From Deltaproteobacteria bacterium (GTDB lineage Bacteria > Myxococcota_A > Polyangia > Polyangiales > JADJMO01), in the NCBI GenBank assembly GCA_025363655.1, contig JANYDK010000032.1, positions 1-64,000 of the forward strand: a DNA stretch of 64,000 bases, in the 5' to 3' direction. Under the pieces are notes generated by a model that saw nothing but the letters and a program-made list of their open reading frames with translations, did no database searches and was not told the DNA's origin. The position numbers and the translations under genes were made by a program. How positions within the stretch are numbered: position 1 is the first letter of the stretch; the number at the start of each line of letters is the position of its first letter. Positions 1 through 64,000 of this stretch are shown here, piece after piece.

Positions 1-2
1 AT

Positions 3-1835
3 TCCGGAGGCACCGACACGACTGGCACCGACACGACCGGCACCGACACGACCGGCACCGACACGACCGGCACCGACACGACCGGCACCGACACGACCGG
101 CACCGACACGACCGGAGACACCGCCGTCACCGACTCTGGCGGAGACACCACCGACAGCGGCACCGACAGCGGCGGCGCGGACGCTGCCGACGCCGCGGAT
201 ACTGCCGACACGACGGTCGCCGATGCTGGCGCCGATACGACCGACACTGCTGACGCCGCTTGTCCGGCGCCGGTCACCGGGTCGGTCTTCGTATCGCCGA
301 CGGGAAGCGATACCACGGGCAACGGCTCGTCGGCTTGTCCGTTCGTCACCATCACCAAGGCGCTCTCGACGACGGTCGGCGCCAGCGGACCGACGACGAT
401 CAACGTCGCTTCGGGCGCGGGCGCGGCGCTCTTCACCTACGGCACCGGTTGCACCGCCGGCGCCGGCAAATGCGACGCGACGCCGATTCGCGTCACCGAC
501 GGGATGAACAAGGGCATCGTCATCAAGGGCTCGGGGGTCGATCCGTCGGGCCTCGTCGTCGTCGGTGGAAACGCCGCGACCGACACCGCGGTCTTCCAGG
601 TCAACGCGCCCAACGTTGGCTTCGCAAATATGACGATCTCCCCACGCAGAACTGCTTCTGGCTCGGGCGGGAGTCGCACCGTCGGCGCCGCTGGCATTCG
701 CTTCACCGCGCCGGCCGTCGCCTCGGGCTCGGAGGCCGTGGTGACGAACGTGATCATCGATGGCGTCATCCACACGTCCACCAGCGAGTCGACCGGCAGC
801 GGGCTCGAGCTCTCCAACGGGACCAGCCCGACGATCGGACCAGGCGTCACCATCGTCGGCGGTGATCACTCCGTCCTCGTGACGCAGCAGACGGCCGGCT
901 CGCCGAGCGTGGCCTCGAAGCCGCTCATCCTCTCGAGCGGCGCGGCTCCATCGTTCTTCCACTCGACGCAGTTCGCCTGCGTTCGTGTCGACAGCACCAA
1001 CGCCTCCGCCACGGTCATGCCGACGGCCGTGCTCACCGGAGGGTCGACCGATCCGGGACGCCTCCACCTCCAGGACTGCGGCGGCAACGGCGGCGTCGTC
1101 GTCGACACCGTCAAGCCTGGGAGCGCGGTCAACGTCACCAACACGCTCATCGACACCTCGGTGGCGACGGCGGCGGCCTACTACGGCATTCGCCTCCTCT
1201 CGTCGGGTCGTTTGGTCGCCAGCACCGGCGTGACGATCACCGGCATCAACGAGCTCGCGATCGGGACCGGCGCCGGCATCGAGGCGGGCGGCACCTCGGC
1301 CTTCGGATCGTCGATCGCCGGCGGCGCTTCACTCGGGGTCGTGGTGACCAAGAACCTCGGGAGCGGCGTGCGCATCACTGGCAACGCCGTCGCCGACATC
1401 GGCTACCTCACGTCGACCGGCAACCGCCGCAACGGCCTCCTTTGCGACGCCACTGCAGGCGCGAGCAGCCTCAACCTCAACCTCCGCAACTCGACCCTCA
1501 CCAGCAACGGAGCGGCGGGCGCCTTCATCACGGGCAAGCCGGGCGGAGGCTCGTGTGTCGCCAACCTCGGCTCGGCGACCGCGGCCGGCAACAACGTCTT
1601 CAACACCACGGCCGCGAAAAATGGCTCTGTCGGCCTCTGCTACACGGCGAGCACGGCGGCGACGCCGACGACCTCGACGTGGGGCTGCGGTCTCGCGTCG
1701 GGCACCGCATGCACAGCGGCGGTGGCCGTGGGTGCACCGAGCCCGCTCGCCGTCGCCGGTTGCGATCTCGTGGGCGACTACAACACCTCGGCGATGCTCA
1801 CCGTGGTGGTACCCCAGACGTGCTGCGGGCTCTGA
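3..1835 (+). CDS. Right-handed beta-helix (DUF1565-like) surface protein, 5' end missing
   Basis: The reading frame is open from the window edge to a TGA at 1833-1835, giving 610 visible residues; the start lies upstream. The visible N-terminal part is an Asp/Thr/Gly linker built from seven exact or near-exact GTDTT units, followed by more Asp/Ala-rich spacer. Next comes a segment around VFVSPTGSDTTGNGSSACP, typical of the DUF1565 opening of parallel beta-helix proteins. The rest is rich in Gly/Asn/Thr/Ser with repeated short hydrophobic turns (GVTITGIN, GVVVTKNLGSGVRITGN), as expected for stacked beta-helix coils. The few cysteines lie mostly in the last half. Likely a lipoprotein or otherwise secreted surface protein, because such low-complexity linkers follow lipoprotein signals elsewhere in this window. 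The ligand or substrate cannot be read from the sequence. Confidence 0.8.
   Translation, partial: SGGTDTTGTDTTGTDTTGTDTTGTDTTGTDTTGTDTTGDTAVTDSGGDTTDSGTDSGGADAADAADTADTTVADAGADTTDTADAACPAPVTGSVFVSPTGSDTTGNGSSACPFVTITKALSTTVGASGPTTINVASGAGAALFTYGTGCTAGAGKCDATPIRVTDGMNKGIVIKGSGVDPSGLVVVGGNAATDTAVFQVNAPNVGFANMTISPRRTASGSGGSRTVGAAGIRFTAPAVASGSEAVVTNVIIDGVIHTSTSESTGSGLELSNGTSPTIGPGVTIVGGDHSVLVTQQTAGSPSVASKPLILSSGAAPSFFHSTQFACVRVDSTNASATVMPTAVLTGGSTDPGRLHLQDCGGNGGVVVDTVKPGSAVNVTNTLIDTSVATAAAYYGIRLLSSGRLVASTGVTITGINELAIGTGAGIEAGGTSAFGSSIAGGASLGVVVTKNLGSGVRITGNAVADIGYLTSTGNRRNGLLCDATAGASSLNLNLRNSTLTSNGAAGAFITGKPGGGSCVANLGSATAAGNNVFNTTAAKNGSVGLCYTASTAATPTTSTWGCGLASGTACTAAVAVGAPSPLAVAGCDLVGDYNTSAMLTVVVPQTCCGL
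9..113 (+). repeat. Seven tandem 15-bp units inside the beta-helix protein gene
   Basis: GGCACCGACACGACC is repeated seven times head to tail; the first copy has T at its last base. Each unit is in frame and encodes Gly-Thr-Asp-Thr-Thr. Copy-number change would lengthen or shorten the linker without breaking the frame. There are no spacers, so this is not a CRISPR array. Confidence 0.95.
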
Positions 1836-1866
1836 TCGCTCGGTTCCTTCAGTTCCTTCAGTTCAC

Positions 1867-2670
1867 TCAGAGTGACGCCATCTTCGCGCCGTCGACGACG
1901 ATCGTCTGACCGCTGACGTAGCTTGCGGCGTCGCTGGCGAGGAAGGCGATCATCTTGCCCAACTCATCGGGATGGCCGAAACGGCCGAGTGGAATCGCGG
2001 CGGCCGTCTTCTTTCGCACCGCTTCCAGGTCGACGCCGGGCTCGATCATCCGTTCGTGGACGTGCTTCAGACGATCGGTGTCGAAGGAGCCCGGGGCGAC
2101 GTTGTTGACGGTGATGCCGAAGGGGCCGAGCTCCTTCGCCAACGTCTTGCACAGCCCGACGAGGGCGGGGCGCGTGACGTTGGAGAGGAGGAGTCCGGGG
2201 ATCGGTTCGCGCACGCTGCTGGAGGTGATGACGAGCATGCGACCATGACCGGCGGCCTGCATGTGCGGGAGCGCGGCGCGGAAGAGTCGCATCGTCGAGA
2301 GGAGAGTGCCTTCGAGGGCGTCGCGCCATTTGGCCTCGCCGCCATCGTCCGACGCAGCGAGCTCGAGGAAGCTCGAAGGCGGAGGACCCCCACCGTTGGC
2401 GACGACGACGTGGAGCGCGCCGAACGCAGCGACGGTCTCGGCGACCACGCGGACGAGGTCCTCCGCACGCCCGACGTCTCCGATCAGGGGGAGCACTTTT
2501 GTGCCTGTTTCTTCGCTCAATTCGGAAGCGACGCGGCTGACGTCGGCGGCCGTGCGTGCACAGATGGCGACGCTGGCACCCTCGCGTGCGAGCGCACGGG
2601 CAGAAGCGAGACCGAGCCCCTTGGTGGCGGCGGTGACGAGCGCGATGCGACCGGCGAGCTGGAGATCCAT
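1867..2670 (-). CDS. SDR-family oxidoreductase with substituted catalytic Tyr/Lys
   Basis: 267 residues, the usual length of a classical short-chain dehydrogenase. The Rossmann start reads LVTAATKGLG (residues 11-20), the NNAG position reads NGGG (92-95), and the VNNVAPG and C-terminal VSGQTIVVDGA segments are canonical. The catalytic YxxxK is absent: the equivalent stretch is S163-N-V-T-R167, so Tyr is replaced by Ser and Lys by Arg, while Ser150-152 remain. This matches a known 3-oxoacyl-ACP-reductase-like SDR subgroup that lacks the normal tetrad, so redox activity should not be assumed. The gene lies 36 bp downstream of the Lys/Ala-tailed gene on the same strand and is probably cotranscribed with it. 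Start chosen at the ATG giving MDLQLAGRIAL. Confidence 0.9.
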   Translation of the reverse strand: MDLQLAGRIALVTAATKGLGLASARALAREGASVAICARTAADVSRVASELSEETGTKVLPLIGDVGRAEDLVRVVAETVAAFGALHVVVANGGGPPPSSFLELAASDDGGEAKWRDALEGTLLSTMRLFRAALPHMQAAGHGRMLVITSSSVREPIPGLLLSNVTRPALVGLCKTLAKELGPFGITVNNVAPGSFDTDRLKHVHERMIEPGVDLEAVRKKTAAAIPLGRFGHPDELGKMIAFLASDAASYVSGQTIVVDGAKMASL

Positions 2671-2706
2671 CTTGTTGGACTCTTTCGCTCTGCTCGGAGG
2701 ATCGCG

Positions 2707-3960
2707 CTACTTTTTCTTCTTCGCGGGCGCGGGCGACTGACTCGTCTTGCTCTTGGCGGCCGCGGACGGAGCGTGCTTCACCGCTGCCTTCGCCTTCGGC
2801 TTGCCAGCCGGCGCGGGCTTGGCAGCGGGCGCCTTGCCCTTCGGCGGCGGCGGGGCGGTCTTGCCGGATTTTTTCGACCCCTCGGCCTTGGCGGCGGTCT
2901 TCGCTGCGGGCGCGGGCTTTGGCGCCTTCAACTGCTCGATGACCAGGCGCGCCGCTTCGCCCTGCGGGCTCTTGCGCACGGCCATCTCTTCTAGCGCTGC
3001 TTTTCCGAGATCTTCGTGATCGGCGAACCAACGCAGTGGGACGTCTTTCGCCATCTTCTTCTGCGAGAGCGTCAGCATGATGGGGACGATTTTGGCGTTC
3101 TTGATGGTGCCGAACTCTTCCGCGAAGCGGAGCACGGCCCATCGCGGCAACGCCTTGGCCCGCTCGGAGAAGTGGTCGAGCAGCTCGGGACCACCGAGAT
3201 AGACGAGGCGCGGCGTGAGGCTGAGGACGTGCTCGTCGGTCTGCGCGTTGGTGCGGATGAGACCGGGATCGTCGAGGACGTGGTGACAGGCGCAGAGCGC
3301 CTTCACGCGATTGCGGCGCACGGCATCGGAGCCATGGAGCACGAGATCGAACGCGAGGTGAAGTGAGCGACCTTCGGGCGCCTTCTTCATCAACGCTTCG
3401 ATGCGCGCGCGGAATTTCTTCTTCTGCGCGTCGGGGAGCCGCAGGAGGAAGAAGCCGAGGTGATAGGCCGCAGGCAACGCCGCCGGCGCGACCACCGCGG
3501 TGAAGAAGGCGTGTTTGAGCGCGTCGCTCAGCCAGTCTTTCGGCTGGTAGCGCTCGAAGCGCGAGCAAATCGCGTCGGCGATGAACTCGGTGCCGAGCAT
3601 CGCCTCGAGGAGCAGGAGGAAGTCGGCGACCTGCAGCTGCGGCCGGACGACGTTCGCCCCCAGCATCTTGTCGACGAGCTTCTTCGCCTCTTCGGGCGTC
3701 GGCGCCGTCGTCTTGTGCAGGGCGGCTTCCCACTCGCTGCTCTTGGGACTCTCGAGGAGCGCGCGCACGTAGCGGTGCGCCGTCTCTCGAGGCCACTCGA
3801 CACCGAAGAGGGCAGGCGGCTCAGGGTCTTCGAGGACCTGCTTGGCCGTCTCCTCCGGCTTCTTGTCGAGCTTGTGCTTGTCGGCGAGCGTACGGACGTG
3901 CGGCCAACCGAGGGCGTATCGCCGGTCCTGCTCGGGGGTGAACGAGAAGCCCTTCGCCAT
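2707..3960 (-). CDS. Conserved-looking protein with Lys/Ala/Pro tail, unknown function
   Basis: About 417 residues; I do not recognise the family. The first ~340 residues are alpha-helical in character with several Trp/Arg-rich helices and no signal peptide or membrane segment, so it is probably cytoplasmic. The last ~75 residues are low-complexity [16 protein letters not shown]-type sequence ending in KKKK, similar in composition to histone-H1-like or AlgP-type tails that bind nucleic acid. An in-frame GTG at 3975 would add five residues; I prefer the ATG at 3960 because a -10-like TATTGT on the minus strand sits over the GTG. It is divergent from gltB and probably heads an operon with the SDR gene. 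Nucleic-acid binding is inferred from composition only. Confidence 0.75.
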
Positions 3961-4089
3961 CGGATCTGGCGACACAATACGGATTTCACGCCCTTTTGGT
4001 GATTTTTTTGCAACCTTCGAGCCCGAGCCTTGCTTTCTCGGGTTTCCGCCTCCTCGAATGCTTGCCCCAGCGCGAATCAGGCTGCCCCT

Positions 4090-4123
4090 TTGCGCATCGC
4101 GTCAGACTTGCGATACTCCCGCG
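4090..4123 (+). promoter_or_regulatory. Candidate gltB promoter for leaderless transcript
   Basis: TTGCGC at 4090-4095, a 16-bp spacer, then GATACT at 4112-4117. Only six bases (CCCGCG) separate the -10 from the ATG at 4124, and there is no Shine-Dalgarno sequence. Transcription would begin at or next to the start codon. Confidence 0.4.
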
Positions 4124-7100
4124 ATGCCGCTCCCTCCCCGCCAGGGACTCTACGACCCCTCCTTCGAACGGGACGCGTGTGGCCTCGGGTTCGTCGCCAC
4201 TTTGAAGGGCGTCGCCACGCACGACGTGGTCGCGCAAGCGCTCGAGATCCTCGCCAACCTCACGCACCGAGGCGCGGCGGGTTGCGATCCGTGTACCGGC
4301 GATGGCGCGGGCGTGCTTCTCCAGATCCCGCACGAGCTCTATGCGATCGATCGCGCGCGGTCGGGCTTCTCTACGCCCGAGCCGGGCGACTATGCGGTGG
4401 CGACGTGTTTCCTCTCGCAGAATCCGGCGCGGCGTCGGCAGCAGCAGGCGATCCTCGAGGCTGCCGTGCAACACCACGAGCAGCGGGTGCTCGGTTGGCG
4501 TGACGTGCCGACGAGCTCTGCGGCGATCGGGCCGACCGCGCGCGCTTCGATGCCGACCATCCGGCAGCTCTTCATCGGACGCGAGTGCAGCAAAGAGTCG
4601 TTCGAGCGGGTGCTCTTCACGATTCGCAAACGAGCCGGGCGCACGGCGAGTGAGCGCGCGGTCTCGACGCCGGGGGACGAGCTCTACCTCGCCAGCTGTT
4701 CGTCTCGCACCGTCGTCTACAAAGGACTGATGCTCGCGGAGCAGCTCGCCGCGTTCTATCCCGACCTCGGCGACAAGCGAGCGGTCTCGCGTCTGGCGAT
4801 GGTCCACTCGCGCTTCTCGACCAACACGTTCCCGACTTGGGAGCGCGCGCATCCCTTCCGTCTCATCGCGCACAACGGCGAGATCAACACCCTCTCCGGC
4901 AACCGCGCGTGGATGTCGGCGCGCGAGCCTCTCCTCAAGAGCGAGCTCTTCGGCGACTCGCCCGACACCATCGAGGACTTCAAGCCGATCATCCGGCCGG
5001 GCGGCTCCGACAGCGCGTCGCTCGACAACGTCGTCGACTTCCTCGTCGCCAGCGGGCGCTCGCTCCCGCACGTGATGATGATGCTCGTCCCCGAGGCCTT
5101 CGTCCCCGATCCGTTCTCCGGATCGGGCGCGAACCCAGGAAGTGGCGAAAAACAAGGCGTTTCGGAGATGAATGCGTCGCTCCGCGCGTTCTACGAGTAT
5201 CACGGTTGCCTCGTCGAGCCGTGGGATGGACCGGCGGCGCTGACCTTCACCGACGGTCACTTGATCGGCGCGATGCTCGACCGCAACGGCCTTCGTCCGG
5301 CCAAGTACGTGGTGACGAACGACGGGCTGGTGGTGCTCGCGAGCGAGTTCGGCGTCCTCGACATTCCGGCGTCGCGCGTCAGCGAGAAGGGGCGCGTGCA
5401 GCCGGGGAAGATGTTCCTCGTCGACACCGAGAACGGGCGCATCGTCCCCGACGAAGAGGTCAAGCACGAGGTCTCGACGCGCAAGCCGTACCGCGCGTGG
5501 GTCGAAGAGAACAAGCTCGAGCTGGCGCAGCTCCCCGCCGTCGCCTCTCCGTACACGCCGAGCGAGAGCGACCTCGCGCGTCTGCAACAGGTCTTCGGGT
5601 ACACCGAGGAAGATCTGAAAATGCTCCTCGCGCCGATGGCCGCGGCGGGGGAAGAGCCGGTCGGTTCGATGGGCGTCGACGCGCCCTTGGCGGTGCTCTC
5701 GGAGAAGCCGCAGCTGCTCTTCCGCTATTTCAAGCAGGCCTTCGCGCAGGTGACGAACCCGCCGATCGATCCGATTCGCGAAGAGATCGTGATGTCGATG
5801 GTCAGCTGCGTCGGGCCCGAAGGGAACCTCCTCGAGGAGCGTCCGGGCCAAGGGCGCATGCTGCAGCTGCCGCATCCGATCCTCACGAGCGACGATCTCG
5901 CCAAGCTCCGCCGCAACCTGGCGATGGATTTTCGCACTTGCACGCTCGGCGCGCGCTTCGCCGTCGATGGCAGCGAGGGCGATCCCGAGGTCGCGCTCCG
6001 TCGGGCGATCGATCGTCTCTGCGAGGAGGCGACGCACGCGATTCGCACCGGAAAAGCGAGCATCCTCGTGCTCAGCGATCGCGACGTCGGTCCTGGCTTC
6101 GCGCCGATCCCGAGCCTCCTCGCCACCGCGGCCGTGCACCATCATTTGATGCGCACCGGCGATCGCGTGCGCGCGGGCCTCGTCGTCGAGACCGGCGAAG
6201 CGAGGGAGGTCGCGCACCTCGCGCTCCTCGTCGGTTTCGGTGCCGGCGCGGTCAACCCTTACCTCGCGCTCGACACCGTGGCCCACCTCGCCCGGAGTGG
6301 CGCCTTGCCGAAGGCGACGTCGCCCGAGAAGGCGCTCGTCAACTACGTCAAAGCCCTGAAAAAAGGGCTCCTCAAGACCATGTCGAAGATGGGGATCAGC
6401 GCCGTCTCGAGCTACCACGGCGCGCAGATCTTCGAGGCCATCGGCGTCGACCAGGTGGTCATCGACGAATACTTCACCGGGTGTCCCTCGCGCATTCGCG
6501 GCGTCGGGCTCGGAGAGATCGCCGGCGAGTCGATCGCTCGTCACGCGCGGGCCTACGGGCCGATTCCTGCGACCAAGCTCGACGTCGGCGGCCTCGTTCA
6601 CTACCGCGTGCCGCACCCGAACGGTGGCGGAGGCGAGGTGCACCTCTGGACGCCGCAATCGGTCGCGAGCTTGCAGCAAGCCGTCCGTCGCAACGACGCC
6701 GCGAGCTACGCCGACTACTCGCGACGGATCAACGAGCAGGGTGATCATCCGGTGACGTTGCGCGGCCTCTTCGAGCTCGCGCCGCCGCCGGGTCGTCGTC
6801 CCGTGCCCATCGCCGAGGTCGAGGCCGCGTCGTCGATCGTCCGTCGCTTCGCCACCGGCGCGATGTCCTTCGGGAGCATCTCCAAGGAGGCACACGAGAA
6901 CCTGGCGGTGGCGATGAACCGCATCGGAGGCAAATCGAACACCGGCGAGGGCGGCGAAGATCCCTCACGTTTCGCCGACGAACGACGCTCGGCGATCAAG
7001 CAGGTCGCCTCGGGTCGCTTCGGGGTCACCGCCGAGTACCTCACCAACGCCGACGAGCTGCAAATCAAGATGGCCCAGGGCGCGAAGCCCGGAGAGGGAG

Positions 7101-8818
7101 GTCAGCTCCCCGGTCACAAGGTGGACGCGATCATCGCGCGCGTGCGGCACAGCACGCCGGGCGTGACGCTCATCTCGCCGCCGCCGCACCACGACATCTA
7201 CTCGATCGAAGATCTGGCGCAGCTCATCTTCGATTTGAAGAACGTCAATCCGCGCGCGCGCATCAGCGTCAAGCTGGTGGCCGAGGCGGGCGTCGGCACC
7301 ATCGCCGCGGGCGTCGCCAAGGCGCACGCCGACGTCATCTTGATCAGCGGACACGACGGCGGCACCGGCGCCTCGCCGTTGACGTCGATTCAACACGCCG
7401 GATCACCCTGGGAAATAGGCCTCGCCGAGACGCAGCAGGTGCTGGTGATGAATGGCCTCCGTGGGCGCGTGCGCCTGCAGGTCGATGGGCAATTGAAGAC
7501 CGGCCGCGACGTCGCCATCGGCGCGCTGCTCGGGGCCGAGGAGTTCGGCTTCGCCACCGCGCCGCTCGTCGCTTCCGGTTGCATCATGATGCGCAAGTGT
7601 CACCTCAACACCTGCCCGGTCGGCGTCGCCACGCAGGATCCCGAGCTGCGCTCACGCTTCCCCGGCAAGCCCGAGCACGTCATCCACTACATGTTCTTCG
7701 TCGCCGAAGAGCTGCGGGCGATCATGGCGAGCCTCGGGTTTCGAACCGTCGACGAGATGGTCGGTCAGGTCGAGTGCATCGTCCCGAGGCGGCTCGACGC
7801 GCGCAAGACGCCGAAGCTCGCCAAGCTCGACTTCAGCGAGGTGCTCTATCGCCCGAAAGAGGCGGAAAAAGAGGCGCTTCGATGGTGTGAGCCGCAAGAT
7901 CACAACCTCCGTGACGTCCTCGATCACGCGTTGATCGCGCAGGCCGAGGGAGCCCTCGCCGGCACGCGCAAGGTCTTCGTCACCACCGCCATCCGCAACC
8001 GCGATCGCGCCTTCGGAGCCATGCTCAGTGGAGAGATCGCGCGCAGGCACGGCGAGACGGGGCTCCCCGAGGACACCATCGTCGTCCGCGCGATCGGCAG
8101 CGCCGGCCAGAGCTTCGGTGCCTTCGCCGCGCGCGGGCTCACGCTCGAGCTCGAGGGCGACGCCAACGACTACGTCGGCAAGGGTCTGTCGGGTGGCGTC
8201 CTCGCCGTCACGCCGCCGAAGGACGCGCCGTTTCGCGCGGAAAATCAGGTCATCGTCGGCAACACCGTGCTCTACGGCGCCATCGCCGGGCGCGCCTTCT
8301 TCCATGGTCGCGCCGGTGAGCGCTTCGCCGTTCGCAACTCGGGCGCCACCGCGGTCGTCGAAGGCTGTGGCGATCACGGGTGCGAGTACATGACCGGAGG
8401 GCTGGTCGTCGTCCTCGGCACCACCGGCCGCAATTTCGCGGCTGGAATGAGCGGCGGTGTCGCCTACGTCTTCGACGAGGACGCGGGCTTCGTCGGCCGC
8501 TGCAACCGCGAGATGGTCGCGCTCGAAGCGATGGACGACAGCGAGGCGGAGGCGGTGCGCGCGCTCGTCGTCGAGCATGTGGCCCGCACCGGCAGCGCGA
8601 AAGGCTCGTCGCTCCTCTCGCAATGGGAAGATGCGCGCACGCGGCTCGTGAAGGTGATGCCGAGCGAGTACCGACGCATCCTCGCCGAGCGCGCGGTGCT
8701 CCCAGAGACGGCCGGACGTCTCCCCGCCGACGACAAGGAAGGCGCCAGCATCGCGCCGAAACCGTACGTATCCGCCGGCCGCTGGGTCCGCGAAGGCGAT
8801 GAGGTGGCCCATGGCTGA
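4124..8818 (+). CDS. gltB: Glutamate synthase (NADPH) large subunit
   Basis: Makes two glutamates from glutamine and 2-oxoglutarate, taking electrons from GltD; cytoplasmic, central to ammonia assimilation. 1564 residues, normal for GltB. Cys19 in DACGLGFVA should become the N-terminal nucleophile of the class II glutaminase domain after a short propeptide is removed. The middle and FMN-binding synthase domains follow (for example [16 protein letters not shown] and [11 protein letters not shown]). Cys1153, Cys1159 and Cys1164 form the Cx5Cx4C [3Fe-4S] motif in [15 protein letters not shown], and the C-terminal beta-helix GXGXG-type domain completes the protein. The frame is open upstream to 3842, but homology begins at [20 protein letters not shown]. 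It overlaps gltD by a few bases, consistent with translational coupling. Confidence 0.97.
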
Positions 8819-10271
8819 AGAGATCAAAGAGCTCAAAGACTCGAAAGACGCGCCGCGGAAGAACAAGACGCGCGGCTTTCTCGAGATTCGTAGGACGAAG
8901 CACGACACCCGTCCGATCGTCGATCGACTCCGCGATTTCCGCGAGCTCGACTTGCCGCTCGAGCCGGTCGTGCTGCGCGATCAAGCGACGCGGTGCATGG
9001 ACTGCGGAATTCCCTTCTGTCACGACGGCTGCCCGCTCGGCAACCTCATCCCCGAGTGGAACGAGCTGGTCCACGCTGGGCGCTTGGACGAAGCCGTCGC
9101 CTCGCTCCACGCGACCAACAATTTTCCGGAGGTGACCGGGCGCATCTGTCCGGCGCCGTGCGAAGCCTCGTGCGTGCTCAACATGCAGAACGAGCCGGTC
9201 ACCATCAAGGACATCGAGCGCTCGATCGGCGATCGGGCGATGGCCCCGGGCTCTGCAGCGTTGCGTCCGCAGAAGCCGAAGGCACGCACCGGCAAGCGTG
9301 TGGCGGTCATCGGTTCGGGCCCCGCCGGTCTCGCCGCCGCGCAGCAACTCGCGCGTCGTGGTCACGACGTCACCGTGCTCGAGAAGGCCGACCGGCCAGG
9401 TGGATTGCTTCGTTATGGAATTCCCGATTTCAAGCTGGAAAAGAAGCTAATCGATCAACGCATCGAGCAGATGACCGCCGAAGGGGTGACCTTCCGATGT
9501 GGGGTCAACGCCGGGGTCGACATCCCTGCCGACGCACTCCGCAAGCAGTACGACGCACTGGTGCTCGCGGGTGGTGCGATGGTCCCGCGCGATCTCCGCT
9601 GCGCCGGCCGCGAGCTCTCCGGGGTGCACTTCGCGATGGATTTCCTCGCGCAGCAGAACCGCCGCGTGGCCGGGCTCATCGTCCCCGAGCAGGAGGCGAT
9701 CGTCGCGACGGCGCGTGACGTCGTGGTGCTTGGTGGCGGTGACACCGGCAGCGACTGCGTCGGGACCTCGCTCCGCCAAGGGGCGAAGAGCGTCACCTCG
9801 CTCGAGCTGATGCCGCGTCCGCCCGAGGAGCGTCGCGACGAGAACCCGTGGCCGCAGTGGCCGCTCGTCTTTCGCACCAGCTCGTCGCACGAAGAGGGTG
9901 GGCAGCGCGACTTCGGCGTCATGACCAAGCGGCTCCTCGACGACGATCACGGCAACGTGCGCGCGCTCGAGGCGGTGCGGGTGACGATGAAGGACGGGCA
10001 GCTCGTCGAGATCGCCGGCTCGCGATTCGAAATCCCCTGCACGCTCCTGCTCCTGGCGATGGGCTTCGTCGGGCCGGTGCGGCAGGGGCTCCTCGATCAG
10101 CTCGGCGTCACGCTCGACGCGCGCGGCAACGTCAAAGCCGAGCTGGGAAAGACCAACGTTCCCGGCGTCTTCACGGCTGGTGACATGTCGCGTGGGCAGT
10201 CACTGGTGGTGTGGGCGATCGCCGAAGGACGTCGCTGCGCCGAGAGCGTCGACGCCTATCTACGCGGCTGA
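8811..10271 (+). CDS. gltD: Glutamate synthase (NADPH) small subunit
   Basis: Passes electrons from NADPH via FAD and Fe-S clusters to GltB. 486 residues from this start. N-terminal cysteines C62, C65, C70, C74 and C113, C117, C121 (in [13 protein letters not shown] and CPAPCEASC) are the usual cluster ligands. The FAD-binding GSGPAG is at 168-173, with [17 protein letters not shown] after it. The NADPH site is in [14 protein letters not shown], and [17 protein letters not shown] is the C-terminal FAD contact. The start at 8811 (MAEEIKEL) has GAGGTGG just upstream; an in-frame ATG at 8799 would add four residues. Overlaps the gltB stop codon. Confidence 0.96.
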
Positions 10272-10309
10272 ATCTACGGCGAATCTTCGGCGAAACGAGA
10301 CGTCCCGAT

Positions 10310-12193
10310 TTACTTCGCCACCTTCGTCGCCGGCAGCGTCCAGTAGGGGCTGATGTTGTCGGCGCCGAGGTCCTGGCCCGGCATCCACATCGGCGGGGAG
10401 CTCGGATCTCCCGCACCGAGCTTGGTCTTGTCGATGGCGCCGATCCAGATCTGCTTGCACTGCTTCACGCCGTTGGCTGCGCAAGCCTTGGCGGTGTTGG
10501 CGGCGGTGAGCTTGTGGCCGTAGTCGCGCTCGGCGCTGTAGACGACCCAGTAGTAGTCCTTCGAAGTCGCCGGGGCCCAGTGCGGCCAGGTGACGTTGTG
10601 ATCGCCCGCGCCGTTGAGGTTCGTGAGCTCCGTCTTGAACGAGCCAGTGGCGTCGGTGAGCATCAAGCGTTGGCCCGGCTTGCTCGCGTCGTCGAAGGCG
10701 CGCCAACTGCCACGCGCGGCGTTGAAGACGATGAGCTTTCCATCGGCCGACCAGCTGGGAAAAAACAGGTTTCCGTAGCTGCCGCTGGGCAACGTGAGGG
10801 GGCCTGCGACGAGCGTCTTGGGGGCGCCGAAGGTGTGCGTGGTGCCGTCGGAGGAGAAGGTCATCGTCGTCAGCGAGCCGCCGTCGAGATCGATCGATTG
10901 CCCCGGCTTCGGCGTTTGCACGAAGACGACGCTGTGACCATCGGGCGACCAATCGGCCATCAGCGCCGAGAGCTTTCCGCCGTCGCTGGCGATGTCGCCG
11001 ACGTTGGAGGCCACGGTTTTTCCCGTATCCGGATCGAAGAGCTGCAGCTTGCCGCCATCGAGCGTGGCGAGGGCGAGCGATTGATCGTCGGTCTTGTACG
11101 GATATCCGACCGGCGAGAACGTCGAATACGAGCCCTTGAACTTCTTGCCGTTGGCGTCGAGCGTGTCGTTCCAAGTCTTGGTCGTGGCGTCGAACTTCAT
11201 GAAGCCGAGGTAGGTGGCGTCGCAGGAGCCGCCGACGCAGCGCGAGTAGCCCACGCGCGTGCCCGAGCGCGAGACCGAGTGGCACGACGTGCAGTCGCCC
11301 TTGACCGAGGTCGGCGGCGTGGTGGTGCCGAAATTCTGGGTCATCAAGTCGCCCTTCGACGAGGCCCAGTAGTAGATGGCGGTGTCGTCGATGACGTCGT
11401 TCGACATCCGAATCGAGACCGACGCGCCCGGATACTTCTGCGACGGTGCGGTCGAGAGAAGACCTTCGACGGTGAAGCGGAGGGTGTCTCCGGCGGCGGT
11501 GCGGGCGACAGCTTTCCAAGCGACTTCGTCGATGGCGGCGTCTTCGACGTTGCTGAAGACGTCGATGGAGAGGAACTTCGAGGAGAGCTGGAGGTGGAAG
11601 AGATCGTTGCCGGCCTTGGTCCACTGCGCGTCGACCGCCGGGATGTTGAGCGGCGCGACCGCACCGTCGAGCGGATATTCGAGCTTCGGCATGCGCGCGG
11701 CGTCGGCAGCGGACGATGCCTTGGCGAAGAGATCGGGCGCTCCGGCCGGGGTGCCGGTGATGACCACGGAGCCGGTGAGCTTGACGGTGAGCGAGGCGGT
11801 CGCGCTCTGGCCGCTGCACGTCGCCTGCACCGTGGTGTCGCCGCCGCGGGCGATGATCGTCATCTTCGCGCCCGTGAACGAGCCGAAGGAGGGATCGAGC
11901 GCGCTCAGCGCGCAGCTGGTGGTGACGTCGGTCTTGACGCCGTCCTTGGTGGCGAAGACTTGATACGTCTGCGAGCCGGTGGCTCCGAGCGCTACGGAAA
12001 CCGTAGCGGTGGCTGGTTCCACCGAAATCGTGCCCATCGACGGCGCCGTCTCCTCGACGAAGGTGTCGGTGGCGCCGTCGAGCGCCGGCGTCTCGGCGTC
12101 GCCCGAAGCTCCACCGCACGCGGGGGCGAAGGGCACGGCAGCGGCGGCGATGATGATCGAGACTGCGACGGCGCGGAAGGAGAGCAAGCGCAT
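10310..12193 (-). CDS. Lipoprotein with Ig-like domain, CxxCH motif and TolB-type beta-propeller
   Basis: 627 residues. The signal peptide runs MRLLSFRAV...PFAPAC with Cys26 as the probable lipidation site, then an Asp/Thr linker. Residues ~45-125 (ISVEPATATVSVALG...) resemble a bacterial Ig-like (Big_2) fold. A single haem-binding-type CTSCH sits near residue 299-303. The C-terminal half contains several WSPDG/WSADG-type blades (MADWSPDGHSVVFVQ, FFPSWSADGKLIVF), as in TolB/PD40 propellers. Envelope-located; the partner or redox role is unknown. I chose the ATG at 12193 over an in-frame GTG at 12235 because it begins the signal peptide directly and has a -10-like AATACT six bases before it. 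Confidence 0.85.
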   Translation of the reverse strand: MRLLSFRAVAVSIIIAAAAVPFAPACGGASGDAETPALDGATDTFVEETAPSMGTISVEPATATVSVALGATGSQTYQVFATKDGVKTDVTTSCALSALDPSFGSFTGAKMTIIARGGDTTVQATCSGQSATASLTVKLTGSVVITGTPAGAPDLFAKASSAADAARMPKLEYPLDGAVAPLNIPAVDAQWTKAGNDLFHLQLSSKFLSIDVFSNVEDAAIDEVAWKAVARTAAGDTLRFTVEGLLSTAPSQKYPGASVSIRMSNDVIDDTAIYYWASSKGDLMTQNFGTTTPPTSVKGDCTSCHSVSRSGTRVGYSRCVGGSCDATYLGFMKFDATTKTWNDTLDANGKKFKGSYSTFSPVGYPYKTDDQSLALATLDGGKLQLFDPDTGKTVASNVGDIASDGGKLSALMADWSPDGHSVVFVQTPKPGQSIDLDGGSLTTMTFSSDGTTHTFGAPKTLVAGPLTLPSGSYGNLFFPSWSADGKLIVFNAARGSWRAFDDASKPGQRLMLTDATGSFKTELTNLNGAGDHNVTWPHWAPATSKDYYWVVYSAERDYGHKLTAANTAKACAANGVKQCKQIWIGAIDKTKLGAGDPSSPPMWMPGQDLGADNISPYWTLPATKVAK

Positions 12194-12205
12194 GCCGTCA
12201 GTATT
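12194..12205 (-). promoter_or_regulatory. Candidate -10 element, leaderless start
   Basis: On the minus strand AATACT (12205-12200) is followed by six bases, GACGGC, then the ATG at 12193. No Shine-Dalgarno sequence is visible. Confidence 0.35.
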
Positions 12206-12305
12206 GCGAAAAGACAGCGTCAGCGCATCTGTCACTCGATGATGACGTCACGTCGAGAGGACACGGCGCTCCTTCGAGGTGGGCATCGTGTCATCATCGA
12301 GCGTG

Positions 12306-13082
12306 ATGCACCTCGCCATGCACCTCGATCGAGCCCTATTTCTCGCATGCGTGGCGACGCTTTCGGCGTGTCCAGCGACGCGCCCCGTCGAGGTCGGTGG
12401 TCCGCCGGCGAAGAGCGACGGGCCGAGGGGCTTTCGTCCCGATGCACCCGCCGATCCTCATCCCGTCGACGTTCACGACGATTTTCCCGGGCCGTCGGCC
12501 GAGGCGCTGGGCGTCTTTCGACCGGAGGTCGGCTGCGGCGAGCCGATCTTCATGGGGCCGAAGAAGTCGAGCAAGACGAAGGTCGCGGGCGCGGTGGCGA
12601 GCTATCCGAAGCAAGGCGTCGATTGCTTCGGCACTTTCGCGTGCACGGGAGATGACGAGCTCGCGCAGTTGCCACCCTCGTGCGAGGCGCTCGCCGGCTG
12701 TGACGACGATGGCCCGTCCAGGCCGGCGATGTGCAAGGCGACGTTGACGGTGCTGAAGCCGCGCATCGCCACGCGCGCGATGGTGTGCATGAAGGAGCTC
12801 GCCGACTTCGTCTGCCAGCCTGGGCTAAGGGCAGCCTGTCGCGAGCATGCGCTCCTGCGGGCGTGCGACGATGGGGGCGCCGACGCGAGCTGCCTGGCGA
12901 TCGAGAAGGCGTGTCCGAAGACGACGCGGAGAGAGTGTCGAGCGTACTTGTCGGGGATGACCGAGAGTGGCCGCTCCAACGTCGTCTCGTGCATGAAGGA
13001 CGACTGCGTCGGTGGCTTGCGCGACTGCGTGGACGAGGTCGTCGATATTTCGAGCACGTCGAGCGCGACGCCGCCGAAGTAG
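12306..13082 (+). CDS. Cys-rich putative lipoprotein, unknown function
   Basis: 258 residues from the first ATG. The N-terminus MHLAMHLDRALFLACVATLSACPAT is a signal peptide with a lipobox (LSAC). After a Pro/Asp-rich stretch come more than a dozen cysteines spread regularly (CFGTFACTGDDE, CEALAGCDDDG, CREHALLRACDDGG, CLAIEKACPK, CRAYL, CVGGLRDCVDE), probably disulfide-bonded in the periplasm or on the surface. The same style of Cys-spaced lipoprotein occurs at 31671. An in-frame GTG at 12279 is less likely. The gene is divergent from the propeller lipoprotein with 112 bp between starts. Confidence 0.75.
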   Translation: MHLAMHLDRALFLACVATLSACPATRPVEVGGPPAKSDGPRGFRPDAPADPHPVDVHDDFPGPSAEALGVFRPEVGCGEPIFMGPKKSSKTKVAGAVASYPKQGVDCFGTFACTGDDELAQLPPSCEALAGCDDDGPSRPAMCKATLTVLKPRIATRAMVCMKELADFVCQPGLRAACREHALLRACDDGGADASCLAIEKACPKTTRRECRAYLSGMTESGRSNVVSCMKDDCVGGLRDCVDEVVDISSTSSATPPK

Positions 13083-13112
13083 CGGTGACACAGCGCTGAT
13101 ACGAAATCTCCC

Positions 13113-13814
13113 TCAAAACAAGCGCAATTGCTTCTTCTTCGGCGCGCTCTCTTCGGCCACCGGCTCCGCATCCGGCGCCGCCAGACAGCCGGCGTCGTCA
13201 TTGCCCACCGCGTTCACTCGCTTGTTCACTTCGGTGGCGACGAGCACGTCGTTGGCGACGGGCTTCAACATCGTCGCCACCGCCTTCGCGTCCTTGGTCG
13301 TGAGAAACTCTTCGGCGCCTTCGAGGGGAACGATCACCGGCATGCGGTCATGGACGTTGGCGACGAGCGCGTTCGGCGTCGTGGTCAAGATGGAGAAGCG
13401 AAAGCCCGACGACGCCTCGTGACAGAGCGCGGCGAAGAGGAACGGCTTCTCGTCGGCGCGATGGAACCAAATCGGCCGGCGGTTCCCCTTCTCGCCCATC
13501 CATTCGAAAAAGCCATCGGCTGGGATGAGGGCGCGATGTCCCGCCGCAGGATCCGCGAGCATCGTTCGCGTGCGGGCGTTCTCGACGCGCGTGTTGATCT
13601 GGGTGCCCTTGCCGAGTCCCCACGCTGCCGGAATGAGCTCGCGCTCGAAAGTGCCGCCGGAGCGCGCGGCGAGGCGCAAGGCCCAGTGCTCGTCGGTGGG
13701 CGCGACGTTGTAGCGCTTGCGGTAGTGCTCCTTGAAGAACTGCGATCCCGCGACTCCGAGCAGCTCGGCGAGCTCGTCGGCGTCGGCGCCTGCCAGCGTG
13801 AAGCGACCGCACAT
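13113..13814 (-). CDS. yedK: SRAP-domain protein (abasic-site DNA-protein crosslinker)
   Basis: 233 residues starting MCGRFTLAG. Cys2 becomes the N-terminal residue after Met removal and forms the thiazolidine crosslink to abasic sites in single-stranded DNA in this family (YedK/HMCES). Other family signatures are present: YNVAPTDEHW, INTRVENARTRTM, ALIPADGFFEW and the active-site His region NALVANVHDRMPVIV. Cytoplasmic, role in replication-linked DNA repair. It lies 14 bp downstream of the aconitase-like gene on the same strand and could be cotranscribed, although no functional link is obvious. Confidence 0.95.
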   Translation of the reverse strand: MCGRFTLAGADADELAELLGVAGSQFFKEHYRKRYNVAPTDEHWALRLAARSGGTFERELIPAAWGLGKGTQINTRVENARTRTMLADPAAGHRALIPADGFFEWMGEKGNRRPIWFHRADEKPFLFAALCHEASSGFRFSILTTTPNALVANVHDRMPVIVPLEGAEEFLTTKDAKAVATMLKPVANDVLVATEVNKRVNAVGNDDAGCLAAPDAEPVAEESAPKKKQLRLF

Positions 13815-13828
13815 GCGCTGATGTCCTG

Positions 13829-15847
13829 CTAGGCCTTCGCCGCCAACTCTTCTGGCGTCACGATGCGACCAGCAATCGCGCTCGCGGCGACGACCAACGG
13901 GCTCGCCAAGTAGACCTTCCCCGGACCGCTTCTACCCGGAAAATTACGGTTGATTGCGCTCACCGTCACTTGCTGGGCGGAGTCGCTGACGCCGGGGCCG
14001 GCCTTGATGCACGCGCCGCACGAAGGGTCGACGAGCTCGGCGCCGGCCTTCTCGAAGACGTCGAGGTAGCCCTTCGCCTCGGCATAACGGCGAATGTCCT
14101 GCGAGCCGAACTGGATGTAGAGGTGGACGCCGTCGGCGACCTTCTGGCCGCGATCGAGCGCGCTCTGCAAGACGCTCGCGTACATGTCCATGTCGGCCTT
14201 CTTGCCGCCGGTGCACGAGCCGCCGTAGGCGATGTCGATTTTGACGCCGCCTTGGTTCTTCTCGCCGAGCTCGGAGATGGAGACGCCGTTGCGCGGGTCG
14301 CCGGGCGTCGCGACCATCGGGACGATCGTCGCGAGGTCGACTTCGAACGTCGCTAGATACGTCGCACCCGGATCGGCTTTGACGATGCGAGCGCGCGCGT
14401 CGGCAGCTTGCTCGGGAGTGAGCCCGCGCTGCTTCACGAGGTAGTCGATGACGACGTCGTCGGCTTCGATGATGCCGGTGAAGCCGCCTGCCTCGACGGC
14501 CATGTTGGTGAGGGTCGCGCGCTCGTCGAGCGAGAGGTGGTCGATGCCGTCGCCGGAGAACTCGAGCACCTTGCCGATGCCGTCGCCGCCCTTGAAGAAC
14601 GGCTGCGCGAGGATGTGCAACATGACGTCCTTGGCGCAGACGCCAGGCCGCAATTTTCCCTTCAGAATGAAGCGCGCGGTCTCGGGCACGGTGACGCGGA
14701 CGTCGCGCGTGAACCAGGCGTTGGCCATGTCGGTGGAGCCGACGCCGAACGCGAAGCAGCCGAGCGCGCCCGCCATGCAGGTGTGCGAGTCGGTGCCGAG
14801 GACGAGGTGGCCGGGGAGGCCGAGCTCTTCGATGACCTTGTTGTGGCAGATGGCCTCCGAGCCGACGAGCTTCCCGTCGCGGTGCACCTCGCCGTAGAGC
14901 TTCACGCCTTGCTTCTTGGTGAACGATTCCTGCACCGTCGCCAGCTCGGCGGCTTGCTCCTGCAGCCCCATGTCCTTGTGCGCCTTGGGCATGATGAGGT
15001 CGAGGAAGGTCAAGTGATCGCGGAAGGCGAAGACGCTCTCCGGCTCGGTCACCTTCGCGTCTTGCCCCATCTCGGCGCGGAAGAGCGCGTCGGCCATCGG
15101 CGTCACGTATTCGTGCGAGAAGCGCACGTCGGTGCGCGCGAAGAACGCGTCCCCCGGCTTCACCGCCACGGCGCCCGTCTTTCCGGTTCGCGCGTCGACG
15201 ATGACGTGTGCGGCGAGGATCTTCTCGCAGAGGGTCATCGGCCTCGCTTCGGTCGTCACTTCGGGCGGGGAGACCTCGCCCGCGAGCCGCGCGCGGTTGT
15301 AGGCGAAGAGCCCGCCACGCTCGACGATGCCGGCGCTGATCGGATCGAGCCCCTGGGTGAACTCGCTCATCGCGATCGCCTCGCCGCGCTCGATGCGCGG
15401 AAGGAGCGAGAAATCGGTGCTCGTGAGGAGCCCGATGTTCTGCGCGTTCTGTCGGTAAATCTTCTCGATGCTCTTGGCGACGACGAGCTTCACGCCGGCC
15501 TTGAGCTCGCTGTACGGCGCCGTCTCGCGGCTCGATCCGCACCCCTTGGAGATGCCGCTGGCGATGACCCCGAAGGCGCCGGACTTGATCGAGTCCTTCT
15601 TGACGTTGCCGCCGCGGAGCCCGATCAGCGAGTAGCGAGCGAGCGTCTCGTCGTAGTAGTAGCAAACCCACCCCGGCGTGATTTCATCGGTGGAAATGCT
15701 CCCGATCAGCGCGCGCTTCTCGTCGTACGAGAGGGTGGCGCCATCGAGCTGAGCCTTGAGCTCGCTCTCGTCTTCGGTGAGGTAGAGGACCCGACGCGGA
15801 AAGGTGATCGTGGGGGCGGCCGCCATGTGCGGTGAAAGCTGCAACAT
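13829..15847 (-). CDS. Aconitase/isopropylmalate-isomerase family protein, swivel domain first
   Basis: 672 residues. Residues ~15-200 are a LeuD-like swivel domain with the signature KGCGSSRETAP (101-111). Residues ~205-672 are a LeuC-like catalytic part with [4Fe-4S] ligands Cys357 (GTDSHTC) and Cys610/Cys613 (DPSCGAC). This order is the reverse of mitochondrial-type aconitase and resembles AcnB without its HEAT-like domain. It should dehydrate/rehydrate a 2-hydroxy tricarboxylate or malate-type acid; whether citrate, homocitrate or isopropylmalate cannot be decided here. No leu or citrate-cycle genes lie nearby. Start uncertain: ATG at 15847 gives MLQLSPHMAAAP, while ATG at 15826 gives MAAAPTITF; neither has a clear ribosome-binding site. 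Confidence 0.9.
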   Translation of the reverse strand: MLQLSPHMAAAPTITFPRRVLYLTEDESELKAQLDGATLSYDEKRALIGSISTDEITPGWVCYYYDETLARYSLIGLRGGNVKKDSIKSGAFGVIASGISKGCGSSRETAPYSELKAGVKLVVAKSIEKIYRQNAQNIGLLTSTDFSLLPRIERGEAIAMSEFTQGLDPISAGIVERGGLFAYNRARLAGEVSPPEVTTEARPMTLCEKILAAHVIVDARTGKTGAVAVKPGDAFFARTDVRFSHEYVTPMADALFRAEMGQDAKVTEPESVFAFRDHLTFLDLIMPKAHKDMGLQEQAAELATVQESFTKKQGVKLYGEVHRDGKLVGSEAICHNKVIEELGLPGHLVLGTDSHTCMAGALGCFAFGVGSTDMANAWFTRDVRVTVPETARFILKGKLRPGVCAKDVMLHILAQPFFKGGDGIGKVLEFSGDGIDHLSLDERATLTNMAVEAGGFTGIIEADDVVIDYLVKQRGLTPEQAADARARIVKADPGATYLATFEVDLATIVPMVATPGDPRNGVSISELGEKNQGGVKIDIAYGGSCTGGKKADMDMYASVLQSALDRGQKVADGVHLYIQFGSQDIRRYAEAKGYLDVFEKAGAELVDPSCGACIKAGPGVSDSAQQVTVSAINRNFPGRSGPGKVYLASPLVVAASAIAGRIVTPEELAAKA

Positions 15848-15875
15848 TACCGAGCGGGCGACCAGGCAGGTTGCG

Positions 15876-17966
15876 TCAACTCGGGTTTCCGGCCTCGCTC
15901 AGCTTCGGCATCGGCACGGTCTTCCGCTGCTTCAGGTCGATGCGCACCGGGAGCACGATCATCGGGACGCCGACGTGCTGAAGACGCTGCTGAATCAAGA
16001 ACGCGGTCTCGTTGTGGAGCACGCGATTCCAGGTCGTGTCCTCTTCGAAAATCAGCTGCCCGGCGACGACGAGGCCCTTGGGATAGCGCTTGATCATCTC
16101 GAGGCCGAGGTGCTGCGCTTCGAGCGCGACCTCGGTGCCGATGGCGAAGGCGCTCGCGGCAGGGAGGCCGAGGGTCTCGGCGAAGAGCTCGTAGCGGAGC
16201 AGACTCTCGCGCGTACGTTGCTCGAGCGCGGCGAGTTGGTCTTGGCCCTTGAACGACTCCGAGTCGACGACGGCGACGCTGACGAAGACGACGCCGGCGA
16301 AATGACCGGGAAACATTCGCATCATCGTCAAGAGCGCATGACGGCCGAGGCCGCTGTAGCCGCCGACGAAGAGGATGGCGACCGGCTTCTTCGCGTCCGG
16401 CTCGGTGCGACCGTGATGCTCTTCGAGGTGCGGATCGGCGCCGTGCTCGAAGGTCTTCGCCTCGCGTTCGAGGTTGCGCTTGGCTGCGATTTCCACCTCT
16501 TCGGGGGAGGGGAGCTCGGCGTCGAGCTTGCGCAGCCCCTGCACGACGGCCTGGTAATGCCGCTTGATGGCGAAGCAGAGGAGGACGAGGCCGAAGGTGA
16601 TGACCAGCGTCACCCAGCCGCCCTCGAGGAATTTCTCGAAGATGGTGATCGCGAGAATGGTCACGCAGAGGACGAGCGCGAGGAGGTGCGCCGGCAGGTG
16701 GCGCTTCCAGTCGGGGAACTCTTTGCGACGGCGAATCCAGAAGCGCGCCATCGCCAAGTTGGAGAGCGAAAACGTCACGAAGACGTTGATCGAGTACATG
16801 ACGACGAGCTTGCTGACGTCGCCCCGCGTGTAGATGAGCGCAGCCGCTGCCGCGCCGGCCATCAAGACCACGCCGTTGCGCATCGAGAGTCGTTCGGAGA
16901 GCGCGGCGAAGCGGTGGGGCAACCAAGAGTCGGTCGCCATGTTCGCCATCACGCGCGGTCCATCGAGAAAACCAGCCTGCGCGGCGACGAAGAGGAGCGC
17001 GCCCTCGGAGACGAGGGTGACGATGATGAAGCCCCAACCGATCTTGACGCCGCCGAGGTGCCAGCCGCTCGCCATCCTCTCGAGGAGGACTGCGTTCATC
17101 GTCTTGCCCTCTTCTGCGTGGGCGTGGAGCAAGAGGTAGCTGAGCATGATGCCGCCGGCGGTGATGGCGAGCGAGACGGCCATCAAGACCATGGTCTTCT
17201 TCGCGGTCTGCACGCGAGGCTCGCGCATCATCGCGACGCCGTTGGAGACGGCCTCGATGCCGGTGTAGGTACCGCCGCCCATGGAGTAAGCGCGGACGAA
17301 GAGCGAGAGCGCGCCGACGATGCCGAGGTTCTTCACCGAGGTGCCGAGGTTGCTCTTCACCTCGGCCGAGACCGCGCCGACGTCGCCGAGATGACCGCCG
17401 ATGGCGACGATCAAGACGATGGCGTGGGTGACGAGAAATATGCCGAAAATGGGCACCAGCGCGGAGACCGACTCCTTCGCGCCGCGCATGTTCATGAGCG
17501 TCAAGATCGCGAGGCCGGTGAAGGTGAAGGGGAGCTTCAGCCAGTGCAGGCGCTCGGGGATGAAGCTGAAGATGGCGTCGGCGCCGCTGGCGATCGAGAT
17601 GGTGATCGTGAGCACGTAGTCGACGAGCAGCGCCGCGCCGGAGACGACGCCGACGCGCGGTCCGAGGAGCGAGGTGGCGACGACGTAGCCACCACCGCCG
17701 CTCGGGAAGTGCTCGATGATGCGCGAGTACCCGTAGCTGATGATGAAGACGGTCGCGGCGGTCGCGAGCGCGAGGAAGAACGCGAGACCGGTGTGCTCGC
17801 CGAGCGCGCGAAACGACTCGTCGGGGCCGTACGCCGAGCTACTCAGCCCGTCGGCACCGAGGCCGACCCACGCGAGGAAGGCGATCAGCGAGAGTTTGTG
17901 GAAAGCGTGCGGATCTTTGACGTCCTTCGGCGCACCGAAGAAAAAACGGCGAATGCTGGTCGGCAT
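15876..17966 (-). CDS. KimA-like potassium transporter (KUP/APC family)
   Basis: 696 residues. About twelve membrane segments lie between residues 25 and 480, followed by a cytosolic universal-stress-type domain ending AFLIQQRLQHVGVPMIV. The opening IRRFFFGAP, DGLSSSAYG, FPSGGGGYVV and LVDYVLTITISIASGADAI match Bacillus KimA (YdaO) closely. The residues recalled as K+ ligands in KimA are all in register here: D39, Y46, D116, T120, S124, T235 and E238. The protein should therefore import K+ with protons rather than amino acids, although general tools would call it an amino-acid permease. A GTG at 18008 would add 14 residues; the ATG at 17966 starts where KimA starts. Divergent from kup. Confidence 0.82.
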   Translation of the reverse strand: MPTSIRRFFFGAPKDVKDPHAFHKLSLIAFLAWVGLGADGLSSSAYGPDESFRALGEHTGLAFFLALATAATVFIISYGYSRIIEHFPSGGGGYVVATSLLGPRVGVVSGAALLVDYVLTITISIASGADAIFSFIPERLHWLKLPFTFTGLAILTLMNMRGAKESVSALVPIFGIFLVTHAIVLIVAIGGHLGDVGAVSAEVKSNLGTSVKNLGIVGALSLFVRAYSMGGGTYTGIEAVSNGVAMMREPRVQTAKKTMVLMAVSLAITAGGIMLSYLLLHAHAEEGKTMNAVLLERMASGWHLGGVKIGWGFIIVTLVSEGALLFVAAQAGFLDGPRVMANMATDSWLPHRFAALSERLSMRNGVVLMAGAAAAALIYTRGDVSKLVVMYSINVFVTFSLSNLAMARFWIRRRKEFPDWKRHLPAHLLALVLCVTILAITIFEKFLEGGWVTLVITFGLVLLCFAIKRHYQAVVQGLRKLDAELPSPEEVEIAAKRNLEREAKTFEHGADPHLEEHHGRTEPDAKKPVAILFVGGYSGLGRHALLTMMRMFPGHFAGVVFVSVAVVDSESFKGQDQLAALEQRTRESLLRYELFAETLGLPAASAFAIGTEVALEAQHLGLEMIKRYPKGLVVAGQLIFEEDTTWNRVLHNETAFLIQQRLQHVGVPMIVLPVRIDLKQRKTVPMPKLSEAGNPS

Positions 17967-18190
17967 GGCGGCTCGACGCTCTTGCGAGCGCTCCCTCGAG
18001 GCCGACACCGCGCTTTCGCTCGATGATCGTCCTCCTCCTCACGCCTGCGGGGTTAGCTGACGGGCTGGGGCCGGAAGAGTGGCCCTCGTCGCGGTCGCGT
18101 GATCGACGGTGTCGTCATTGGTCACGTCCTCCACGTCGTTCGCCCCGGAGAGCGCGCTGTTTCATGAGCGCGATCGCTTGGGTCCCCCGT

Positions 18191-18210
18191 CGATCGAGAT
18201 CGCTCGATCG
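18191..18210. repeat. Perfect 8-bp inverted repeat upstream of kup
   Basis: CGATCGAG (18191-18198) and CTCGATCG (18203-18210) are exact reverse complements around a four-base loop. No T-tract follows and it lies between divergent genes, so an operator is more likely than a terminator. Confidence 0.5.
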
Positions 18211-18390
18211 TTCGGCGTAGAGGCAAGGTGGTGCTCGGCGCCCAGCGTGGCAACGAAAAACCAAGAGAAATCAGCGTCGACTGCAGGCGCGCATCGTCCT
18301 GACTCTCGAGGCGTGCCAGCGACTGCCGATTCGCAATGCAAAACTGCAGAACTGCATCGTGCGCGTTCTCTCGGGGGGCGAGTTGAGTTA

Positions 18391-18399
18391 GGAAGGAGG
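18391..18399 (+). promoter_or_regulatory. Kup ribosome-binding site, unusually close to the start
   Basis: GGAAGGAGG ends one base before the only plausible start, GTG at 18401. The AGGAGG core is nearer than the usual 5-9 bases; pairing through the first GGAAGG gives a four-base gap. No other in-frame ATG/GTG precedes the conserved LGVVYGDIGTSPLY segment. Confidence 0.6.
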
Positions 18400-18400
18400 C

Positions 18401-20380
18401 GTGTCGTCCTCTGACGCGAGCGCGTCCCCCGGTCCCTCGAGTCCCGCACCCGAGCCGGCGCCAGAAACGCATGGTCATACCAGCGGGTCGATCACCAAGC
18501 TCGCGCTCGGTGCGCTCGGCGTCGTCTACGGCGACATCGGCACCTCACCGCTCTACTCGGTGAAAGAGTGCTTCACCCAGCCGCACGGCGTCGCGATCAA
18601 CGAAGCCAACGTCCTCGGCATTCTCTCGCTCATCGTCTGGTCGCTCGTCCTCGTCGTCGTCGCCAAGTACATCACCTTCATCATGCGCGCCGACAACGAC
18701 GGCGAAGGCGGCATCCTCGCGCTCCTCGCCCTCGTCATTCGTCCGCCGCGTGGAGCGAACGGCGGCGACTCGGTCCCCGCCTCGCGCCGCATGTCGCCGA
18801 AGACGACGGTCTTCCTCGTCTTCATGGGCCTCTTCGGCTCGGCGCTGCTCTACGGCGACGGCATGATCACCCCGGCGATCAGCGTGCTCTCCGCGGTCGA
18901 AGGTCTCTCGGTGGCGACGCACGCGTTCGACAAGGTCGTCGTCCCCATCACCTGCGTCATCCTCGTCGGCCTCTTCCTCGTGCAGCGCCGCGGCACCGCC
19001 AAGGTCGGCGCCATCTTCGGCCCGGTGATGCTGGTGTGGTTCTTCGCCATCGCTGCCATCGGTGTGCCGTGGATCCTCAAGGCGCCGCGCATTCTCCACG
19101 CACTCAACCCAGTGCATGGCGTCCGCTTCTTCATCGATCACGGCACGCACGGCTTCCTCGTCCTCGGCTCGGTCGTCCTCTGCATCACCGGCGGCGAGGC
19201 GCTCTACGCCGACATGGGACACTTCGGCGTGCGACCGATTCGCATCGCTTGGTACGCGGTCGCGCTCCCGGCGCTGCTCCTCAACTACTTCGGGCAGGGC
19301 GCGCTCCTCCTCACGAAGGGCGCGTCCGTCGGTCATCCGTTCTTCGAGCTCGTCTCGGGATGGATGCTCTACCCGATGGTGGTCGTCGCCACCGTCGCCA
19401 CCGTCGTCGCCTCGCAAGCCCTGATTTCCGGCGCATTCTCGCTCACGCAGCAGGCCGTGCAGCTCGGCTACTGCCCGCGCGTCGCCATCGTCCACACCTC
19501 TGGCGAAGCCGAAGGGCAAATCTACGTGCCGGAGGTGAACAACCTCCTGATGGTCGCCTGCGTCGCCTTGGTGCTCGCGTTCGAGAAGTCGGAGAACCTG
19601 GCGGCCGCGTACGGCATCGCCGTCACCGGGACGATGAGCATCACGTCGGTGCTCTTCTACTACGCCGCGCGCAACCGCTGGGGTTGGAGCAAGCTCAAGG
19701 CCGGCTCACTCGTCGGCGGCTTCCTCATCTTCGACCTCGCCTTCTTCTCGTCGAACCTCGTGAAGTTCATGCACGGCGGATGGTTCCCCGTGGTCATCGC
19801 CATCGCCATCTTCACGATCATGACGACGTGGAAGCGAGGCCGTGCAGCCCTCGGCGCCTACATGCGCAGCGCGACCCTCCCCCTCGAGGCGTTCATGATC
19901 GATCTCGAGGCGATGAAGCCGCACCGCGTGCAGGGCACGGCCGTCTTCATGACGTCGAACCCCGAAGGCGTACCGCCCGTTCTCTTGCACCACTTCAAGC
20001 ACAACAAGGTGCTCCACAAGCAGGTGCTGCTCCTCTCGGTGCTCACCGCGCACGCGCCGCAAGTGCAGCGCAAAGAACGCGTCACGGTCACCGAGGTCGG
20101 CCAAGGCTTCTGGCAGGTCTCCGCGTCCTACGGCTTCCTCGAACAGCCGAACGTGCCGGAAATTCTCGGCCTCTGCGCGAGCTCGGGCCTCCGCACCCAC
20201 CAATCCGATACCAGCTACTACCTCGGCCGCGAGACGCTGCTGACGACGGGTAAATCCGGCATGGCGCGTTGGAGAAAAATCCTCTTCTCCTTCCTCAGCC
20301 GCAACGCGCGCACGGCCACGAGCTTCTTTCACATCCCGCCGAACCGCGTCGTCGAGATGGGAATCCAGGTCGAGCTCTAG
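18401..20380 (+). CDS. kup: Kup potassium uptake transporter
   Basis: 659 residues, slightly long for Kup because of a Ser/Pro/Glu-rich N-terminal extension of ~30 residues. The family signature LGALGVVYGDIGTSPLYS opens the first membrane helix, then RADNDGEGGILALLAL, YGDGMITPAISVLSAVEG and ALYADMGHFG follow. About twelve membrane segments end near residue 455, and a ~190-residue C-terminal cytosolic domain (MTSNPEGVPPVLLHHFKHN) is typical. It imports K+ with H+ across the inner membrane. It starts with GTG and is divergent from the KimA-like gene, so two KUP-family systems share one control region. Confidence 0.96.
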   Translation: MSSSDASASPGPSSPAPEPAPETHGHTSGSITKLALGALGVVYGDIGTSPLYSVKECFTQPHGVAINEANVLGILSLIVWSLVLVVVAKYITFIMRADNDGEGGILALLALVIRPPRGANGGDSVPASRRMSPKTTVFLVFMGLFGSALLYGDGMITPAISVLSAVEGLSVATHAFDKVVVPITCVILVGLFLVQRRGTAKVGAIFGPVMLVWFFAIAAIGVPWILKAPRILHALNPVHGVRFFIDHGTHGFLVLGSVVLCITGGEALYADMGHFGVRPIRIAWYAVALPALLLNYFGQGALLLTKGASVGHPFFELVSGWMLYPMVVVATVATVVASQALISGAFSLTQQAVQLGYCPRVAIVHTSGEAEGQIYVPEVNNLLMVACVALVLAFEKSENLAAAYGIAVTGTMSITSVLFYYAARNRWGWSKLKAGSLVGGFLIFDLAFFSSNLVKFMHGGWFPVVIAIAIFTIMTTWKRGRAALGAYMRSATLPLEAFMIDLEAMKPHRVQGTAVFMTSNPEGVPPVLLHHFKHNKVLHKQVLLLSVLTAHAPQVQRKERVTVTEVGQGFWQVSASYGFLEQPNVPEILGLCASSGLRTHQSDTSYYLGRETLLTTGKSGMARWRKILFSFLSRNARTATSFFHIPPNRVVEMGIQVEL

Positions 20381-20406
20381 CCGGAGCCGCCCGGCGCCGG
20401 CGCGTG

Positions 20407-20418
20407 TATATTCTCCCT
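20407..20418 (+). promoter_or_regulatory. Candidate -10 element, leaderless start
   Basis: TATATT at 20407-20412 (5 of 6 matches to TATAAT) lies six bases (CTCCCT) before the ATG at 20419, with no Shine-Dalgarno site. This is the best-matching example in the window. Confidence 0.5.
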
Positions 20419-21447
20419 ATGCATCGCTGGCAGTTGGCCGTTTTTTGCTCCCTCCTGGTCGGCTGCGGCACCAAACCTCCCGAGGTGGCGAAGCCGCCGC
20501 CCGGTCCAGACGTCGCGACCGACGCGAACTGCGCCTCGGGTAGGCCGATGCGGGTGCACTTCTACGACGTCGGCCAGGGCTTGGCGGTGCTCGTCACGCT
20601 CCCCGACGCGCGGCAGATCCTCATCGACACCGGGGACGCGAAGAATCGACCAGGGTGCGGGCTCACGTGCGCAGAGGGCAATCAGCATCTGCTCGCGGGG
20701 CTCACGCGCGAGGTGCACGACGAAGAGTTGGCGATGCTCTGGATCACGCATCAGCACAGCGATCACATCGGCGGCGCGGTCGACGTGCTGCAGCGGTTCA
20801 AGGTCGGTGCCTACGCCGACAATGGGCGCGACGACATCAAGCCGCTGGTCGAGAAGGCGCACATCGCCGCGGGGACGATGGGCGCGCAGGTGACGGTGGT
20901 GGCGCCAGGCAAGGGCAAGGTCCCGATCGCCGATGGCGAGGGGGTCAAGCTGACGGCGGTGCTCCCAGCGGCGTGGCCCGAGGCGTGCTCGAGCAACCCC
21001 AACGATTGTTCGATCGGTCTGCGCATCGACTACTGCAAGAGCTCGGTGCTCTTCACCGGCGACGCCGAGGCGAGCGAGGAAGCGGTGCTCGACACCGGCG
21101 GGCCGGTCACGCTGCTCCAGGTCGCGCATCACGGCGCCGAGACGTCGTCCTCCGATGGCTTCCTCGCCAAGGCGACGCCGAAGTACGCGGTGATCTCCAG
21201 CGGTCGGCCGGGCGTCGGGCTCAACCAGCAGTACTGTCATCCGCGCAAGTCGGCCATCGAGCGGCTCGGTCGGGTGCTCGGTGCGCCAGGTCCCGCCAGC
21301 TTGCAGGTCTTTGGGGGCGCTTCGTGCAAGGACGGCGGGAGCGCCGATTGGTCGTCGATCCACGTCAGCGATCGTCTCTTCTCGACCGCGCGCGACGGTG
21401 ACGTGGTGCTGATGACGACCGGCAACGGCAATTTCGTGAAGGAGTGA
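20419..21447 (+). CDS. ComEC-like metallo-beta-lactamase-fold lipoprotein
   Basis: 342 residues. The signal MHRWQLAVFCSLLVGC has a lipobox (LVGC). The mature part opens with RVHFYDVGQGLAVLVTLPD and carries the metal motif THQHSDHIGG (HxHxDH), then LFTGDAEASEE, LLQVAHHGAETSS and a C-terminal CHPRKSAIERL. This is the ComEC/Rec2-type MBL domain without membrane channel segments, anchored by lipid in the envelope instead. Likely a periplasmic or outer-membrane hydrolase, perhaps phosphodiesterase or nuclease; the substrate is unknown. The frame is open upstream, but the lipoprotein signal and the -10-like box fix the start here. Confidence 0.88.
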   Translation: MHRWQLAVFCSLLVGCGTKPPEVAKPPPGPDVATDANCASGRPMRVHFYDVGQGLAVLVTLPDARQILIDTGDAKNRPGCGLTCAEGNQHLLAGLTREVHDEELAMLWITHQHSDHIGGAVDVLQRFKVGAYADNGRDDIKPLVEKAHIAAGTMGAQVTVVAPGKGKVPIADGEGVKLTAVLPAAWPEACSSNPNDCSIGLRIDYCKSSVLFTGDAEASEEAVLDTGGPVTLLQVAHHGAETSSSDGFLAKATPKYAVISSGRPGVGLNQQYCHPRKSAIERLGRVLGAPGPASLQVFGGASCKDGGSADWSSIHVSDRLFSTARDGDVVLMTTGNGNFVKE

Positions 21448-21466
21448 GCGGGTTGGTGCTCGTTTC

Positions 21467-21739
21467 GTGATCTACGTCGACGCGCTGCGTTTCCACGAAC
21501 GAGGTTGCCGCTCGGGCAGCTGGTGTCACCTCGCGACCGACGGCGAACTCGACGAATTGCACGACTTCGTGCGCCAAATCGGCCTCCCGCGAAGGGCGTT
21601 CCATGCGCATCCTCGTCATCCGCACTACGATTTGAACGGCGACGCGCGCGAGTTGGCGATCGCTGCCGGTGCGATCGTCGTCACGTCGAAGGAGTTGGTG
21701 CGGCGATGCTTTCGTCAGGGTGGCGGCAAGTCGGCGTAG
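21467..21739 (+). CDS. DUF4031 small protein
   Basis: 90 residues, starting with GTG. The sequence MIYVDALRFHE, WCHLATDGELDELHDF, the HYDLNGDAR segment and the final GAIVVTSKELVRR match the small DUF4031 family, which has conserved His/Asp residues suggesting a metal or nucleotide site; its function is unknown. Probably cytoplasmic. It sits 19 bp after the MBL lipoprotein gene and overlaps the next gene's chosen start, so the three are likely one operon. Confidence 0.82.
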   Translation: MIYVDALRFHERGCRSGSWCHLATDGELDELHDFVRQIGLPRRAFHAHPRHPHYDLNGDARELAIAAGAIVVTSKELVRRCFRQGGGKSA

Positions 21740-24039
21740 TGCGAGCGCTCGCGTGCTTCGCGGGGTTCACGTGTGCGCTAGCTTGCAAAGACGACGACAC
21801 GCCGCATCCGACGCTGGCGACGCTCGATGCTTCGCCCGACGCCGCGACGGTGGCCGATGCGCTCTTCGACGTCGAATTCGAAGACGCCGCGAGCGACGTG
21901 CCTCCCGTCCGTGAAGACGAGCCGCCGCCGCTGACGATCGGACTCGACGCGATTCGTCTTTGGCATCGATGGCCCTACCTCCGCATCGGTGCGCGTACGT
22001 ACATGCGAAGCACGTACGATCGCAGCGGTGGCAACGAGGCGGCCGATGCCAGCCACTTTCTCCGGCAAGACGCGCCCGATCACAACGTCACGCTCGACGT
22101 CGTCGGCAACGGCGTCCTCTCGTTCGTTCGCACCAACCACTGGCACGGGAGCCCCTGGCACTACATCGTCGACGGTGCCGATCACGTGGTCACCGAGACC
22201 TCGACCGCCGATCCCGATCATCCGATTTCCGGCTCGACGTTCGAGCCAAAGGCGCTCTTTCCCGCGCCCCTCGCGCTCACCTGGTCGACGACAAAAGGCG
22301 CCGATCTCAACTGGGTGCCGATGGAGTTCGCGCACTCGTTCACGCTCGCCTACGGGCGAACGTTCTACGGCACGGGCTACTACATCTACACGCTCCTGCC
22401 CTTCGGTGAGCACGCCCTGACGAGGCCATTTCGCCCGTGGGATGGCACGATGGCGCCCGACGCGGCGCTCCTCTCGCTCGTCTCGCACGCCGGGGAAGAC
22501 CTCGCGCCGACGGGCGATCGCGTGCTCACCACGCGCGGCTCCGTCGACGTGCCAGCGAGCGGGTCCGTCACGCTCCTCGAAGCGACCGACGCGCCGGCGA
22601 TGGTGCGCGCGCTCAAGCTCTCCGTCGATCGCGGGCTCGAGGAGACGCTCGGTCACGCGCGGTTGCGCATCACCTGGGACGATCGCCCGCAGCCCTCGGT
22701 CGATGCACCGATCGCCTTATTTTTCGGCACCGGAACGACGTTCAATCGTACCGGGCGCGAGTACTTGGTGAAGGCGCTCCCGTTCTCCATCCACTTCGAC
22801 AGCCGTGAGGTCACCTTCGCCACGTACTTTCCGATGCCCTACTTCCGCAAGGCGCGCATCGAGCTGATCAGCTCGGGCGAAGCAGTGACGGGCGTTCGTT
22901 TCGAAGTGCGCACCGAGCCATATCGAGGCGGGTCGCGACACGTCGGATACTTCCACGGTACCTACGTCGATCACGGCGTGCCGACGCCGGGGAAGGACTT
23001 GGTCCTCCTCGACACGAGGTCGCACGAGGGCGGCGGCGGCGATGCCGAGTGGTGCGGCCACTTCGTCGGCACCTCGTTCGTCTTCAGCGATCGCGGCGCG
23101 CTCGGCACGCTGGAGGGCGATCCGCGCTTCTTCTTCGACGACAGCCTCTCGCCGCAAGGGCAGGGGACGGGCACCGAAGAGTGGGGCGGTGGCGGTGACT
23201 ACTGGGGTGGCGAGACGATGACCTTGCCGTTCGCGGGTCACCCCGTCGGGGCTTCGGCCGAAAAAGCGGTGAACGCCGACGACAAGATCAACTCCGCCTA
23301 TCGCGTGCTCCTCGGCGACGCGATGCCCTTCGGGCGCAACGCGCGCATCCAGCTCGAGCACGGCGGCGTCGACGATTCGGTCGAGCACTATCGCAGCGTC
23401 ACCTATTGGTACGGGCTGCCGGGGAGCTGTCTCCGGCTCACCGACGCGCTGCAACTCGGCGATCTGCTCGACGAAGCGAAGCACCACTTCGTCGATTCAC
23501 TCACGTCGCCGCCCGAGACGCTGGTCTCGCGATGGGAGTGGGGCGTCGATCACTTCGGCCCCGCGGAGGTGCAGAAGGAGACGACCGACGTCGGGCGACA
23601 CACCACCGGCACGAGCGAGCTGACGCTGACCATCGATCCCGAGAATTTCGGCGTGCTCCTCCGCCGTCGGCTCGACTACGGATTTCCCGATCAACGCGCC
23701 GACGTCTTCGTCGCCGACGCCAGCGAAGGTGCGCCCGCGGATGCACCCTTCGCACCGGCGGGCACGTGGTTCCTCGCCGGGAGCAATCGCTGTCTCTACA
23801 TGTTCCCTGCCGCCGAAACCGGCACCGCCACGCCGCGCGTCGAGACGTCGAATCGGCGTTTTCGCGAGGACGAGCACTTGATCCCGCGCCGCCTCACCCG
23901 TGGCCGTTCGGCGATTCGTGTGCGCATCGTCTTTCGGCCGGTCGATCGCGCGATCGCGCCCGGTGAGGCGAAGGTGCCGCTCGCTTGGAGCGCCTTCCGC
24001 TACTCCGCCTACGTCGAGACCTTGCCGCCGTCGCCGTGA
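21706..24039 (+). CDS. DUF2961 (GH172-like) lipoprotein
   Basis: 777 residues. A lipoprotein signal (VVRALACFAGFTCALAC) precedes an Asp/Ala linker. The body has the DUF2961 features: an N-terminal beta-rich half (HYIVDGADHVV), then GTGTEEWGGGGDYWGG (family form GTGTEDYFGG), INSAYRVLLGDAMPF, ARIQLEHGG and HYRSVTYWYGLP. DUF2961 corresponds to glycoside hydrolase family 172, whose studied members act on fructose- or arabinose-containing glycans. The Glu in GTGTEE is at a conserved acidic position. A second DUF2961-like beta-sandwich probably follows (~600-770). Start alternatives: ATG 21706 with AAGGAG upstream, or GTG 21739, which gives a tighter signal peptide. Substrate unknown. Confidence 0.78.
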   Translation: MLSSGWRQVGVVRALACFAGFTCALACKDDDTPHPTLATLDASPDAATVADALFDVEFEDAASDVPPVREDEPPPLTIGLDAIRLWHRWPYLRIGARTYMRSTYDRSGGNEAADASHFLRQDAPDHNVTLDVVGNGVLSFVRTNHWHGSPWHYIVDGADHVVTETSTADPDHPISGSTFEPKALFPAPLALTWSTTKGADLNWVPMEFAHSFTLAYGRTFYGTGYYIYTLLPFGEHALTRPFRPWDGTMAPDAALLSLVSHAGEDLAPTGDRVLTTRGSVDVPASGSVTLLEATDAPAMVRALKLSVDRGLEETLGHARLRITWDDRPQPSVDAPIALFFGTGTTFNRTGREYLVKALPFSIHFDSREVTFATYFPMPYFRKARIELISSGEAVTGVRFEVRTEPYRGGSRHVGYFHGTYVDHGVPTPGKDLVLLDTRSHEGGGGDAEWCGHFVGTSFVFSDRGALGTLEGDPRFFFDDSLSPQGQGTGTEEWGGGGDYWGGETMTLPFAGHPVGASAEKAVNADDKINSAYRVLLGDAMPFGRNARIQLEHGGVDDSVEHYRSVTYWYGLPGSCLRLTDALQLGDLLDEAKHHFVDSLTSPPETLVSRWEWGVDHFGPAEVQKETTDVGRHTTGTSELTLTIDPENFGVLLRRRLDYGFPDQRADVFVADASEGAPADAPFAPAGTWFLAGSNRCLYMFPAAETGTATPRVETSNRRFREDEHLIPRRLTRGRSAIRVRIVFRPVDRAIAPGEAKVPLAWSAFRYSAYVETLPPSP

Positions 24040-24094
24040 GCGATCGGCGACGCAAACAGGCGCGAAATCGCCAGCGTCGTGCTACGTCAGTGCG

Positions 24095-24565
24095 ATGCCG
24101 TTCCATGCCCAGCTCGAAGCCGGCCGCGCCATCCCCGAGCTCCCGGCGCGCGTCCTCGTGCCCGTCGACTTCTCCGCCGAGTCCCACGCCGCGCTCCGTT
24201 ACGCATGCTCCATCGCCTCGGCCGATGCCCGCATCGAGGTCATCCACGTGTGGGATCTCCCCTCCTACGTCGGTGGCGCCCTCGTCCCCGGAAGCAACGG
24301 CGAAACGGCTGCAGAACGCGTGCAGTCGCTCGCGAGCGAGGCGCTCGACGTCTTCCTCGAGCCCTACCAGAACGACACGCGCATCATCGCCTCGCTCACC
24401 TCCGGCGATCCGACGCGCGTCGTGCCCGCGCTCACCGTTCGCTACGACTTGGTGGTGCTCGGTCGCAAGGCGCAGCAAGACGCGAAGCAGGTGATCCTCG
24501 GCAGCGTCGCGCAGCACGTGATCGCCGACGGCAAGTGCCCGGTCGTCACCATCACCGAGTCCTGA
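24095..24565 (+). CDS. Universal stress protein (UspA fold)
   Basis: 156 residues. RVLVPVDFSAESHAALRYAC is the usual beta1-alpha1 of UspA proteins. The C-terminal loop reads LGRKAQQDAKQVILGS, which is the ATP-loop pattern GxxGx9G(S/T) with the second Gly replaced by Ala, so ATP binding is uncertain. Cytoplasmic. It is followed after 12 bp by the NfeD-like gene and then two flotillins, suggesting the stress protein belongs to that membrane module. A TACGTC hexamer lies six bases before the ATG and could be another leaderless start, although it lacks the final T. Confidence 0.9.
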   Translation: MPFHAQLEAGRAIPELPARVLVPVDFSAESHAALRYACSIASADARIEVIHVWDLPSYVGGALVPGSNGETAAERVQSLASEALDVFLEPYQNDTRIIASLTSGDPTRVVPALTVRYDLVVLGRKAQQDAKQVILGSVAQHVIADGKCPVVTITES

Positions 24566-24577
24566 GCGAGCTCTCCG

Positions 24578-25114
24578 ATGCTCTTCGTCTACCTCGGCGC
24601 GCTCATCGCAGGGGCTGGGACCATCCTCCTCCAGGTGATCCTCGCGTCGGGTCATGGCGACGCCGACGCGCACGGAGAAGGGCACGCCGGCGATCACGAC
24701 GCCGGCGCTTGGACGGTGCTTCTCTCCACGCGTTTTTGGACGTTTTTGCTCCTCGCCTTCGGCCTCGTCGGCACCATGCTGACCCTCTTCCGATTGGCGT
24801 CGTTCGGCCTGTCGCTCGGTCTCGCGCTCGGCAGCGGCGTCGTCGCCGGGCTCGTCGCGGCGCTGACGTTCCGTGCTCTCCGGCGCTCGCAGGCGTCGAC
24901 CAGCGCCTCGATCGACGACGCCGTCGGCAAGCTCGCCCGCGTCGTCGTGCCCTGCGCCAAAGGTCGCATCGGCAAGGTCCGCGTCGAGCTCAAAGGCCAA
25001 TCGGTCGATCTGATGGCGATGACGGTCGAAGACGAGATCGGTACTGGCGCCGAAGTGGTCGTGGAAGAGATCAACGGCGGCGTGGCCCGGGTCGTGAAGG
25101 CCCCCGACGTCTGA
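24578..25114 (+). CDS. NfeD/YqiJ-like membrane protein with OB-fold tail
   Basis: 178 residues. Hydrophobic segments at ~1-25, ~48-70 and ~74-98 are separated by a His/Asp/Gly-rich loop (SGHGDADAHGEGHAGDHDAG) that could bind metal. Residues ~105-178 (GKLARVVVPCAKGRIGKVRVELKG...GTGAEVVVEEINGGVARV) are the OB-fold typical of NfeD proteins. NfeD-like proteins are encoded next to flotillins (YuaF-FloT, YqiJ-YqiK) and help organise the same membrane domains. That is exactly the arrangement here, with two SPFH genes downstream. Confidence 0.85.
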   Translation: MLFVYLGALIAGAGTILLQVILASGHGDADAHGEGHAGDHDAGAWTVLLSTRFWTFLLLAFGLVGTMLTLFRLASFGLSLGLALGSGVVAGLVAALTFRALRRSQASTSASIDDAVGKLARVVVPCAKGRIGKVRVELKGQSVDLMAMTVEDEIGTGAEVVVEEINGGVARVVKAPDV

Positions 25115-25205
25115 GTCGTTTGCGCACGGCCTCGCGCTCGACGCCGGTTGGCGCCTCGGAAGAAGGTCCATCTCGGTCGTTGATCGGCAAGCGCGGCGCA
25201 GGCGT

Positions 25206-26561
25206 ATGCTCGCCGCCATGCTCCTCGCCCAAGCGCCGCAAACTCCGCCTCCCAACGAACTCGGCGGGCTCGACATGAGCACCGCGATGGCGATTCTCTT
25301 CAGCGCCGTCGGCCTCGTCGTCGCCTTCGCGCTCTTCGTCTGGATGATGAGCCGCTTTCTCTACGTCTGTCGGCCGAACGAAATTCTCATCTTCGCGGGT
25401 CGTAAGCACAAGCTGCCCGATGGCTCGATGGTCGGCTACAAAGTGCTCCACGGCGGACGAGGCTTCCGCGTGCCGCTCCTCGAGACGGTCGCGCGCATGG
25501 ACATGCGGCTCTTCCCCGTCGAGGTCGCGGTGCAGAGCGCGTATTCGAAGGGCGGCATCCCGCTCACCGTCCACGCCATCGCCAACGTGAAGATCGCCAG
25601 CGATCCGGCGCACGTGCGCAACGCGGTCGAGCGCTTTCTCGGGAGCGGCATGCAACAGATCGCGCAGGTGGCGCAGCAGACGCTCGAGGGCGTGCTCCGT
25701 GAAGTGCTCTCGCAGTTGACGCCCGAGGAGGTCAACGAAGACCGCCTCAAGTTCGCCGAGGCGCTGATGCAGAACGCCAAGGACGACTTCGACAAGCTCG
25801 GCCTCGAGCTCGACGTCCTCAAGGTGCAGCACGTCAGCGACGATCAGCAGTACCTCGCCAACCTCGGACGCGCGCGCATCGCCACCATGATCCGCGACGC
25901 GCAGAACGCCGAAAACGCCGCCAACCAGACCATCTCCGAGGAGCAGGCGCAGGCCCGAACGCGCGCAGAATCGGCACAAAAACAGTCGGAAGCGCTGGTG
26001 TTGCAGAAACGCAACGGTCTCCGCGCCGAGCTCGCGCGGCTCGAGGCGTACGCCAAGTCGATCGAGAACGAGGCCGCCGTCGCCGCCGAGACGGCGCGCT
26101 CGATCGCCGAGCAGGATCTGCAGCTGAAGCGTGCCGAGCTCGAGCAGCTGCGCCTCATCTGCGACGTCGTCCTCCCCGCCGAGGCCAAGCGCGTCGCCGA
26201 CGAGTCGAAGGCGCGCGGCGCTGCGGCCCCGCTGGTGGAGAACGGCAAGGCGACGGCGTACGCGCTCGAGGTGGTCGCCGCGGAGTGGAAGGCGGCTGGC
26301 AGCGACGGCCGCGATCTCTACATCCTCCAGCAGCTCAAGCTCCTCGCCGAGTCGGCGATCGCGCGCGTGTCGCAGACCACCATCGGAGAGCTCGACATCG
26401 TCGACGGCGGAGACGGCGAGGCCTTCGGCGCGTTCGTCGCCAGCTACCCAGCGGCAGTGGCGAAGGTGATGGAGGAGACGGGCAGAGCCATCGGCCTCGA
26501 CGTCGGCGCATTGGTGCGGGGCGAGAAGCTCTCGCGTGACGGGAAAGAAGGCGCCAAGTGA
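25206..26561 (+). CDS. Flotillin-like SPFH protein, first copy
   Basis: 451 residues. A short Ala/Gln/Pro-rich N-terminus, one membrane segment (~27-49), the SPFH domain (~50-230: CRPNEILIFAG, RVPLLETVARMDM, SAYSKGGIPLTVHAIANVKI), then a long coiled coil rich in Glu/Ala/Gln (~225-335) and a C-terminal domain ending in LVRGEKLSRDGKEGAK. YqiK/FloA-type architecture: membrane scaffold proteins of detergent-resistant domains. The stop codon overlaps the next flotillin's GTG start by four bases. Alternative start: ATG 25218. Confidence 0.92.
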   Translation: MLAAMLLAQAPQTPPPNELGGLDMSTAMAILFSAVGLVVAFALFVWMMSRFLYVCRPNEILIFAGRKHKLPDGSMVGYKVLHGGRGFRVPLLETVARMDMRLFPVEVAVQSAYSKGGIPLTVHAIANVKIASDPAHVRNAVERFLGSGMQQIAQVAQQTLEGVLREVLSQLTPEEVNEDRLKFAEALMQNAKDDFDKLGLELDVLKVQHVSDDQQYLANLGRARIATMIRDAQNAENAANQTISEEQAQARTRAESAQKQSEALVLQKRNGLRAELARLEAYAKSIENEAAVAAETARSIAEQDLQLKRAELEQLRLICDVVLPAEAKRVADESKARGAAAPLVENGKATAYALEVVAAEWKAAGSDGRDLYILQQLKLLAESAIARVSQTTIGELDIVDGGDGEAFGAFVASYPAAVAKVMEETGRAIGLDVGALVRGEKLSRDGKEGAK

Positions 26562-27814
26562 TCCCCATTCTCTTCGTCCTCGGCATCACCGCGCTCATCG
26601 TCCTGCTGTTTCTCAGCTTCATGGTGCGCAAGCTGCTCTACGTCAGCGCACCCAACGAAGCGCTCATTTTCTCGGGTGGAACGCATCCGGCGTTGGGGGC
26701 TGGCGCCCGTGGCGAGCGTGGGTATCGCGTCGTCCGCGGAGGTCGTGCGCTGCGGGTGCCCCTCTTCGAGCGCGTCGACAGCATCGATCTCTCCAACCTC
26801 TCGATCGACATCGAGGTCAAGGGCGCGTACTCGAAGGGCGGCATCCCGCTCAACGTCCATGGCGTCGCCAACGTGAAGTTGCCGGGCGAAGAGCCGCTCC
26901 TCAACAACGCCATCGAGCGCTTCCTCGGCCGCACGCCGCCGGAGATCTCGCGCATCGCCAAGGAGACGCTCGAAGGCAACGTCCGCGGCGTCCTCGCGCA
27001 GCTCTCACCGGAAGAGGTCAACGCCGACAAGACGCGCTTCGCCCAGACGCTGCTCGAGGAGGCCGAGCACGACATGAACCGCATGGGGCTCGTGCTCGAC
27101 AACCTCAAGATCCAGAACGTGACCGACGAGGTTGGATACCTCAACTCGATAGGTCGCATTCGTGGCGCGACGGTGAGGCAGGGCGCGACCATCGCCGAAG
27201 CGAGCGCGCAGGCCGACGCCGCCGAGCAGCAGGCCCGCAACTGGTGCGCCTCCGAGCTCGCGAAGATGGACGCCGACCTCGCGATCGCCCAACAAGAAAA
27301 CCAGAAGCGAGTCGCCGACGCGCAGACCAAACGCCAGGCGCTTATCGCCGAAGCGCAAGGCGAGGTGCAGGCGCACGTGGCACAAATCACTGCGGAAATC
27401 GAGCGTCAAAAGGCACGCGCGCCGCAGGTGAAGCGGCAGCTCGAGGCCGACGTCGTGCAACCCGCGGAGGCCGAGAGGCGAGCGCGCGAAGAGCAAGCGC
27501 GCGGCAACGCGGCGACCATCGTCGAGCGGGGCAAGGCGGAGGCCGAAGCGTTGCGGAGCGTCGTCGAAGCTTTCCGGAAGTCGGGTTCGACGGCGCGCGA
27601 GGTTCTCGCCTTGCAGAAGCTGCTCCCGCTCGTCGCCGACATCGCCGGCGCCAGGCAGAAGCTCTCGATCGGACGCGTCTCGGTCCTCCCGAGGGACGCC
27701 GCACAATCGGGCGGTGGCGCCGCGCGCACGCTCATCGGCGCCAACACCCAGCTCAAGGCAGCCACCGGTGTCGATCTCGCCGACGCAATCAAGAAGCTGG
27801 GCGCGAAGACTTAG
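26558..27814 (+). CDS. Flotillin-like SPFH protein, second copy
   Basis: 418 residues, GTG start inside the GTGA overlap with the first flotillin and preceded by GGGAAAGAAGG. Membrane segment ~3-22, SPFH domain ~25-205 (SAPNEALIFSGG, SIDIEVKGAYSKGGIPLNVHGVANVKL), coiled coil ~205-345 dense in Ala/Glu/Gln/Lys, then a Gly-rich tail. It keeps the same AYSKGGIPL and ERFLG segments as its neighbour but diverges elsewhere, so the two are old paralogues, probably forming hetero-oligomers. Its end overlaps the convergent dehydrogenase gene by four bases. Confidence 0.92.
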   Translation: MIPILFVLGITALIVLLFLSFMVRKLLYVSAPNEALIFSGGTHPALGAGARGERGYRVVRGGRALRVPLFERVDSIDLSNLSIDIEVKGAYSKGGIPLNVHGVANVKLPGEEPLLNNAIERFLGRTPPEISRIAKETLEGNVRGVLAQLSPEEVNADKTRFAQTLLEEAEHDMNRMGLVLDNLKIQNVTDEVGYLNSIGRIRGATVRQGATIAEASAQADAAEQQARNWCASELAKMDADLAIAQQENQKRVADAQTKRQALIAEAQGEVQAHVAQITAEIERQKARAPQVKRQLEADVVQPAEAERRAREEQARGNAATIVERGKAEAEALRSVVEAFRKSGSTAREVLALQKLLPLVADIAGARQKLSIGRVSVLPRDAAQSGGGAARTLIGANTQLKAATGVDLADAIKKLGAKT

Positions 27815-28746
27815 GTCATTTCCCAGCCAATCCGATGTCGTAGCGGCGCGCCGTCGAGGAGGGCGCGGACGTTGTCGGCGACGACCTCGGCGATGGCGTC
27901 GAAGGCTTCGTCGGTCGAGCCGGCCACGTGCGGCAAGACGACGACGTCATCGCGACAAAAGAGCGGATCGGCTGGATTCCAAGGCTCATTCCAAAAGACA
28001 TCGAGACCGACGCCGCCCAGTCTTCCACTCTCGAGTGCGCGCTCGAGGGCGGCGCGTTCGACGATGGCGCCACGGGCGACGTTGACGAGGAAGGCTCCGG
28101 GGCGCATCGCCGCGAACGCACGATCGTCGATCATTCCGCGTGTCGCCGGCGTCACCGGACAGTGGAGCGAGACGAAATCGGCCTCGCCGAGCGCGCGCTC
28201 GAGCTCTTCGCGGCCCGACGTGCGGGTCACTTCTGCGACCTTCATCCCGAGCGCACGCGCGAGCTCGCCGACGCGACCTCCCGTCTTGCCGACGCCGACG
28301 ATGACGAGCGTGCGACCGGCGAGCTGCACCCCGATCGGCGTGCCGATGCTGCGCGCGGCGAACGCTCGCGCCGCGAGTGGGACCCTTCGAGCGAGCGCGA
28401 GGAGCAAGAGCAACGTCGCTTCGGCGACGGCTTCGACGTTCATGCCCGGCGCGTTGCACACCGGGAGCGACCTCGCGCGCGCGGCGACGAGATCGATGCC
28501 TTCGAAGCCCGCGGCCGGTTGTTGCACGAGACGCAGGCGCGGCGCCGCAGCGAGCTCGGTCTCACCGACGAGGGAGTTCGACGGAAGCAGCACCTCGACC
28601 TCGCCGAGCTGGTCAGCGAGCGGCCGTGCATGATCGCGGGTGACGATTCGATGGCGAACTCCGCGTGCGTCGAGCTTCTCGCGCAGCATGTCGACGATGC
28701 CGAGCCAACCGCTGCCCGCGTAGAGAATCTCCAACGATGGCGTCAT
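27811..28746 (-). CDS. D-isomer-specific 2-hydroxyacid dehydrogenase
   Basis: 311 residues, the usual length. The NAD-binding GVGKTGGRVGELA lies at ~151-163, and the catalytic set is complete: Arg in NVARGAIV, Glu in WNEPWNPAD and His in VLPHVAG. The catalytic core suggests reduction of a 2-keto acid with NAD(P)H (phosphoglycerate, glyoxylate and similar); the substrate cannot be assigned, and the protein is too short for SerA with its ACT domain. Cytoplasmic. It is divergent from the phosphoesterase gene with ~130 bp between starts. Confidence 0.9.
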   Translation of the reverse strand: MTPSLEILYAGSGWLGIVDMLREKLDARGVRHRIVTRDHARPLADQLGEVEVLLPSNSLVGETELAAAPRLRLVQQPAAGFEGIDLVAARARSLPVCNAPGMNVEAVAEATLLLLLALARRVPLAARAFAARSIGTPIGVQLAGRTLVIVGVGKTGGRVGELARALGMKVAEVTRTSGREELERALGEADFVSLHCPVTPATRGMIDDRAFAAMRPGAFLVNVARGAIVERAALERALESGRLGGVGLDVFWNEPWNPADPLFCRDDVVVLPHVAGSTDEAFDAIAEVVADNVRALLDGAPLRHRIGWEMT

Positions 28747-28875
28747 TCACCGCGTTCCGTACAGCGATCTCAGCCTCGCCGGAAGCGGAAGTCCCGTGGG
28801 CGGGGCACCTACCAAGTGTGACAAATCGAAGTCTCGTACGTGTCGTACGACGCCATTGCGTGACAATTTGAGGAC

Positions 28876-30339
28876 GTGATTCGACGCGTGCGCCGAGCCG
28901 ATCTCTTCTCGTCACTCCTCTTCGCGCTGCCTCTCGCGCTGCCTCTCGCGCTGACTGCGTGCAGCGGTGCTGTCGGCCAGACCCTCGTCGAGGAGGAGAC
29001 CGCCGGCGATGCCCGGGCCGACGCCGTAGTTCCCGACCTCGGCGTCGTCGAAGACGAGGGCGTCGACGTCGCGGCCTTCGAAACGGGCGTCACTGACGCT
29101 GCGTCCGACGTGGCGCCCGACGTACCCAGGACGGGGACGTCGAACATCAAGCACGTCGTCGTCGTCATTCAGGAAAATCACACCTTCGACGCCTACTTCG
29201 GACGCTGGTGTACCGCGCCGTCCGGCTCGGCGCCGACGTGCACGAGCGGTCCGGCGTGTTGCGAGCGTGCGCCCGACGTCGATCCTGCCGGCACCTCGCC
29301 GCGCACGCTCGATGATGGCGCGAACTCCGACTACGACCCGAACCACCTGCAGGCGTGCGAGCTGAGCGAGTTCGACGGCGGCCGAATGGGCAAGTTCACC
29401 ACCGGCGCCAGCTGCAGCGACAAGCGCAATTTCGCCATCGCCCCGGCGGCGACGATGAAGACCTACCACGACCTCGCCGCCAAGTACGCGCTCGCCGATC
29501 GCTACTTCCAACCGCTCGCCGGCAGCTCGTCGTCCAACGACATGTACTTCGCAGAGGCGCGCTACGTCTTCACCGACAACGAGCTGAAACCGGCGTCGAA
29601 CGGCAAGGGCTGCATCGCCCCGACCACCTCGAGCAAGACGTTCACGGGCGTGAAGACCCTCGGCGATTTGCTGATCGACGGTGGTCAGACGTTCGGCTTC
29701 TACGCCGAGGGATACAAGGCGATGCGGAGCACGTCGCTCTGTCCGTCGCCTCCGTCGGACTGTAGTGGCCCGTCGCTCGTTCTCAGCCCCTGCAACTACG
29801 ACTGCAGCGACGTGCCCTTCGAGTACTACTCGCAGTTCCTCGACAACGACACGTACATGAAGGACTGGAACGACTTCGGCACCGACATCCTCGCCGGGAG
29901 ATTGCCGCCGGTGAGCTTCATCAAGTTCACCGCCTATCACAACGAGCATCCTGGCTACGGCACCAAGATCAGCAATGGTCAGCAGAGCGTGCAGAAGGTG
30001 CTCGATCGCATTCTCACCTCGCCTCGATACATGGACGAGACGCTGATTCTCGTGACTTGGGACGAAGGCGGCGGGTACTTCGATCACGTCGCGCCGCCGC
30101 CGGCGAGCACGGTGGATGGCAAGCCCTATGGAACGCGTGTGCCGCTCCTCGCGATCGGTCGCTTCGCGCGTCCCGGTGTCGTCTCCCACGTCGAGCTCGA
30201 GCACTCGTCGGTGGTGAAGTTCATCGAGTGGAACTTCCTCGGGCAGAAGACGGGACAGCTCGGCGCGCGCGACGCCGCCGTCCACAACCTCGGCAGCTTG
30301 CTCGATTCGACCCAGGTCGGGCTCACCGTCCCCGAGTAG
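28876..30339 (+). CDS. Phospholipase C / acid phosphatase-type phosphoesterase lipoprotein
   Basis: 487 residues, GTG start. Signal peptide with repeated ALPLALPLAL core and lipobox at Cys29 (LTAC), then an Asp/Val/Ala linker to ~88. VVVIQENHTFDAYFGRW (E100, N101, T103, D105) is the metal/nucleophile motif of the PF04185 phosphoesterase family, and TWDEGGGYFDHVAPP near residue 395 is the second metal motif. Several cysteine pairs (CTSGPACCE) are probably disulfides. It likely hydrolyses phospholipid or phosphomonoester outside the cytoplasm. A GAGG two bases before the start and a nearby CAATTT make the initiation mode ambiguous. Confidence 0.9.
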   Translation: MIRRVRRADLFSSLLFALPLALPLALTACSGAVGQTLVEEETAGDARADAVVPDLGVVEDEGVDVAAFETGVTDAASDVAPDVPRTGTSNIKHVVVVIQENHTFDAYFGRWCTAPSGSAPTCTSGPACCERAPDVDPAGTSPRTLDDGANSDYDPNHLQACELSEFDGGRMGKFTTGASCSDKRNFAIAPAATMKTYHDLAAKYALADRYFQPLAGSSSSNDMYFAEARYVFTDNELKPASNGKGCIAPTTSSKTFTGVKTLGDLLIDGGQTFGFYAEGYKAMRSTSLCPSPPSDCSGPSLVLSPCNYDCSDVPFEYYSQFLDNDTYMKDWNDFGTDILAGRLPPVSFIKFTAYHNEHPGYGTKISNGQQSVQKVLDRILTSPRYMDETLILVTWDEGGGYFDHVAPPPASTVDGKPYGTRVPLLAIGRFARPGVVSHVELEHSSVVKFIEWNFLGQKTGQLGARDAAVHNLGSLLDSTQVGLTVPE

Positions 30340-30356
30340 CTCTTGCGTTGGACCTT

Positions 30357-31649
30357 TCAGCGCGACCGACGGACGCGGTGCGCGTCGAGTGCGACCTCGA
30401 CGTCGGAGAACGAGCGCACTTCGCGGCCGATCTTCTGCTCCGTCTCGTGACCTTTGCCGGCGATCAAGACGACGTCGGTCTCCGCCGCGCCCTCCACCGC
30501 GCGCCGGATCGCTTCGGCACGATCGAGGACGACCTCGACACCGCCGTGACCTTGGAGACCTTGGTGAATCGACTCGGCGATCACTTTCGGATCTTCGTCG
30601 CGTGGATTGTCGGTCGTCAGCAGCACGTGGTCTGCTGGACGCGCGGCCTCTCCCATCGGCGCACGCTTGTCGCGATCACGGTTGCCGCCGGCGCCGAAGA
30701 CGACCCATAGCTTAGCTATACAAATCTGCTTGGCGGCGGCGACGGTGCGGGCGAGCGCGTCGGGGGAGTGTGCGTAGTCGACCACCACCCACGGCCGTTC
30801 GGCGATGACCTCGAACCGACCGCGTGGCGGCGAAGCAGCAGAGATGCGCGCGGCCGCGACGTCGAACGGAATACCGGCGGCGTGGGCGCCGAGGAGCGCC
30901 GCGAGCGCGTTCTCGGCGAACACCTCTCCGATGGCGCGCACGTGGAGCTCACGTGGCAGTTTTTCGGCCTTGCGAGGATCTCCGGCGACCAGCGTCATCG
31001 TCGTCCCCTCCCACCCGATGCGCACTTCACTCGCCCGCACGTCGAGCGGCGCGATCGCTGCCCCGCGACTCGGCACTCCATACCGGAGCACGCGCACCCC
31101 CTCGGGAATCACCTCCGCGAGGAGCGCACTCGAAGCATCGCACCCATTGAGCACCGCAGCGCCGCCGACAGGAAGCGCGACAAACAGCTGCGCCTTGCTC
31201 GCCAGGTAGTGCTCGGGACTGCCGTGCGCATCGAGATGATCGTGCGTCAGGTTGGTGAACACCCCAATCTGCACCGGCCACGCCCGCGCGAAACCGAGGG
31301 CCAGCGCCTCGCTCGTGAACTCGATCGCTGCTTGCCGACTCCCGCGCGCATGACACTCGCGGAGCGCCGCGAGGAACCCGTCGTGATGGGTCGGCACCGG
31401 AAGCGAGGTGTGACCTTCGAAGAAGCCGAGCGTGGTGATGCAAACGGGGGGAGGTGCGCCCGGCTCGGTGATCGCGGCGGCGAGCCAGGAGGTGGTGGTG
31501 GACTTGCCGTTGGTGCCGGTGACGCCGAGGGTGAGGTAGTCGGAGGACCAGGGGGGCGGGGGCGGAGGGGCCTGCGGCACGGGGGGAAGATAGCGCGCCA
31601 CCGCCAGCGCCAGCGCCAGCGCTTGCAAATTGCCCGATGAATCAAGCAA
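30357..31649 (-). CDS. MurE-like Mur ligase lacking the N-terminal domain
   Basis: 430 residues. P-loop GTNGKST at 45-51, the carbamoylated-Lys region HYLASKAQLF, the ATP/metal region NLTHDHLDAHGS, DYAHSPDAL, and GKGHE at 398-402. DNPRDEDP at 347 is the signature linked to meso-diaminopimelate recognition. True MurE has about 65-70 more residues before the P-loop, forming the domain that binds the UDP-MurNAc part; here only a short Ala/Pro-rich leader is present. There is no ATG: the likely start is TTG at 31649, and the frame is blocked by a stop about 50 bases upstream. No cell-wall cluster genes flank it. It probably ligates an amino acid to a Mur-peptide-like acceptor, or has a changed acceptor. 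Confidence 0.82.
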   Translation of the reverse strand: MLDSSGNLQALALALAVARYLPPVPQAPPPPPPWSSDYLTLGVTGTNGKSTTTSWLAAAITEPGAPPPVCITTLGFFEGHTSLPVPTHHDGFLAALRECHARGSRQAAIEFTSEALALGFARAWPVQIGVFTNLTHDHLDAHGSPEHYLASKAQLFVALPVGGAAVLNGCDASSALLAEVIPEGVRVLRYGVPSRGAAIAPLDVRASEVRIGWEGTTMTLVAGDPRKAEKLPRELHVRAIGEVFAENALAALLGAHAAGIPFDVAAARISAASPPRGRFEVIAERPWVVVDYAHSPDALARTVAAAKQICIAKLWVVFGAGGNRDRDKRAPMGEAARPADHVLLTTDNPRDEDPKVIAESIHQGLQGHGGVEVVLDRAEAIRRAVEGAAETDVVLIAGKGHETEQKIGREVRSFSDVEVALDAHRVRRSR

Positions 31650-31670
31650 GACGGCGATCGTCCCACCAGG

Positions 31671-32351
31671 ATGCAGATCGATCGCTCCCGCTTTCTCCTA
31701 CTTACCGCTGCGCTGGCTGCTTCGACGGGTTGCACGATCATCAACAACAACGCAGCCGACAGTGGCTCCGGGCCGGTCGATACCGGCACGACGTCGGTCG
31801 ATACGGGGAGCGGCGAGACCTCGACCGCCGACACGGGGACTGCAGACACCATGGCCACCGACGGCGCGACCGAGGCCGACGTGGTGAGCTGTGACGACAT
31901 GACGGGGACCGCGTCGAGCTGTTCGTCGATTGTCGGGACCGGTTGTCATGGCGGCGAGGCTGGGCCGAACGGGATCGACATTCAGTGCGACAGCTATGCG
32001 ACCAACTACAAGCCGCGGGTCGCGTCGGCGGCGGTCGACTGCATGGCCAAGCTCGGATCACCGACGTGTGAAGCGGTGGGGCTCGATTTCAGCACGTGTG
32101 ACCTCGCGCCACTCGCGGCCGCGTGCCCCGATCCGGCGGCGGCGACGTTCTGCGCGAAGGTGATCAGCGACTGCAGCGCCGCGGAGACCGGCGCCCCGAG
32201 CGGGTTCACTGCGGCCGAATGCCAGGCGCGTCTCAACGGCCTGCTCCCAGATGCCCGTGACCACGTGGCGCACTGCTTCGTCACCGAAGGGCTCTGCAGC
32301 AACGACGGTGGGTTCTCCCTCGACGACTGCATTCACAATTTGACGTTCTGA
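31671..32351 (+). CDS. Cys-rich lipoprotein with Thr/Asp linker, unknown function
   Basis: 226 residues. The signal MQIDRSRFLLLTAALAASTGC has lipobox STGC, then a ~45-residue linker of VDTG/TADTG-type units. The folded part (~70-226) has regularly spaced cysteines (CDDMTGTASSCSS, CEAVGLDFSTCDL, CAKVISDC, CFVTEGLCSNDGG), comparable in style to the lipoprotein at 12306. Only 21 bp separate its ATG from the TTG start of the divergent Mur-ligase gene, so each promoter must overlap the other gene's start region. Confidence 0.75.
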   Translation: MQIDRSRFLLLTAALAASTGCTIINNNAADSGSGPVDTGTTSVDTGSGETSTADTGTADTMATDGATEADVVSCDDMTGTASSCSSIVGTGCHGGEAGPNGIDIQCDSYATNYKPRVASAAVDCMAKLGSPTCEAVGLDFSTCDLAPLAAACPDPAAATFCAKVISDCSAAETGAPSGFTAAECQARLNGLLPDARDHVAHCFVTEGLCSNDGGFSLDDCIHNLTF

Positions 32352-32364
32352 ATCCCTCATTTTC

Positions 32365-32658
32365 ATGCTCGAACTGCGCGCTGCCCTCTCCGACGACGAT
32401 CGCGTCGCCATCGAGCGGGTGGTCGGGTCGCAGCCGACGCTGGAAGAGGTGGTGCGTTGGGCGCTGGCGCAGAGGCCGCCGCGGTTCTTCGCGCGTTGTC
32501 GAGCGACGATGGCGGGCGCTTCCGCCGAAGCGGTCGAGGCGGACGTCGAGAAGAAGGCGCCGGGGTTCGACCTCGTGGTGCAGGACGAATACACGCATGA
32601 CGTCGTCGTCCCTTGGAATCACGACGAGACGTTGGTGCTCGTCTACGACACGACGTGA
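32365..32658 (+). CDS. Small protein of unknown function, 97 residues
   Basis: ATG at 32365, 13 bp after the lipoprotein gene. The sequence MLELRAALSDDDRVAIERV...EVVRWALAQRPPRF looks like an alpha-helical front followed by a beta-rich end (FDLVVQDEYTHDVVVPW, TLVLVYDTT). No signal peptide or membrane segment. Codon use is normal for the window, with G/C third positions. I do not recognise the family. Confidence 0.6.
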   Translation: MLELRAALSDDDRVAIERVVGSQPTLEEVVRWALAQRPPRFFARCRATMAGASAEAVEADVEKKAPGFDLVVQDEYTHDVVVPWNHDETLVLVYDTT

Positions 32659-32667
32659 CTCGGTGGC

Positions 32668-32832
32668 GTGACGGCGGTCGCCGTCTGGGATCATCGGCCG
32701 ACGGCGCGCGAGCTGCTCGACGCACGACTCGCGCGCGGATGGACGCCGACGCCGACGGGCCTGCAATCGGGCGCGCGGGTGCTCGGCTATGCAGCGTGCG
32801 CGGTGCCGCGCGTCGTCCGTGAAACGCCTTGA
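32668..32832 (+). CDS. Putative 54-residue protein
   Basis: GTG at 32668 to TGA at 32832, nine bases after the preceding small gene. It encodes MTAVAVWDHRPTARELLDAR and continues to VLGYAACAVPRVVRETP. The composition is balanced (Trp, Tyr, Leu, Val), unlike the Arg/Ser-rich shadow frames nearby, and the gene fills an otherwise unexplained gap before the convergent amylase gene. No function assigned. Confidence 0.4.
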   Translation: MTAVAVWDHRPTARELLDARLARGWTPTPTGLQSGARVLGYAACAVPRVVRETP

Positions 32833-32848
32833 GCTACCGGATCGCCGT

Positions 32849-34924
32849 TCACTTCACGACGAAGATGCGCACCGAGCGGGCCGGGATCGTCGCCGACGGA
32901 CCGGTGGCGGCGGCCGTGGTGACGAGCTCGCTGAGGGCGCCCGTCGGGAGACCGTTCACCGTCTTGTCGACGTCGCCGCGATTGATCGCGACGTAGATGG
33001 TGTCGGTGCCCGAGACCATCGAGTAGGCCCAGACGTCGGCGTCGATCTGCAAGGTCGTGCGCTTGCCGCGCCGCAGGGCAGGATGCGCCGCGCGAATCGC
33101 GAGCAAGGTCTTCACCCGATCTTTCAGCCATTGCTGATCGGTCGTGAGGCCAGTGAAGGTCATCATCCGGCGGTTGTCGGGATCGCCGGCGCCAGGGAGG
33201 CCGATTTCGTCGCCGTAATAGATGAGCGGCGCGCCCTTGTTGGTGAGGATGACGGCGAGCGCGTTGCCGAGCCGCTCGTAGGCGGAGCGATGGGTGGAGA
33301 CGCCGGGCGAGCCGGTCCACGCCTTGTCTTTGCCATCGCTGTACGGGTCGCCCCAGAGCGGCGAGTCTTCGCCGATGTGGATCGAACGCGGCAAATCGTG
33401 GTTGCCGACGAAGGTGCTCATGATGGCGTCGCTGCCGTAGAAGCCGTCGTTCGAATCCATGAAGCCGGCGAGATCGTCCATCCCCTTGGTGCGCATCAGC
33501 ACCGACTGCACGAGGTGGAGGCGGAGCGGGAAGTCGAACTGCCCGTCGAGCTTGGTCTTCGGATCGATGAACGATTTGATGAAGTCGCGATTGCCGAAGT
33601 CGTACGTCTCGCCGACCATGTAGAAGCGCTGCGGCGGCGTCTCTTTGGCGACGATCTCGCTGCTGATCTGCGAGCGGAGCTGCAAGAGCCAGCTGCCGTC
33701 GACGTGCTTGATGGCGTCGAGCCGGAAGCCGTCGGCGCCGCTGTCCTTGATCAGCTGCACCGCATTTCCGACCGAGAAATCACGGGCGGACGCGTTCGTG
33801 TAGTTCCAGTGCGGGAGGTAGTCGGTGAACCAGCACTGCTGCGGGGTCGTGTCCCAAGGGCACGCCGGCGAGCCGCAGATGCAGCTCGCGCCGCTCGAGG
33901 TGGTGCTCGGCCAGAACCAGTCTTTGTGCGCCGCGAAGATCGACGAGCTCGAGTGCACGTGCACCATCGCGTAGTCGAAGAGCACCTTCAGCTTGGCCGC
34001 GTGCGCGGCGTCGACCATCGCCTTCAGCTCGGCCTTGGTGCCGAAGCGCTTCTCGGCCTTGTCGACCTCGCGCGGCCAGTACCCGTGGTAGCTGCTGTAG
34101 AGGTGCGTGTCGCCGCCGACACCGGCGCCGGCGATGTCGTCGGCGTTGTCGACGGGAACGGTGATCCACAGCGTGTTGACGCCGAGATCGGTGAAGTAGC
34201 CCTCGGTGATCTTCTTCGTCACGCCCGCCCAGTCGCCGCCTTGGTAGGCGCCCGGCTTGAGGACGCCCGACGGCGTCGTGCCGTCGTTCGTCGCGTCGCC
34301 ATTGAAGAAGCGATCGACGAAGACGAAATAGACGACGGAATCACGCCAATCGAAGACGCCGACCGGCGGCACCACCGGCTCGTCGCAGGTGTACTTGGCG
34401 CAGGTGATGGCGGCGAACTGGCTGTTCTCGATGCCCGAAGCGTCCTTCACCTTGGTCGGGTTGGCCGGATCGAGGAGCCAGTCTTTGCCGTTGACGAAGA
34501 ATTTGTACTGCACCGGCTGCGCCCACGGCACCGGCGTCGTCACCTTCCACTGCGCGCCGACGTGCACCATCGGAACGCCCGCGGTCCAGCCATCGGCCTT
34601 GAAGTCGCCGCGCAGCTCGACCGAGGATTCGCCGGCGAAGGGATAGACGAAGTCTTCGGGGCAGCGCTTGAGATCGTCGCTGCAGCTCGGCGCCGTGTCG
34701 GCCGGCGCGCTGTCGGCGTCGGTCCCAGGCGCGGCCGAGTCGTCGCCGTAGCCGTAAGGGCCGCCACCTTCGTTGTGACCCGCGTCGAAGAGCGCGCCAT
34801 CGGGCGGCGCCGAGTCGGCCTTGCTGTCGTCCTCCGGTGAGCCGCATCCCACGAGCACGAGCACCATCGCGACGAAGGGCGCGGTCGAGAGTGAGAGCGA
34901 ACGGAGGAGACGACGGCGCGACAT
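32849..34924 (-). CDS. GH13 alpha-amylase-family lipoprotein with N-terminal CBM48-like domain
   Basis: 691 residues. Lipoprotein signal (MVLVLVGC, Cys27) and an Asp/Pro linker. Residues ~93-178 (SVELRGDFKADGW, YKFFVNGKDWLLDPANP) resemble a CBM48/AMPK-type starch-binding domain. The GH13 barrel from ~192 has nucleophile D403 (GFRLDAIKH), acid/base E439 (MVGETYDF) and HD at 509-510 (FVGNHD). Region I reads DYAMVHVH, with the usual Asn replaced by Val. Cys348, 350, 355 and 364 form a C-x-C-x4-C-x8-C insert shared with the next gene. Likely an outer-surface enzyme on alpha-1,4-glucans; specificity unknown. Confidence 0.92.
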   Translation of the reverse strand: MSRRRLLRSLSLSTAPFVAMVLVLVGCGSPEDDSKADSAPPDGALFDAGHNEGGGPYGYGDDSAAPGTDADSAPADTAPSCSDDLKRCPEDFVYPFAGESSVELRGDFKADGWTAGVPMVHVGAQWKVTTPVPWAQPVQYKFFVNGKDWLLDPANPTKVKDASGIENSQFAAITCAKYTCDEPVVPPVGVFDWRDSVVYFVFVDRFFNGDATNDGTTPSGVLKPGAYQGGDWAGVTKKITEGYFTDLGVNTLWITVPVDNADDIAGAGVGGDTHLYSSYHGYWPREVDKAEKRFGTKAELKAMVDAAHAAKLKVLFDYAMVHVHSSSSIFAAHKDWFWPSTTSSGASCICGSPACPWDTTPQQCWFTDYLPHWNYTNASARDFSVGNAVQLIKDSGADGFRLDAIKHVDGSWLLQLRSQISSEIVAKETPPQRFYMVGETYDFGNRDFIKSFIDPKTKLDGQFDFPLRLHLVQSVLMRTKGMDDLAGFMDSNDGFYGSDAIMSTFVGNHDLPRSIHIGEDSPLWGDPYSDGKDKAWTGSPGVSTHRSAYERLGNALAVILTNKGAPLIYYGDEIGLPGAGDPDNRRMMTFTGLTTDQQWLKDRVKTLLAIRAAHPALRRGKRTTLQIDADVWAYSMVSGTDTIYVAINRGDVDKTVNGLPTGALSELVTTAAATGPSATIPARSVRIFVVK

Positions 34925-34936
34925 CGGCCTATCGTA
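34925..34936 (-). promoter_or_regulatory. Candidate -10 element, leaderless start
   Basis: On the minus strand TACGAT (34936-34931) is followed by six bases, AGGCCG, and the ATG at 34924. No Shine-Dalgarno site. It lies in the 25-bp gap after the upstream amylase gene, so this gene may be transcribed on its own as well as by read-through. Confidence 0.35.
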
Positions 34937-34949
34937 ACGCAGGCCTGAG

Positions 34950-37214
34950 TTACGGGCCAGCCGCGGCCAGACACGCGGATTTTTCCGGCAGAAATGCGCG
35001 AACGGTGAACGAGCCACCAGGGAGTCGCGTCTCCCTCGGATCGACGACGAGCGTGCCGCCGCCGAGCGCATCGACCCACTTTCCCGCGGCGAGGCTGTCC
35101 AACGGTGCGAGGAAGTCGGCGTCGCTACGACGCGTGGCGACGACGAGGACCGGGTCGGCGCCAGCGAGCTCGCGGACGAACACGAGGTGCTCGTCGTCGA
35201 CGGCGAGCGTTCGGTACCTGCCTCGACGAAGCGCGATCGCGCAGCTCCTCAGCTTCGAGACCTTCGCGGTGGCGTCGCGTGTGGCCTTCTGATCGGTCGA
35301 CCACGTCGCCGCTTCGGGCATCACCCGTCGCGTGTCGGGATCGGCGCGTCCGGCGAGCGCCAGCTCGTCGCCGTAGTAGACGACCGGCGCGCCCGGCAAC
35401 GTGAAGAGCAGCTCGAGCGCCATCCGCTGCTTGGCGAAGACGCGTGCATCGACCGGATCGGGAGCTGGAGAGAAGCCGTCGGCTCCGCCATCGCCGTTGG
35501 CGAGAGAGGCGAAGCGCTCGACGTCGTGGTTGCCGATCATCGTCGCCATCACCGCGCCCGCGTCGCCCCACGCGAGCTCGCCCGAGTGCACGGCGACGTC
35601 GATCGTGCGCATCGGCGTCGCTTCCTGCGCGATGGCGAAGCGCAGCGACCACATCAAAGGAAAGTCGAACTCGCTGTCGAGCCCGAAGGGACCGAGTTGG
35701 TAGCGCAGGCGATCCCATTCGCCAGCACCGACGAAGTTCTCACCGAGCAAGAACGAGCGATTTCCCCCTTGATCGAAGCGTTTGCGGACGACGTCGGCGA
35801 TGCGACGAGTCGCGAGGCGCGGCATCATCGGCACCGCATCGATGCGCACGCCGTCGGCGTTCCACCGATCGAAGAACCAGAGCACGTCGCGGCTGATCTG
35901 CGTCGCCACGACCGGGTTCTCCCACGCCAGATCGGGGAGGTAGGAGGCGAACCAACAGTCCTCGATGTGCGTGTCCCAGGGGCAGGCGGGGGTGCCGCAG
36001 ACGCAGGGTGCGTCGGTGCTGCTCGCGTGATGGAACCACCCATCCTTGGCGTGCGCCGTGAAGTACGGGTGCTGCTCGTGCACGTGGTTGGGGACGATGT
36101 CGAAGAGGACACGCATGCCGCGCGCGTGTGCTGCTGTCACCACGCCATCGAGCTCGGCATCGCCTCCGAGGCGAGGCTCGCTGCGCTCCGACGAAATCGG
36201 CCAGTAGCCGTGGTAGCTGCTGTAACTGTGGCCATCGAGGCCCGGGAAGTCGCCCTCGGGGTTCTGGTAGACGGGCGAAATCCACAGCGTGTTGACGCCG
36301 AGCGACGCGAGCTCGCCCGAGGTGATGGCGAGCCTGAGCCCTTCGAAGTCACCACCAGCGCGCGCGCTCGGCGAGGTGAGAGGCTTCGGTGCGTGAGCGC
36401 CTTGGCGGTAGCGATCGACGATCACCTGATAGATGACGGCGTCGCGCCAATCCCAGGCCGCCTTGCCGTCCTGTTCGACCCACGCCGTCGCCACGAGCTC
36501 GGGCGCAGGCCGGCCGGCGACGTCTCGCGCGCGGAGGGTGAGTTTGTTCTTGCCGGCGGCGAGGGGGACGACGACGCGAATCGAGCCTATTTTCTCGACG
36601 ATTGTCGTCGAGATGGGCCGCACACCGAGGCCCGACGCGTCGACGATCACGAGGCTCGCCGGGTCGATCGACTCGCCGGTCGCGGCGGTGAGAAATCGAG
36701 CGTTCATGGTCGCGCTCGTCGCCGAGGTCGTCACCTCGTCGAGGACCAGCGCCGGCTGGCTGCAATCGTCGGCATCGATCCACGTCACCTCGTGCCCGTC
36801 GTGGATCGCGGTGGTGCCGACGTAAGGATCGGCGTTCCATGTCTCGTCGGCGGCCAGGGGGTCGTTCTCGGCGCGCTCGATGAGGGCGTATTGCTGCTCA
36901 CCTGCCGGCGGCGTGATGGTGGCGGTGCGAAAGCCGTCAGCGCGCTCGTCGGGGAGGAGCAGGCCAGGGCGGAGCCAGTGGGTCCACGAGGAGACGAGCT
37001 CGACGCGCGCGTGAGGGGTGGACGGTTGGTACCAGACGGTGCGGGCGCAGCGGGACTGCGGCGTCTGGCCACCGCGGCTCGACGAGCAACTCGTCGTGGC
37101 GGCGAGAGTGGTCGCGGCGAGAGTGAGGGCGACCGACACGAGAACCGACGAGGCCGAGGCGAGGGTGGCCTTCCGGACGACGCGGGCAGTTCCGTGCTCG
37201 CTCGGCGTACCCAC
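34950..37214 (-). CDS. GH13 alpha-amylase-family lipoprotein, second copy
   Basis: 754 residues, GTG start. The signal with ALTLAATTLAATTSC suggests lipidation at Cys43. Two N-terminal beta-sandwich regions (~60-150 and ~155-250, the latter Ig/CBM-like) precede a GH13 barrel from ~255 with a complete motif set: DIVPNH (372-377), D459 (GVRIDAVP), E492 (LLGENF) and MIGNHD. Cys404, 406, 411 and 420 repeat the C-x-C-x4-C-x8-C insert of the downstream gene within CxCGTPACPWDT. The two enzymes share this barrel but differ in N-terminal domains, so the tandem pair probably divides labour on starch or glycogen at the cell surface. Confidence 0.92.
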   Translation of the reverse strand: MGTPSEHGTARVVRKATLASASSVLVSVALTLAATTLAATTSCSSSRGGQTPQSRCARTVWYQPSTPHARVELVSSWTHWLRPGLLLPDERADGFRTATITPPAGEQQYALIERAENDPLAADETWNADPYVGTTAIHDGHEVTWIDADDCSQPALVLDEVTTSATSATMNARFLTAATGESIDPASLVIVDASGLGVRPISTTIVEKIGSIRVVVPLAAGKNKLTLRARDVAGRPAPELVATAWVEQDGKAAWDWRDAVIYQVIVDRYRQGAHAPKPLTSPSARAGGDFEGLRLAITSGELASLGVNTLWISPVYQNPEGDFPGLDGHSYSSYHGYWPISSERSEPRLGGDAELDGVVTAAHARGMRVLFDIVPNHVHEQHPYFTAHAKDGWFHHASSTDAPCVCGTPACPWDTHIEDCWFASYLPDLAWENPVVATQISRDVLWFFDRWNADGVRIDAVPMMPRLATRRIADVVRKRFDQGGNRSFLLGENFVGAGEWDRLRYQLGPFGLDSEFDFPLMWSLRFAIAQEATPMRTIDVAVHSGELAWGDAGAVMATMIGNHDVERFASLANGDGGADGFSPAPDPVDARVFAKQRMALELLFTLPGAPVVYYGDELALAGRADPDTRRVMPEAATWSTDQKATRDATAKVSKLRSCAIALRRGRYRTLAVDDEHLVFVRELAGADPVLVVATRRSDADFLAPLDSLAAGKWVDALGGGTLVVDPRETRLPGGSFTVRAFLPEKSACLAAAGP

Positions 37215-37272
37215 CTCGGGTAACGTGCCATGCGAATCGAAGGGCGTCTCGTTTCGCCCCGCGGAGTGATGG

Positions 37273-37953
37273 TTGAAAGCTCATTCGTCGGGTACCCGAG
37301 CGCTTCTGGGCGTGATGGGGTTGGTGGTCGCGATTGCCGCGCTGATCGTCCTTCTGCGCGACCAGCGACCTGAGTCGCAAGGAGGGAACGACGCAGCCGT
37401 TGAGCCGACGGCGAGCGGGACTTCGACTCTGCCTCCAGCAGAGGCTGCCATCGTCGTCCCGAGCGGGGGAGACGCCACTCCCGATCCACTGCAAGACGCC
37501 ATGCCCCCGAAACCCGTGGCGACGGTGTCCGGTTGCCAAGAGGGCACGCAGCTCGTGGCCGGCACGACCAAGGGCCTCGAGAAAGAATCAGGGTGTGCGC
37601 ACACCGTCGATGGTGGGTTGGTGAAGGAAGGGCACTGGATCTTCGTCGACCCGCGGGGCGGCGAGACCTCGGGCGAGTTCGTCGCCGGCAAGAAAGAAGG
37701 CAAGTGGACGACCTGGGACCCCAACGGCACCGTCGTCAAATCCGAAGAGTTCCACCTCGACAACAACGACGGCCAACAGATCGAGTGGAGCCCGAAGGGC
37801 GTTCGCCTCGCTGAACGAGAATTCAAAGGAGGTCGCCTCGACGGACGCGTGACGCTTTACCTCGAGGACGGCACCATCGTTCGCGAAATCTGGAAGGGCG
37901 GTCGGCGTATCGACCCCCCGGAGCCCAGTCCCTGGCCCGTCGACGCGTCCTGA
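37273..37953 (+). CDS. Membrane-anchored MORN/YwqK-like protein, unit A
   Basis: 226 residues. TTG start with GGAG six bases upstream; the in-frame codon two triplets earlier is a stop. One N-terminal membrane segment (~10-28: LLGVMGLVVAIAALIVLL), a Pro/Ala linker, a Cys pair (C87, C107), then four MORN-like strands: KEGHWIFVDP, EFVAGKKEGKWTTWDPNG, QIEWSPKGVRLAEREF and GGRLDGRVTLYLEDGTIVREIW. Annotation tools may call such proteins YwqK-family antitoxins, but no toxin is present. Its paralogue at 42633 occupies the same position before the second MopE-type gene, so the pair likely works with, or helps present, the giant protein. Confidence 0.8.
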   Translation: MKAHSSGTRALLGVMGLVVAIAALIVLLRDQRPESQGGNDAAVEPTASGTSTLPPAEAAIVVPSGGDATPDPLQDAMPPKPVATVSGCQEGTQLVAGTTKGLEKESGCAHTVDGGLVKEGHWIFVDPRGGETSGEFVAGKKEGKWTTWDPNGTVVKSEEFHLDNNDGQQIEWSPKGVRLAEREFKGGRLDGRVTLYLEDGTIVREIWKGGRRIDPPEPSPWPVDAS

Positions 37954-38043
37954 CTTCCCATTCGGAGTGGCCAATCGACCAGCTCTCGTGTCACAATCCG
38001 GCTCTATTCTTTGCGCTGGGTAGACCCAGGTTTCCGAGGGGGA

Positions 38044-42609
<4,566 letters not shown>

Positions 42610-42632
42610 TCGGGCGTGGTACGTAACCTTCC

Positions 42633-43310
42633 GTGGAAGGTACTCGCGCCCGTAGTGGTCTCGTCGTCTTGGCGCTCGTCGTGAGCGCCGCCGCGCTCTA
42701 TGCGCTTTTCGCGAAACCGTCCGCCACCCCTCGGCCGGCGTCGACGACTTCTTCGAACGCAGCCTCGACCCAGGGGTCGAAGATCCAGCCGCCCACCCAT
42801 GTCCCCGCGGCCAGTGTCGGGGTGATCGAAGCGCTCGCCGACGTCAGCCCCAATCCAGCGACCGCGATGTCTGGCGGGCCGCCGCCCGCCGTCGGCCAGG
42901 AGTGTCCGGCCGGGACCTCGTTGCAGCAGACCCCTTCAGCCAAGGGCTGTGTTCGCAAGGAGGACGGCGGGGTGGTGCGCCTCGGTCGATGGGACTTCGT
43001 CAATCCGCTAGGTCAGACGTTCGGTGGAGAGTTCGTCGACGGCAAGGAAGAGGGCCAGTGGTCGATGTACTTTCCGAGCGGCCACAAGGCGCAAGAGAGC
43101 TGGTTCCACCAAGGGATGCTCCAGGGTTGGCAGACTCTCTGGGACGAGGACGGGCACAAGATCGTCGAGCGTCTCTACCGCGACAATCAGTTCGACGGAC
43201 CGGTCAATCGCTTCCTGCCCGACGGCACGACCGTCCGCGAAGTCTGGCAAGCCGGCACCTTGCTCTCGACCAAGCACATCGGCGCCGACGGTGAGCAACT
43301 TCCCGACTAG
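42633..43310 (+). CDS. Membrane-anchored MORN/YwqK-like protein, unit B
   Basis: 225 residues, GTG start, 23 bp after the unit A MopE gene. One membrane segment (~9-26: GLVVLALVVSAAALYALF), a Ser/Thr/Pro linker, a Cys pair flanking GTSLQQTPSAKGC, then MORN-like strands (RLGRWDFVNPLGQTF, EFVDGKEEGQWSMYFPSG, WQTLWDEDGHKIVERLY, DGPVNRFLPDGTTVREVW). It aligns along its length with the protein at 37273, including the final DGT.VRE.W block, and so is a tandem paralogue. Function unknown; position suggests a partner for the adjacent surface protein. Confidence 0.8.
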   Translation: MEGTRARSGLVVLALVVSAAALYALFAKPSATPRPASTTSSNAASTQGSKIQPPTHVPAASVGVIEALADVSPNPATAMSGGPPPAVGQECPAGTSLQQTPSAKGCVRKEDGGVVRLGRWDFVNPLGQTFGGEFVDGKEEGQWSMYFPSGHKAQESWFHQGMLQGWQTLWDEDGHKIVERLYRDNQFDGPVNRFLPDGTTVREVWQAGTLLSTKHIGADGEQLPD

Positions 43311-43405
43311 CCGCTACGGCCGTGGAAAATATGCAAGATCGACGGCGTAAGTATTGGCGCTGGGGGGCAGCTCACGTACGCTCCAGAAAGCTGGAGTCGC
43401 TTACC

Positions 43406-46972
<3,567 letters not shown>

Positions 46973-46988
46973 AAAATAGGCCGCGCGT

Positions 46989-47015
46989 GGCCGAGGTCCT
47001 TCGCTGACCTCGGCC
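46989..47015. terminator. Bidirectional terminator-like hairpin
   Basis: GGCCGAGGTC (46989-46998) and GACCTCGGCC (47006-47015) are perfect 10-bp complements around a 7-base loop. It lies between the ends of the convergent unit B gene and the histidine kinase gene. On the minus strand a TATTTTTC tract follows about ten bases later; the plus strand lacks a T-run. Confidence 0.7.
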
Positions 47016-47033
47016 CGCTCAGGGCGCGCTCAT

Positions 47034-48653
47034 CTACTTGCCGCGGGACCCGAACGCGGGAGCCTCGGGCGTCTCGTCTTGGTCGGCGCGAGCCCTCGCC
47101 ACGATCTCGGAGCGCGCGGGGAGCTCGCTGGTCGGCACGACGTTCGAGGCGCGCGTCGTCGACTCGCCGAGCGTGCTCACCGGGAGGCTGACGCGGAACG
47201 TGCTGCCCTGTCCGGCGGTGCTCTGCACGGTGATGGCGCCGCCCATCGCGGTGACTATGCCTTGCGAGATGGAGAGGCCGAGCCCGGTGCCGATGCCGAC
47301 CGGCTTGGTGGTGAAGAACGGATCGAAGATGCGATCGAGCACCGCCGGAGGCATGCCGACGCCCGTGTCGCGCACCTCGACGTAGACGTTGCCTCGCTCG
47401 CCGACGCCCGTCGAAAGGACGATTTCGTGATCGTCGAGGTGGTCGGGCGGGATCGACTGGACGGCGTTGATGAGCAGGTTGAGGAAGACCTGACCGAGCT
47501 GCGCCTCGGAAGCGCGGATGAGGGGCACCTCGCCGTATTCGCGGCGGAGGTGGGCACGGCCGCGGATTTCGAACCAGGTCATCTGCACCGTCGACTCGAG
47601 GACGTCGCGCACGTCGAGGAGCTTGTTCGGTTGCTCTTCGGCGCGGAGGAGCGCGTGCGTGCTCTGGACGATCTCGCGCATGCGCGAGACGCCGTCACGG
47701 ACGTCGTCGAGGAGCCCGACGAGCTCGGCGTTGTCGGGATCGATGCGGCGCTGCATCAGAGCCACGCTGTTGCCGACCCAGGCGAGCGGGTTGTTGATTT
47801 CGTGGACGATCGCCGCCGTGAGCGTGCCGAGGGCGACCAGACGATCGGCGTGGAGGAGCTGATCGTGGAGGCGTTTGCGATCGGTGACGTCGCGGATGAT
47901 GCTGAGGAGGAGCCGCTCGCCGCGGCCGGTCGTGCCCTGGGAGCTGACTTGAACGGGAAAACACGTGCCGTCCTTGCGACGGTGCGAGGTCTCGAAGACG
48001 AGGCCTTCGACGTCGGCGGCGGCCATCTGCGGAGCGATGAGCGCGTGCGTGGCCTCGGCGCGGAGGTCACCGATGCGCATCGCGAGGAGCTCGCTCCGGC
48101 TGTAACCGTAGGCACGCTCGGCGGCGTCGTTGGCCTCGACGATGCGACCGTCGCCGACGCGGACGAAGAGGATGACGTCGCGCGCGCGCTCGGCGAGCAG
48201 ACGATAGCGCTCGAGGCGATCTTCGGTGCGGCGTCGACGAGTGATGTCGTGCGCTTCGACGAGGACGCGGTGTTTGTCGCCCGTGGAGACGCGGGTGAAG
48301 GTGAGCTCGACGTCGACGGCGCGATCGTCTCCCGTCGCCAGGCGCGCTTCGAGTCGTCTCCGCGTGCCGCGACTCCAGACCTCGTCGAGCGCGCACTGCA
48401 CCGCGGGACGGCCGTCGTGATCGATCAAGGTGGCGAGCTCGACGAGGGAGGCGACGGGGCGACCGACCAAGGCGGCGAGCGCGGCGTTGGCGCGGAGAAT
48501 CTTCGTCGGCACCGCACCGTCGGGGCTCGGTTCGGCGAGCATCGCGAGGCCGGTGGCCGCGAGCGCGAACGAATCCGAAGGTTCGACCTCGGTCGCTCCC
48601 GCAGAAGGCGCCAGAGCCGCCAGGTCGTCCCGGTTCGAGTCCCCCACCACCAA
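47034..48653 (-). CDS. Orphan PAS-domain sensor histidine kinase
   Basis: 539 residues. Two PAS regions (~30-140 and ~150-262, the second with EANDAAERAYGYSRSELL), then a dimerisation domain with phospho-acceptor His284 in AIVHEINNPL, and a HATPase domain with N-box LINAVQS, DTGVGMP and GTGLGLSISQGIV. No membrane segments, so cytoplasmic sensing. No receiver or response regulator gene is adjacent. The start is ambiguous: three consecutive codons TTG-GTG-GTG could each initiate and no ribosome-binding site is visible. Confidence 0.93.
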   Translation of the reverse strand: MVVGDSNRDDLAALAPSAGATEVEPSDSFALAATGLAMLAEPSPDGAVPTKILRANAALAALVGRPVASLVELATLIDHDGRPAVQCALDEVWSRGTRRRLEARLATGDDRAVDVELTFTRVSTGDKHRVLVEAHDITRRRRTEDRLERYRLLAERARDVILFVRVGDGRIVEANDAAERAYGYSRSELLAMRIGDLRAEATHALIAPQMAAADVEGLVFETSHRRKDGTCFPVQVSSQGTTGRGERLLLSIIRDVTDRKRLHDQLLHADRLVALGTLTAAIVHEINNPLAWVGNSVALMQRRIDPDNAELVGLLDDVRDGVSRMREIVQSTHALLRAEEQPNKLLDVRDVLESTVQMTWFEIRGRAHLRREYGEVPLIRASEAQLGQVFLNLLINAVQSIPPDHLDDHEIVLSTGVGERGNVYVEVRDTGVGMPPAVLDRIFDPFFTTKPVGIGTGLGLSISQGIVTAMGGAITVQSTAGQGSTFRVSLPVSTLGESTTRASNVVPTSELPARSEIVARARADQDETPEAPAFGSRGK

Positions 48654-48794
48654 CGCGAAAGGTAGGACCGCCAGTCAACGGAGGGAAGGCTGCGCTGGGG
48701 ATGCGTCCGGGGTGTCCGTCCCTGCGCTGCGAGGTAGGCCAGAGTGCGCACCCGAGGCCGAAAAAAAGGTCAGCGTCGATGCCGCAGCTGCGGC

Positions 48795-48806
48795 GATGAT
48801 GGGCCG
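48795..48806 (+). promoter_or_regulatory. Candidate -10 element, leaderless start
   Basis: GATGAT at 48795-48800 is followed by six bases (GGGCCG) and the ATG at 48807. No Shine-Dalgarno site. Confidence 0.3.
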
Positions 48807-50462
48807 ATGCTTGCTCGCGCGTTCCGCGCGTCTCTCTTCGCAGCCGCGGGGGTGTGTTCGCTGCTCTCCCTCGCGGCGCCCGCTGTGGCCGCCGAGCCTT
48901 GGTCGGACGCCGTTCCAGCGTCGACGCCGCGGCGCTACCCCGTCGGGGACTACGGCTTCTACGGCGGAGTCGAGTATCGGGCCAACGCGCTCGCGATTCG
49001 GCCACTCTCGATCAACGGCGCTTCCGGCGCCGACGCGAGTTGGATCGAACATCGCCTCCGGCTCGACGCCGTGGGCGACTGGATGGAGAAGGTCAAGGTC
49101 GTGCTCTCGGCCGACGTGCTCGACGGCACGCTCTGGGGCGACAACGGCTCGCTCGGCAGCGTGCCCGAGTCGAACATCGGCACCAACATCGGCGCCAAGA
49201 ACCCCAACGTCGCGAGGCCGTGCATCACCCAGCTGGGGGCCGATGCGCTCGATCGCGAGTCGTACGGCTACGGCCTCTGCTCGCAGCAGGGCATCTCCAT
49301 CCGGCGTGCGTACGGCGAGGTGCTCCTTCCCTTCGGTCTCCTTCGTGTCGGTCGCCAACCCGTCAACATCGGGACCGGCGTCCAGAACGCCGACGGTGAC
49401 GGTCGCGCCAATCGCTTCGGCTTCGCGCGCACCGGCAGCCTCGTCGATCGCGTGCTCTTCGCGACCAAGCCGCTCGAGGCCTTCAAGCCGGAAAACAAGC
49501 GGGAAAAGAGCGACAAGCGCGGCCTCATCCTCGCGCTCGCCTACGATCGTCTGGTCACCGACAGCCCGCAGGACTCGAGCCAGAACGTGCAGCAACTCGG
49601 GCTCGCGCTTCGTTTTCTCCAACCCGAGCATGTTCTCGGGCGCGACTTGGTGATCTCCAGTTACATCGTCCAGCGCTTCGACAAGCAGTACGGCTCGCAC
49701 GTCAACAGCTTCGGGCTGCGCGCGATGAATCGCTTCGGCGATCTCTCGGCCGGCTTCGACATGGCGTTCAATTTCGGCAAGACGCGCGAGGTGTCGGAGG
49801 CGATCAGTCTCATCACCCACGATCCGGTCGTCTCGCAGACGGTTCGTCAGATCGGCGCGCGCGCGGTCATTCGCTTCGATCGGCCGCTCTGGACCGCCTA
49901 TCTCGAGGCCGACTACGCCAGCGGCGACGACGATCCGGGGCCCCGCAGCGCGCTCACCGGCTTCGTCTTCGCCGAGGACACCAACGTCGGGCTCCTCCTC
50001 TTCAAGCACGTGCTCGCCTATCAGACGGGGCGCGCCGCGGCCGCCGGCACCGAGACCCTTCGTCGCCTCGGCGCACGCTCGTATCCCGTCGACGCGATCG
50101 ACACGCGCGGCGCCTTCACCAACGCCGCGGCGATTTTTCCTCAGTTCGATCTCCACCCGCTCCCCGCGCTCTTGATCCGCGCGGGCGTCTTGATGGCCTG
50201 GGCGCCGGCGAAGGTGCTCGATCCAATCGCCTCGTTGCAAGGACACGACGGCTATCCGCCGCAGCTGATCAACGCGGTCGGTGGCAAGCCGGGCCGCTAC
50301 TACGGCACCGAGCTCGATCTCCGCGTGCAGTGGCGTCTCGAAGAACACTTCATGCTCGATCTCGAGGGGGCCATCCTCTACCCGGGCGACGCGCTCCAAG
50401 ACGAGAACGGCAAGGCGACGCGGAGCACGCTGGTGCAAGTGCGAACGACCTTCGTGCTGTGA
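48807..50462 (+). CDS. Outer-membrane beta-barrel / porin-like protein
   Basis: 551 residues. Cleavable signal peptide (LAAPAVAA-EPW). The mature part alternates amphipathic strands and charged turns (YGGVEYRANALAIRP, RLRLDAVGDWMEKVKVVLSADV, RAYGEVLLPFGLLRVGRQPVNIGTG, TAYLEADYASGDDDPG) and ends in a hydrophobic aromatic-containing strand (TTFVL), as outer-membrane barrels do. The GLLRVGRQP.N.GTG region resembles alginate-export/phosphate-selective porin-like families. Substrate unknown. It is followed after 20 bp by a lipoprotein-like gene that may be its partner. Confidence 0.78.
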   Translation: MLARAFRASLFAAAGVCSLLSLAAPAVAAEPWSDAVPASTPRRYPVGDYGFYGGVEYRANALAIRPLSINGASGADASWIEHRLRLDAVGDWMEKVKVVLSADVLDGTLWGDNGSLGSVPESNIGTNIGAKNPNVARPCITQLGADALDRESYGYGLCSQQGISIRRAYGEVLLPFGLLRVGRQPVNIGTGVQNADGDGRANRFGFARTGSLVDRVLFATKPLEAFKPENKREKSDKRGLILALAYDRLVTDSPQDSSQNVQQLGLALRFLQPEHVLGRDLVISSYIVQRFDKQYGSHVNSFGLRAMNRFGDLSAGFDMAFNFGKTREVSEAISLITHDPVVSQTVRQIGARAVIRFDRPLWTAYLEADYASGDDDPGPRSALTGFVFAEDTNVGLLLFKHVLAYQTGRAAAAGTETLRRLGARSYPVDAIDTRGAFTNAAAIFPQFDLHPLPALLIRAGVLMAWAPAKVLDPIASLQGHDGYPPQLINAVGGKPGRYYGTELDLRVQWRLEEHFMLDLEGAILYPGDALQDENGKATRSTLVQVRTTFVL

Positions 50463-50482
50463 GAAAGCACCTCGAGAAGAAG

Positions 50483-51559
50483 ATGAAACGAACGCTCCTC
50501 TCCCTCTCGCTCCTCGCCGGCGCCGTGCTCGGACCCGACGCCTGCGCGAGCTACGATCCGCCGCCGCGGCCAGTGATCGTCGGTGCCCACGAGGGCATCG
50601 TCGACGATGCGTCTGCGCCGTTGGTGGTGACGTTCGGCAAGTCGATCGATCGCAATTCGCTGAAGCTGAAGGTCGCGCGCTTCGCCGTCGACAGCCAAGG
50701 ACGGCTCGGCGACGAGGACACCGACGAGGCGACCACGCTCGGCGTCCTCTTCGCGCACGATCCCGACGACGGCGATCTCTTCGGCAAGCTCGAGTTCCTC
50801 GATCACGACACGACGATTCGCATCACGCCGAGCGCGACCTTGCCGATCGGGCCGCGCCTCGCGCTCCTCGTCGAAGCCGGTCTCGAGGCAGCCGGCGGCG
50901 AGCCGAGTACCGTCCGCAAACGCGTGCTCTTCGGGTATCCGGTGAAGCTCACCTGCGACAAGCCGGTGAGCCGCGTTTCCACTGGCGAATTCTTCGTCCT
51001 CGTCGAGGTCGACGATCCGATCAAGGTGCAGATTCGTCTCTTCGCCAGCCTCCGCGTCGAGCCGGCGACGGGGCGCTTCGTCGGCCAGTTCACGCGCGCG
51101 ATGCGCAACCCGAACCCCAATCGGTGCCCGACGCCGTGCAAGTCGGACGAGGCCTGTCGGCTCTTGCCGGCGCCTGCGTGCGTCGTTCCCTCCGAGCACG
51201 TCGGCACCGTCGACGAGTACAGCGATTTGCTCCCTGATTCGACCTCCGACGCGTCTTTTTCCTTCACCGCCGAAGGGTGCATGGAAGAGCTCGGGGACAG
51301 CACGACGATGGGCAACTCACCCGTCGACGTGGTCGTGAGGAGCCCGGCCGTGACGCTGCGATCGACCAAGCTCTCGGCCGAGATCAAGGCCGACGCGGCG
51401 GGCGTCCTACGCGCCAACGGTTCGCTGACGGCAGAGCAGGTGCAGCTCGGTGAGATCGGCAGCGGCGGTGGCTCCGGGCTCCTGACGATGCGCTCGATCG
51501 CGCCGGGGTCGATCGCCGGCATTCCGGCGCCGCCGACGTCGACGAAGGCGACCCCTTGA
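50483..51559 (+). CDS. Secreted protein with SbsA/Big_5-like N-terminal domain
   Basis: 358 residues; ATG preceded by GAGAAGAAG. Signal peptide MKRTLLSLSLLAGAVLGPDAC, possibly lipidated at the Cys although PDAC is a poor lipobox. Residues ~28-150 (IVGAHEGIVDDASAPLVVTFGKSIDRNSLKL) look like the Ig-like fold that opens with a sum of possible-consequences strand, as in SbsA_Ig domains. A cysteine cluster (NRCPTPCKSDEACRLLPAPACV) follows, then a beta-rich C-terminus. Cotranscribed with the barrel gene. Function unknown. Confidence 0.7.
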   Translation: MKRTLLSLSLLAGAVLGPDACASYDPPPRPVIVGAHEGIVDDASAPLVVTFGKSIDRNSLKLKVARFAVDSQGRLGDEDTDEATTLGVLFAHDPDDGDLFGKLEFLDHDTTIRITPSATLPIGPRLALLVEAGLEAAGGEPSTVRKRVLFGYPVKLTCDKPVSRVSTGEFFVLVEVDDPIKVQIRLFASLRVEPATGRFVGQFTRAMRNPNPNRCPTPCKSDEACRLLPAPACVVPSEHVGTVDEYSDLLPDSTSDASFSFTAEGCMEELGDSTTMGNSPVDVVVRSPAVTLRSTKLSAEIKADAAGVLRANGSLTAEQVQLGEIGSGGGSGLLTMRSIAPGSIAGIPAPPTSTKATP

Positions 51560-51589
51560 GTCGCGCCCTGACGCGCCCCTGACTCACGC

Positions 51590-51601
51590 TAGGATGCGCC
51601 G
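51590..51601 (+). promoter_or_regulatory. Candidate -10 element, leaderless start
   Basis: TAGGAT at 51590-51595 is followed by six bases (GCGCCG) and the ATG at 51602. No Shine-Dalgarno site. It would give the downstream trio its own promoter. Confidence 0.4.
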
Positions 51602-52507
51602 ATGGCGGCTACGACCGACGCGGTGAAGAGCGAGGCCGCGGCCATCGTCGAGGCGTGGCGCGCGGGGGGGCGCTTCCTTCGCACCCTCGACGGGCAGGTC
51701 TTTCTCACGGAAATCGGCGAAGCGAACGACGCCGCGCCGATCGTGCTCCTCCACGGATTTCCCACGTCGTCATGGGATTTTGCACCATTGATGCAAATAC
51801 TTGGAAAGCGACGCCGGGTCGTCGCCTTCGACTTTCTCGGCTTCGGGCTCTCCGACAAGCCGCCGGGCTTCGGCTACGCGCTCCACGAACAGACCGACGT
51901 CGCCCTCGCGGTGCTGCGTGAGCTCGGCATCACGCGAGCGCACGTCGTCGCGCACGACATGGGGACCAGCGTCGCCACCGAGCTCTGCGCGCGTCGCGAA
52001 CGCGGGCTACTTCCGGTCAAGCTCGAGACGCTGACGTTGATGAACGGCAGCGTCCACGTCGAGCTCGCCAGCCTCACCTTCGGACAGCGGCTCCTCCGCA
52101 CGCCGCTCGCACCTCTCTTCGCGCGTCTCAGTGGCGAGCGCGGTTTCGAGGCGCAGTTCCGCCGAATCTTCGCCAAGCAGCCGACGGCGCTGGAGGTGGC
52201 GGTGATGTGGCAGCTCGTCGCGCGCGAGGGTGGCGCCGGCCTGATGCCGAAGTTGATCGGCTACGTCGACGAGCGTCATCGCTATCCGGCGCGTTGGATC
52301 GGCGCCCTCGAGCGGCTCGATCTGCCGACGCTGATCGCTTGGGGAAGACGCGATCCGGTGGCGGTCTTCGCCATCGCCGAGCAGCTCGCACGGGAGATTC
52401 GCGGCGCTCGGGCGGTGACCTGGGACGAGCTCGGGCACTACCCGCAGGTGGAAGATCCGGCGCGCGTGGCGCGGACGATCGAGTCGTTTTTGGAGGGCCG
52501 CGCGTGA
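51602..52507 (+). CDS. Alpha/beta hydrolase with Asp nucleophile (haloalkane dehalogenase/epoxide hydrolase type)
   Basis: 301 residues, no signal peptide. Oxyanion motif LLHGFPTSSWDF, nucleophile Asp in VVAHDMGTSVA (HDMG form rather than GxSxG), acid region AWGRRDPVAVF and catalytic His in LGHYPQVEDP. The Asp nucleophile places it with haloalkane dehalogenases and epoxide hydrolases; the substrate cannot be told. Its stop overlaps the GTG start of the next gene by four bases, and that gene in turn overlaps the RCK gene, so the three are coupled. Confidence 0.9.
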   Translation: MAATTDAVKSEAAAIVEAWRAGGRFLRTLDGQVFLTEIGEANDAAPIVLLHGFPTSSWDFAPLMQILGKRRRVVAFDFLGFGLSDKPPGFGYALHEQTDVALAVLRELGITRAHVVAHDMGTSVATELCARRERGLLPVKLETLTLMNGSVHVELASLTFGQRLLRTPLAPLFARLSGERGFEAQFRRIFAKQPTALEVAVMWQLVAREGGAGLMPKLIGYVDERHRYPARWIGALERLDLPTLIAWGRRDPVAVFAIAEQLAREIRGARAVTWDELGHYPQVEDPARVARTIESFLEGRA

Positions 52508-53013
52508 ATCCGACCCTGCGGCGTTTCACGCTCGCTTCGTCGGTCTCGCTGGCATCGCTGCTCTCGCTCGCGGGCTGTCGTCGTCATCGTCACCATGCGC
52601 GGGCGACTGCGGCGAGCCAGAAGCCGCGAAGCTACCTCGAGTTTCGCGGCGTCCCGACCTTCCGCCGCGACGTCGTTCCCTATCTCGTGCGCAACTGCGC
52701 GCAGAGCAACGAGTGTCACGGCGACAAGCTGAAGGACGCGGCCGATCTCGATCTCAGCGCCGCCGCAGCCTATCGCGCGCTCGTCGGAAGAGAGACGCCG
52801 GCGCGCATGTACGCGATTCGTGTCGTCCCTTTTTCTCCGGAGAAGAGCTTCCTCGTCGACAAGATGAACGGCAACCTCGGCCGCTACGACGGTCGCCGCA
52901 TGCCGCTCGACGAGTGGTCGAAAGAGGTGCTCCCTTACGACGCCGAGACGCGCGCCTGGGTCGAGCGGGTGCTCGTTCCGTGGATCGCGGCCGGCGCGAA
53001 GGACGACGGATGA
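52504..53013 (+). CDS. Cytochrome-like lipoprotein with CX5CH motif
   Basis: 169 residues, GTG start within GTGA. Signal LASLLSLAGC with lipidation at Cys25, then a His/Arg-rich patch (RRHRHHAR). The segment DVVPYLVRNCAQSNECHGDK has C65 and C71-H72: the position and context are those of a c-type haem site, but with five residues between the cysteines instead of two. Later FSPEKSFLVDKMNGNLG and RRMPLDEW resemble the tail of small cytochrome-type domains in myxobacterial lipoproteins. It may bind haem unusually or have lost it. Confidence 0.72.
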   Translation: MNPTLRRFTLASSVSLASLLSLAGCRRHRHHARATAASQKPRSYLEFRGVPTFRRDVVPYLVRNCAQSNECHGDKLKDAADLDLSAAAAYRALVGRETPARMYAIRVVPFSPEKSFLVDKMNGNLGRYDGRRMPLDEWSKEVLPYDAETRAWVERVLVPWIAAGAKDDG

Positions 53014-54065
53014 TCCGCGTGAAGAGGCGCCGCTTCGTCCCGCACGTGCGCTACTTCCGCGCGCTGCTCGGACGATTTCGCATCACGCTGGCGATGGCGG
53101 TGGCGCTCTTCGGGCTCTTGCCGATGGTCTGGGTCGCCCTCTACCGCTCGCCGGGTGGCGGGCGCATCCGCTACGGCGAGGCCTTCCATCACGTCTATTT
53201 CCTGCTCTTTGGACAACCATCGCTTCCTTATGTACCGAACGTCTTCCTCGAAGCGCTCAACGTGCTGACGCCGCCGCTCGGCATCGCGCTGGTGCTCGAC
53301 GGGCTCGTTCGCTTCGCCTACCTGTTCTTCGCCAAGCACAAGAGCGACAAGGAGTGGATCGCCGTGACTTCCGAGACGATGCGCGATCACGTGGTGGTGT
53401 GCGGGGCGGGGCGCGTCGGGTATCGCGTCGTCGCGCAGCTCGTCGAGCTCGACCGAGAGGTGGTGGTGGTCGAGCGCAACGAAGACGCTGCCTTCGTCGC
53501 CGCGCTGAGGGACGCCGGGGTCGCGGTTCTCATCGACGACATCCGCAGCCCGCAGTGCCTGCCGCGGACGAACGTGGCCAAGGCGGCGGCGATCGTCTGC
53601 GCGACCGACGACGATTTGGCGAACATGAACGTCGCCCTCGACGCGCGGAAGCTCAACGCCGACATCCGCGTCGTCATGCGCCTCTTCGACGACGATCTCG
53701 TTGCCAAGGTTCGCGATGCTTTCCAGGCCGAGGCGCTCTCGACGTCGGCCCTCGCGGCACCTGCGCTCGCCCTCGCGGCGCTCGATCCACGCATTCAGCA
53801 CTCGTTTCGCATCGGCGGCGAGCTGATGGTCGTCACCCACTTTCGCGTCGGTCGCGCGCTCCTCGGGATGAAGGTGAGCGCGCTCCGCGATCGTTTCGGC
53901 GGCCTCGTGCTCGCGCGTCAGCAAGGGAGCTCGAAGCAGCAGCTACACCCGCCGGGCGAGACGACGATGGTGGAGGGCGATCTCCTCACCGTGCAGGCGA
54001 CGTATCGTGAGTACCTCGCGCTCCGCATCTTCACGGGCGAAGAGCTACCGCCGCGATCGGGCTGA
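53010..54065 (+). CDS. RCK (TrkA-N) regulator fused to a two-helix membrane domain without K+ filter
   Basis: 351 residues; ATG inside ATGA. Membrane helices at ~25-47 and ~88-108 flank a loop (YGEAFHHVYFLLFGQPSLPY) where a K+ channel pore helix and TVGYG filter should be; the filter is not recognisable. The RCK domain begins HVVVCGAGRVGYRVV (GAGRVG at 132-137), with DDLANMNVALDARKLN, and a TrkA-C-like end (ELMVVTHFRVG...EGDLLTVQATYREY). It could be a channel with a novel pore, a subunit of another channel, or a non-conducting sensor. Coupled to the lipoprotein and hydrolase genes. Confidence 0.83.
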   Translation: MIRVKRRRFVPHVRYFRALLGRFRITLAMAVALFGLLPMVWVALYRSPGGGRIRYGEAFHHVYFLLFGQPSLPYVPNVFLEALNVLTPPLGIALVLDGLVRFAYLFFAKHKSDKEWIAVTSETMRDHVVVCGAGRVGYRVVAQLVELDREVVVVERNEDAAFVAALRDAGVAVLIDDIRSPQCLPRTNVAKAAAIVCATDDDLANMNVALDARKLNADIRVVMRLFDDDLVAKVRDAFQAEALSTSALAAPALALAALDPRIQHSFRIGGELMVVTHFRVGRALLGMKVSALRDRFGGLVLARQQGSSKQQLHPPGETTMVEGDLLTVQATYREYLALRIFTGEELPPRSG

Positions 54066-54068
54066 GCC

Positions 54069-55613
54069 TCAGGGAAAGAGCGGCTCGCGGTTGCAGCTCG
54101 GCATGCCGACGGCGCTGCAGGTCGGGGTCGTCTTGCCGTCGACGAGCGCTTCGCCCCATCCGAGCGCGAAGCCGATGTTGCGAACGACGACGCTGCTGTG
54201 GGTGCCGCCGAGATCGACGCAGACCTGCGCGTGCACGCCCGCGCTCTCGAGCGTCTGAAGGTTGCATGCCGCCTCTTCGGCGGGCGGCATGATCTGATCG
54301 AGGAGACCTTGCACGTAGAGAATGGGTCCACCACGCGTGCTCGGCTGGGCAGCGTCGGCGTTGTCGCGGAGCCAGGAAAAATAGGACCTTCCTGGCTCGA
54401 CGCAGTGGACGTCGCTCTCGTCTCCGAGGCACGCGACGAGCGATGCGCGCAGCGGCTCGTCGAAGAGTTGGCGCACCGTCGGCGCTAGGCCCTGCAGGTA
54501 TCCGCCGAACTCCTCGAGGCAAAGCGTCTCGACGGTCGCGTCGAGGCTGTCGCGCAGGTCGCCGGAGAAGGGCGCGGTGAGCGAGGCGCCGGTGTTGGCG
54601 GCGTGCGCGTAGGCCATCATCGTCGCGACGACGGGCTTGGTGACGCCGGACGCGATGGTGAGCCCGTCCGGCGCGCGTAGCATTTGGAGAAGCCCGAAGC
54701 TGTGCGGGCTCGCGGCCCATTGCGCGGCGAAGACGATGCTTCCGGCGACGTGCCCTGCGCTGCCGTACGTTGCTTCGAGGGCGCGCGCCGAGAGCACCGC
54801 GCCGCCACCCTGGCTGTAGCCGACGAGGAGGACGCGATCGTCGAAGAGCGACGACGGTACGAATTCGACGAGCGCGCGGCTGGCGTCGAGGACCGAGTAC
54901 GCGGTGTCGCGATTGTCTTGATATCCCTGCACGCCCTCGGTGCCGAGGCCGGCGTAGTCGGGGGCGATCACCGCGAAGCCGCGCGCCGCCCAGGGGAGCG
55001 CGAGATCGCGGAGCTTGGTCGGATCGAGTGAAGACGCGCAACCGTCGGCGATGCCTTCGGTGGGATGCGCGACGACGAGGATGGGCAGTGGCCCTTTGCG
55101 CGGGACGTCGGGGAGGTAGACGCGCGCAGAGGTGAGACCGCCCACGCCGCTGCCACGCTCGGTGCGAAAGGCGATGCGGAAGATGCGAACGCCGGTGAGC
55201 GCATCGAGGCTCGCCCCGGCGTCGGCAATCGCCTTGGCCGCGGCGACGAGCGAGAGCGGCGGATCGACATGGCAACGAACGACGTCACCGCGCGCCGTCA
55301 ACGTGAAGGCCGTGAGGCTGGGCGTGCGATAGACGTCGTCTGCCGAATCGGTGCAGGGGACGACGGGCGCGAGCACCACCGGAGGAGCCGCATCGTCCTC
55401 CGCGCCGGAGTCGGGGCTCGGGCCCGTCTCGCGAGTGCCACCCTCGGCGTCTATGGCGACCTCCGCCGGCGCGGCGTCTCCCTTGCCGTCTCCAGCGACC
55501 TCTCCCGTGCCATCTACGGCATTGCCGCCTCCGCAGCCGGACCACGCAAAGCCAAGGCCGAGCACGAGAAGCGCGGAGGCGGGAGTGGTGCGGCGGCGAA
55601 ACAACTTGCACAC
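54069..55613 (-). CDS. Secreted lipase-like alpha/beta hydrolase lipoprotein
   Basis: 514 residues, GTG start. Signal ASALLVLGLGFAWSGC with lipobox WSGC, then a Gly/Asp linker. The hydrolase domain has APDYAGLGTEGV, nucleophile in LLVGYSQGGGAVLS, acid in GLLDQIMPP and His in LGGTHSSVVV, and resembles secretory (LIP-type) lipases with a large insert. Cysteines in the C-terminal half may form disulfides. It is divergent from a TetR gene with a 60-bp gap carrying inverted repeats, so that regulator probably controls it. Ends three bases from the convergent RCK gene. Confidence 0.85.
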   Translation of the reverse strand: MCKLFRRRTTPASALLVLGLGFAWSGCGGGNAVDGTGEVAGDGKGDAAPAEVAIDAEGGTRETGPSPDSGAEDDAAPPVVLAPVVPCTDSADDVYRTPSLTAFTLTARGDVVRCHVDPPLSLVAAAKAIADAGASLDALTGVRIFRIAFRTERGSGVGGLTSARVYLPDVPRKGPLPILVVAHPTEGIADGCASSLDPTKLRDLALPWAARGFAVIAPDYAGLGTEGVQGYQDNRDTAYSVLDASRALVEFVPSSLFDDRVLLVGYSQGGGAVLSARALEATYGSAGHVAGSIVFAAQWAASPHSFGLLQMLRAPDGLTIASGVTKPVVATMMAYAHAANTGASLTAPFSGDLRDSLDATVETLCLEEFGGYLQGLAPTVRQLFDEPLRASLVACLGDESDVHCVEPGRSYFSWLRDNADAAQPSTRGGPILYVQGLLDQIMPPAEEAACNLQTLESAGVHAQVCVDLGGTHSSVVVRNIGFALGWGEALVDGKTTPTCSAVGMPSCNREPLFP

Positions 55614-55645
55614 ATGGTGTAACAATAAAGTTGCACAAGCAAGGC
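55606..55645. promoter_or_regulatory. Candidate TetR operators between lipase and regulator
   Basis: Two inverted repeats in an AT-richer gap: TTGCAC-N5-GTGTAA (55606-55622, one mismatch between half sites) and TTGC-ACAA-GCAA (55631-55642, perfect). The half site TTGCAC occurs in both. Placement over the lipase start and upstream of the TetR gene fits repression of both. Confidence 0.45.
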
Positions 55646-55673
55646 AAATTGTTTCGGTGTACCGTCCGGATCG

Positions 55674-56360
55674 ATGGATCGCCGTGGAATTCAAGGGAAG
55701 AAGGCCCCGAGGACGAACGAGCCGGAGGCCGAGCAGCCGACGGTCGAGAGTGGGACGACCGACACCGACAAGGACCTCGACGGGCGCGTGCTCCGAGGTG
55801 AGCGCACGCGAGACGCCATCGTCGATGCGCTGGTGGCGCTCGTCGAAGAGGGCAACCTGCAGCCGACCGGACACGACGTGGCGGTGCGGGCGAAGGTGTC
55901 GCTGCGTTCGGTGCGGCTCCACTATCCGACGCGGGAGGCGTTGCTCCTCGCGGCAGCGCAGCGTCGCGCCGAGATCCTTCCGCGGATGTCGCCGGTCGAC
56001 CTCCCGCTCGCCAGCCTCGCCGAGCTGGTCGATGCCTTCGTCGAAGCACGCGCGGTCTATCTCGAGACCACGGGCCCGATTCGTCGTGCAGGTGCCGCCT
56101 ACGAAGGTCGGTCGCAGGCGGTTCGTCGCATCGCCCGCGCCGTGCGTGGGGAGCGACGTCGGGTCACCGAGGTCACCTTCGCCGCTCGTCTCGCCGCCGA
56201 GCCGAAGGCGACGCGCGCGCAGCTCCTCGACGCCCTCGACGCCTCCTCGAGCGGCCTATTTTGGGACTCGTTGCGCCTCGAGCTCCGCCTCTCGACGGAG
56301 AACGCCACGGCGGTGATGGGACGGACGTTGAAGGCACTCTTGGGCGTGAAGTCGACGTAG
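55674..56360 (+). CDS. TetR-family transcriptional regulator
   Basis: 228 residues. A charged ~40-residue leader precedes the helix-turn-helix (RTRDAIVDALVALVEEG, PTGHDVAVRAKVSLRSVRLHYPTREALLLAAA); YPTREAL is the typical recognition-helix exit, here with HY in place of the more common YF/HF. The C-terminal ligand domain has no recognisable specificity. ATG at 55674. Likely represses itself and the divergent lipase gene. Confidence 0.88.
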   Translation: MDRRGIQGKKAPRTNEPEAEQPTVESGTTDTDKDLDGRVLRGERTRDAIVDALVALVEEGNLQPTGHDVAVRAKVSLRSVRLHYPTREALLLAAAQRRAEILPRMSPVDLPLASLAELVDAFVEARAVYLETTGPIRRAGAAYEGRSQAVRRIARAVRGERRRVTEVTFAARLAAEPKATRAQLLDALDASSSGLFWDSLRLELRLSTENATAVMGRTLKALLGVKST

Positions 56361-56422
56361 CAGACCTGCGTGGAATCAATCGCGGTCCTTCTTGGCTGAC
56401 GACGCAGCAGGGAGGAAACCCC

Positions 56423-58375
56423 ATGTCGAATTCATTCGGGCGCGTGCCGAGCACGTGCGCCTTGGCGAAGCTTTGCATCTCGATGGTCCCGCTGATCGTG
56501 ATCGGAGGGTGCGCCGATCCGCCGCCGCTGCGCACGCTCGGTGACTCGTACGGCCACGATTCGGGCACCGGATCGGGATCGCACGGGACCCCTGGCACCG
56601 ACGGCGGTGTCGGCTCCGATGCGAACGCCCACGCGGCGCCGGACACGCCTGCCGGGAGCCCGTCGTTCGGACCGGCGACCTCGCTGCTTCCCGCGCCAGC
56701 ACCGATCGTCGGTGGGACGCTGATCGTCACCCGCGACGACACGCACGTGATCGCTGCCGATCCCGATCGCGATCGCGTTTACGTCGTCGACTTGGCCTCG
56801 CGGAAGATCGTCGCCGACGTGCCGCTTCATCCGGGAGATCGACCAGGTCGGTTGGTCGAAGACGGCGCCCATCGGGTGCACATCGCGTTGCGGGGAAGTG
56901 GAGACGTCGTCACCTTCGACGTTGCCACCGCCTCGGTCGTCGCGAGAAGTCACGTCTGCGCGGCGCCGAGAGGAATCGCATGGGAGCGGGCGCTCGATCG
57001 CATTCACGTCTCCTGCGAAGAGGGCGTGGTGGTGACGTTGGCCGCGGGTGGCGGAGATCCGATTCGCATCGTCCAACTCGAAGGCGATCTTCGAGACGTC
57101 GTCGTCGTCGGGGACGGCCTGGCGATCAGTCGATTCCGCAGCGCCGAGGTGCTCTTCCTCGACGCCAAGGGCGCGCTCGTCGATCGACGCTCGCCGCTGC
57201 CGTGGACCGGACGCAACGGCAACTACTCGCCGCAGGTCGCCTGGCGCATGATCGCGAGGCCGGGCTCGCCCGAGGTGGTCGTCCTCCACCAACGCGAGCG
57301 CACCTCCGAGATCGTCGAAGGGCCGAAATATTACGGAGATGGCGAGTGGTGCGGGGGCTCGGTGGTGAGCACGACGTTGGCGATTTTGCAGAACGGCGTG
57401 GCCCCGACGCAGACCACGGCGCCGATCCCGAGTGCCGTCGTTCCGGTCGACGTCGCCGCGTCCCTCGATGGCGCGCACTATGCGGTGGTCGCTGCTGGCA
57501 ACGCGCACCTCGTGCATGGTGCGAAGCTCGGTGACGTCGCGGCGTATCCGCTCATCGTCGTCAAGGTAGCGTCGGTCTCTCCCGATGGATGCGCCTCCGT
57601 CGAGCCCTGGCCGAACCAACCCATCGGCGAACCGACCTCGGTCGCCTTCGATGGCAGCGGTGATGCGGTCGTCTTCACGCGCGAGCCGGCGTCGATTCAA
57701 ATCCTCGGTCGCCTCGAGGGCGTGCGCTTCGATCTTCGTCCCGCCGAGCCGAGCGTGCGTGACGCAGGACACGAGGTCTTCCACGCCAGCTCGGGCGGTC
57801 GCATCGCCTGCGCGTCGTGCCATCCCGAAGGAGGCGACGACGGACACGTGTGGAACCTCGGCGGCTCGCTCCTTCGCACGCAGCCGCTCGCCGGCACCTT
57901 GGCGTCGACGGCGCCGTATCACTGGGAAGGCTCGATGCCGACCCTGGAAGGGTTGATCGGCAAGACCTGGGTCGAACGCATGAACGGTCTCCCGCTCGGC
58001 GACGAACGCATCGACGCGACCAAGAGCTGGCTCCTCGGCCTCACGCCGCGGCCGTTGGCGCCGCCCGATCCACTGAAAATTGCCGGTGTTTTCCGCGGAA
58101 AGGCGATCTTCGAAGATCCGGCGGTCGGTTGCACCAGCTGTCATGCCGGCACGCTCTTCACCGACAGTCGCACGCTCGACGTCGGCACCGGCGGCGTCTT
58201 CCAGGTTCCTTCACTCTTGCGCGTCGGCGACAGGGCACCGTTCCTTCACGGTGGATGTGCGAGCACGCTCCGCGACGTGCTCACCGGGTGCGGCGTGGTC
58301 GACAAACACGGCAAGACGTCCACGCTCGACGAAGGTCAGCTCGGCGATCTGATCGCCTACCTGCACACGCTCTGA
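56423..58375 (+). CDS. Dihaem cytochrome lipoprotein with YVTN-type beta-propeller
   Basis: 650 residues; ATG at 56423 with GGAGG seven bases before it. Lipobox at Cys30 (VIGGC), Gly/Ser/Asp linker to ~90, then propeller strands (HVIAADPDRDRVYVVDLASRKIVADV, HRVHIALRGSGDVVTFDV). Two c-type haem motifs follow: CASCH at 463-467 and CTSCH at 570-574, with a MauG/cytochrome-c-peroxidase-like end (VPSLLRVGDRAPFLHGG). An extracytoplasmic electron-transfer or peroxidase-like protein; the final FLHGGCASTLRDVLTGC region supports the MauG-like assignment. It heads a run of lipoprotein genes ending in a GMC oxidoreductase. Confidence 0.85.
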   Translation: MSNSFGRVPSTCALAKLCISMVPLIVIGGCADPPPLRTLGDSYGHDSGTGSGSHGTPGTDGGVGSDANAHAAPDTPAGSPSFGPATSLLPAPAPIVGGTLIVTRDDTHVIAADPDRDRVYVVDLASRKIVADVPLHPGDRPGRLVEDGAHRVHIALRGSGDVVTFDVATASVVARSHVCAAPRGIAWERALDRIHVSCEEGVVVTLAAGGGDPIRIVQLEGDLRDVVVVGDGLAISRFRSAEVLFLDAKGALVDRRSPLPWTGRNGNYSPQVAWRMIARPGSPEVVVLHQRERTSEIVEGPKYYGDGEWCGGSVVSTTLAILQNGVAPTQTTAPIPSAVVPVDVAASLDGAHYAVVAAGNAHLVHGAKLGDVAAYPLIVVKVASVSPDGCASVEPWPNQPIGEPTSVAFDGSGDAVVFTREPASIQILGRLEGVRFDLRPAEPSVRDAGHEVFHASSGGRIACASCHPEGGDDGHVWNLGGSLLRTQPLAGTLASTAPYHWEGSMPTLEGLIGKTWVERMNGLPLGDERIDATKSWLLGLTPRPLAPPDPLKIAGVFRGKAIFEDPAVGCTSCHAGTLFTDSRTLDVGTGGVFQVPSLLRVGDRAPFLHGGCASTLRDVLTGCGVVDKHGKTSTLDEGQLGDLIAYLHTL

Positions 58376-58381
58376 CGGCGC

Positions 58382-58394
58382 TATCTTCGGGGGC
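58382..58394 (+). promoter_or_regulatory. Candidate -10 element, leaderless start
   Basis: TATCTT at 58382-58387 is followed by seven bases (CGGGGGC) and the ATG at 58395. The G-rich spacer could instead act as a weak ribosome-binding site. Confidence 0.3.
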
Positions 58395-59069
58395 ATGCGT
58401 CGCCTCGCTCCCTCGCTCGTGATCACCTTGGCGCTGGTACCGGCGTGCGCGAAGAGCGGCGCCGGTGGCGGCGGCAAGGGCACCGAGGTGGGAGGCAAGG
58501 GCGGTGAAACCGAGCCTCCCGAGCGGACGTGGGTCGAGTTTCGCAACGGCGTCTGCCACGTGCAGCCCGACTGTTCGCCGATACCTGGCTCCGACATCAA
58601 TCCGTGCAACCCGCCGCCGCCGGTGATGAAGGTCGACTGCCCGAAGGAGATGCTGCCGACGCCGCCGCCGGAGCTGACGATCACGACGCAAGACGACGGC
58701 ACCTGCTGGGTCGATTGCGACGCCGACAAATGCGACGCGCCCGGGCCGCTCCGCGTGCGTTGCCTCGATCAAGGAGAGGCGGCGACGACGTACGCCAGCG
58801 GGCTCGTCGTGCCGACGGCGACGAGCGCGCGCTACGACACGGGCGTCTTTCACCGGCGCGCCGACCTCCACTGCGATCTCGCCGAATGCGAGGCCGGGAC
58901 GAAGTGCGCGAGCCCGCCCGGACGAAACCTCACCGATGTTCCCTGCCCTCCCGAGCTGGTGCCGAAGGTGGCCAAAGGGGTGGTGCCGATCCTCAGCTCG
59001 ACGCGTTACGCGTGCTTCTTCGGCCGCGCGCCCGTCGAGTGCCCGAAGCGGTTTCACGTTTGGCACTGA
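58395..59069 (+). CDS. Cys-rich lipoprotein, unknown function
   Basis: 224 residues. Signal MRRLAPSLVITLALVPAC with lipobox VPAC, then a Gly/Lys/Glu linker. About fourteen further cysteines are spread through the chain (CHVQPDCSP, CPKEMLPT, TCWVDCDADKCD, CDLAECEAGTKC, CPPELV), probably as disulfides. No recognised domain. It lies 19 bp after the dihaem lipoprotein gene and 70 bp before the next lipoprotein. Confidence 0.72.
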   Translation: MRRLAPSLVITLALVPACAKSGAGGGGKGTEVGGKGGETEPPERTWVEFRNGVCHVQPDCSPIPGSDINPCNPPPPVMKVDCPKEMLPTPPPELTITTQDDGTCWVDCDADKCDAPGPLRVRCLDQGEAATTYASGLVVPTATSARYDTGVFHRRADLHCDLAECEAGTKCASPPGRNLTDVPCPPELVPKVAKGVVPILSSTRYACFFGRAPVECPKRFHVWH

Positions 59070-59139
59070 CGCTGGCATTGTCTCCGTGCGCGGTTCGTTG
59101 TCCCATGCAGGGCGCATCGTGCACGGTGCCTACCAAGCC

Positions 59140-60897
59140 ATGAACAAAATCGCTCGTTTCTCCTGTTCGATCGCGCTCGGCCTTTGCTTCGCAGGTTGTC
59201 CGTCGACGCCGACGGTGACGCCGACCCCGACGCCGAAAGAGACGAGCAGCGCTCCATCGACGACCACCGCCACCAGCGCGAAACCGCCCGATCCTGCGGT
59301 CGATCCGGCGCTGGCGAAGATTCTCGCCCACGGTTCGATCGTCGGTGAGCCGATTCACGTCGCAGTCGACAAGGGCAAGCCGACTCTCATCGCCTTCGTC
59401 GGCGGCGAAAATGCGGTGAGCGGCGCCTTCAGCGTCGTCGGCGATGGGGACGCGACGCCGCTCGATTTCCCCGTCGGCGTGCGCCTCGTCGGAACGTTCC
59501 ATCGTGACGATCCGCTCGGCGCCGGCGAGTATGCGCTCGTCCAATCGCTCGCCGTGCTCGATCAACCGAGCGGGCGCTTCGGCGTCGTTCGCCTCGACGT
59601 CGGCGGCAACGGCGGGAGCGACGAGCCGGGCGAAGGCGAGACGCGCCTCGTCACCTATGCGCACGTCACCACCGTCGAGGCCGCGAAGGTCGCGCATCCG
59701 AAGAACGATGCCGCCCAGCTGGCCGCGCAGAAGGCCTTCCTGACGAAGGCGGCGACCAACGATGCCTCGCTCGTGGCGGCGTTCTCGGCGGCTGGTGTCG
59801 ATTTTTACGACGCCTACCAAGGGGTCTTCCTCGAGATCGTCGAGCATCTCGCGCCGAGCCCGCCGAAGCCGCGTCTGGCGAAGTTGCGCGAGCTGGTGGC
59901 GACCGCGGCGAAGGCTGGCGCATGTGAAGACTACGTCTGCGAGGCGCGTGACGACGCGGGCATTCATCGTGGCGCGGTCGCCCTCGAGAACGTCGGCGGA
60001 GCCTGGAAAATCAGTGGATTCTTCGGTGCGGCGAAGAAGCCTTCGACGAGCCCGGCGGAGAAACAGGGCGCCCTCGTGGCTGCTTCGAAGTCCACCACTG
60101 CGACCGAGGAGGCAGCGCGTGCGCGGGTCGCCAAGCTCGAACGCGTGCTCGGCGAAGCGCCCTACGGTGGCGCGAACGGCGGCTCGGGGACGATCGGCGT
60201 CGCCCTCACCGACGTCGGACCGGCGATCGTCGTGCGCGACGGGGCCCTCGTCGCCGTCCTCCCGATGACCTACTTCGCGATGACCAACTACACGTCCCCT
60301 TCCGACGGCCCCGCGCCGCCAGCACCGACGTACGAGGTCGCGTTCGCCGACGTCGACGGTGACGGCTTTGCCGAGGCGATCCTCCGGCGGAAGAGCTTTT
60401 CCTATCCGAGCCCGTCGCCGACGGTGCTCACCCAGGTCTACACGGTGCCGCGCACGCTCGTCGGCACTGGCAGCCTCGTCACCAGCTTCGACGTCGACAG
60501 GCAGCTGGTGCTCCTCGCGGCCAAGACCATCGACGACGCAGCAAGAGCAGCCGTCGCCTACGTCGCGCCGCGGGTCACGGACGCCGAAGCCTGCAAGGTG
60601 ATCGGGAAATTGCAGACCAAGGCGGGGCTCCTCTCCGTCACCACGCCCGACGCGTTGCGCATCGTCTTCGAGGAGCCGAGCGCCGCCGCGTTCGCCCGCG
60701 AAGAGTCGATTCATCCGCTCCGCGACACCGCGCCGGCCGACCTCAAAGAGCTGTCGATGGCTTGCAAAGATCTGCGCTGTGACGGCAACGGCTACTGCCA
60801 CTCCGACGTCGAAGGACCGTACAGCATCCACTATTGGTTCCGACGCGAGGGCAAACAGGTGCTCGTCACCGGCGTTGCTCCGTACGGCGGGTCGTGA
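59140..60897 (+). CDS. Large lipoprotein of unknown function
   Basis: 585 residues. Signal MNKIARFSCSIALGLCFAGC with lipobox FAGC, followed by a Thr/Pro linker. The mature part shows no motif I recognise: a beta-rich front (PTLIAFVGGENAVSGAFSVVGDG), an alpha-rich middle (AQLAAQKAFLTKAATNDASLVAAF), an FG-GAP-like acidic strand (FADVDGDGFAEAILRR, ~405-420) and a C-terminal Cys set (CKDLRCDGNGYCHSD). The frame is open upstream, but the signal peptide fixes the start. Its end overlaps or abuts the GMC oxidoreductase gene. Confidence 0.72.
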   Translation: MNKIARFSCSIALGLCFAGCPSTPTVTPTPTPKETSSAPSTTTATSAKPPDPAVDPALAKILAHGSIVGEPIHVAVDKGKPTLIAFVGGENAVSGAFSVVGDGDATPLDFPVGVRLVGTFHRDDPLGAGEYALVQSLAVLDQPSGRFGVVRLDVGGNGGSDEPGEGETRLVTYAHVTTVEAAKVAHPKNDAAQLAAQKAFLTKAATNDASLVAAFSAAGVDFYDAYQGVFLEIVEHLAPSPPKPRLAKLRELVATAAKAGACEDYVCEARDDAGIHRGAVALENVGGAWKISGFFGAAKKPSTSPAEKQGALVAASKSTTATEEAARARVAKLERVLGEAPYGGANGGSGTIGVALTDVGPAIVVRDGALVAVLPMTYFAMTNYTSPSDGPAPPAPTYEVAFADVDGDGFAEAILRRKSFSYPSPSPTVLTQVYTVPRTLVGTGSLVTSFDVDRQLVLLAAKTIDDAARAAVAYVAPRVTDAEACKVIGKLQTKAGLLSVTTPDALRIVFEEPSAAAFAREESIHPLRDTAPADLKELSMACKDLRCDGNGYCHSDVEGPYSIHYWFRREGKQVLVTGVAPYGGS

Positions 60898-60899
60898 CG

Positions 60900-62579
60900 A
60901 TGGCGGGTCCGTCGCATTTCGACGCGATCGTCATCGGCTCGGGATTCGGCGGCGCGGTGACGGCCTATCGCCTCGCCGAAGCGGGAAAGTCGGTGTGCAT
61001 CCTCGAGCGCGGCAAAGCGTGGGCACCGGGCTCCTTTCCGCGTACGCCAGCCGAGTCGCGCGCCGCGCTTTGGGATCCCGGCGGAGGTCTCCACGGGCTC
61101 ATCGACGTCTGGTCCTTTCGACGGCTCTTCGCCATCGTCGCCAGCGCCGTCGGCGGCGGCTCTCTCATTTATTCGAATGTCCTCTTGCGCAAGGACGAGC
61201 GCACGTTCGTCCATGAAGACCTCCGTCGCGATGGCAACGAGCGCTGGCCGGTCTCTCGCGCCGATCTCGAGCCGCACTACGACGAGGTCGAGCGTCACAT
61301 GGGCGCCACGAGATACCCCTTCGACGTCGCGCCCTACTCACTGACCCGCAAGACGCGCGCGATGTTCGACGCCGCCGAAGCGATCGGCGCGCCCATCGAG
61401 CTCCCCAAGCTCGCCATCACCTTCGGCAACCCCGGCATGTCACCGCGGCCCGGCGAGCCGATCCACGAGGCCTTCCCCAATCCCTACGGCTCCCCGCGCA
61501 GCGCCTGTCGCCTCTGCGGCGAGTGCAACCTCGGATGCAATTCCGGTAGCAAAAATACGCTCGATTTCACCTATCTCGCAGAGGCGACGCGTCTCGGGGC
61601 CGAGCTCCGTGCGCGCTGCGAGGTGCGCGATCTCGCGCCACGAGCGGGCAGTGGCTATGTCGTCCGATACGTCGATCGCAGCGGCCAGGTCGACGGCGAG
61701 AAGGTCGACACCAGCTCGCTCGTGCACCTCTCGATCACCGCAGACAAAGTGATCGTCGCCGCCGGTGCGCTCGGCTCGACGTTCCTCCTCTTGAAAAATC
61801 GCGAGACGTTGCCCGCGCTCTCGTCGCGGCTCGGCGAACGATGCAGCGGCAACGGCGATCTCCTCACGTTCCTCACCGGCGCCAAGGAGCGAAAGCGCGG
61901 CGAGCTCGTCGCACGTAGCCTCGAGCCGACGCGAGGCCCGGTCATCACTGCGTCGATTCGTTTCGACGAAGAGCGCCTCTTCTACCTGCAGGACGCGGGA
62001 TTTCCCGACTTCGTCGCCTGGCTCGTCGAGTCGGCGCACGCGGGCTCGGCGATTTCTCGCGCCGCGCGGCTCCTCTACCGTCTCGGCAGCGGTTGGCTCG
62101 GCATCGAACAGAGCCCCGACGTCGCCGGCGCCTTCGCCGATTTGATCGGCGCCTGTGAAGCGTCGACCTCGTCGTTGCCGCTCCTCGGGATGGGGCGTGA
62201 ATTTCCGGAGAGCCGACTCTTCCTCGACGCACGCGGATACCTAGAGCACGAGTCGCCGCCGTCCGCCCGTTCACGCTCGCGCGCCTACTATGAGCGTGTC
62301 CGCGACGGCGCGCGCCAGGTCGCCGACGTGCTCGGGGGACAGCTCCTCGACACGCCGCTGTGGATGCTCGGTCGAGGCGTCACCGTGCACCCCGTGGGCG
62401 GCTGCGCGATGGGCCGCAACGCGGACGAGGGAGTCGTCGATTCGTTCGGCGAGGTATTCGGCCATCCCGGGCTCTACGTCGCCGATGGCTCGGTCATGCC
62501 TGGTGCGGTCGGCCCCAACCCCTCGCTGACCATTGCCGCGCTCGCTGACCGCTTCGCGGCGCGGATGCTGCGGGCCTAG
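60900..62579 (+). CDS. GMC (cholesterol-oxidase-type) flavoprotein oxidoreductase
   Basis: 559 residues. FAD-binding GSGFGG at 13-18 within IVIGSGFGGAVTAYRLAEAG, GGGSLIYSNVLL for flavin contact, and catalytic H497 (HPVGGCAMG) and N540 (VGPNPSLT). Residues 203-213 read CRLCGECNLGC, a CxxCxxCxxxC set with ferredoxin spacing that some GMC proteins carry. Oxidises an alcohol or sterol-like substrate; no export signal is visible, so cytoplasmic unless exported with a partner. The ATG at 60900 or GTG at 60894 could start; either couples it to the lipoprotein gene upstream. Confidence 0.9.
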   Translation: MAGPSHFDAIVIGSGFGGAVTAYRLAEAGKSVCILERGKAWAPGSFPRTPAESRAALWDPGGGLHGLIDVWSFRRLFAIVASAVGGGSLIYSNVLLRKDERTFVHEDLRRDGNERWPVSRADLEPHYDEVERHMGATRYPFDVAPYSLTRKTRAMFDAAEAIGAPIELPKLAITFGNPGMSPRPGEPIHEAFPNPYGSPRSACRLCGECNLGCNSGSKNTLDFTYLAEATRLGAELRARCEVRDLAPRAGSGYVVRYVDRSGQVDGEKVDTSSLVHLSITADKVIVAAGALGSTFLLLKNRETLPALSSRLGERCSGNGDLLTFLTGAKERKRGELVARSLEPTRGPVITASIRFDEERLFYLQDAGFPDFVAWLVESAHAGSAISRAARLLYRLGSGWLGIEQSPDVAGAFADLIGACEASTSSLPLLGMGREFPESRLFLDARGYLEHESPPSARSRSRAYYERVRDGARQVADVLGGQLLDTPLWMLGRGVTVHPVGGCAMGRNADEGVVDSFGEVFGHPGLYVADGSVMPGAVGPNPSLTIAALADRFAARMLRA

Positions 62580-62592
62580 AAATCTGGTGCTC

Positions 62593-63180
62593 GTGACGAC
62601 CAAGAAAACGCTGCGCTGTGCTTGGGCTGGGGACGATCCTCTCTACGTCGCGTACCACGATGAAGAATGGGGCGTGCCGGTGCACGACGATCGGCTCCTC
62701 TTCGAGATGCTCACGCTCGAAGGCGCACAAGCTGGCCTCTCGTGGATCACCGTTCTTCGAAAGCGCGAGCGCTACCGTGAGGTCTTTGCCGGCTTCGATC
62801 CCGCGAAGGTCGCGCGCTTCGACGCACGCAAGAAGGCGCAGCTGATGGAGGACGCGGGCATCGTCCGCAATCGCCTCAAGATCGACAGCACCGTCGACAA
62901 CGCCAAGGCCTTTCTCGCGATTCAGCGCGCGCACGGCACCTTCGACGCGTTCGTCTGGGGGCTTCTCGGCGGCAAGCCGCGGGTGAACCACCCGAAGTCC
63001 ATGCGCGACGTGGCGCCGAAGACGGAGGTCTCCGATTTGTTGAGCAAGACCCTCAAGAAGGAGGGCTTTCGCTTCGTCGGTTCGACGATTTGCTACGCCT
63101 TCATGCAGGCGTGCGGCTTCGTCGACGATCACCTCGACGCTTGCCCGGCGAAGGGCGCGCACGGCCGCCGGCGTCGGTGA
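62593..63180 (+). CDS. tag: DNA-3-methyladenine glycosylase I
   Basis: 195 residues. Removes 3-methyladenine from alkylated DNA. Nearly every Tag landmark is present: LRCAW (Zn Cys), YVAYHDEEWGVPVHDD (Zn His and active Glu), LEGAQAGLSWITVLRKRE, FVGSTICYAFMQACGFVDDH and the final His/Cys Zn ligands in DDHLDACP. Starts with GTG (62593; another in-frame GTG at 62587), 13 bp after the GMC gene. Its last 80 bp overlap the convergent LysR gene. Confidence 0.95.
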   Translation: MTTKKTLRCAWAGDDPLYVAYHDEEWGVPVHDDRLLFEMLTLEGAQAGLSWITVLRKRERYREVFAGFDPAKVARFDARKKAQLMEDAGIVRNRLKIDSTVDNAKAFLAIQRAHGTFDAFVWGLLGGKPRVNHPKSMRDVAPKTEVSDLLSKTLKKEGFRFVGSTICYAFMQACGFVDDHLDACPAKGAHGRRRR

Positions 63181-64000
63181 GCTCCTCGAGGAGGAAGCTC
63201 CACACCGCGGCGATGCGCGGCACGTCACGGAGCGCGCGGTGGCCGACGAGCCAGGTGTCGTCGGCGGGCCACTCGGCGATCGCGCTCCCGACGGCGTCGG
63301 CGAAACGTACGGGAACGAGCGGGCGCACGCGCGCGTAGGACTCGGGGATCAGCGCGACGCCGAGGCCGGCTTCTGCCGCCGAGATCTGCGCGGCGAAGTG
63401 ACTGGTGACGAGCACCGGATCGGCGCGGACGTGCTTCTGCAGCCAACGCGCGGGACCAATGCCCGCCAGATCGCTCGCCCAAGCGATCCACCGCACGTCT
63501 TCGAGGCGGCGGACGCGCCCGAGCTCCTCGGCATATTCGTACGACGTCATCGCCACCCACCGAGACGTGAGAAGCTTGGTCATCACCAAATCCCCGCTCT
63601 CGGGCCGGATGATGCGAATGGCGAGGTCGGCTTCGCGGCGAGTGAGGTCGAGGACGCGAATGGAACCATCGAGCTCGATGCGAATCTTCGGGTGACGTGC
63701 GCGGAGACGGACGAGGGCCGGCGCGACGAAGACGTCGGCGACGCCGGGCGGCACGCTGAGACGGACCACGCCCTCGATCGCCACCTCGAGCGACGAGGCC
63801 TGTCGCGTGAAACGGAGCTGCGCCCCCTCCATCTCTTCGGCGGCCGGCATCAAGAGCTCGGCGGCTCGAGTCGGAAGCAGCCCTTCACGTGTGCGATCGA
63901 AGAGACGCGCGCCGAGGAGCTCTTCCATCGCGACCAAGCGGCGGCTGAGTGTCGAGGCGTCGAGGCCGAGGCGACCGCCTGCGCCGCCCAGAGTTCGTTC
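63101..64000 (-). CDS. LysR-family regulator, N-terminus beyond window
   Basis: Open to the window edge; 299 residues visible. The edge encodes the second half of the winged helix-turn-helix (LGLDASTLSRRLVAMEELLGARLFDRTREGLLPT), so only the first ~20-25 residues are missing. The effector domain follows (VVRLSVPPGVADVFVAPALVRLRARHPKIRIELD, EAGLGVALIPESYAR). It ends in an Arg/Gly-rich extension (GRARPSPGKRRGDRRRSRTPA) that is encoded opposite the tag 3' end and is unlike normal LysR C-termini. Target genes are not visible. Confidence 0.9.
   Translation of the reverse strand, partial: ERTLGGAGGRLGLDASTLSRRLVAMEELLGARLFDRTREGLLPTRAAELLMPAAEEMEGAQLRFTRQASSLEVAIEGVVRLSVPPGVADVFVAPALVRLRARHPKIRIELDGSIRVLDLTRREADLAIRIIRPESGDLVMTKLLTSRWVAMTSYEYAEELGRVRRLEDVRWIAWASDLAGIGPARWLQKHVRADPVLVTSHFAAQISAAEAGLGVALIPESYARVRPLVPVRFADAVGSAIAEWPADDTWLVGHRALRDVPRIAAVWSFLLEELTDAGGRARPSPGKRRGDRRRSRTPA

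Follow-up and report, generated by a model that had tools for sequence, protein, structure and literature searches.

An NfeD gene followed by two flotillin genes is conserved across much of Myxococcota and probably encodes one mixed membrane scaffold

The conserved unit at this locus is a set of three genes, NfeD-FloA-FloB, that recurs across much of the Myxococcota and probably encodes one mixed membrane scaffold; the UspA-family gene (Usp) that precedes it in the window (the whole 64,000-nucleotide stretch of DNA that was analyzed) looks like a local neighbor, outside the conserved set. We assign a rough probability of 0.6 to the reading that the three genes form an operon whose two flotillins co-assemble into a single heteromeric scaffold, with NfeD as its partner. 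Gene order, the old paralogy of the two flotillins, their co-retention, their domain make-up, and a charge asymmetry between them are the observations; from these we infer the heteromer, the cage, its stoichiometry, and its function.

All four genes of the original prediction are present as open reading frames on the same strand, and the GTGA junction that it described between the two flotillin genes is real (Table 1). The Usp and NfeD genes are separated by 12 bp and the NfeD and FloA genes by 91 bp; the FloA and FloB genes overlap by 4 bp. Scans of the locus returned 0 promoter sites and 2 terminator sites; both counts are within chance.

Table 1. Features of the NfeD-flotillin locus (window coordinates).
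Feature	Coordinates	Strand	Basis
UspA-family gene	24095..24565	+	PF00582, 73.8 bits (cut-off 24)
NfeD2-type membrane protein gene, 178 aa	24578..25114	+	Profile, predicted structure, fold matches
NfeD loop between helices 1 and 2, residues 24-46	24647..24715	+	Asp/His rich, predicted disordered
Flotillin A (FloA) gene, 451 aa	25206..26561	+	PF01145, 86.6 bits (cut-off 23.6)
Flotillin B (FloB) gene, 418 aa, GTG start, paralogue of A	26558..27814	+	PF01145, 62.9 bits (cut-off 23.6)
GTGA stop/start overlap, flotillin A/flotillin B	26558..26561	+	Sequence

The description of the two flotillins as diverged also holds: both proteins contain the Band_7 domain, the only PDB sequences that they match at E ≤ 0.001 are FLOT1/FLOT2 (E-values for FLOT1, 1.6e-27 for FloA and 2.3e-36 for FloB), and the two share 40% identity across 377 columns. 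The predicted structure of FloA consists of an N-terminal membrane helix, the SPFH domain, a long coiled coil (modeled helices 216-363 and 365-390), and a C-terminal helix; the model was made for FloA, and FloB aligns to FloA across the long coiled-coil region. With the FloA model as the Foldseek query, ranks 1-4 are chains of the flotillin complex (FLOT). FloA and FloB are flotillins, that is, their nearest relatives are not stomatin, prohibitin, or HflK/C. Their scores against the FloT equivalog (NF058507; 132.9 and 169.6 bits, respectively) do not reach its curated cut-off of 700; judged by these scores, they are related to FloT and we do not call them FloT.

The 178-residue protein is a member of the NfeD2 (YuaF-type) family. 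By itself it has no Pfam match and reaches YuaF at E = 0.02; a profile of 37 orthologues matches YuaF (PDB 2k14) at E = 2.6e-9, and 17 of the 37 match PF01957 at E ≤ 0.01. The predicted structure (pLDDT 89) has helices at residues 2-24, 51-70, and 76-108 followed by strands at 119-174, that is, three long N-terminal helices, an acidic/His loop, and a C-terminal OB-like β-barrel; YuaF, QmcA-YbbJ, and a stomatin operon partner are PDB ranks 1-3 when this model is searched with Foldseek. Because profile, model, and fold all point to NfeD, we rejected the conclusion 'no NfeD here' that the missing Pfam match might suggest. The His/Asp-rich loop that had been noticed in this protein is real, with pLDDT below 50 at residues 29-33 and 35-38. 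Comparison of 88 loops identifies acidic Asp-x-Asp repeats as the feature common to the relatives; His is variable (three or more in 39 of the 88), so we rejected His as a constant feature. As judged from its composition, the loop could be a metal-binding segment.

The gene order was compared in 94 related Myxococcota loci. FloA is followed in tandem by FloB in 92, and the remaining two end at contig edges. An SPFH2 gene adjoins the NfeD gene in the window and in 87 of the 94 loci (NfeD upstream, same strand); NfeD is divergent in two loci (L043 and L044) and was not found near the flotillin pair in two others (L053 and L169). Of 92 A/B junctions in the relatives, 50 overlap, 22 of them by 4 bp. 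The order conserved in these loci is NfeD-FloA-FloB, without Usp. Sixty loci were picked by hand from the matches listed in a search of 377 genomes; two loci (L033/L034) were on the same contigs as two others (L039/L040) and were dropped, and two genomes, G002 (L038, L066) and G025 (L067, L068), each contribute two contig pieces that are possibly one operon and are counted as two of the 94. An HflX-type GTPase gene follows FloB in some Myxococcota. In the clustering of flanking genes, some large clusters look like antisense artefacts and were disregarded.

Usp was expected to lead this cluster; among the loci read, it directly precedes NfeD in the window genome only. In the 94 related loci, a few with the upstream end cut, Usp adjoins the flotillin module in none, including those of the four genomes from the same family, so we rejected the four-gene order. 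The alteration in its ATP loop is genuine. The loop motif of the ATP-binding branch of Usp proteins is G-x2-G-x9-G-S/T; the window protein does not have this motif, with GRKA...GS where its solved relative TeaD has GAQG...GS; it has therefore lost the second glycine of the loop. The loop also deviates in the relatives L107-L110, and GxxG is kept in most other Usp proteins compared. A stress module of four genes, with Usp as a stress sensor that governs the scaffold, would agree with the 12-bp gap and with the positions of the best Usp homologues, which lie on the flotillin contig and the same strand roughly 9.6 kb (G002) and 6.6 kb (G004) upstream; however, given the lack of adjacency elsewhere and the nine Usp-family matches in the window genome, we give this explanation hardly any credence. 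As a lineage-local neighbor, Usp may share a transcript with the module in this strain. The stress-responsive part of the proposed scaffold is unsupported because it rests on Usp, which is not conserved beside the module; the other part, that is, one scaffold of two flotillins with NfeD, fits the gene order, the pairing, the overlaps, and the charge pattern described below.

Both flotillins are retained together, although tandem neighbors are co-inherited in any case. With at most four candidates scored per genome, 123 of the 131 matching genomes (377 searched) have exactly two matches, two have four, and three have one only; two genomes (G053 and G038) carry two complete A-B pairs. Strong matches occur in 29 of 56 genomes, each of which contains A as well as B. 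For all 182 A and B proteins compared, the five best matches are proteins of the same position only; this set and the charge counts leave out L038 and L068 (cut by contig ends) and L126 (an extra short flotillin ORF). Alternatively, a single flotillin might build the working scaffold, the other being a duplicate that is regulatory or in decay; the 40% identity, which indicates origin by gene duplication, would allow this, but the same residue is conserved in both A and B at 71 columns, columns average 48% identity within A and 53% within B, and no lone flotillin is found in the 29 genomes with strong matches, so we regard this explanation as highly improbable.

In a tree of flotillins from 24 loci that were hand-chosen for spread, the A and B clades each have 100/99 support, and each includes one gene of an Acaryochloris pair; on the Acaryochloris plasmid (L176), gene 1 is A, gene 2 is B, and the preceding 'hypothetical' gene is NfeD. 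Their sequences thus mark A and B as two old, long-diverged clades, with this one cyanobacterial pair as the evidence outside Myxococcota. FLOT1 (included as a 275-residue stretch only) and FLOT2 are sisters with 100/99 support, outside the A+B group. The tree does not place the origin of A and B in the same duplication as that of FLOT1 and FLOT2, and we rejected A and B as their respective orthologues. Because the eukaryotic FLOT1/FLOT2 form a separate pair, paired flotillins arose, according to this tree, at least twice.

The charges of A and B fit one shared assembly. The net charge of B is more positive than that of A in the coiled coil in 83 of 92 pairs and at the C-terminus in 84 of 92, and in the SPFH domain, the control, in 50 of 92; these counts (which keep L066 and L067, with cut A) are not independent because the loci share ancestry. 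Inter-protein covariation in the 90 pairs in which A is longer than 300 residues is not enriched (near-diagonal signal, 2-6% observed vs 4% expected). Alternatively, FloA and FloB could each form a homo-oligomeric scaffold of its own with its own clients, the two being expressed together and encoded side by side. The missing covariation signal favors this, as do reports on Bacillus subtilis: there FloA and FloT are described as interacting yet preferring homo-oligomers, homo-interaction exceeding hetero-interaction (PMC4409396), and another group reports less than 2% co-localization (PMC4928834). However, B. subtilis FloA (331 aa) and FloT (509 aa) are reported to be of unequal length and differently regulated, whereas A and B resemble each other, are both full-length flotillins whose genes often overlap, and are co-retained phylum-wide; their charge asymmetry lies in the oligomerization regions. 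We consider separate scaffolds unlikely, though deserving of serious attention.

For the single mixed scaffold, translational coupling would give a FloA:FloB ratio close to 1:1; contacts through the coiled coils and C-terminal regions would join the two in a cage or ring at the inner membrane face, with the N-terminal helix anchoring each flotillin in the membrane. NfeD, with its three helices and OB domain, would be the dedicated partner, as in YuaF/NfeD2-FloT or YbbJ-QmcA, and the scaffold would arrange membrane proteins or keep them in place, and would also modulate the membrane. A more specific version is tentative, falling somewhat short of an even chance: an obligate FloA:FloB cage with built-in NfeD, independent of animal FLOT1/FLOT2, in which the acidic Asp-repeat loops of NfeD are enclosed and the duplication took place before the operon spread among Myxococcota and cyanobacteria.

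The comparison of loci amends the earlier reading by removing the stress protein from the module. If the bacterial pairing is independent, it provides a natural comparison, kept across a phylum, for the animal two-flotillin cage; features common to both pairs would indicate the purpose of two subunits. Use of B. subtilis FloA/FloT as a stand-in for bacterial flotillins generally may mislead.

Among known systems, HflK/HflC is also a paired SPFH heteromer, and hflX neighbors hflKC in Escherichia coli, as an HflX-type gene neighbors FloB in some Myxococcota; however, HflK/C faces the periplasm and is its own subfamily, not flotillins. E. coli QmcA-YbbJ (PDB 8z5g) is a solved SPFH-NfeD assembly that both the NfeD and FloA models match, but QmcA is a single SPFH type that is stomatin-like, not a flotillin. 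The vertebrate FLOT1/FLOT2 cage (PDB 9bq2, 9l3g) contains two flotillin paralogues and is the best match in sequence and structure; in contrast, FLOT1 and FLOT2 group with each other in the tree, apart from A and B, so their pairing arose separately, and they are not known to have an NfeD partner or an N-terminal membrane helix. This cage is reported to contain 22 copies of each (PMC11775717). In the B. subtilis YuaF-YuaG (NfeD2-FloT) operon, the NfeD2 gene is described as directly preceding the flotillin gene (PMC2636767), and the soluble domain of the window NfeD is closest to YuaF; however, that operon has one flotillin, and FloA is located elsewhere with another NfeD type. The closest arrangement is cyanobacterial: Hinderhofer et al. 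(2009; PMC2636767) report Syc1604_d/Syc1607_d/Syc1608_d as a single operon of NfeD2 and two SPFH2 flotillins, and the passages of that paper on flotillin duplication describe it for cyanobacteria and do not mention myxobacteria. In both systems, two SPFH2 flotillins accompany an NfeD homologue, but the Myxococcota NfeD mostly has a long acidic loop that the Acaryochloris NfeD lacks. Since NfeD with two flotillins has been known from cyanobacteria since 2009, the phylum-wide Myxococcota set is an addition to a known kind.

Four adjacent same-strand ORFs in the window encode a universal stress protein homologue (Usp), an NfeD-type protein and two flotillins (FloA and FloB), and all four are real: Usp and NfeD are 12 bp apart, NfeD and FloA are 91 bp apart, and FloA and FloB share a 4-bp GTGA overlap. 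The two flotillins have indeed diverged (40% identity across 377 columns); the window's own genome contains no FloB match besides the pair (E ≤ 0.001). A same-strand gene for a DUF2961 protein stops 55 bp short of the Usp start codon, which means that transcription here could begin further upstream. Elsewhere in the window, a c-di-AMP riboswitch lies between two transporter genes, and c-di-AMP control of potassium uptake is possible at this locus (15879-20380).

Features of the window, with the evidence or position that characterizes each
Feature	Position	Strand	Evidence or remark
Amino-acid-permease-like transporter	15879-18008	-	directly downstream of the c-di-AMP riboswitch
c-di-AMP riboswitch	18027-18227	-	RF00379, 59.4 bits (cut-off 38)
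Kup-type K+ transporter	18401-20380	+	faced by the c-di-AMP riboswitch
DUF2961 protein	21505-24039	+	
Usp	24095-24565	+	PF00582 match
NfeD (NfeD2-type)	24578-25114	+	orthologue profile, model, fold search
FloA	25206-26561	+	Band_7 match
FloB	26558-27814	+	GTG start inside the end of FloA; Band_7 match
Mur-ligase-like protein	30360-31649	-	middle and C-terminal domains; N-terminal Mur ligase domain not detected

A FloA-like match is found in 32 of 56 related genomes and is strong (E < 1e-90) in 29, all of which have both flotillins. Across the phylum, 131 of 377 genomes have FloB matches (E ≤ 1e-40); among the best four candidates in each, where split genes can count twice, two matches occur in 123 genomes, one in 3, three in 3 and at least four in 2. 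We read 94 loci from ~90 genomes (L035 and L036 included). FloA is followed by FloB on one strand in 92, and the other two (L038 and L068) run off their contigs; in 87 loci NfeD lies upstream in the same orientation, in two (L043 and L044) it is divergent, and in five it was not found, three of these being near contig ends (L066, L067 and L149) and two (L053 and L169) giving no NfeD even by profile search. With start codons picked by script, the genes overlap at 50 of the 92 FloA-FloB junctions (4 bp at 22, 1 bp at 27) and 74 junctions are within 20 bp, the largest gap being 87 bp. Two genomes each encode two complete, diverged NfeD-FloA-FloB modules (G053, L047/L048; G038, L063/L065), and in L126 (G324) a short third flotillin-like ORF precedes the pair.

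The conserved unit is therefore NfeD with two flotillins and excludes Usp: among the loci read, a few of which are cut upstream of NfeD, a Usp match adjoins the module in the window genome only, so this adjacency is local and the proposed stress module is not sustained. Two genomes of the window's family (G002 and G004) have their best Usp match on the same contig and strand as the flotillins, some 9.6 and 6.6 kb upstream; G148 has a Usp match ~1.8 kb downstream of the module. The Usp family is represented by nine matches in the window genome. A shared Usp-NfeD transcript is possible in the window's strain, given the 12-bp gap. The altered ATP loop was correctly noticed: the usual Usp loop motif is GxxG, and alignment to TeaD places GRKA ahead of GS, with the second glycine gone. 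The loop is altered in the closest same-family homologues (L107-L110) too, whereas most other Usp compared keep GxxG.

By itself, the window NfeD has no Pfam match and matches YuaF, the NfeD2-type protein of B. subtilis, only weakly (E = 0.02); PF01957 finds nothing in the entire window genome. However, a profile of 37 NfeD orthologues, 17 of which match PF01957 (E ≤ 0.01), retrieves YuaF at E = 2.6e-9, with NfeD-type entries among further weak matches. The model (pLDDT 89) consists of three helices (2-24, 51-70 and 76-108) and then a beta-barrel, and Foldseek ranks YuaF, the E. coli QmcA-YbbJ complex and a stomatin operon partner at the top; profile and model identify the predicted protein as NfeD2-type. 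The predicted His/Asp-rich loop (residues 24-46) is real, rich in Asp, Glu and His, with disorder predicted mid-loop. In 88 NfeD proteins, with limits taken from a single alignment and some start codons possibly off, the loop has 27% Asp+Glu and 6.4% His (0.9% outside), its consensus is a run of D-x-D-x, and at least three His occur in 39; what the loops have in common is thus the acidic repeats, and their His content varies. The last helix is followed by basic residues (RALRR), which suggest that the OB domain is cytoplasmic; this would put the loop on the cytoplasmic side too.

Eleven loci that do not belong to the window's class (L153, L138, L142, L146, L150, L151, L155, L158, L161, L162 and L165; families f32, f34, f37, f40, f41 and f60) have a same-strand gene for an HflX-type GTPase 4-205 bp after FloB, at least 1.2 kb of downstream sequence being available in 87 of the 94 loci; in the window, FloB has no such neighbour. 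The assignment is by Pfam for L153 (572-2365, minus strand; GTP-bdg_N, GTP-bdg_M and MMR_HSR1), which the other ten joined through BLAST clustering. In E. coli, hflX adjoins hflK and hflC. Just ahead of NfeD, eight loci (L137, L142, L144, L150, L151, L153, L158 and L165) have a small membrane protein of one family, which by eye we take to resemble DUF423.

The two flotillins are old paralogues. For all 182 FloA and FloB proteins, the five best matches are in their own positional class, and in a tree of 60 proteins each class is one clade (support 100/99 each). Adjacent genes on an Acaryochloris plasmid (L176) split, the first with FloA and the second with FloB; the preceding gene (4102-4482, annotated as a hypothetical protein) matches the NfeD profile (E = 2.6e-17). 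This NfeD homologue lacks the acidic loop. The vertebrate FLOT1 and FLOT2 group with each other as sisters (100/99), apart from both clades and on the Priestia and Enterococcus flotillin side, so the two duplications are separate events. From the one cyanobacterial pair compared, the FloA/FloB pair may be old in both bacterial phyla or may have passed from one to the other as an operon.

Hinderhofer et al., 2009 (PMC2636767) describe NfeD alongside a single SPFH2 gene or two of them, the two-gene form in cyanobacteria. A literature search found no paper on flotillin with NfeD in Myxococcota, and of the six that it retrieved for flotillin in myxobacteria none was about flotillins by title or abstract opening. 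The module is a known type in a new, very consistent form across Myxococcota.

We give a FloA-FloB heteromer a probability of roughly 0.6. The proposed hetero-oligomeric scaffold is plausible: the two genes are retained together, their copy number is pairwise, they often overlap, and the oligomerisation regions of their products differ in charge. Among 92 pairs, which are related by descent and hence not independent of one another, FloB is more positive in the coiled coil in 83 (3 equal), at the C-terminus in 84 (5 equal) and in the SPFH domain in 50 (10 equal). The Acaryochloris coiled coils have charges of -10 and -2, with equal C-termini. However, mutual information between FloA and FloB in 90 pairs gave no near-diagonal enrichment, in a set so small that power may be lacking. 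B. subtilis FloA and FloT also count against a heteromer, since they are reported to interact and partly co-localise yet prefer homo-oligomers (PMC4409396), or to hardly co-localise (PMC4928834). In contrast, FLOT1 and FLOT2 are reported to form a mixed cage with 22 copies of each and to be mutually dependent (PMC11775717). As to function, the closest tested parallel to such a module among the studies consulted is S. aureus FloA, studied with NfeD, to which Ukleja et al., 2024 (PMC11222466) assign the holding of unfolded membrane proteins.
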